Positions 1 through 23,578 of a DNA stretch of 23,578 bases are shown piece after piece (positions within the stretch are counted from its first letter, which is position 1; each line of letters opens with the position of its first letter). A program made the position numbers and the translations under genes. The stretch is from a virus, in the IMG/VR virus record IMGVR_UViG_3300025109_000071, positions 1-23,578 of that record; one strand, 5' to 3'. The notes beneath the pieces are model-generated. The model was not told the origin of the DNA, made no database searches, and was given only the letters and a program-made list of their open reading frames with translations.

Positions 1-131
1 ATGATAACTGGCAGACTTGTTTCGGCGTAGGGACTAGCGCGGCGCTAAGGATGCAAACTGCCTCTAATGCAATTGAATTGAGATTAAGCGCCACAGATTA
101 CCTCTTTGAAACGGGGGGAGTGGTGGGGTGA
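1..131 (+). CDS. 3' end of an unidentified phage gene (partial)
   Basis: An open frame enters from the left edge (codons begin at base 3) and ends at a TGA at 129-131. The 42 visible residues include ALRMQTASNAIELRLSATDY and end in a glycine/valine-rich tail (ETGGVVG). I recognise no motif. The stop overlaps the GTG start of the next gene (GTGA), so both are probably translated from one mRNA. Position just ahead of ejection-protein genes suggests a virion gene, but this is inference from context only. Confidence 0.6.
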   Translation, partial: DNWQTCFGVGTSAALRMQTASNAIELRLSATDYLFETGGVVG

Positions 132-547
132 TAATCACCCAACCCAAGGAAGATATAGCCCACTTTGTATCGGGGATTATAGGCGAAAGACAGCACTTTC
201 CTTTTGAGAATTATTCCGCTATAGGGCTTATTAAGGATGATGAATTGGTAGCAGGAGTTATCTATAACCACGCCACAGGGTCTAATATTATGGCTCACAT
301 CGCAGCGGTAGAAGGCAAGAAGTGGTTAACGAGAGAATTTTTATTTGCCATGTTTGATTATCCTTTTAATCAACTTGGTGTAAGACGTATTACGGGGCTT
401 GTCCCTAAGAAGAACACAGTAGCCAGACGTTTTGACACTCATCTAGGCTTTAAGTACGAAGGAAACATGCGTAACGCATTACCTGATGACGATATGATAA
501 TTTACGGAATGCTGAGAGAGAAATGTAAATGGCTCGACCTGAAATAA
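128..547 (+). CDS. GNAT-family acetyltransferase-like protein
   Basis: This 139-residue protein resembles small GNAT-fold N-acyltransferases. The acetyl-CoA-binding region is suggested by VPKKNTVARRF (residues 92-102), followed by LGFKYEG (106-112), a typical C-terminal GNAT signature in which a conserved Asn and a GF-x-x-EG turn recur. It starts with GTG inside a GTGA overlap with the upstream gene, with a G-rich Shine-Dalgarno (GGGGGAG) just before it, and overlaps the next gene by 19 nt. GNAT-like proteins are often encoded among podovirus virion genes; the T7 internal virion region has one by fold. The substrate is unknown, and whether it is packaged in the virion or acts in the cytoplasm cannot be read from the sequence. 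Confidence 0.75.
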   Translation: MIITQPKEDIAHFVSGIIGERQHFPFENYSAIGLIKDDELVAGVIYNHATGSNIMAHIAAVEGKKWLTREFLFAMFDYPFNQLGVRRITGLVPKKNTVARRFDTHLGFKYEGNMRNALPDDDMIIYGMLREKCKWLDLK

Positions 548-2205
548 GCACATTTGAAGACCGATTAAAATCAAAGTTAAACAAGTACGAAAACCATCGC
601 TACTGTAACTTTAGTAAACCTGATCCGCCCCCTGCTCCTGATTATGCTCGCGCAGCCAAAGCGCAGGGCGCGGCTAATGTAGATACCGCCCGACTTGAGG
701 GCAGGATGAACAATCCTAATGTTTATACCCCTTGGGGTTCGCAGGAGATTACTTTTGGCGCTCCTAGAGAGTTTGATTCTCAAGCCTATTTAGAAAAATA
801 TCCTGGTGTAGCAGCATTTCAACGTGGGCCTGAAGCGCATTACAATGAATACGGGCGGGATGAGGGGCGAGAGGCATCTTACACTGGTGGGCCAGGAGGC
901 GATCAGGCTACAATCACCCAATCCCTATCTCCATCCCAACAGAGAATATTCGACCTAGACCAAAACCTTCAAATAGGTTTGTTGGAAGCTGGGCAAAATC
1001 AGTTAAACCAAGTCAGCGGCACTTTCAATACTCCTTGGGATACTTCCGGCGCACCACAAGTTGACGCTTATAACCCAAATCAAGTAGATGATTTAGGTAG
1101 ACTTAACTTAGAGGGTATGCAGAATTACGGGCAATATGACCCCTCTCAATTAAGAGACTTTGAACAATATGATCCTAATGCCTTAAATAACGTTAGAGGA
1201 TTAAATCAACAGGGCTTAACTAATGTTGATGATGCTACCGTAGGCGGCGCTGATAGGATAATGGAAGCCATGAGGGAACGCTATCAGCCTGAATTTGATG
1301 AACGTAGAACACTGAAGGAAAACCAACTCTTAACTCAGGGACACGGCAGGGGTGGCGCTGCATGGGAAACGGCTAATAGAGATTTAGGACAACAGGAAAA
1401 TGATTTCAGATTAGCCTCAATGCTACGTGCAGGGCAAGAACAATCAAGGATGCTAGGAGAACAACGTGCCAATAGAGGGCAGGAATTTGGTGAACGTACT
1501 CAAATGTCTGATTTTGATATAGCGAGACAAAACCAACTTTGGGGGCAGCAAGGTGATGTTGTTAGACAAGCCGCAGCCCAGCGAGGGCAGGAGTTTGGTG
1601 AGCAAGGCGCTAATATTGCCAATCTAAACGCTATCAGAGCGCAACAGTTTGGTGAACGCGCTGGACAGTTCCAATCAGACGCACAGCGGCAAGCAGCCCA
1701 AATTAACCAACAGCAAGCCGCACAACAGGCTACAGGAGCAGATAGGGGACGTTATATACAAGAACAAGCCTATGACCGTAACGTGCCTCTAAACGAAACT
1801 AACGCGCTCAGACAAGGTAATCAGGTACAGCCTTTCAGTTATCAGGGTTATCAGCCTACTAGTGTCCAACCAGCGCCTTTATTTGACGCTACCCTAGCGG
1901 GTGGTAATTTTGCTCAACAGAATTTCCAGACTAAATCACAGCAGTATGGTGACTTTTGGGGTGGCGTGGGGGATTTGGGCATAGCTGCAGCTACCCTCAA
2001 AGCGTCTGATAGACGGGCTAAGGAGAATATCTTACCAGTTAAGAGTATAAACGGGCTAATGTCATATTTGTTTAATTACATTGGCAATGATAACCAATAC
2101 TTGGGGTATATGGCTGATGAGGTAAAAGAGATTTATCCAAACGATGTAATAAGTATTAACGGATATGATCATGTTACTAGTCGATTTGCTCCGGTGAGGG
2201 TTTAA
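529..2205 (+). CDS. Gln-rich virion/DNA-ejection-type protein with C-terminal S74-like domain
   Basis: A 558-residue protein, probably a virion component. The N-terminus has a proline cluster (PDPPPAPDY) and a segment seen in many marine podovirus structural proteins (NPNVYTPWGS). Residues about 82-115 match a repeat known from bacterial surface and secreted proteins: FDxxxYLxxYPxV, then HYxxYGxxEGR. The middle (about 300-440) is Gln/Arg-rich with recurring GQEFGE/QQFGE units, probably helical. The last 66 residues start with SDRRAKENI (S493), the signature of the peptidase S74 intramolecular chaperone, where Ser and Lys form the self-cleavage dyad; this copy is short and ends soon after a YDHV segment. 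The ATG follows GAGAGAG by 8 nt. A tail-fibre-associated role is the main alternative to ejection. Confidence 0.7.
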   Translation: MARPEISTFEDRLKSKLNKYENHRYCNFSKPDPPPAPDYARAAKAQGAANVDTARLEGRMNNPNVYTPWGSQEITFGAPREFDSQAYLEKYPGVAAFQRGPEAHYNEYGRDEGREASYTGGPGGDQATITQSLSPSQQRIFDLDQNLQIGLLEAGQNQLNQVSGTFNTPWDTSGAPQVDAYNPNQVDDLGRLNLEGMQNYGQYDPSQLRDFEQYDPNALNNVRGLNQQGLTNVDDATVGGADRIMEAMRERYQPEFDERRTLKENQLLTQGHGRGGAAWETANRDLGQQENDFRLASMLRAGQEQSRMLGEQRANRGQEFGERTQMSDFDIARQNQLWGQQGDVVRQAAAQRGQEFGEQGANIANLNAIRAQQFGERAGQFQSDAQRQAAQINQQQAAQQATGADRGRYIQEQAYDRNVPLNETNALRQGNQVQPFSYQGYQPTSVQPAPLFDATLAGGNFAQQNFQTKSQQYGDFWGGVGDLGIAAATLKASDRRAKENILPVKSINGLMSYLFNYIGNDNQYLGYMADEVKEIYPNDVISINGYDHVTSRFAPVRV

Positions 2206-2206
2206 T

Positions 2207-3412
2207 ATGGCTTACACATCACAAAAAGAGATTGAACGGCAAAAGGCACTTGACACCAGAAGAAAGGGCGGAAATAGAGGCCCAACTTACACATCACTAA
2301 AAGAGATTGAACGGCAAAAGGCACTTTCACAGCAGTTACGTAATCCAAACAGGAAGTATGCTAGAAACCCACTAGGGGCTATTGCCGCTGGTCTTAATGC
2401 TTATACAGCTAACAGGAAGGGTGAGCAAGTTGCGGATTGGGAAGAGACTAATCGCGGCATTGAGCAAGAGGAATTGAACAATATAATTAAAAGGATCTCC
2501 CCTGACTACGAAAAAAACCGTTTGCGTGGAATGGTAGATGCTTTGCGTAACGCGCCTAAAGATCAACTTATCATTCCTGGCGAAACAAAAACGCCCAACT
2601 ACCAATCACCATTAGCCCAACAGTTGTGGATTAAGCAGCAGATGGACGAGGCTAAAGCAAATAGGGTGCGAACACCTGAACAGCAAAAACAAGAAATTGA
2701 GTTGAGATCGGCGAGCCGAAACAATTCTGCTCCAGGCAATCCTTATTACGTTGCTGTATATACCAACGAGGGAATGGGGATTATGGATACCAGAACTGGC
2801 AATATAACCTTCCCACTGGGCAAAGGGGGAGACCCATTAGTCCGCACTACTGATGACCCAGAGACGCAGGGAAGCATTGAGAAAGCAAAATTAAAGGCTA
2901 AAACAGACGAGGCGGCGCGGCTAGCCGCCCCCGAGAATATAAAAGGGTATAACAATATTTTAGAGAATATTACTTGGTTGAACTCGCATAAGAATAATAT
3001 GAATGCTTATTACGGTGCAATGCAGGGGTTGACTCCAACGTTCTTACCAGGAACTACCAATGCTAAGGCAAAGATAGAGCAAATTGTTGCATACCTTTCG
3101 ATAGAAAATCGTGAAAAGATGGAGGGGTCTGGTGCTATATCTGATTTTGAAGCTAGAATGCTTGGAAAAGCTGCCACTATTTTAGGTAATGATAGGATTA
3201 GTGACAAATTAGCAGCAGACGAACTTTTAAAAGTCGAGCGAATACTAACCCAAGCAAAAATAAAAGCGGAAAGTTTGCTGACACCAGAAGAAAGGGCGGA
3301 AATAGAGGCCCAACTTAAACTGTCGGAGGAAAACATGACACCTAAAGCCTCTGAGCAGAATTTACCGAAAAGTAACCTTTCCAATCTGTCAGATGATGAG
3401 TTGTTTGATTAA
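2207..3412 (+). CDS. Putative internal virion / DNA-ejection protein
   Basis: A 401-residue, highly charged, mostly helical protein without transmembrane segments or signal peptide. I do not recognise the N-terminal half. The C-terminal part (about 245-360) contains EKMEGSGAISDFEARMLGKA, a pattern (G-x-ISDxE-x-x-x-L) recurring in podovirus ejection proteins. The first 45 residues carry an imperfect internal repeat: YTSQKEIERQKAL and YTSLKEIERQKAL, 25 residues apart, separated by a basic segment (DTRRKGGNRGPT) copied out of frame from the gene's own 3' end. The ATG lies 1 nt after the previous stop, and its own stop overlaps the next start (TAATG). Function is inferred from neighbours and the short motif. 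Confidence 0.6.
   Translation: MAYTSQKEIERQKALDTRRKGGNRGPTYTSLKEIERQKALSQQLRNPNRKYARNPLGAIAAGLNAYTANRKGEQVADWEETNRGIEQEELNNIIKRISPDYEKNRLRGMVDALRNAPKDQLIIPGETKTPNYQSPLAQQLWIKQQMDEAKANRVRTPEQQKQEIELRSASRNNSAPGNPYYVAVYTNEGMGIMDTRTGNITFPLGKGGDPLVRTTDDPETQGSIEKAKLKAKTDEAARLAAPENIKGYNNILENITWLNSHKNNMNAYYGAMQGLTPTFLPGTTNAKAKIEQIVAYLSIENREKMEGSGAISDFEARMLGKAATILGNDRISDKLAADELLKVERILTQAKIKAESLLTPEERAEIEAQLKLSEENMTPKASEQNLPKSNLSNLSDDELFD
2211..2326 (+). repeat. 41-bp direct repeat, period 75 bp, in the gene start
   Basis: Bases 2211-2251 and 2286-2326 are the same 41-bp sequence with one mismatch (A at 2223, T at 2298). The 75-bp offset keeps the reading frame, so the protein repeats its YTSxKEIERQKAL segment. 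Confidence 0.95.
2251..2289 (+). repeat. 39-bp exact copy of bases 3279-3317
   Basis: Bases 2251-2289 are identical to 3279-3317. The distal copy encodes LTPEERAEIEAQL in the normal frame. The proximal copy is read in another frame as DTRRKGGNRGPT and fills the space between the two 41-bp repeats. The distal copy is probably the source, because its reading gives an ordinary helical sequence. Confidence 0.95.
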
Positions 3413-5394
3413 TGTCAGGTAATAAGAAGGAAAAATGGCAAGAGATTGCCAATAGAGGGCTTCAGGATAGATTTGATCCAGAAACTAGGATAAAGTTTGA
3501 TGAGGCTGTTAATCGGGGGCTTATCACATTACCAAGTGGAGCACCCCAAGAGGAACCTAACTTTCTCCAACAGATGCCAATCTTCAAACCGGATATGCGC
3601 CCACTGCCAAAAGATGCTCCACCATGGGCGCATAACAACCCTGAATTATGGAATATTGTCAATAATATTAAAAGCAATGTTGAGCCTTGGCTTTCAACGG
3701 GGGGCACCGTTGCTGGGAGTGTTATTGGCGCACCTACTGGCCCACTAGGTGCTGCCGCTGGCGGTGCTTTGGGTTATGGTAGTGTTAAAGCATTAGGAGA
3801 CCAAATGGATGTATGGCTTGGCAATCGACCTGATCCAGGTATGGTTGAGGCTGCAAAAGAAAGCGTGAAGAATGTTGGTGAAGGCGCAATGTTTGAAATG
3901 GGTGGGCAAGCTATAGGCCCAGGAATAAAGACCGTGTGGGATCGTGGTGTGAAACCTATATGGGATTTGACAGGAGGAGCCGTAGTGCGAGGACTCAAGA
4001 GAGTCTGGGAGCCCTGGGGTAAAGAAGGCTATGATCCGATTGTGGGGAGAATGGCTGTGGAGGCGGCAGGGGATAGAACTCGGGCAGTAATGAACGCCCT
4101 ACGAGAGGCTGCAAGAAAAGCAAGAGAGGGTAAGGATTATGTAAAAGGTAGTAAACCAACTGCTGGACAAGCTGCGTCCCCAGCGGGGTCTACTGAATTC
4201 TCGGCACTAGCCGAGCAAGGCAAAGCATATACGCCAACAATATATACTGACCTTGCAAAAGCCAATGCACGTGCTAGAACAAAAGCCTTACAAAAGATAG
4301 GTGGTACAGCAGATGATCTGGCTGCTGCCATAAGACATAGGGACAAAGTTACTGATCCTATGAGGAAAGCGGCTATTGATGCCGCTAACCGCACTGGTGT
4401 AAGTAATAAACCGTTATTAGACAATATTAACAAAATAAGGAATGAACCTGGATTAAGGACTATTGATGCTGTTACAAAGACTATGGATGATTTAGTAAGA
4501 AAAATAAAAGACGCTACCAAAAGGCAACTAGATGATGATTTAGGTAAGAAAATAACAGGGCTTTCTAAAAACAAAAATATTAGTGCTGCGGAATACAAAA
4601 AGCTTTCTAAAAACAATACTATTAACGCAAAAGATTTATATTCCATTAGGAAAGGCATAGGCAAAGACATTAAAAATAACATGAAAATAAAAGGGGATTT
4701 TGATACCGATTTAGCAATTAGTTTGGAGCGTAAATTACAAATAGTTATTGACGATTTAATGGAGCCAGCAAGCGGCGGTATATGGAAAAAATACCTAGTA
4801 AAGTATAAAAAATTATCTGACCGTGCCGACAGAATGAAGTTGGGACAGCATTTTGGCAAGAAGCTTAATAAGCCAACGAAAGCCGTTGGCGCATCAGAAG
4901 CTGCTGCACCACAAAAAGCCGCACCTATAGCTAATGCACTTAGAAATCCAAAAACAGTCCCTAAGGTAACGGGGTTTAACAGAAGTGGACAGTCATTATC
5001 TGAAGTCCTAACCCCCAAACAAATGAAGGCAATTAGTGGTGTGGCTAAGGATTTAACCAGAAAAGAAAACTATGAGGCTCTAGCTAAAGCAGGACTCAAA
5101 AAGGCCGGAATAATATTAGAAGAAATTGAGCCCCCACAACTTATAAATGCCTTATGGCGACCAGTTATGGTAGTGAACGGCTTGCTTAGAAGGCTATTTG
5201 GTAAGACAGAAACAGCTACATTAGTGCGTATTGGGGAACTTATGAAAGATCCAAATTTTATGCTTGATGTAATGAAGCGAGCTAAAGCAAAAGAAATAGA
5301 AGCTATGATAGAAATTGTTACTGCGGTCAACGCTGGCAGAGCAACAACAGCCGTAGTATCCATGGCAGAGCAATCAACACATGCAGAGCAATAA
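3412..5394 (+). CDS. Putative DNA-ejection / internal virion protein with Gly/Ala-rich hydrophobic segment
   Basis: A 660-residue basic protein. Residues about 96-127 are a Gly/Ala-rich hydrophobic stretch (TVAGSVIGAPTGPLGAAAGG and onward), of the glycine-zipper type common in phage ejection proteins that enter or cross membranes. Residues 248-258 (KPTAGQAASPA) match a motif I associate with podovirus DNA-transfer proteins. The centre (about 290-480) is Lys-rich and helical. The C-terminus has amphipathic helices ending in an AEQ-rich tail. The gene starts in a TAATG overlap with the previous one, so this and the two upstream genes look like a three-gene ejection cluster like T7 14-15-16 or P22 7-20-16 in arrangement, though not in recognisable sequence. 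Confidence 0.65.
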   Translation: MSGNKKEKWQEIANRGLQDRFDPETRIKFDEAVNRGLITLPSGAPQEEPNFLQQMPIFKPDMRPLPKDAPPWAHNNPELWNIVNNIKSNVEPWLSTGGTVAGSVIGAPTGPLGAAAGGALGYGSVKALGDQMDVWLGNRPDPGMVEAAKESVKNVGEGAMFEMGGQAIGPGIKTVWDRGVKPIWDLTGGAVVRGLKRVWEPWGKEGYDPIVGRMAVEAAGDRTRAVMNALREAARKAREGKDYVKGSKPTAGQAASPAGSTEFSALAEQGKAYTPTIYTDLAKANARARTKALQKIGGTADDLAAAIRHRDKVTDPMRKAAIDAANRTGVSNKPLLDNINKIRNEPGLRTIDAVTKTMDDLVRKIKDATKRQLDDDLGKKITGLSKNKNISAAEYKKLSKNNTINAKDLYSIRKGIGKDIKNNMKIKGDFDTDLAISLERKLQIVIDDLMEPASGGIWKKYLVKYKKLSDRADRMKLGQHFGKKLNKPTKAVGASEAAAPQKAAPIANALRNPKTVPKVTGFNRSGQSLSEVLTPKQMKAISGVAKDLTRKENYEALAKAGLKKAGIILEEIEPPQLINALWRPVMVVNGLLRRLFGKTETATLVRIGELMKDPNFMLDVMKRAKAKEIEAMIEIVTAVNAGRATTAVVSMAEQSTHAEQ

Positions 5395-5473
5395 GCGCCG
5401 GAGCATCACAAATATATGAGGATTAACTATATGAAGTTTAAACATTGCAACACAATAGTAACGGGGAATGCAA

Positions 5474-7357
5474 GTGGCGCGTAACGGCTCAGGCACTTAT
5501 AACCTCCCCGCTGGCAATCCTGTTGTAACTGGAACAACCATTAGTTCCACTACCCACAACAACACAATGACGGATATTGAAACGGCATTAACCGATTCGG
5601 TAGATAAGGACGGGCAAACAGTAATAACTGGCGTAATAGACCACAACGGTGAAGAAATCGTCTTAGACGTTGACGGCGATACGTCTATTACCGCAGATAC
5701 GGATGACCAAATTGACGTTAAGGTTGGCGGAAGTGATATATATAAAATATTAGCCGCCTCTCTAGGGTTAGCAACAGATGACGGGGCTTCATTAGGAATA
5801 TCAGGTACAGCCTGGAGTGATTTATTCCTAGCAAGTGGTGGGGTGATAAATTGGGATAGCGGCGATATAACCATTACTCACTCGGCAAACGATTTAGCGT
5901 TTGCTGGCGGGACATTTACATTTACCACACTTGACAGCACATCTTTTAAAGCGGCTGCGAATAATTTTGGTGCGCCAGCTAACTTCACTAATACTATAGG
6001 AACACAATCAGCACCAGATTTTCTATACAACGATTCTACTAAAAAGCTCTACTGTCGGTCGATTATTGTAGCCGAACAGAATGATACCTCTGAGATTGCT
6101 ATAAGGCGGGTTAATGGAACGCTAACCTCCCCAACTGCGGTGTTGACAGGTGAACTTAGCGGTGTCCTTTATTGGCAACCCTGGATAGCTACTGACTGGG
6201 GGAGTAGTTCACCTAATTACGGCAGAACGGGACAGATACAATCACGATTAACAGAACCAACTCCTACTCGGACGAACACAGGCGGCAATGTAGGAATCGC
6301 AGTTACCAAACATGGTAGTGATGTTTTACGGGAACGATTCTGGGTTAATAATGACGGTGATGTTGTTTGTGCTGGACAAGCAGGCGATGCGGGTCACGCA
6401 GGCCTAGAAAGCACCACTACCTCTTACCCTGCGACACACACAATTTATAGTCAGGATGCTGGTGATCATGCTACATGTGCATGGCGGCACGATGACGACA
6501 TCTCAGAAGGGTTTGATTGGGACATCACGCAAGCGACTAATATCTTAACCCTTTTAAGGGTGCTTTCTGATGCACGCACATCCATATTAACTATAGACGG
6601 AAGTGGTATTAATGGTGTGATCGGAGCGACTACTGCTGCTGCTGGGACATTCACGGCTGCCACAATAGATAATATTACAATAGACGGTAATACCATTAGT
6701 TGTGCAACTGGTTCTAATTTAGAAATAGTGCCGTTTGCAGGTCAGAACATACGACTTGATGGAGCGATAGTTATTGATGCGGGAGTAGTAACAGGAGCAA
6801 CCTCTATTACTTCAACTGGGTTTACTGGCGCATTAACTGGTAATGTCACAGGTAATGTTTCAGGCACAGCCGCAACAGTAACGGGGGCGGCACAAGCAGC
6901 TATTACAAGTTTAGGGACTCTTACAACTCTCACGGTTGATAATATCACTATTAACGGGGCGGCTATCAGTTCGGACACTGGGGCTATATCATTTAGTGAC
7001 GAGGATATAACCACAACTGGACAAGTTAATGCTGCTAATTTTTCATCATCAACTAATGTTATTAGTGATGATAGTGTTATTTCCTTTGTAACAGTTAGTG
7101 GGGCAATATTGAAACTTGGCACTGGTGGTAGTCCAGCCAATGGCAGGCCAAATGGCTTTGTTAGGATAGAAGCCTCAGAAACACCCTATGAAATTGTTTT
7201 GGAACGCACGACCAACATTGCCTTCGCAACTGGTGTTCACACAGGGACAACAGGTTCAGATGGTAATTTGACCATTGCTGTGAACACCACAACTTGTTAC
7301 ATCGAAAACAGAACGGGTGGCGCAATAGGTATTGATCTAACGATGTTCAGCAGATAG
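5474..7357 (+). CDS. Tail fibre protein
   Basis: About 627 residues. The N-terminus (MARNGSGTYNLPAGNPVVTG) is a widespread phage tail-fibre start that attaches the fibre to the tail. I prefer GTG 5474, because it gives this family N-terminus and sits 7 nt after GGGG (5463-5466); ATG 5468 is in frame but only 1 nt from the same G-run. The shaft is rich in Gly, Thr, Ser, Asn and Asp, with repeats such as LTGNVTGNVSGTAATVTGAA and two xxLTVDNITIxG-type segments, typical of trimeric beta-rich fibres. Residues about 225-300 (YWQPWIATDWG, then NPN-like turns) may form a globular module. The C-terminal 100 residues (VSGAILKLGTGG to the end) presumably include the receptor-facing tip. No S74 chaperone was seen at its C-terminus. 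Confidence 0.85.
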   Translation: MARNGSGTYNLPAGNPVVTGTTISSTTHNNTMTDIETALTDSVDKDGQTVITGVIDHNGEEIVLDVDGDTSITADTDDQIDVKVGGSDIYKILAASLGLATDDGASLGISGTAWSDLFLASGGVINWDSGDITITHSANDLAFAGGTFTFTTLDSTSFKAAANNFGAPANFTNTIGTQSAPDFLYNDSTKKLYCRSIIVAEQNDTSEIAIRRVNGTLTSPTAVLTGELSGVLYWQPWIATDWGSSSPNYGRTGQIQSRLTEPTPTRTNTGGNVGIAVTKHGSDVLRERFWVNNDGDVVCAGQAGDAGHAGLESTTTSYPATHTIYSQDAGDHATCAWRHDDDISEGFDWDITQATNILTLLRVLSDARTSILTIDGSGINGVIGATTAAAGTFTAATIDNITIDGNTISCATGSNLEIVPFAGQNIRLDGAIVIDAGVVTGATSITSTGFTGALTGNVTGNVSGTAATVTGAAQAAITSLGTLTTLTVDNITINGAAISSDTGAISFSDEDITTTGQVNAANFSSSTNVISDDSVISFVTVSGAILKLGTGGSPANGRPNGFVRIEASETPYEIVLERTTNIAFATGVHTGTTGSDGNLTIAVNTTTCYIENRTGGAIGIDLTMFSR

Positions 7358-7365
7358 GTGATAAT

Positions 7366-8007
7366 ATGATAATTAAAGGTTATGAATTAAATGGCGGTCA
7401 TTACATCAATGTTGTGTTTGAAATGTCCACTGGTGAAGATATTGTCGTTACTTTCCAAGATGCAGAATTATCAAGCCTTGATAAAAGGCTGGCAATGGTA
7501 AGTGAATATTCTGGAGCGCAAGAGGAATATCCTGACTTGACAGAACTAAGGGCATTGGCTGCTGAGTGTTTTAAACTTACTGGCATTGTAAGAATAGATA
7601 GAAAGAGGAATGTAAATGTTGGTGGAGTGACATATAATTCATTAAGTGATGTCCCTGAACTAAGGTCTGTTACTGATATTATCTGGACTCCAGAAGTTAA
7701 ACAAGCACTCAAGGATGAATTACCTAAAAAACAAAAGACTGAAAAAGTAATGCGCCCCTATGAGCGAGTCCAGATAATTGATGGTGTTGCTGTTGTTGAC
7801 AATGGTGAAGAGGAAGTCGAAGAGGCTGTATGGGAATACTTCCCTATGGTGGATAAACAAGGTAGTGCTGTCATGGAATTAGTATCGCCAGAAGTCGAAG
7901 CTGAATCTGGGTTAAAAGATAAAGACGGAAAAATTATCAAGGAACCAATAGAAGCAAAAAAAGCAGTCTACAAACAACGCACCCACAAAGTCCCTGTAAT
8001 GGAATAG
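7366..8007 (+). CDS. Unknown protein downstream of the tail fibre; possible fibre-assembly protein
   Basis: A 213-residue acidic protein that I do not recognise. It has a beta-rich N-terminal half (IKGYELNGGHYINVVFEMS), a central acidic run (NGEEEVEEAVWEYFP) and a C-terminal SGLKDKDGKIIKEPIEAKKA segment. It starts 8 nt after the fibre stop with an AGGTGATAAT spacer, so it is co-transcribed with the fibre. Short genes in this place often encode fibre-assembly chaperones or accessory fibres, which is inference from position. Its stop TAG abuts the stop of the convergent gene, forming TAGCTA with no space for a terminator. Confidence 0.7.
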   Translation: MIIKGYELNGGHYINVVFEMSTGEDIVVTFQDAELSSLDKRLAMVSEYSGAQEEYPDLTELRALAAECFKLTGIVRIDRKRNVNVGGVTYNSLSDVPELRSVTDIIWTPEVKQALKDELPKKQKTEKVMRPYERVQIIDGVAVVDNGEEEVEEAVWEYFPMVDKQGSAVMELVSPEVEAESGLKDKDGKIIKEPIEAKKAVYKQRTHKVPVME

Positions 8008-8250
8008 CTACTTACGCATCATCTGTTTACCGATGACATTAAACGAGGCACAGTCGTGGTAACCTTCCCAACAAGTGTTCATCTTAGCCTCTTTTTTAGC
8101 TTTCGCCTTCCGTTTAATTTCACCCACACAACTAATACAAAAAGGTTCTACGTTTCCCTTCCCTCCCTCCTTTCTTGGTTTGCGTACATAATGTTTACCT
8201 TCCACATCACCACACTTATTACATAACTTATATATGTGAGTGCCTTTCAT
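8008..8250 (-). CDS. Small cysteine-rich (zinc-binding-like) protein
   Basis: An 80-residue basic protein, last gene of the leftward recombination operon. Two CxxC pairs (CNKCG near residue 10, CISC near 38) could hold one zinc ion; two more Cys (59, 67) lie near the C-terminus. A Lys-rich run (KRKAKAKKEAK) follows. Such proteins often bind nucleic acid, but no family is recognised. Its ATG overlaps the ssb stop (ATGA), so translation is coupled to SSB. Confidence 0.7.
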   Translation of the reverse strand: MKGTHIYKLCNKCGDVEGKHYVRKPRKEGGKGNVEPFCISCVGEIKRKAKAKKEAKMNTCWEGYHDCASFNVIGKQMMRK

Positions 8251-8627
8251 CAGAAAGGTATATTGTCATCTACAAAATCATCCCTAGTGTTCTGTGCTTT
8301 AGGTTGTGGCTTTTGCTCACCCGCCTTACCAATCAGATCCAACGTGTTCACATTCACTTCCAAACTATAACGTTTCACTCCATCATTCTCGTATTCCCTG
8401 TTCGACAATTCGCCTGAGATAGCAACCTGTTGGCCTTTAATAAGGTATCCAGGCAACTTCCCCTCAGCGCGTTTACCCCATAAGAAGCATCGTACCCAAT
8501 TCGTTGATTCCCTTTCTCCGTAGCCCGATTTAACAGCTACGCTAAAACTACAAACAACCTTCCCGCTAGTAGTGTGCCTAGTATCAGAATCGTTACCCAA
8601 ATTGCCTGTAAAATTAAATATATTCAT
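8250..8627 (-). CDS. ssb: Single-stranded DNA-binding protein
   Basis: A 125-residue OB-fold SSB that would coat ssDNA during replication and recombination. It begins MNIFNFTGNLGND, like bacterial SSBs, and has the conserved NWVRCFLWGKRAE strand (44-56) and QQVAISGELSNREYENDG (66-83). The linker is short and the acidic tip DDNIPF (120-125) matches the conserved D-D-x-I-P-F tail that recruits partner proteins. The start follows GGAAAC by a few bases and overlaps the erf stop by 4 nt, so ERF and SSB are co-translated. Length is shorter than host SSB (about 170-180), as usual in phages. Confidence 0.95.
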   Translation of the reverse strand: MNIFNFTGNLGNDSDTRHTTSGKVVCSFSVAVKSGYGERESTNWVRCFLWGKRAEGKLPGYLIKGQQVAISGELSNREYENDGVKRYSLEVNVNTLDLIGKAGEQKPQPKAQNTRDDFVDDNIPF

Positions 8628-9367
8628 ACTGTTTCCTTATCGGTCATGATTGTTGGAACTACTGCGGATTTAATAAACTCTTTCGTTTCATCATTGAGAC
8701 AAGCCCAAACGCTTTCCTTCTCTCTTTTATCTAATTCATCCCACAACTGCTTAACTCCCGTTGGATCTTCCCCAAGGGTAGACGTTATTAATAAATCCCT
8801 ATAATCGGTACGTTTCGCAATCATTTCCTTGATAACCTTTTTCTTTGGATTAGTGAGTTCGCTCCAAACTTTCATCCATATTTCATGCTCACCATCCATC
8901 TCACAGATAGTTACCCAATCTCCCTTCTCTACGGCCTCCAGAGCGTACTTTACCGCTAACTCTATCTCATCCCCTACATGGTCAATCATATCTCTCTCAG
9001 GGTCATCTCCTGTCTCTAAAACGAATACTTTGAGCATAGCGTATTTGGTTGCGTAACTAACCGCTTTTCCAGGGCCTTTGTCTTGAGGGTCAATCCCAAA
9101 CCCAAAGCAAGGCACTTCTACCTTATCTTCTGGCTTATCAGCGTTTACAAAGTCAATCACTACGTCAGCAGACGTTCTATTCCCATCTTGACCCCAACTA
9201 GAAACCCTTGGTATTACCGCTATTCCATGCTTAACCAGTAAAGGGTGCAGTACAGCCGACACCGCATCGTGACTCACGAATGTATATTGGTTGTTTACTT
9301 TCTTGTCGGATTTCTGGATATAAGAAACCTCTTCCATTACCGCTAGTATTCTCTGGTATATGTTCAT
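8624..9367 (-). CDS. erf: ERF-family ssDNA-annealing recombination protein
   Basis: A 247-residue protein of the ERF superfamily, which anneals complementary ssDNA and mediates homologous recombination or genome circularisation in phages (P22 Erf). Family features are NNQYTFVSHDAVSAVLHPLL (25-44) and GPGKAVSYATKYAMLKVF (98-115), followed by LETGDDPERD. The C-terminal 110 residues are acidic and poorly conserved, as expected. SSB follows with a 4-nt overlap, the classical ERF-SSB pairing. The ATG has an upstream AGAGAGAAG. The first residues (MNIYQRIL) are also found at the end of the gene two places upstream, because a 30-bp start segment is duplicated 225 bp away. Confidence 0.9.
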   Translation of the reverse strand: MNIYQRILAVMEEVSYIQKSDKKVNNQYTFVSHDAVSAVLHPLLVKHGIAVIPRVSSWGQDGNRTSADVVIDFVNADKPEDKVEVPCFGFGIDPQDKGPGKAVSYATKYAMLKVFVLETGDDPERDMIDHVGDEIELAVKYALEAVEKGDWVTICEMDGEHEIWMKVWSELTNPKKKVIKEMIAKRTDYRDLLITSTLGEDPTGVKQLWDELDKREKESVWACLNDETKEFIKSAVVPTIMTDKETV

Positions 9368-9554
9368 TATCTTCTCTCTCTAGTCTCTCTAGTCTATCTA
9401 GTTTATCTAGTTTATCTAGTCTATCTAGTTTATCTAGTCTATCTAGTCTATCTAGTTTGTTTAAAAACTTTTCCCAAGCCTCATCTTCTCTTTGCATCCG
9501 TTGAACCTCATCCATCTGTTCCTCCTCATCTTCTTGTGCTTGTCGCCAATTCAT
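9231..9554 (-). CDS. Minisatellite-encoded LDR/LDK-repeat protein overlapping erf
   Basis: A 107-residue ORF with a highly charged N-terminus (MNWRQAQEDEEEQ), a tract of LDR/LDK/LER triplets (about residues 31-60) encoded by a 9-bp minisatellite, and a tail that runs 137 nt into the start of erf in another frame. I do not recognise a family. Translation is credible: GGTGAGAG lies 6 nt before the ATG, and the ATG overlaps the upstream stop (ATGA). The triplet repeat has a 3-residue period, not the 3.5 of a coiled coil. It may be a young gene born from the duplication that bounds it; alternatively it is mostly a translated spacer. Confidence 0.5.
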   Translation of the reverse strand: MNWRQAQEDEEEQMDEVQRMQREDEAWEKFLNKLDRLDRLDKLDRLDKLDKLDRLERLEREDNEHIPENTSGNGRGFLYPEIRQESKQPIYIRESRCGVGCTAPFTG

Positions 9555-9593
9555 GATTCTCTCACCGTAAGTATTCTCTGGTATATGTTCATT
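9339..9593 (-). repeat. 30-bp direct repeat of the erf start, 225 bp apart
   Basis: Bases 9345-9368 and 9570-9593 are an identical 24 bp; adding six flanking bases (9339-9344, 9564-9569) gives about 30 bp with two mismatches. Both encode MNIYQRIL in the same frame: one is the real erf start, the other the end of the upstream gene. The segment between them carries the minisatellite. Confidence 0.95.
9380..9460. repeat. 9-bp minisatellite, nine units
   Basis: The pentamer CTAGT recurs every 9 bp from 9380 to 9452 (unit CTAGTNTAT, with CTAGTCTCT in the first copies). Each unit is three codons, and only one of the three leftward frames lacks TAG stops; that frame encodes LDR/LDK. Confidence 0.95.
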
Positions 9594-9745
9594 TCCTGAA
9601 TATGATCTGCATATTCCTGTTCCCTTTCGCTTGCTTCGTTAGCCCACTTAGTCGCTTCCCTTTCTATATCATCATCTGATAAGCCACTATCTGTTAATTC
9701 AGTGTGTTTGCCAATGTAAGCGTCATCCCAAAGTGCTTTACTCAT
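9551..9745 (-). CDS. Small acidic protein whose C-terminus is an erf-start copy
   Basis: A 64-residue protein of unknown function. It is acidic and helical (GLSDDDIEREATKWANEASE). The last 13 residues (MNIYQRILTVRES) are a second copy of the erf N-terminus, so the native protein probably ended near HIQE, or erf originally began inside this gene. Start and stop both overlap neighbours by ATGA. Confidence 0.7.
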   Translation of the reverse strand: MSKALWDDAYIGKHTELTDSGLSDDDIEREATKWANEASEREQEYADHIQEMNIYQRILTVRES

Positions 9746-10011
9746 TCCATTTCCTCATCTGCTTGTGATTCAGCCCACCTCTTACGGTAGTATTCACATT
9801 GCTCATAGGGAGTATCACCATCTCTAGGTTCAAGCAAAGCATCAATTAGTTGTGACTTTGCCTCTTCCTCAGAGAGATCCTCTACCCAATCAGTGGAATT
9901 GTCAGTATCCCTAAACCACTTCTCAACAAGCTGCATTTTATATTCAGCAAGCTTTTTCTCTTCCCTTTCGAGTAGGGTTTCAGGTGTTACCATTGAGTTT
10001 TCTTCAGTCAT
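9742..10011 (-). CDS. Small acidic helical protein, unknown
   Basis: An 89-residue, strongly acidic protein (SEEEAKSQLIDALLEPRDGD, C-terminus ADEEME) with no recognised domain. It has no Cys pairs, membrane segment or signal peptide. AGGGC lies 7 nt before the ATG. It is the second gene of the leftward operon and couples to the next by ATGA. Small acidic early phage proteins often inhibit host enzymes, but nothing here identifies a target. Confidence 0.7.
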   Translation of the reverse strand: MTEENSMVTPETLLEREEKKLAEYKMQLVEKWFRDTDNSTDWVEDLSEEEAKSQLIDALLEPRDGDTPYEQCEYYRKRWAESQADEEME

Positions 10012-10026
10012 TTGATATGCCCTATA

Positions 10027-10233
10027 TTAAGTTAACATTAAGTCGTAATAAACAAAACCGCATTTATTACAGAATTGGTAATAACGCCCTTCGCCTGGTG
10101 GAAAACCTGACCGCCGTATGTCATTGTCCAGCATTACGCCACAATTAAACTTCGCCCTCGGAATAGGATTCGGGCATATTTCTGGATGTGCTGATAGCGT
10201 TATTGGTATTGGTTTATAGTTCCTGTCTTTCAT
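10027..10233 (-). CDS. Small Cys-containing protein, first gene of the leftward operon
   Basis: A 68-residue protein with Cys at 20 and 32 and a CNKCG knuckle near the C-terminus that could form a zinc site. No family is recognised. GAGGCAAAG precedes the ATG. As the first gene behind the predicted leftward promoter (start near 10324) it would be among the earliest transcribed. The C-terminal CNKCGFVYYDL resembles zinc ribbons in phage DNA-metabolism proteins, but this is too short to assign. Confidence 0.7.
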   Translation of the reverse strand: MKDRNYKPIPITLSAHPEICPNPIPRAKFNCGVMLDNDIRRSGFPPGEGRYYQFCNKCGFVYYDLMLT

Positions 10234-10330
10234 TTTTTCTTTGCCTCTATATAAACTTTATATTTATCTCAAAACTTGCCTGTATAAATCATGGATTTTA
10301 TATAGTGATCTATACATTAAGGTTACGCAG

Positions 10331-10359
10331 AGAATAGCATAGGGTTTAACCAGCGTCAA
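10331..10359 (-). promoter_or_regulatory. Leftward sigma-70-type promoter for the recombination operon
   Basis: On the minus strand TTGACG (10359-10354) and TATTCT (10336-10331) are separated by 17 nt; transcription would start near 10324, about 90 nt before the first leftward gene. Boxes match the consensus 5/6 and 4/6. Confidence 0.6.
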
Positions 10360-10366
10360 ACCCTAT
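10339..10366. promoter_or_regulatory. Candidate operator (9-bp inverted repeat) over the leftward promoter
   Basis: ATAGGGTTT (10339-10347) and AAACCCTAT (10358-10366) are perfect inverted arms with a 10-nt centre. The element spans the promoter spacer and -35 box. The adjacent Cro/C1-like gene is the obvious candidate binder. Other operators of that size were not found in the intergenic region. Confidence 0.55.
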
Positions 10367-10393
10367 TTGGTATTATTTATATTAAAATAATAC

Positions 10394-10421
10394 TTGACTA
10401 TGAAAATACAGTGTTTATAAT
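10394..10421 (+). promoter_or_regulatory. Rightward sigma-70 promoter giving a leaderless mRNA
   Basis: TTGACT (10394-10399), a 16-nt spacer and a perfect TATAAT (10416-10421). The usual start point falls on base 10428, the A of the ATG of the downstream regulator, so the transcript should be leaderless like lambda cI from PRM. Confidence 0.75.
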
Positions 10422-10427
10422 AGACCT

Positions 10428-10613
10428 ATGCCTATAAAAGAAACAGTGCTGAAGCACATTAAAGAGAACAGAGGTAGGTTACGGTTTGTTGCTAAACAAT
10501 CAGGCGTACCCTATCATACATTAATTAAGATCAGTTCAGGCCATACAAAGAACCCTGGAATAGACCATATTCAGCGGTTATATGACTTCTTTATGAGGAT
10601 TCCAGAAGAATGA
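10428..10613 (+). CDS. Cro/C1-type helix-turn-helix regulator
   Basis: A 61-residue protein consisting almost only of a lambda-repressor-type HTH: RLRFVAKQSGVPYHTLIKI (17-35) is a helix-turn-helix with the usual Ala and Gly in place, followed by NPGIDHIQRLYDFF, the conserved last helices of the fold. There is no room for a C-terminal oligomerisation or cleavage domain, so it is Cro-like in size. It lies divergent from the recombination operon behind a strong promoter and next to an inverted repeat covering the leftward promoter, so it probably represses that promoter and perhaps its own. No Shine-Dalgarno is visible, in line with a leaderless mRNA. A strong terminator follows, making it a single-gene unit. 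Confidence 0.8.
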   Translation: MPIKETVLKHIKENRGRLRFVAKQSGVPYHTLIKISSGHTKNPGIDHIQRLYDFFMRIPEE

Positions 10614-10621
10614 ACCCCTAA

Positions 10622-10677
10622 AGCCTTGCCCCCCCTTGCAAGGCTCTTTATGAGGGCTGTAATAGCCCTCTTTTTTT
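10622..10677 (+). terminator. Rho-independent terminator after the regulator, preceded by a second hairpin
   Basis: GAGGGCT (10652-10658), loop GTAAT, AGCCCTC (10664-10670) and seven T form a textbook intrinsic terminator. Just upstream AGCCTTGC (10622-10629) and GCAAGGCT (10638-10645) make another perfect 8-bp hairpin with an eight-base loop. Confidence 0.9.
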
Positions 10678-10717
10678 AAGGTTAGGAAAAGAAATTTAAC
10701 TTTATTCATGTTACATT

Positions 10718-10744
10718 GAACTTTTTAGTCATTTCATAGTCTAA
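10718..10744 (+). promoter_or_regulatory. Sigma-E/AlgU-like (ECF) promoter candidate 1
   Basis: GAACTT (10718-10723) followed by TTT, then GTCTAA (10739-10744), with 16 nt between AACTT and TCTAA. The boxes fit the gammaproteobacterial sigma-E pattern GGAACTT...GTCTAA. The same motif with the same spacing recurs at 15234. A sigma-70 reading (TTGAAC, 18 nt, TCTAAT) is possible. Transcription would start near 10750, just before the structured leader. Confidence 0.55.
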
Positions 10745-10760
10745 TGAGTATTAATGAGTA

Positions 10761-10892
10761 TTAAACACTTTGTCGCTAAGAAAGTCTTTTGATTTCTTGA
10801 CTCACTGTCCGAAAGGGCAGTCCTCTCTAGCGACAGGGTGTTTAAACTTGAGTCAAGAATTCTAAGGGCTTTTTTTATTCCCAAGATTCTTG
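10761..10892 (+). ncRNA. Structured leader RNA with long stem, GNRA hairpin and alternative pairings
   Basis: An 18-bp stem pairs 10761-10778 with 10828-10845 (two G-U pairs). Inside it are a 5-bp hairpin (AGAAA 10779-10783 with TTTCT 10793-10797) and a 7-bp hairpin ACTGTCC-GAAA-GGGCAGT (10804-10821) capped by a GNRA tetraloop. In addition TTCTTGACTCA (10794-10804), inside the stem loop, is perfectly complementary to TGAGTCAAGAA (10849-10859) beyond the stem, which gives either a pseudoknot or an alternative fold. A third pairing links CAAGAAT (10854-10860) with ATTCTTG (10886-10892), with GGG/CCC inside and a T-run in the loop. There is no credible long ORF here. It begins about 10 nt after the predicted start of the sigma-E-like promoter. 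Family unknown; an sRNA or a regulatory 5' leader of the middle operon are both possible. Confidence 0.6.
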
Positions 10893-11075
10893 TCCGTGAA
10901 CGCGCACACAGCGGCCAACGAAACTGGCGTAGAATGTTAGTAGCTACATTTCAAAAGGCTATCAGCCCTTTATTCAAAGCCAGGGTAGGAAAAGTAGGTT
11001 GATTCACCGCATTTCCTGTAAACACTCGTTTAAGTGGTAGGTATAGACTAGAAGCGCCAACTATAAATAGGCGGA
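10893..11075 (+). other. Leader region without a recognisable gene
   Basis: No ORF of useful length on either strand. Short inverted repeats occur (AAAGGCT near 10955 with AGCCCTTT, one bulge; GCCA/TGGC around 10914-10928). AGGCGGAG at 11069-11076 looks like a ribosome binding site for the micro-ORFs that follow. Confidence 0.4.
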
Positions 11076-11167
11076 GTGATAAGTGAGAGACGAATTAATC
11101 CTGCGGGATTACCATATTGTGATATTAGACCACATACGGCTTGGCTATGAGAGAAACTAAACCATGA
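11076..11167 (+). CDS. Micro-ORF chain (24 and 6 residues) leading into the middle operon
   Basis: A GTG ORF (11076-11150, 24 residues ending in HTAWL) ends in ATGA with an ATG ORF (11147-11167, MRETKP), which ends in ATGA with the ATG of the first operon gene at 11164. A competing frame, GTG 11083-11160 (25 residues, MRDELILRDYHI...), has the better spacing (7 nt) from GGAG. Which one is translated cannot be told. A leader-peptide or coupling role is inference from geometry. Confidence 0.3.
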
Positions 11168-11451
11168 TGAATCCTGAAGACTTAGAGAATTGGGTAACAA
11201 AGCTACAAGATAGAATTGATAGCCTAGAAACCCGCATTTCCAAACTAGAAGAGAAGAAAACTCGCTTTAAAAAACCTACAATTTGTGAAATTCGGGCTTA
11301 CGCTGGTGAAATAGACTTTGAAATTGACGCAGCCACATTTTTTAACCACTACGAGTCAAACGGATGGATGGTTGGTAGAGGTAATAGGATGAAGGATTGG
11401 CAAGCCTCAGTAAGAGTTTGGAAGAAGATGAAAGATAGTTATGCAAAATAG
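11164..11451 (+). CDS. Coiled-coil protein with GWMVG...MKDWQASVR motif
   Basis: A 95-residue protein. Residues 8-32 form a coiled coil (NWVTKLQDRIDSLETRISKL). The rest, KPTICEIRAYAGE, then FFNHYESNGWMVGRGNRMKD and WQASVRVWKK, matches a C-terminal module often seen in phage and plasmid replication-initiation or replisome-organiser proteins (Y...GW.VG...MKDWKAAVRxW). There the module follows a DNA-binding domain; here it follows only a coiled coil, so this may be an accessory or degraded replication protein. Two ATGs (11164 and 11167) are possible. First sizeable gene of the middle operon; overlaps the next gene by 11 nt. Confidence 0.7.
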   Translation: MMNPEDLENWVTKLQDRIDSLETRISKLEEKKTRFKKPTICEIRAYAGEIDFEIDAATFFNHYESNGWMVGRGNRMKDWQASVRVWKKMKDSYAK

Positions 11452-11779
11452 AACTTGCCCCGATTGCGGCAAACCACTACTAAATAAACGCTGTGACAAC
11501 TGCGGTTATGACGCTAAGACGGACAGCAACAAGTTCAAGTCTATTGATGAACGATATGTTCCCCCTAAAGTGCTACAGGAGGGAGTACCCTGCCCTGATC
11601 ACCTACGACCGCAGATTGACAAATGGTTGAACAAAGGTAAGCGCAAGGTTATTGATGACAACGCGAAGAAGCAAGAGACAAGGAAAGCACTAGCAGAGAT
11701 GATGAACAAGAAAACTGACCCATTTCAAGATTTAACCGCAGAAGAACAGATAGCCCTAGAGAGAGGAGAAACCAAATGA
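11441..11779 (+). CDS. Zinc-ribbon protein, unknown
   Basis: A 112-residue protein with an N-terminal zinc ribbon: CPDCG (6-10) and CDNCG (18-22), the classical four-Cys arrangement. The remainder is Lys-rich and helical (KRKVIDDNAKKQETRKALAE), ending in an acidic tail. Such ribbons bind DNA, RNA or protein. No family is recognised. It overlaps its upstream neighbour by 11 nt and its TGA overlaps the ATG of an 18-codon micro-ORF that has a strong GAGGAG site. Confidence 0.7.
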   Translation: MQNRTCPDCGKPLLNKRCDNCGYDAKTDSNKFKSIDERYVPPKVLQEGVPCPDHLRPQIDKWLNKGKRKVIDDNAKKQETRKALAEMMNKKTDPFQDLTAEEQIALERGETK

Positions 11780-11832
11780 GGGTAAAGTGTGGTAGACTGG
11801 TGAAATTCCTTAAAATACTAGAAGTGATATGA
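11776..11832 (+). CDS. Micro-ORF, 18 residues, ATGA-coupled at both ends
   Basis: MRVKCGRLVKFLKILEVI: basic-hydrophobic, amphipathic. GAGGAG lies 7-8 nt before its ATG, a stronger site than most genes here have. The ATG overlaps the stop of the zinc-ribbon gene and its stop overlaps the ATG at 11829. It may be a real micropeptide or a ribosome relay; the sequence cannot decide. Confidence 0.35.
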   Translation: MRVKCGRLVKFLKILEVI

Positions 11833-11861
11833 TGCTAAAAACACTAACAAGAGAGTTATGA
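11829..11861 (+). CDS. Micro-ORF, 10 residues, ATGA-coupled at both ends
   Basis: MMLKTLTREL, linking the 18-residue micro-ORF to the gene at 11858 through ATGA at both ends. Its own ribosome binding site is weak (GAAGTGAT), so re-initiation would be needed. Too short to be judged by coding statistics. Confidence 0.3.
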   Translation: MMLKTLTREL

Positions 11862-12067
11862 AACGCCAAAATCTCTCACAACAAAAAATATGGGCAATGA
11901 AAGACACCTGTTCCACTTGTCGTTTTGTAAGGATACAGCCCTTACCTAGCGCCCACTATGACGAACTGGTTTGGATCTGTCACAGAGAGGATGAAACGCC
12001 CGTACCACCCCAAGCATTTTGTAACGAATATGTGAGCGTAGAGGATGCTGACAACCCCCGCAGATAA
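11858..12067 (+). CDS. Small four-cysteine protein, unknown
   Basis: A 69-residue protein with CSTC (18-21), a CHRE element near 41 and FCNEY near 54: four cysteines plus a His, suitable for one zinc site. Small proteins with this C-x2-C...C-H...C-N pattern are frequent in phage replication/nin-type regions, but I cannot name the family. AAGAGAG precedes the ATG. The end overlaps the next gene by 23 nt. Confidence 0.65.
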   Translation: MKRQNLSQQKIWAMKDTCSTCRFVRIQPLPSAHYDELVWICHREDETPVPPQAFCNEYVSVEDADNPRR

Positions 12068-12455
12068 GGCTTTTAGCCGAGCTATTCGTGAGTCGTATGA
12101 GTGGACTTGTCAGCGTTGTGGCACTATTTACACCCCCCCAACGAAAGCCCTACATTGTATGCACTTTAAGACCAGAGGTAATTGGTCAACAAGATTTATC
12201 CCTGATAACGCTGCGGCTGGTTGTTATGGTTGCCATAGGTATATTGACGGACACGCTGCTGAGAAAGATATGTTCTTTCTAAAAAATATAGGTGAGGGAA
12301 GGTTTGAGGAAATTGAACGGATAGCAAACACCCCTGCTCACGGGATTAAAAGGCAATTAAAAGATATAGCCAAGCATTATCGTGAGGAATACGCCAGAAT
12401 AAGAGAGTTACGCGAAGAAGGTAAAACAGGTTATATAGAGTTGATTGAATTTTGA
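12045..12455 (+). CDS. NinG-like recombination/HNH-type zinc protein
   Basis: A 136-residue protein that resembles lambda NinG (Rap), a Holliday-junction-targeting structure-specific nuclease. Visible elements are WTCQRCG (20-26), ALHCMHFKTRG (35-45), then PDNAAAGCYGCHRYIDGH: two Cys pairs with intervening His residues arranged as in NinG and HNH-related proteins, followed by a helical tail (GRFEEIERIAN). NinG is usually longer (about 200 residues), so this is a compact version. Its place beside other small zinc proteins recalls the lambda nin region. The assignment rests on motif order; a different HNH-type nuclease is the main alternative. Confidence 0.6.
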   Translation: MLTTPADKAFSRAIRESYEWTCQRCGTIYTPPTKALHCMHFKTRGNWSTRFIPDNAAAGCYGCHRYIDGHAAEKDMFFLKNIGEGRFEEIERIANTPAHGIKRQLKDIAKHYREEYARIRELREEGKTGYIELIEF

Positions 12456-12476
12456 ATGGTTGGTTGTGTATAAAAA

Positions 12477-12806
12477 ATGACCGATAAAGAATACCCGCCA
12501 CTAACCGCTAAACAACGCGCCTCCTTACACGTTTGGCTAAGACAAGTGGCTGAGACACTAAACCTTAACGGGCTGGATATGAAAAAGACACTTAAACCGA
12601 GTGCAGAAATACCTTGGTCAGAGGGTTCCGCTAAGGAACACCTCTGGAGGCCTGTAATGGAAACCGTTTACCCTCATATTGAAAGCACAAACGATATGAC
12701 AACAGTAGATCCAGATTTAGTAGTAGATATAATCGTCAGGCATATTGCTGATAAATTTGCGGTTACGTTACCGCCTTGGCCTGATAGGTTTGGAGAACGA
12801 CAATGA
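12477..12806 (+). CDS. Conserved phage protein of NinB-like region, unknown function
   Basis: A 109-residue protein. LTAKQRASLHVWLRQVAETL (9-28), LDMKKTLKPSAEIPW and KEHLWRPVMETVYP, then RHIADKF ending in PPWPD, match a recurring phage family I recall next to NinB/NinG genes; it has no established activity. It is soluble and mixed alpha/beta in appearance, without metal-binding motifs. It starts 21 nt after the previous stop, without a clear Shine-Dalgarno. Its stop overlaps an 11-residue micro-ORF (ATGA). Confidence 0.65.
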   Translation: MTDKEYPPLTAKQRASLHVWLRQVAETLNLNGLDMKKTLKPSAEIPWSEGSAKEHLWRPVMETVYPHIESTNDMTTVDPDLVVDIIVRHIADKFAVTLPPWPDRFGERQ

Positions 12807-12838
12807 GCGAAGCAAATAAAACCCAAGGGGATGCGTGA
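12803..12838 (+). CDS. Micro-ORF, 11 residues, bridging to the methyltransferase
   Basis: MSEANKTQGDA; GGAG lies 8 nt before its ATG. Its ATG overlaps the upstream stop and its TGA overlaps the GTG start of the methyltransferase (GTGA). Within it AGGGG serves the methyltransferase start. Translational coupling is the likely meaning; a functional peptide is less likely. Confidence 0.35.
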   Translation: MSEANKTQGDA

Positions 12839-13494
12839 GTAACCCAATTATAATCGGCAACGCCACGCTCTACCTTGGTGACTGTCTCGAAATTCTCCCA
12901 ACACTTGAGAAAGTGGATGCGGTGATCACTGATCCGCCTTATGGGATAGGTGAGGCTGCAGGAAAAAACGCTAGTAGGGGAAAATTAGCAAAAGTCACAG
13001 TTTTTGATAATGACGATTGGGATAATGCCCCCGCAAGCACAGAGCAATTAGCTGCAGCCATATCCATATCAATAGAGCAAGTTATATTTGGCGGAAATTA
13101 CTTTGACTTGCCGCCCTCATCCTGTTGGCTTATTTGGGATAAGGTTAATGGTAAGTCAGATTTTGCAGATTGTGAATTGGCGTGGACTAATATTAATGGC
13201 GCGGCAAGATTAAAGCGTTACCAATGGGCGGGAATGCTGCAGGAAAATATGAAAAATAAGGAAATCAGAGTACACCCAACACAAAAACCAGTCCCCGTTA
13301 TGGAATGGGCTATTACAAACTGTAAGAAAGACCCTCAAACAATCCTAGATCCATTCATGGGATCTGGGACAACAGGCGTAGCTTGTATGAACCTAGGAAG
13401 GAAGTTTATAGGAATAGAGATTGAACCTAAGTATTTCGATATAGCCTGTGAACGAATTGAACAAGCGCAAAAGCAAGTTAGGTTGTTTGAATGA
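12835..13494 (+). CDS. DNA N6-adenine / N4-cytosine methyltransferase, beta class
   Basis: A 219-residue SAM-dependent DNA methyltransferase. Catalytic motif IV is DPPYGIG (33-39), N-terminal to the SAM-binding motif I DPFMGSGTTG (172-181); this order defines the beta class. HPTQKP (about residue 144) is motif X. The target-recognition region lies between (about 50-140) and is short, so the enzyme is small for its family. GTG start in a GTGA overlap, with AGGGG 5-6 nt upstream. No partner endonuclease is next to it, so it is probably an orphan protecting phage DNA from host restriction. DPPY fits either N6-adenine or N4-cytosine, and the sequence recognised cannot be read. The first 20 codons recur at the start of the following ORF. 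Confidence 0.9.
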   Translation: MSNPIIIGNATLYLGDCLEILPTLEKVDAVITDPPYGIGEAAGKNASRGKLAKVTVFDNDDWDNAPASTEQLAAAISISIEQVIFGGNYFDLPPSSCWLIWDKVNGKSDFADCELAWTNINGAARLKRYQWAGMLQENMKNKEIRVHPTQKPVPVMEWAITNCKKDPQTILDPFMGSGTTGVACMNLGRKFIGIEIEPKYFDIACERIEQAQKQVRLFE

Positions 13495-13721
13495 AAGAAA
13501 TCATAGGAAACGCCACGTTATACCTTGGTGACTGTCTCGAAATACTCCCGACCCTTGAGAGGGAAACTCTAACAGTGCCCTTAAATAAAAACTTCCGAGA
13601 TTGGAAATTTGAAGGTTCAATGTCCTCACAATACAAACAAATTGGTAATGCAGTCCCAGTTAATATGGCATTTGCATTAGGCAGATCAATTGTAAGACTG
13701 TTAAACCACATAAGAAGGTAA
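13491..13721 (+). pseudogene. Chimeric methyltransferase remnant (N-MTase start joined to C5-MTase end)
   Basis: A 76-residue ORF. Residues 4-23 (IIGNATLYLGDCLEILPTLE) repeat the start of the preceding methyltransferase; DNA 13501-13560 matches 12851-12910 at 52 of 60 bases. After the join, residues about 38-73 (WKFEGSMSSQYKQIGNAVPV, then NMAFALGRSIVRLL) are the C-terminal end of a cytosine-C5 methyltransferase (motif X, QIGNAVP). All catalytic motifs of both enzymes are missing, so it should be inactive as a methyltransferase. It is a deletion or recombination scar of a once larger methyltransferase locus. It still has an ATGA-coupled start and an intact frame, so a small protein may be made. 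Confidence 0.8.
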
Positions 13722-13734
13722 ATTATTCGCATAA

Positions 13735-14346
13735 ATGTACCACTACGGTAGCATCATCCACCCTAATGACAAACGGGAAACCGAACAAGCCCCAGATCAA
13801 GTCTCATCAGACCCACGATGGTACTTAGGTTATACTAGGATGGGACAAGAGATTAAAGTTGAACAAAGGTTATTCGATATATTCAACGGCACAAATGATC
13901 TTAAAATTTATGGAGTTTACTGCCCTAAAACAAGGGGTGATGCCAGGAAAAAACAGCAATACATGATCGCATTATATCCATCTTATATTTTTGTCAAGAT
14001 GAACCGCGAGAGTGAGTTTAAAAAGGTAGAATCTGTGCTAGGACGCTGGTTAGTGGCAGTAACGTGCTTTGGGGGGGTTAAAAACTATAGCACAACGACC
14101 GATAAATTTATTCAACGATTAAAGAAGAGGGAAAACGACAAAGGACAGATCATCACAGGCCAAAGCGAATACATGGTCGGCGACAAGGTTAAAATTATAG
14201 GGGGCCCCATGAAAGCCCCTTCCAACATGGCTTACACAGCAATAATTGACGAAATAAAGCGCAAAGTAGCAACATTATGGCTGTATCGTGACCCGCAGAG
14301 AAAGCCTATTCATGGGGTAAAATTAGAATGGCTGGAGCCAGTTTGA
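13735..14346 (+). CDS. NusG/RfaH-like transcription antitermination factor
   Basis: A 203-residue phage NusG paralogue. NusG-family proteins bind the RNA polymerase clamp through an NGN domain and affect pausing and termination; specialised paralogues (RfaH, LoaP) act on one operon. NGN features: RWYLGYTRMGQEIKVEQRLF (28-47), GVYCPKTR and ALYPSYIFVKM, then FKKVESVLGRW. The KOW domain is near 148-170 (MVGDKVKIIGGPMK). An N-terminal extension of about 27 residues lacks similarity. No good Shine-Dalgarno is seen within 12 nt of the ATG (AAGAAGG is about 20 nt away), so expression may be low. It would be expected to help transcription through phage operons; which operon is unknown. Confidence 0.8.
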   Translation: MYHYGSIIHPNDKRETEQAPDQVSSDPRWYLGYTRMGQEIKVEQRLFDIFNGTNDLKIYGVYCPKTRGDARKKQQYMIALYPSYIFVKMNRESEFKKVESVLGRWLVAVTCFGGVKNYSTTTDKFIQRLKKRENDKGQIITGQSEYMVGDKVKIIGGPMKAPSNMAYTAIIDEIKRKVATLWLYRDPQRKPIHGVKLEWLEPV

Positions 14347-15146
14347 GTGTATTAAACATTTTGAGTCATGGCGGGGGCGTTCAAACGCAAGCGATGTGTC
14401 TCATGGCGGAGCATGGAGAAATAACGCCAAAGCCAGATTATGCTATTATGGCAGATACGAAAAACGAACCCGATCACGTTTATAGTGACGTTAAGAGGCT
14501 GCAAGAGTGCGTATCATTTCCCATCCTTGTTGTTTCTAAGGGGGATTTAATGAAGGATCATTTTGCTGGCGGCAGGGTTAAGATTAAAATCCCTGTGTGG
14601 CTTAGAAATCCAGACGGTACGAATGGCGGTCTTCTTGGGAGGCAATGCACCCAAGACTATAAAGTGTGGGCGGTTAATAGGAAAATTAAAGAATTATGCG
14701 GTGTTAAGCGTGGCGGCGCTACAATATTAGCAATTAAATGGATCGGAATTAGCGTGGATGAAGCGCACCGCGCCAAACCTTCACGGCAAAGATATATACA
14801 ACATCGACACCCATTACTTGAAAAATATATTTACAGGCAACAGTGTGTTGATTGGATGCTGGATAATGGGTATTGGGAGCCAAAACAATCATCATGCAAG
14901 AACTGCCCATTTCACGATAATAAATTATGGCATAAAATCAAAACAGAAACCCCAAATGATTTTACTGAATCTGTAGAGTTTGAAAAGAAGTTACAAATAG
15001 CCGCATTAACAGACCCATCCATAAAAGGAACGCCATATCTCCATAAAGAATTTAAGCCACTTGACGAGATAGACTTTGAATCACTAGTCCACACCAACCA
15101 AAGAGATATGTTTGGTGAAGAGTGCGAAGGGTTATGCGGAGTGTAA
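14328..15146 (+). CDS. PAPS-reductase-like PP-loop ATPase protein
   Basis: A 272-residue member of the N-type ATP pyrophosphatase / PAPS-reductase superfamily. The PP-loop is SHGGGVQTQAM (13-23), with Thr where the usual final Ser stands. ADTKNEPDHVYSDVKRL (42-58), GRQCTQDYKVWAVNRKIKEL (105-124) and IGISVDEAHRAKPS are the conserved family blocks. SSCKNCPFHDN near residue 190 gives a Cys pair. This variant occurs often in phages and islands; the reaction is not established, though relatives activate sulphate or adenylate other substrates (DndC in phosphorothioation). ATG 14328 lies inside the previous gene (19-nt overlap). TTG 14343, overlapping the stop as TTGA with GGAG 5 nt before it, is an equally good start. 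Confidence 0.75.
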   Translation: MAGASLSVLNILSHGGGVQTQAMCLMAEHGEITPKPDYAIMADTKNEPDHVYSDVKRLQECVSFPILVVSKGDLMKDHFAGGRVKIKIPVWLRNPDGTNGGLLGRQCTQDYKVWAVNRKIKELCGVKRGGATILAIKWIGISVDEAHRAKPSRQRYIQHRHPLLEKYIYRQQCVDWMLDNGYWEPKQSSCKNCPFHDNKLWHKIKTETPNDFTESVEFEKKLQIAALTDPSIKGTPYLHKEFKPLDEIDFESLVHTNQRDMFGEECEGLCGV

Positions 15147-15233
15147 TAATATAATCTATCATCTACATTCAGTTTTCAGTCAAAAGGAGTAAGAGGCGTT
15201 ATCCTAGGAAAACAAACTTATTAAAAATAAATT

Positions 15234-15260
15234 GAACTTTTTGCCCTTTTCGTTGTCTAA
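15234..15260 (+). promoter_or_regulatory. Sigma-E/AlgU-like (ECF) promoter candidate 2
   Basis: GAACTT (15234-15239) and GTCTAA (15255-15260), with 16 nt between AACTT and TCTAA, the same as at 10718. Both copies also share the 12-mer ATTGAACTTTTT and a TTTC in the spacer. A TATAAT at 15262-15267 with a poor -35 (TTGCCC, 15 nt) is a possible overlapping sigma-70 promoter. It precedes the lysis operon. Confidence 0.55.
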
Positions 15261-15292
15261 CTATAATATAAGGGCATTTTCTTGCCTGTAGT

Positions 15293-15323
15293 TTAGTAAC
15301 TTACTAACTTTAATTGTTAGTAA
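15293..15323 (+). other. Triple inverted repeat in the lysis-operon leader
   Basis: TTAGTAA (15293-15299), TTACTAA (15301-15307) and TTAGTAA (15317-15323) can form two exclusive hairpins: the middle element pairs with either neighbour. With the third copy the stem is 8 bp (TTACTAAC/GTTAGTAA, loop TTTAATT). No T-run follows, so it is not a standard terminator. Confidence 0.55.
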
Positions 15324-15400
15324 AAACAAACGGTTACAATAATCGTGTGGCTGCGCTTTCCCTAAATTCCTTCAATAATCAACACCTTACAAAGCTCCTT

Positions 15401-15673
15401 ATGGATGATCAAAAACTATTAATAGCAATAACGGAGGTCAGCGGCACTGTGAAAGCCCTACATGGACGCTTCGATAGACATGAAGCTGATTTCACTAAGC
15501 GCCAGGATAAAATCGAAGAGACTCTCTACGGTAATGGTAGACCAGGGTTAACAACCTCAGTTCAAGTGATAGAAACCAAACATGACAGCCTAGTAAATAG
15601 GCTCAAAATATGGGTGAGTATAGGCTCGGCAATAATGACAGCAGCAATATTGACTTATTTCGGGCTGTCGTGA
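15401..15673 (+). CDS. Small membrane protein with N-terminal coiled coil (XhlA/holin-accessory-like)
   Basis: A 90-residue protein: a soluble helical part (GTVKALHGRFDRHEADFTKR), a GNGRPGLTT turn, a second helix and one C-terminal transmembrane segment (WVSIGSAIMTAAILTYFG). This shape resembles XhlA-type proteins and other small tail-anchored phage proteins next to endolysins. I choose ATG 15401; the frame stays open upstream to a TTG at 15314, but that codon lies in the leader hairpin. No clear Shine-Dalgarno is seen. The stop overlaps the GTG of the endopeptidase (GTGA), so the two are coupled. A role in presenting or releasing the lytic enzyme is inference. Confidence 0.6.
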   Translation: MDDQKLLIAITEVSGTVKALHGRFDRHEADFTKRQDKIEETLYGNGRPGLTTSVQVIETKHDSLVNRLKIWVSIGSAIMTAAILTYFGLS

Positions 15674-16065
15674 GAGCAAGACTACCAACTAGGACATTAG
15701 ACGCGCAAGGCTCAGGGCATTTCGGCGCACCAAGAGGCACACACACACACAACGGAATAGACTTGGCTTGCTATCCAGGCACAAGCGTTTATTCCGCCGT
15801 GTATGGTGAAATTTCAAAAATTGGTTATCCTTACAGCCATGATTTAAAATACCGATATGTCGAAGTAACTGACATTGAAGGGCTGCAATGGAGGTATTTC
15901 TACGTCAAACCGTCCGTTAAGAAGGGCGATGTTGTGGATCTAGATACAGTCTTAGGCGTGACTCAAGAGTTACCCTACGAGGGGATCACGCAGCATTGCC
16001 ACCTAGAGATCAAAGACGTAAACGGCGACTTTCTTGACCCAACGGAACGCGCAGCACATCCATAA
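15670..16065 (+). CDS. M23 (LAS-type) zinc endopeptidase, probable endolysin
   Basis: A 131-residue single-domain metallopeptidase that would cut peptide cross-bridges of the cell wall. The two LAS/M23 zinc motifs are HNGID (H27, D31) and HCH (H109, H111). FGAPRGTHTHNGIDLACYPG (18-37) is a typical M23 block. GTG 15670, overlapping the previous stop, gives the compact N-terminus MRARLPTR common in phage relatives. No signal peptide is present, so export would need the holin. It sits at the start of an operon with a 3-TM holin about 1.2 kb downstream. A virion-associated role is possible but less likely in this context. Confidence 0.85.
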   Translation: MRARLPTRTLDAQGSGHFGAPRGTHTHNGIDLACYPGTSVYSAVYGEISKIGYPYSHDLKYRYVEVTDIEGLQWRYFYVKPSVKKGDVVDLDTVLGVTQELPYEGITQHCHLEIKDVNGDFLDPTERAAHP

Positions 16066-16120
16066 GGCGCTTGATGTAAACCTGTCTATACTACTGGTAC
16101 TGTAACAAATTGGAGTGGGT

Positions 16121-16921
16121 ATGCGAATACTAGCGTGGGATATTGAGACTCTCCCTATGATAGTGCCAACATGGAGGTTATTCAAGGCAAACGTGCGCCA
16201 AGATTCAATAATTGAAAGCACATCCTTAGTCTGTGCGGCATGGAGATTTGTAGACGAGGAAGAAACTTACGCTGTATCCATCCTTGATAAGCCTAAGAAA
16301 TTTACCGCCAATATCTACGATGATGAGCATGTAGTTAAAAAGTTATATAAAGTCCTAGATAGCGGAGTTGATATTCTGCTCCACCAGAACGGTGATAAGT
16401 TTGATTGGAAGAAGTTTCACGGCAGGGTAGCTTATTACGGGCTCCCCCCCCTCCCCAAATTCAGGACAATCGACACCTTGAAGCAAGCAAGGAAACACTT
16501 TGCTTTAGACTCTAATAAACTAGACTTTATTGGGAGATTTTTCGGCTTAGGTCAAAAGATAGATACGGGCGGGATGGAACTATGGGACAACATTGTCCAG
16601 TTAAAATATCCGCCTGTCGGAGAAAAACCAAACAAGATATTAGCCGAGAATTCAATCAGATTCATGGTTAAATATAATATTCAAGACGTTGATTTACTCA
16701 TAGCGATATTTGAGCGCATTAAGCCCTATATTGATGTGCCTAATAGAATGCTATACGAGGGACAATATGATGGATGTCCCGCTTGTCGCTCATCTGTTTA
16801 CAAGAAGCAGGGAATGGCCTACACATCACTTGGGGTGTACCAGAGATACAAATGTTTGAACAAAGAATGTGGTAAGCGATTTCAAGACACTAAACGAATA
16901 CATGGAACGCATGTGAGATGA
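16121..16921 (+). CDS. DEDDy 3'-5' exonuclease-like protein with C-terminal zinc ribbon
   Basis: About 266 residues of the DnaQ-like/RNase H-like superfamily. Exo I is WDIET (D7, E9); exo II is HQNGDKFDWKKF (N90, D95); exo III is YNIQDVDLL (Y185, D189), so all four acidic residues of a DEDDy nuclease are present. The C-terminus has a zinc ribbon: CPAC (219-222) and CLNKEC (245-250). ATG 16121 follows GGAG by 5 nt; GTG 16115 is in frame but lies on that site. No polymerase domain is attached. It may process DNA ends or RNA; substrate unknown. It lies between the endopeptidase and the holin, showing that the lysis operon also carries DNA metabolism genes. ATGA overlap with the next gene. Confidence 0.85.
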   Translation: MRILAWDIETLPMIVPTWRLFKANVRQDSIIESTSLVCAAWRFVDEEETYAVSILDKPKKFTANIYDDEHVVKKLYKVLDSGVDILLHQNGDKFDWKKFHGRVAYYGLPPLPKFRTIDTLKQARKHFALDSNKLDFIGRFFGLGQKIDTGGMELWDNIVQLKYPPVGEKPNKILAENSIRFMVKYNIQDVDLLIAIFERIKPYIDVPNRMLYEGQYDGCPACRSSVYKKQGMAYTSLGVYQRYKCLNKECGKRFQDTKRIHGTHVR

Positions 16922-17235
16922 TCAAAAAAATCAGAGTCGGAGCCACCACGTATAAAGTTAGGAAAAAGAAATTAGGTTCAATATGGGGTTATACTGATTT
17001 CGAGGAGGAAAAAATCTTCATTGACAGCCGAGCGAAAGACCGTCAACAAGTCTCAACCCTACTACATGAGGCATTACACGCTATGATTGCAGAGTATGGA
17101 ATTAACTACACGCTTGACCATAATCAGGACGAGTCCCTTGTAAGGACTCTGGAGAGTGGTATTGTTCAACTGATTCTGAGAAATAAAGAATTTACTGAAG
17201 AATTAGTGGCAAGTTTAGAGTATGACGAATGTTAG
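16918..17235 (+). CDS. Putative HExxH zinc metalloprotease-like protein
   Basis: A 105-residue protein with LLHEALHAMIAEYG (48-61), an HExxH zinc-binding motif in a helix, as in zincins such as the SprT- and ImmA-like groups. YGINYTLDHNQDESLVRTLE follows, where a third ligand (Glu 78 or a nearby acid) could lie. It is a recurring small phage protein near lysis genes, with unknown target. The first 45 residues are basic and beta-rich (RVGATTYKVRKKKLGSIWGY). ATGA overlap with the exonuclease gene and 7-nt overlap with the holin gene place it firmly in the operon. Confidence 0.75.
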   Translation: MIKKIRVGATTYKVRKKKLGSIWGYTDFEEEKIFIDSRAKDRQQVSTLLHEALHAMIAEYGINYTLDHNQDESLVRTLESGIVQLILRNKEFTEELVASLEYDEC

Positions 17236-17609
17236 CCTTACTGCCAATAGCTACAAAACTGCTTGACAAGTTTATACCCGATCCGATTAAAGCGAATGAA
17301 GCTAAAGCCGCGCTGCTGAGCGCTGAAAACGCTGCATTCTTTAAAGAATTAGAACTACAGGCAGGTGTAGTATTAGGTGAGACTAAATCTGAGCATTTCA
17401 TAGTAGCTGCTTGGCGACCAATTACTATGCTGAGTTTTGTCGCGGTTATCGTAAATAACCATATTTTATATCCGTATTTATCCCTATTTTGGACAGATGC
17501 ACCAATATTGACAATTCCTCCAGACATGTATAACCTTCTGGAGTTAGGCATCACAGGGTACGTTTTTTTAAGGTCTGGGGAGAAAATAGTGAAGGAATAC
17601 AGGAAATAA
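17229..17609 (+). CDS. Holin of the 3-TM (GTA holin) family
   Basis: A 126-residue membrane protein. The N-terminus is amphipathic (LLPIATKLLDKFIPDPIKAN), then comes a charged helix (ENAAFFKELELQAG) and the signature WRPITMLSFVAVIVNNHILY (about 61-80), a membrane segment. A short loop with IPPDMY precedes a last membrane segment (LLELGITGYVFL), ending in a basic tail (KIVKEYRK). This layout is that of the GTA_holin_3TM family, which permeabilises the inner membrane so that the endolysin reaches the wall. The ATG overlaps the previous gene by 7 nt. Confidence 0.85.
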   Translation: MLALLPIATKLLDKFIPDPIKANEAKAALLSAENAAFFKELELQAGVVLGETKSEHFIVAAWRPITMLSFVAVIVNNHILYPYLSLFWTDAPILTIPPDMYNLLELGITGYVFLRSGEKIVKEYRK

Positions 17610-17875
17610 TGACAAAAAAACTTGAAATAATCATCCTTTTATTGATGGTTTTGGCTGCAATCTCATTGCCGTTAATGCAGCAGAAACACCCAATTCTAAG
17701 CCCTCCAGTGCCACATGTTACAAGCTATTCAAGTGACTTGGCTATGCTAACATATAGGTATATGGAGATAATCACTCAGCAGAGCGTACACAATCCCGAT
17801 CTGGAACAAGTGATTCTATCCATCAGCGAGTTGTTAATAAAACACAACAACTCACTGACGGATAATTCGAGTTAG
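17609..17875 (+). CDS. Small membrane-anchored protein after the holin; possible spanin-like
   Basis: An 88-residue protein with an N-terminal hydrophobic helix (IIILLLMVLAAISLPLM, 7-23) and an otherwise soluble domain, so either a signal anchor with periplasmic domain or an uncleaved signal. There is no lipobox Cys. The size, type II topology and place at the end of the lysis operon fit an inner-membrane spanin subunit, but the expected long coiled coil is weak and no outer-membrane partner is seen nearby, so the role stays open. TAATG overlap with the holin and AGGAAAT as binding site. Confidence 0.6.
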   Translation: MTKKLEIIILLLMVLAAISLPLMQQKHPILSPPVPHVTSYSSDLAMLTYRYMEIITQQSVHNPDLEQVILSISELLIKHNNSLTDNSS

Positions 17876-17884
17876 GATGTAGTC

Positions 17885-18046
17885 CTAGTTAGTTATAAAT
17901 TGGCGAATCCGCGCCAGATGAACTTTCGATAAGTCTTTAATTGATATTTGAAGGCCAACTTCAATAATAAAAGGCACTCTATGTAACCTTAGATATTCGC
18001 AGATAGGTTTAATGTGCTTTCGCTTTGGTCTGATAATTGTATTCAT
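17885..18046 (-). CDS. Small basic protein, unknown (53 residues)
   Basis: An open frame from ATG at 18046 to TAG at 17885: MNTIIRPKRKHIKPICEYLR, then LHRVPFIIEVGLQISIKDLS and a helical end. The alternation of basic helix and beta-like segments looks like a real small protein, and it fills the gap between the convergent operons. It begins 12 nt after the stop of the RHH-like gene. The binding site is weak (GTGGTAA). There is no homologue I can name. Its stop is 9 nt from the stop of the rightward operon. Confidence 0.5.
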   Translation of the reverse strand: MNTIIRPKRKHIKPICEYLRLHRVPFIIEVGLQISIKDLSKVHLARIRQFITN

Positions 18047-18058
18047 TGTATTACCACG

Positions 18059-18271
18059 CTATTGCTCCTCGTTTATTTCGTTTGCAGCCCACCACATAGC
18101 ATCCTTTAATAAATCGGGCATCGCTATTTCAATGCACATGATAATAACGGAGCTTTTGGAGGCGGGAAAATCGAATTTCTGCGGGACATGGCGTATATAG
18201 GTTTTAATATCATCATCTAGTGGTTTAGGAAGTCTAAATGATGTTGGTATTCCAGGTTCTCTTTCGATCAT
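18059..18271 (-). CDS. Ribbon-helix-helix-like DNA-binding protein
   Basis: A 70-residue protein. PTSFRLPKPLDDDIKTYIRH (9-28) has the pattern of a beta-strand plus first helix of Arc/MetJ/CopG proteins, and FPASKSSVIIMCIEIAMPDL (35-54) fits the second helix with the usual S-K-S start. The loop between the helices is long for the family. It would bind DNA as a dimer and might regulate the leftward accessory genes. AGGAG lies 10 nt before the ATG. The start is preceded by a tiny leader ORF that copies the start of the gene at 19852. Confidence 0.6.
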   Translation of the reverse strand: MIEREPGIPTSFRLPKPLDDDIKTYIRHVPQKFDFPASKSSVIIMCIEIAMPDLLKDAMWWAANEINEEQ

Positions 18272-18273
18272 GT

Positions 18274-18320
18274 TTATATGCTCCTATTTGATAGTTTAAT
18301 CATTGTTGTTTATCCTCGCT
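18274..18320 (-). repeat. Copied gene-start segment making a 9-residue leader ORF
   Basis: Bases 18287-18320 match 19836-19869 (31 of 34). The second locus holds the start of the gene at 19852 (MIKLSK...). Here the same ATG (18303) opens only MIKLSNRSI before a TAA, just ahead of the RHH-like gene. Confidence 0.8.
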
Positions 18321-18324
18321 TAGT

Positions 18325-18377
18325 GCTGGATTGCACTGATAAGGGTACTCTGGCTACCCTTTGCACTACTATCCAGC
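18325..18377 (-). other. Imperfect stem-loop between leftward genes
   Basis: Outer arms GCTGGAT (18325-18331) and ATCCAGC (18371-18377); inner arms AAGGGTA (18341-18347) and TACCCTT (18355-18361), loop CTCTGGC. The two 9-nt internal segments both contain TGCACT as a direct repeat. It overlaps the last codons of the upstream leftward gene. No T-run on the minus strand, so it could be a processing or stability element. Confidence 0.5.
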
Positions 18378-18914
18378 TTTTCTGAAGTACGCGGTCACTT
18401 CAGCCATTGGCAAACCGTTCAATATGACCTCTTCTGGGTGCGCTTTCTTTAAGTAGGCGGCCACCTGAGCCTTATCATCTTTAACTTTGCCCCATAGATT
18501 AACGGAATTATTAACCCTGTCATAAGTGCAGACCTTTCTTAGGGATTTCTTAATATCCCTTTGAATTAGCCATTCAGTCAATAATTCATTACAGACTGTC
18601 TCAATGTTTGGCTTCAGGGCATCCTTAGTATAAGGCGGCACTTCAATGTATGGCTTATCGCCCAACTTGACCGCACCCTCGGTGAACAGTGTCCATGTGT
18701 GATTGTTCGCTATCCACTCATTGCATCGCTCAACATCATCTTGAGTGAATGGAGCAATTACGCCTTGATAATCGCAACCACCGAAGCCATCATTATTCAC
18801 ATGGCAGAATTTCTTTCCATTCAAATACAAAGTGGCTTGGTAACAATGAGTCTCATGCGATGCAAACTCGGAGTGTTTAATACTTTTAAGCTGGAAATTT
18901 AATAATGTAGTCAT
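18369..18914 (-). CDS. Unknown phage protein (181 residues)
   Basis: A soluble protein without a recognised domain. The N-terminal half is beta-rich with Gly (CYQATLYLNGKKFCHVNNDG, then FGGCDYQG); the C-terminal half is helical and ends KAG. I place the start at ATG 18914 (MTTLLNFQ), which has AGGAG 8 nt upstream and overlaps the stop of the small gene before it (ATGA); the frame is open 13 codons further up, but that would overlap the small gene deeply. It belongs to the leftward accessory operon. Proteins with this N-terminal look occur in phages and plasmids as unknowns. Confidence 0.7.
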   Translation of the reverse strand: MTTLLNFQLKSIKHSEFASHETHCYQATLYLNGKKFCHVNNDGFGGCDYQGVIAPFTQDDVERCNEWIANNHTWTLFTEGAVKLGDKPYIEVPPYTKDALKPNIETVCNELLTEWLIQRDIKKSLRKVCTYDRVNNSVNLWGKVKDDKAQVAAYLKKAHPEEVILNGLPMAEVTAYFRKAG

Positions 18915-19084
18915 GGTTTTAACTCCTGAGAAATTCGATTTTCCCGTTCCCAAAGCTTATTTAAATGGTCTACGGTTTGTTTGAGCTTTGGTTTAAGGTA
19001 ATCATCGTAGTCCGGTTCGTCAGCTAACCGTTGGCTTATTTCGTAAATGAAATTCTCCGCTTCGTAATAAGAATAATTTGACAT
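18911..19084 (-). CDS. Small acidic/helical protein, unknown (57 residues)
   Basis: From ATG 19084: MSNYSYYEAENFIYEISQRL, then ADEPDYDDYLKPKLKQTVDH and a helical end. The ATG has GGAG 6 nt upstream, and the TGA overlaps the next start as ATGA. Both support a genuine gene despite its length. No family recognised. Confidence 0.65.
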   Translation of the reverse strand: MSNYSYYEAENFIYEISQRLADEPDYDDYLKPKLKQTVDHLNKLWERENRISQELKP

Positions 19085-19092
19085 TTCATTCT

Positions 19093-19123
19093 CCTATTTT
19101 TGATTTAAAAAATTAATACTACT
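19093..19123. repeat. 31-bp exact repeat, copy 1 (copy 2 at 21041-21071)
   Basis: Identical to 21041-21071; AT-rich, with TTGATTTAAAAAATTAATAC at its core. In both places it lies between a leftward gene start and the end of the gene before it. Confidence 0.95.
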
Positions 19124-19236
19124 ATTACTGCCCAGAACGCTTGTTGAGCATCAAACAAGGCGGAGTCCAGATAATATGCGCCCCTATGATGGTCTAAAAT
19201 TTCAGGATTAGTTTTAAATGTTTTAGTTGTATTCAT
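19105..19236 (-). CDS. Small protein with hydrophobic C-terminus (43 residues)
   Basis: From ATG 19236: MNTTKTFKTNPEILDHHRGA, then YYLDSALFDAQQAFW and a hydrophobic end (AVIVVLIF). GAGGAT lies about 8 nt before the ATG. The N-terminus resembles MKTTKTF of the gene at 22683. Its last eight codons and stop lie in a 31-bp sequence repeated at 21041, so the C-terminus may be a recombination product. The tail is too short for a certain membrane anchor. Confidence 0.5.
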   Translation of the reverse strand: MNTTKTFKTNPEILDHHRGAYYLDSALFDAQQAFWAVIVVLIF

Positions 19237-19255
19237 AGTTATATCCTCATGGGGT

Positions 19256-19852
19256 TTACTTAACTTGTTCAGTTATCACATTGTTGGCCTTGTATCTGCT
19301 TGTATTGTAACATTTTAAGCAATCTATACACTTACCATGGCAATTAGTTCCAATGTCATGCGATACGTTATTAAATACCTTATTAAAACCTTTAGGTATT
19401 CCGATAACACTGTCTATTTTTGGATTGCTATAAACCAATATTAGGTTTTTAGGTTTATCCCTAGATTTCAATTCCCTTTTCACAATATCACTTCTTTTAG
19501 TCCAGAGTGCAAACGTAGTTTTCTTGTTTTTCTTGCATATATTTAGCAAGTTATGGAAGTGATTGCTATTGATTAGCTCGCCATGTCCGTTAAAACGAAA
19601 GTAAGCGTAATTCGTTATTGGCAGCCCATCAGGGTGGATTATCTTTTCACTTAATACTTTTGAATTGTGTTCAAAGGCTGGTACAGCATTTTTTCTGAAT
19701 GTTTTTAATATTCTCCAAGAATAGCACTCACTACAAATTGAGTCTGGCTTGCCATTGCCATTCTGTTTGATGCAAAATCCATTGCTAGTTGTATTGGTAT
19801 TGATGGCTCCAATGCCTTTAAGCTTTCCACTCATCTTTGATAATTTAATCAT
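19256..19852 (-). CDS. Cysteine-rich protein (GP88-like), unknown function
   Basis: A 198-residue protein. An N-terminal SKMSGKLKGIG is followed by a C-x12-C-x2-C-Y element (C27, C40, C43), and the C-terminus has CHGKCIDCLKCY, a ferredoxin-like cluster of four Cys. The middle contains FRFNGHGELINSNHFHNLLN and TKKTTFALWTKRSD-like strands (residues about 86-125). This order recalls the GP88 family of phage and plasmid proteins (C...CxxCYA near the N-terminus), whose activity is unknown. Metal or Fe-S binding is plausible. GGATAAAC precedes the ATG. The assignment is tentative. Confidence 0.6.
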   Translation of the reverse strand: MIKLSKMSGKLKGIGAINTNTTSNGFCIKQNGNGKPDSICSECYSWRILKTFRKNAVPAFEHNSKVLSEKIIHPDGLPITNYAYFRFNGHGELINSNHFHNLLNICKKNKKTTFALWTKRSDIVKRELKSRDKPKNLILVYSNPKIDSVIGIPKGFNKVFNNVSHDIGTNCHGKCIDCLKCYNTSRYKANNVITEQVK

Positions 19853-19871
19853 TGTTGTTTATCCTTGGTTG

Positions 19872-20726
19872 TTATGCTGCTCTTCTGTTCTTTTCTTGCA
19901 TTTCAACAAGATAATCTAAAGCTGCTTGCGCCTTGGCTGCGGCACTAAAAATAAATTTGTTATCTTTTCTTAGAATCCTAAGCCATGACTTGATGTAGAT
20001 AGCGTGATCATCTCGCGGAGTTGAATCTAATTTGAGACTGCCCATGTTAAATGCTGATCCAAGTTCCGCGATTAGCTCTTCATACGCATAATCTTTGCCG
20101 CCATAGCAGCCGTTCATATTACGATCTAACCTAGATTTATGTCCGGTGGCATGTGTGAGTTCGTGAAACAATACAGAATAATAGTTGTTCGTGTCTTTAA
20201 ATTGCCCTAACTCCGGCATGTGAACCTGATTAATTGAAGGAATGAAACAAGCACGATCAAATCCGTGCTTTATGTTTATACCAGAATTGTAGATAAAACT
20301 ATCAACATGTTCTATTGATTTATTATCATTTAATGGTATTATTTTGGGTTCATATCCGTCTACCTGAGAACAATTAAATACAGTCGAATATCTCATTAAG
20401 GGGATAGTTTTATCCTCTTCTGTCACTTTGTCTTTGATTTTGAGAGCTTTATAAAAAATTACCGGATAGCCTTTCGAGCCTTTTTGAACTTGCGCTCCTA
20501 TTGATTCCCATTGTTTATATGTGGCGAACTCTAACGTATTGAATCCTGATAAACCAAGCCAAAGTGTATTGATACCATGGTATTGCTTGTGAGTTACTGC
20601 ATTTTTTGGTATCTCTCCTAGAGTAAACCAAGGTTGGCTGTAATCTGAAGATTCGCATGTTTCCAATTGTTCTATTATTCTGTCCGTTATACGTTGGCGT
20701 AAATTGTCAATATTATTCGTTTTCAT
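19872..20726 (-). CDS. ardC: ArdC-type antirestriction protein (ssDNA-binding domain plus zincin)
   Basis: A 284-residue protein of the ArdC family, which protects incoming DNA against restriction. The N-terminal ssDNA-binding domain (about 1-125) includes QPWFTLGEIPKNAVTHKQYH (31-50), GINTLWLGLSG, KQWESIGAQVQKGSKGYPVI (71-90) and the TVFNCSQVDG end. The C-terminal zincin-like domain has HELTHATGHKSRLDR (188-202; H188, E189, H192) and YEELIAELGSAF (215-226), which supplies the third ligand. Length and domain order are normal. AGGGGATAAATATA precedes the ATG. It is the one recognisable host-defence counter gene of the leftward accessory operon; early entry expression would suit its role. Confidence 0.92.
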   Translation of the reverse strand: MKTNNIDNLRQRITDRIIEQLETCESSDYSQPWFTLGEIPKNAVTHKQYHGINTLWLGLSGFNTLEFATYKQWESIGAQVQKGSKGYPVIFYKALKIKDKVTEEDKTIPLMRYSTVFNCSQVDGYEPKIIPLNDNKSIEHVDSFIYNSGINIKHGFDRACFIPSINQVHMPELGQFKDTNNYYSVLFHELTHATGHKSRLDRNMNGCYGGKDYAYEELIAELGSAFNMGSLKLDSTPRDDHAIYIKSWLRILRKDNKFIFSAAAKAQAALDYLVEMQEKNRRAA

Positions 20727-20781
20727 TATATTTATCCCCTAGTCTGTATAAGGTGGTTTAACAGTCTTACAATCGCTCCGA

Positions 20782-21030
20782 TCACTTTTCAATCGAAGGA
20801 ATGTGACTGTTGACGAAAACATCGATCAGTTTAGTTCTGATTTCTGCTGGTAACGTTTCAAAGACTTCGTTTAGTTCCGCAAGATCATCCTGAGTCAGGA
20901 TAAACATATTATCGTTCTCGTCTGTCGTTTTAAGGCACTCTGGTAGATTTTTATTCCAATGGGCTAATACTGAGACTATTAGCCCAATTCTGTCACTTGA
21001 AGATGTTATATTTTCTACATTATTAGCCAT
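20782..21030 (-). CDS. Unknown small acidic protein (82 residues)
   Basis: No recognised domain. It contains RIGLIVSVLAHWNKNLPECL (14-33), then acidic helices (LTQDDLAELNEVFETLPAE). The ATG follows GGGGATTTTAAC. It lies just upstream of ardC in the same direction and is probably co-transcribed with it. Nothing suggests membrane or metal binding. Confidence 0.65.
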   Translation of the reverse strand: MANNVENITSSSDRIGLIVSVLAHWNKNLPECLKTTDENDNMFILTQDDLAELNEVFETLPAEIRTKLIDVFVNSHIPSIEK

Positions 21031-21040
21031 GTTAAAATCC

Positions 21041-21071
21041 CCTATTTTTGATTTAAAAAATTAATACTACT
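21041..21071. repeat. 31-bp exact repeat, copy 2 (copy 1 at 19093-19123)
   Basis: Identical to 19093-19123. It covers the spacer between two leftward genes, including the stop region of the upstream one and the CAAAAATAGG start of the leader of the downstream one. Confidence 0.95.
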
Positions 21072-21270
21072 TCGTTTCTTCTAGTCTGTTTTCATCTATT
21101 CTATGACATAAGACTTCATAAACTTCATCAACAGAATAATCTATAAAATCATTTCTATAATTAAAATCATCATCATTGTAATTGTGTATAGATACTTTAA
21201 TCATTGAATGATGAACATTAATAAACATAAAATAATCTTTATATTCTTTTTTGTATTCCTTTAATAGCAT
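21067..21270 (-). CDS. Unknown small protein (67 residues)
   Basis: Start taken at ATG 21270 (MLLKEYKKEYKDYFMFINVH), 1 nt after the stop of the upstream gene; an ATG at 21312 is in frame but would overlap that gene by 41 nt. The protein is rich in Tyr, Asp and Asn (IHNYNDDDFNYRNDF) and ends HRIDENRLEETK. No domain recognised. Translation is probably coupled to the upstream gene, since no good binding site is seen. Confidence 0.6.
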   Translation of the reverse strand: MLLKEYKKEYKDYFMFINVHHSMIKVSIHNYNDDDFNYRNDFIDYSVDEVYEVLCHRIDENRLEETK

Positions 21271-21271
21271 T

Positions 21272-21589
21272 TTAGTAGATCCCAAAGTGGGTGAAATTAA
21301 ACGGAACGTCATCTACTGCATCAATATAAACCTTAGCACCCGCATCAGTAATGGTTACTGTATCTTCATTTGGCTCGCATCCCTTGTGTGAACGCACCAA
21401 GCCTTTGTTATTTAAAGATGCGATTATTCCACCTAATGATCTTTCTGTAATTCCCTCAGACTGTATTTCTTCATCGGAGATGTTATAGAATATTGAAAAA
21501 GTCCATATTGTATCGGTTAGTTGGTCACCATACTCAGAACGGTCGATTGCTTTTAATACTGCTAATTCTTTTTTAGTTAATGTTGTCAT
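21272..21589 (-). CDS. Winged-helix-like protein, possible regulator
   Basis: A 105-residue protein. MTTLTKKELAVLKAIDRSEY opens a helix; ERSLGGIIASLNNKGLVRSH (about 49-68) looks like the recognition helix and start of the wing in MarR/winged-helix proteins, and DTVTITDAGAKVYIDA completes the wing (the VTxxG step). Related unknown proteins are common in phages and plasmids. As first gene of the leftward accessory operon, behind a promoter with an operator-like palindrome, it is a candidate autoregulator. GAGGGGGATT precedes the ATG. Confidence 0.6.
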   Translation of the reverse strand: MTTLTKKELAVLKAIDRSEYGDQLTDTIWTFSIFYNISDEEIQSEGITERSLGGIIASLNNKGLVRSHKGCEPNEDTVTITDAGAKVYIDAVDDVPFNFTHFGIY

Positions 21590-21634
21590 TTAGAATCCCC
21601 CTCTGTATTAGATTAATATTAATTACATAGACAA

Positions 21635-21696
21635 GTATTACAAACGTATGACATACTTGCCAATGAGAAAATATTAAATACCCATGAGATAAAATG
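21635..21696 (-). promoter_or_regulatory. Leftward promoter with palindrome and paired 21-bp-spaced repeats
   Basis: On the minus strand TTGGCA (21663-21658) and TAATAC (21640-21635) are 17 nt apart. GTATGACATAC (21646-21656), an 11-bp palindrome, fills the spacer. Upstream, ATGAGAAAATAT at 21663-21674 and a degenerate copy (CATGAGATAAAAT, 21683-21695) are 21 bp apart, two DNA turns. The same architecture is found at 23092-23153. Confidence 0.55.
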
Positions 21697-21712
21697 ACTA
21701 AAAATAGTAGAC

Positions 21713-21739
21713 AAAAAAAAACCCGCAACAAGGCGGGTT
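21713..21739 (-). terminator. Leftward Rho-independent terminator (copy 1)
   Basis: Read leftward: AACCCGC, loop CTTGTT, GCGGGTT, then a T-run (nine A on the plus strand, two of them within the stem). It ends the short leftward gene at 21773-21958. It is part of a 32-bp segment identical to 22449-22480. Confidence 0.9.
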
Positions 21740-21772
21740 AAGTGGGGGGATTGTTTAGTTGTTAGCTATTGG

Positions 21773-21958
21773 TTAACTGTAATTCACTACAATTTTCATG
21801 ATATTGAATTCTGGCTGGATCAGATTGTCTGGATAACGCCTATCTACTATAGATGCAACGCTATTAAGTGACAGTCTGCCATTGTGCCGAAATCGTTTGA
21901 ATTCGCGCATTGACTGACTATGACCAGAGTTGTTAAATAATTGGATTGTAGTTTTCAT
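21773..21958 (-). CDS. Unknown small basic protein (61 residues)
   Basis: MKTTIQLFNNSGHSQSMREF, then KRFRHNGRLSLNSVASIVDR and a short C-terminus. The spacing of Leu, Arg and Ser is compatible with a small DNA-binding protein, but no HTH can be claimed. AGGGGTAAGAA precedes the ATG. It stands alone between a terminator and the divergent small-terminase gene. Confidence 0.6.
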   Translation of the reverse strand: MKTTIQLFNNSGHSQSMREFKRFRHNGRLSLNSVASIVDRRYPDNLIQPEFNIMKIVVNYS

Positions 21959-22085
21959 TTCTTACCCCTATTTGAAGTTGCTTGCAATGTAGTCATAATT
22001 AAATACTAGTACAGTCAGATCATATAATCAAGTAAAATCATTCAAAATCGTACAAATAAACCAAAATAATAGCAGACACTAACCA

Positions 22086-22478
22086 ATGGCTAGACCCACT
22101 AAGTATACGACTGAATTAGTCAATAAAGCACGGCATTATGTTGATAATTATGAGGATTACGATGATTTAATCCCTAGCGTGGCTGGCTTGGCGAGTGTTG
22201 TTGGTACTTGCAGAGAGACATTGCACGTTTGGGCGAAGCAAGATGGGAAGAAGGAGTTATCTAACATATTAAGAGAACTAAAGACAGAACAAGAGCGTGT
22301 ACTTATATCCAACGGTTTAAATAACACATTTAACCCAACTATAGTCAAGCTTGTGTTGGGCAAGCATGGCTATTCTGACAAACAACAACTTGAACACTCG
22401 GGTGAAGTTAAAATAGAGCGCGTCATGTATACGGACCAGAAGAACGGGCAAAAAAAAACCCGCAACAAGGCGGGTTAA
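22086..22478 (+). CDS. terS: Terminase small subunit / DNA-packaging protein
   Basis: A 130-residue protein resembling P22 gp3-type small terminase subunits, which recognise the packaging site and present DNA to the large subunit. The opening MARPTKYTTELVNKARHYVD is typical, then IPSVAGLASVVGTCRETLHV (29-48), an HTH-like DNA-binding part, and FNPTIVKLVLGKHGYSDKQQ (82-101), the usual C-terminal block. The end is basic (KNGQKKTRNKAG). No Shine-Dalgarno is seen before the ATG. Unusually, it is separated from the large-subunit gene by about 1 kb with two opposing genes and a repeat region. Its last eight codons double as a terminator on the other strand. Confidence 0.8.
   Translation: MARPTKYTTELVNKARHYVDNYEDYDDLIPSVAGLASVVGTCRETLHVWAKQDGKKELSNILRELKTEQERVLISNGLNNTFNPTIVKLVLGKHGYSDKQQLEHSGEVKIERVMYTDQKNGQKKTRNKAG
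22450..22476 (-). terminator. Leftward terminator (copy 2) inside the terS 3' end
   Basis: The same hairpin as at 21713 (AACCCGC/GCGGGTT plus T-run on the minus strand). Here the sequence encodes KKTRNKAG and the stop of terS. It would end transcripts of the two leftward genes at 22495-23060. Confidence 0.9.
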
Positions 22479-22494
22479 GTAGGATCAAGGAGAA

Positions 22495-22683
22495 CTAACG
22501 CTTATATATTCGCATTGCTTCACGTTCAATATAATACATTGGACACATCGTACATTGATAACCGTACTTAATGCAATTATCATCAACCGGAAACGCATCA
22601 CTGAGATTGCAGCCAAAGCCATCAATTGCATTAACAGCCATTTCTTCTATCTCGTCTTCGTAAAATGTTTTAGTTGTCTTCAT
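22495..22683 (-). CDS. Unknown small cysteine-containing protein (62 residues)
   Basis: MKTTKTFYEDEIEEMAVNAI, then four Cys (C24, C37, and CTMC at 44-47) that could bind zinc, ending in EREAMRIYKR. GGGGTATAAAT precedes the ATG. The N-terminus MKTTKTF is shared with the small gene at 19236, and the leader resembles that of the gene at 23060. It lies in a two-gene leftward unit. No function recognised. Confidence 0.65.
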   Translation of the reverse strand: MKTTKTFYEDEIEEMAVNAIDGFGCNLSDAFPVDDNCIKYGYQCTMCPMYYIEREAMRIYKR

Positions 22684-22697
22684 ATTTATACCCCTTG

Positions 22698-23060
22698 TTA
22701 AAAGCTCTGAATGATAAATGATTTGTCATTAATTGGAATTAAGGTGGTACGGTCGCTTATTTCGTCACGCGCTGCTTGATTCAGATCCGCCCTTGATAGT
22801 CGTGCCAAGCCAGCCATGTCGATATAATAATGATAATTTAGAACATGCGGATAATCGGATCTAAACTCCGTCAGGTCTTTATATTCGGTGAATTCACAGC
22901 ATAATGAGATCACATCAAGCGTTGTTTCGTGGTTGCAATCTTCGTCCATCTGTTCGATCCAATCGAAGAGTGCCATCCTTCCTTCGATTGAAAAGTTATC
23001 GGAGCGATCCATTTTATCAAATGCGCGAATAAAATCATCTTGTGTAACTATTGTTTTCAT
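22698..23060 (-). CDS. Conserved unknown phage/plasmid protein (120 residues)
   Basis: MKTIVTQDDFIRAFDKMDRS (1-20), FSIEGRMALFDWIEQMDEDC and LDVISLCCEFTEYKDLTEF (about 48-66) match a widespread small family of mobile elements and phages, which I remember by its LDVIxLCCxFTEY block; no activity is established. The C-terminal half (ARLSRADLNQAARDEISDRT) is helical and the end has IPINDKSFIIQSF, also typical. First gene of a two-gene leftward unit; GAGGGGTATAAGT before the ATG. Confidence 0.75.
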   Translation of the reverse strand: MKTIVTQDDFIRAFDKMDRSDNFSIEGRMALFDWIEQMDEDCNHETTLDVISLCCEFTEYKDLTEFRSDYPHVLNYHYYIDMAGLARLSRADLNQAARDEISDRTTLIPINDKSFIIQSF

Positions 23061-23091
23061 ACTTATACCCCTCTCAGATTAAAGATTATTT

Positions 23092-23153
23092 ATAGTAAGA
23101 CTTATGTCATACACTTACACATGAGAAAATATCAAATAACCATGAGAAAATAT
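23092..23153 (-). promoter_or_regulatory. Leftward promoter region with palindrome-like element and repeat pair A
   Basis: CATGAGAAAATAT at 23120-23132 and 23141-23153 are exact copies 21 bp apart. TTATGTCATAC (23102-23112) is a near-palindrome as in the 21635 region. A -10-like TACTAT (minus strand, 23097-23092) lies 17 nt from a poor -35 (GTGTAA), as expected for an activator-dependent promoter. Confidence 0.5.
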
Positions 23154-23160
23154 TACTAAA

Positions 23161-23225
23161 GTCAACCCCTGGTCAACCCCTGGTCAACCCCTGGTCAACC
23201 CCTGGTCAACCCCTGGTCAACCCCT
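23161..23225. repeat. Array of six 11-bp direct repeats
   Basis: GTCAACCCCT occurs six times at 11-bp period (unit GGTCAACCCCT; AGGGGTTGACC on the other strand), without any mismatch. One unit is about one helical turn, so all copies face the same side of the DNA. It lies exactly between the two CATGAGAAAATAT pairs. Confidence 0.97.
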
Positions 23226-23238
23226 GAAACACAATACA

Positions 23239-23272
23239 CATGAGAAAATATCAAATATCCATGAGAAAATAT
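23239..23272. repeat. Repeat pair B (CATGAGAAAATAT twice, 21 bp apart)
   Basis: Exact copies at 23239-23251 and 23260-23272, in the same orientation and spacing as pair A, 119 bp away. It ends 4 bp before the ATG of the rightward gene at 23277, so any bound protein would cover that gene's ribosome binding region. Confidence 0.95.
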
Positions 23273-23276
23273 TAGC

Positions 23277-23480
23277 ATGATGAAAAAAATAACCCTACCC
23301 AACAGCAAGGTGAATGCGGCAAAAAAGACAATCTTGGAGATCCTTAATCATGAGTATTACACCCCCAGAGACGGTGAACGTACTTATTGCCAATCAGATG
23401 AACACGAAGCCGAAGATGATAAGGAATATGAGTTGGCGAACAATCTGGATAGGTATGAAGAATTACAATTTGATGATTGA
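23277..23480 (+). CDS. Unknown small acidic protein ahead of the large terminase
   Basis: A 67-residue protein: basic start (MMKKITLPNSKVNAAKKTIL), acidic end (HEAEDDKEYELANNLDRYEE). No family recognised. Two ATGs stand in tandem (23277, 23280). The only purine-rich site upstream is GAGAAAA in the repeat, so translation may be weak or regulated. It is followed after 11 nt by the large-terminase start, suggesting co-transcription. Confidence 0.55.
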   Translation: MMKKITLPNSKVNAAKKTILEILNHEYYTPRDGERTYCQSDEHEAEDDKEYELANNLDRYEELQFDD

Positions 23481-23491
23481 TCTTAACAATA

Positions 23492-23578
23492 GTGCAGATA
23501 CCGCATAATTGGAAGCCTAGAGACTATCAGTTACCCGCATGGGGTTATCTTGAACACAGAGGCAAGCATGCTGAACTA
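23492..23578 (+). CDS. terL: Terminase large subunit, 5' end (partial)
   Basis: The last 29 codons of the window, from GTG 23492: MQIPHNWKPRDYQLPAWGYL, then EHRGKHAEL. IPxNWxPRxYQxxxWxYLExGGKxA is the characteristic start of phage large terminase subunits, just ahead of the Walker A ATPase motif, which would lie beyond the window. Stops upstream in the same frame exclude an earlier start. No strong Shine-Dalgarno is visible. The protein powers DNA packaging and cuts concatemers. Confidence 0.85.
   Translation, partial: MQIPHNWKPRDYQLPAWGYLEHRGKHAEL

Follow-up and report, generated by a model that had tools for sequence, protein, structure and literature searches.

Gene order around the element

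The window analysed here is the whole of virus record IMGVR_UViG_3300025109_000071, a stretch of 23.6 kb (23,578 nt) that is probably a fragment. Gene order around the element is lambda-like, running from a cro-like gene through terminators and the element itself to a replication-type gene (Table 1). Further 3' of the replication-type gene lie NinG, a DNA methyltransferase, a NusG-family gene where lambda has Q, and an M23 peptidase. The promoter-like TTGAAC-18-TCTAAT upstream of the element fell below the rule of the stricter promoter scan and so went unreported by the scanner, and the tandem TAATGAGTAT repeat that overlaps its -10 and the presumed start is, as read from the sequence, a possible operator. 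We found no convincing ORF in the 550 bases between 10613 and 11164 and none of at least 60 aa, which bears out the original prediction of a gene-free interval of more than 500 bp. Its placement of the element at the very 5' end of the operon transcript agrees with the gene order, but the promoter it predicts matches the consensus only weakly.

Table 1. Features of the element and its surroundings (positions are those of the window)
Feature	Position	Strand	Basis or remark
Sigma-70-like promoter of cro-like gene, TTGACT-16-TATAAT	10394-10421	+	11/12 consensus matches
cro/CI-like 61-aa repressor gene, 5' of the element	10428-10613	+	PHROG 9425 transcriptional repressor, E 9e-15
Tandem terminator-like hairpins at the end of the cro-like gene	10620-10677	+	GAGGGCTGTAATAGCCCTC-TTTTTTT from scan; first hairpin AAAGCCTTGC/GCAAGGCT read from sequence
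Weak promoter-like TTGAAC-18-TCTAAT	10716-10745	+	Read from sequence; start expected near 10752
Two head-to-tail TAATGAGTAT copies over -10 and presumed start	10742-10761	+	Read from sequence
S1, 5' arm	10761-10778	+	18 consecutive bp: 16 Watson-Crick and 2 G-U
S2, 5' arm	10778-10804	+	27-nt inverted repeat; 25/27 paired with G-U allowed
Inner 7-bp hairpin, GAAA tetraloop	10804-10821	+	Fold -9.9 kcal/mol
S1, 3' arm	10828-10845	+	Pairs with 10761-10778
S2, 3' arm	10849-10875	+	Last six bases are U
Third pairing, 5' arm, competing with S2	10854-10860	+	In MFE once 10890-10896 is transcribed
U7 tract at foot of S2, terminator-like end	10870-10876	+	Sequence
Third pairing, 3' arm	10886-10892	+	Growing-transcript MFEs
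Remainder of leader, not structured above chance level, lacking a convincing ORF	10893-11163	+	z -0.34 for 10880-11166 (287 bases)
First operon gene	11164-11451	+	Matches C-terminal part of phage replication-initiation proteins / DUF4373 proteins
NinG-like recombination gene	12045-12455	+	In operon
NusG/RfaH/UpxY/LoaP-type specialised NusG paralogue, at lambda Q position	13735-14346	+	Pfam, NCBIfam and PHROG matches

Several observations were made elsewhere in the window. The ORF at 13491-13721 (+) begins with the same IIGNATLYLGDCLEILPTLE as the preceding methyltransferase ORF (12835-13494, +) and ends with QIGNAVPVNMAFALGRSIV, which we take to be a motif of C5-methyltransferases; judged from its sequence, it resembles what is left of two methyltransferase genes after fusion. 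On the minus strand, 19872-20726 encodes an ArdC-type anti-restriction protein with a zincin-like domain, and two identical terminator-like hairpins (AACCCGCCTTGTTGCGGGTT followed by T7) stand 740 bp apart at 21720-21739 and 22457-22476.

Two long stems that cross

The element spans some 125 bases before the replication-gene block and carries two long stems, S1 and S2, whose arms follow one another in the order S1a-S2a-hairpin-S1b-S2b, so that the stems interleave and cross rather than nest. Together with the GAAA hairpin they take up nearly all bases from 10761 to 10875. S2 is 81% Watson-Crick, and its two unpaired positions are U·U mismatches; the window has no longer inverted repeat within 150 bp. 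Because S1 and S2 have just one base in common (10778), the conflict between them is topological, not base-by-base; exclusive by base are only S2 and the third pairing, and S2 and the inner folds.

This arrangement departs from the original prediction of three exclusive pairings of one segment, which is wrong for S1 and S2, since these tile the element without sharing a strand. Its individual helices fared better. An 18-bp stem with two G-U pairs does enclose the GAAA hairpin, its 3' arm now corrected to 10828-10845, and the 11-bp perfect pairing of 10794-10804 with 10849-10859 is present as well, as only the innermost tip of the 27-nt S2. The pairing of 10854-10860 with 10886-10892 was recovered by folding. 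The U7 tract at the end of S2 had not been linked to this repeat.

The structure exceeds chance and modestly favours RNA

On the + strand, 10755-10900 folds with an MFE of -50.7 kcal/mol (z -5.4), which none of 200 shuffles bettered; the minus-strand fold is weaker (z -4.3). A first scan for crossing helices with loose G-U scoring returned many chance matches in shuffles and loci, and an energy-weighted score was used instead (G-C 3, A-U 2, G-U 0.5, mismatch -3). By this energy-like measure the two stems score 39 and 46.5, giving a weaker arm of 39 and a sum of 85.5. The observed pair was equalled in none of 953 dinucleotide shuffles of the whole window (best weaker arm 32, best sum 73.5) and in none of 8017 shuffles of 10680-11163 (maxima 30 and 61.5, respectively). 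Phage and host loci, ~5.4 Mb of strand sequence in all, reached an equal level only in tandem-repeat or GC-rich stretches.

Each of the five transition positions outside Watson-Crick pairing is G-U, not A-C, on the + strand (1/32 if neutral), and this, together with the weaker minus-strand fold, modestly favours a + strand RNA. The earlier argument from G-U pairs to selection on RNA thus holds to that modest extent. The element is a highly non-random structured RNA candidate, a real structure that is an orphan in the available data, and the expectation of a leader RNA whose structure includes competing or crossing folds is supported both by the fold z of -5.4 and by a crossing pair unmatched in shuffles.

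Searches for homologues

The Rfam 15 covariance models gave no match at the gathering cut-off in the window and only chance-level matches at E up to 5, in agreement with the original prediction, which recognised no RNA family and proposed this search. Comparison of the element with phages and plasmids by blastn returned nothing. Viral contigs were scanned for S1 and S2 with exact or structured DNA patterns, and genomes with one S2/terminator pattern; every match carried a single stem, inside unrelated sequence. Searching the records of 50 relatives and 98 loci (1.47 Mb) with covariance models for the S1 fold and the S2 fold found nothing, but this absence of homologues is weak evidence because single-sequence models are insensitive. 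The ERF relatives come from mixed hosts, many of them alphaproteobacteria, with the cyanophages Pam1 and Mae-JY35 among the nearest named phages.

Other structures were also noted. One relative's locus (L130, 5986-6118) has a long imperfect hairpin with 40-nt arms in the intergenic gap upstream of its ERF gene, and three viral contigs (L073, L074 and L002) carry palindromic tandem-repeat arrays (TTTCTGTAGRATTCTACAGAAA units; AAAACTCTTTGAAGAGTTTT units). No tRNA or tmRNA was found, and small leader ORFs, including an Arg-rich 54-aa frame at 10838-11002, were unsupported.

Folding order and a possible attenuator

In MFEs of the growing transcript, S1 is already complete at 10848, at a point where S2 cannot yet form, and S2 never appears. 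With the U tract transcribed (to 10880), S1 gives a fold of -43.3 kcal/mol and S2 a terminator-like fold of -40.2 kcal/mol, within about 3 kcal/mol of each other. Fifteen bases on, at 10895, addition of the third pairing to S1 makes the S1 fold clearly better (-50.7 versus -41.0 kcal/mol). In a sequence lacking the S1 5' arm, the S2 fold forms, at -40.2 kcal/mol. The 11-bp perfect part of S2, about one helical turn, could also form atop S1 as a pseudoknot.

We tentatively read the element, with confidence that stops somewhat short of even, as a cis-acting co-transcriptional attenuator in the 5' leader of the replication/early operon, in which S1 would mean read-through and S2 termination. The modelled folds supply what an attenuator needs: a read-through fold that forms early, an alternative resembling a terminator, and a lock that acts once the decision point is passed. 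Polymerase would start near 10752 and make S1 first, as the presumed default. S1 would then close a loop that traps the S2 5' arm, so that the long S2 hairpin could not wind fully and read-through would result; past the U tract, the third pairing would remove the S2 3' arm and fix the read-through state. Were S1 blocked or opened by a protein, by an antisense or second RNA copy, or by slow or paused transcription, S2 would form and, with its U7 tail, would act as an intrinsic terminator, stopping transcription after about 125 nt and releasing a short RNA. We infer that the region is transcribed, that termination would occur at S2 and that some signal chooses the state; exclusion of S1 and S2 would be topological, with S2a trapped in the S1 loop.

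This reading is favoured because the crossing stems are far beyond chance and the 25-bp S2 hairpin finishes precisely at U7, because the energies of S1 and S2 are near-equal, with S1 first and S2 forming without the S1 5' arm, and because the structure is confined to the element, which is located after cro and the tandem terminators and before the replication gene. Against it, S1 and S2 are without a common strand, unlike the stems of textbook attenuators, so that competition between them is only topological; in addition, the promoter is weak and, with no homologues found, there is no covariation to weigh. S2 may be a poor terminator, given its A-U/G-U-rich base beside the U tract and its 44-nt loop. 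The terminator scanner, being limited to loops of 3-8, did not call S2. Neither a ligand nor a leader peptide nor a trans factor was identified for the switch. Attenuators usually choose between helices that share a strand, whereas here order of folding and topology alone could decide; for studies of co-transcriptional folding and of phage control over entry into replication-gene expression, such an element would be a clean model.

Alternative readings of the element

The same features could belong to a stand-alone phage sRNA of ~125 nt (10752-10876) with S2 as its terminator, acting in trans or as an immunity RNA like IsrK, P4 CI RNA and P1/P7 c4 RNA, with occasional read-through giving the operon mRNA. 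All of the structure lies between the possible start and the U7 tract, the 287 nt downstream being unstructured, and IsrK of Gifsy-1 offers a prophage precedent for terminator read-through into mRNA combined with control of an antiterminator gene (PMC4825925). We nevertheless hold such an sRNA to be fairly unlikely, given that Rfam includes sRNA families of this kind and no match was found even at E up to 5, that complementarity to the translation starts in the window is no greater than that of random stretches, and that the long perfect stems leave few bases free for target pairing.

A further candidate function is suggested by the NusG-like protein of the operon. It passes the cut-off of Pfam NusG (2.3e-7) and matches PHROG 6386 (antiterminator), while its NCBIfam matches to RfaH (5.6e-11), UpxY (1e-10) and LoaP (1.3e-7; 31.9 bits against a cut-off of 125) are all under cut-off; its AlphaFold model is poor (mean pLDDT 42). 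Specialised NusG proteins act in leaders, LoaP through a leader RNA hairpin (PMC12691694) and UpxY in 5' leaders (PMC7819879), which makes a link between this protein and the element plausible. The element might then load an antitermination factor onto polymerase, as do put (factor-free), nut and the LoaP dfn hairpin, with the operon's own NusG-like protein as partner. Its location at the operon start fits, HK022 putL lying just downstream of an early promoter (PMC9378689). Among the records of 100 relatives, however, the only other NusG-family gene is in G001 (21884-22153), in an equivalent position and also upstream of lysis genes, and downstream of the cro gene in G001 nothing comparable to the element is present, the space there being small. 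Neither boxA nor ops sites rise above chance: ops had no match in 10752-11164 with up to 2 mismatches and a chance-level count in the window, and boxA-like sites are absent from the element on the + strand, with a window count below chance, GCTCTTTA occurring only in the upstream terminators (10643-10650). The simple stem-loops of put do not cross, and a NusG-like gene at the Q position suggests a late-gene role. A loading element is on balance unlikely. The coupling of such an element to an operon with its own NusG-type factor merits tests for antitermination beyond the lambda N/Q paradigm.

A bolder proposal is a giant-pseudoknot regulator of a new class, in which 18- and ~25-bp stems would tile the whole RNA and cross (S1 together with the 11-bp turn of S2 or more), and in which topological trapping rather than base competition would decide between termination and read-through. 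We rate this, a claim resting on one sequence, as decidedly unlikely. An mRNA stability or processing element, that is, a 5' double-stranded cap or RNase III site with no switch, would suit 18- and 25-bp helices placed right at the 5' terminus of the putative mRNA but leaves the crossing order, the near-equal energies and the U7 tract unexplained, and is very unlikely. Scarcely probable, too, is a DNA-level feature (an operator, or a site of replication or recombination), or inverted repeats left over from rearrangement, with an incidental RNA fold: the arms do contain the palindromic CTTGAGTCAAG, a replication gene follows and the element is an orphan, but the five G-U positions and the stronger + fold speak for RNA, TTGASTCAA-type sites are not repeated near promoters, and there are no iterons downstream.

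Comparison with known systems

Like HK022 put RNA, the element would be a structured phage RNA lying where an early operon begins. put is ~70 nt long and consists of two adjacent simple stem-loops (PMC9378689), whereas the element has interleaved 18- and 25-bp stems over ~115 nt; its predicted fold of a long stem, inner hairpins and a crossing stem is not that of a put RNA. With the LoaP/dfn leader it has in common a leader RNA structure and a terminator, here with a NusG-type paralogue in the same operon. LoaP, however, binds a small UNCG-type hairpin (PMC12691694), while the hairpin of the element has a GAAA loop, the NusG-like protein is below the LoaP cut-off and the association is not conserved. 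With this loop the element is not a LoaP-type leader, nor does it belong to an RfaH/ops system, having no ops match, or represent a lambda nut site, having no boxA-like site within it on the + strand.

P1/P7 c4 RNA comes from a phage leader with a terminator that gives a short RNA or a longer mRNA. IsrK (Gifsy-1) and P4 CI RNA resemble the element in the same respect, their phage leader terminators yielding either product, and P4 CI RNA pairs with leader sequences to bring about termination (PMC4825925). The element differs from all three in having no sequence or covariance-model match to them, and no target complementarity was found in the window.

Our preferred reading sets the element beside the transcription attenuators. 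No leader peptide, T-box or riboswitch aptamer was recognised in it, and unlike those of attenuators its main stems cross and have almost no nucleotides in common. What it shares with them is a position in the 5' leader, predicted alternative folds of similar energy, an early fold that would block the terminator, and a terminator-like hairpin with a U tract, provided here by the predicted S2 ending at U7 (10870-10876).
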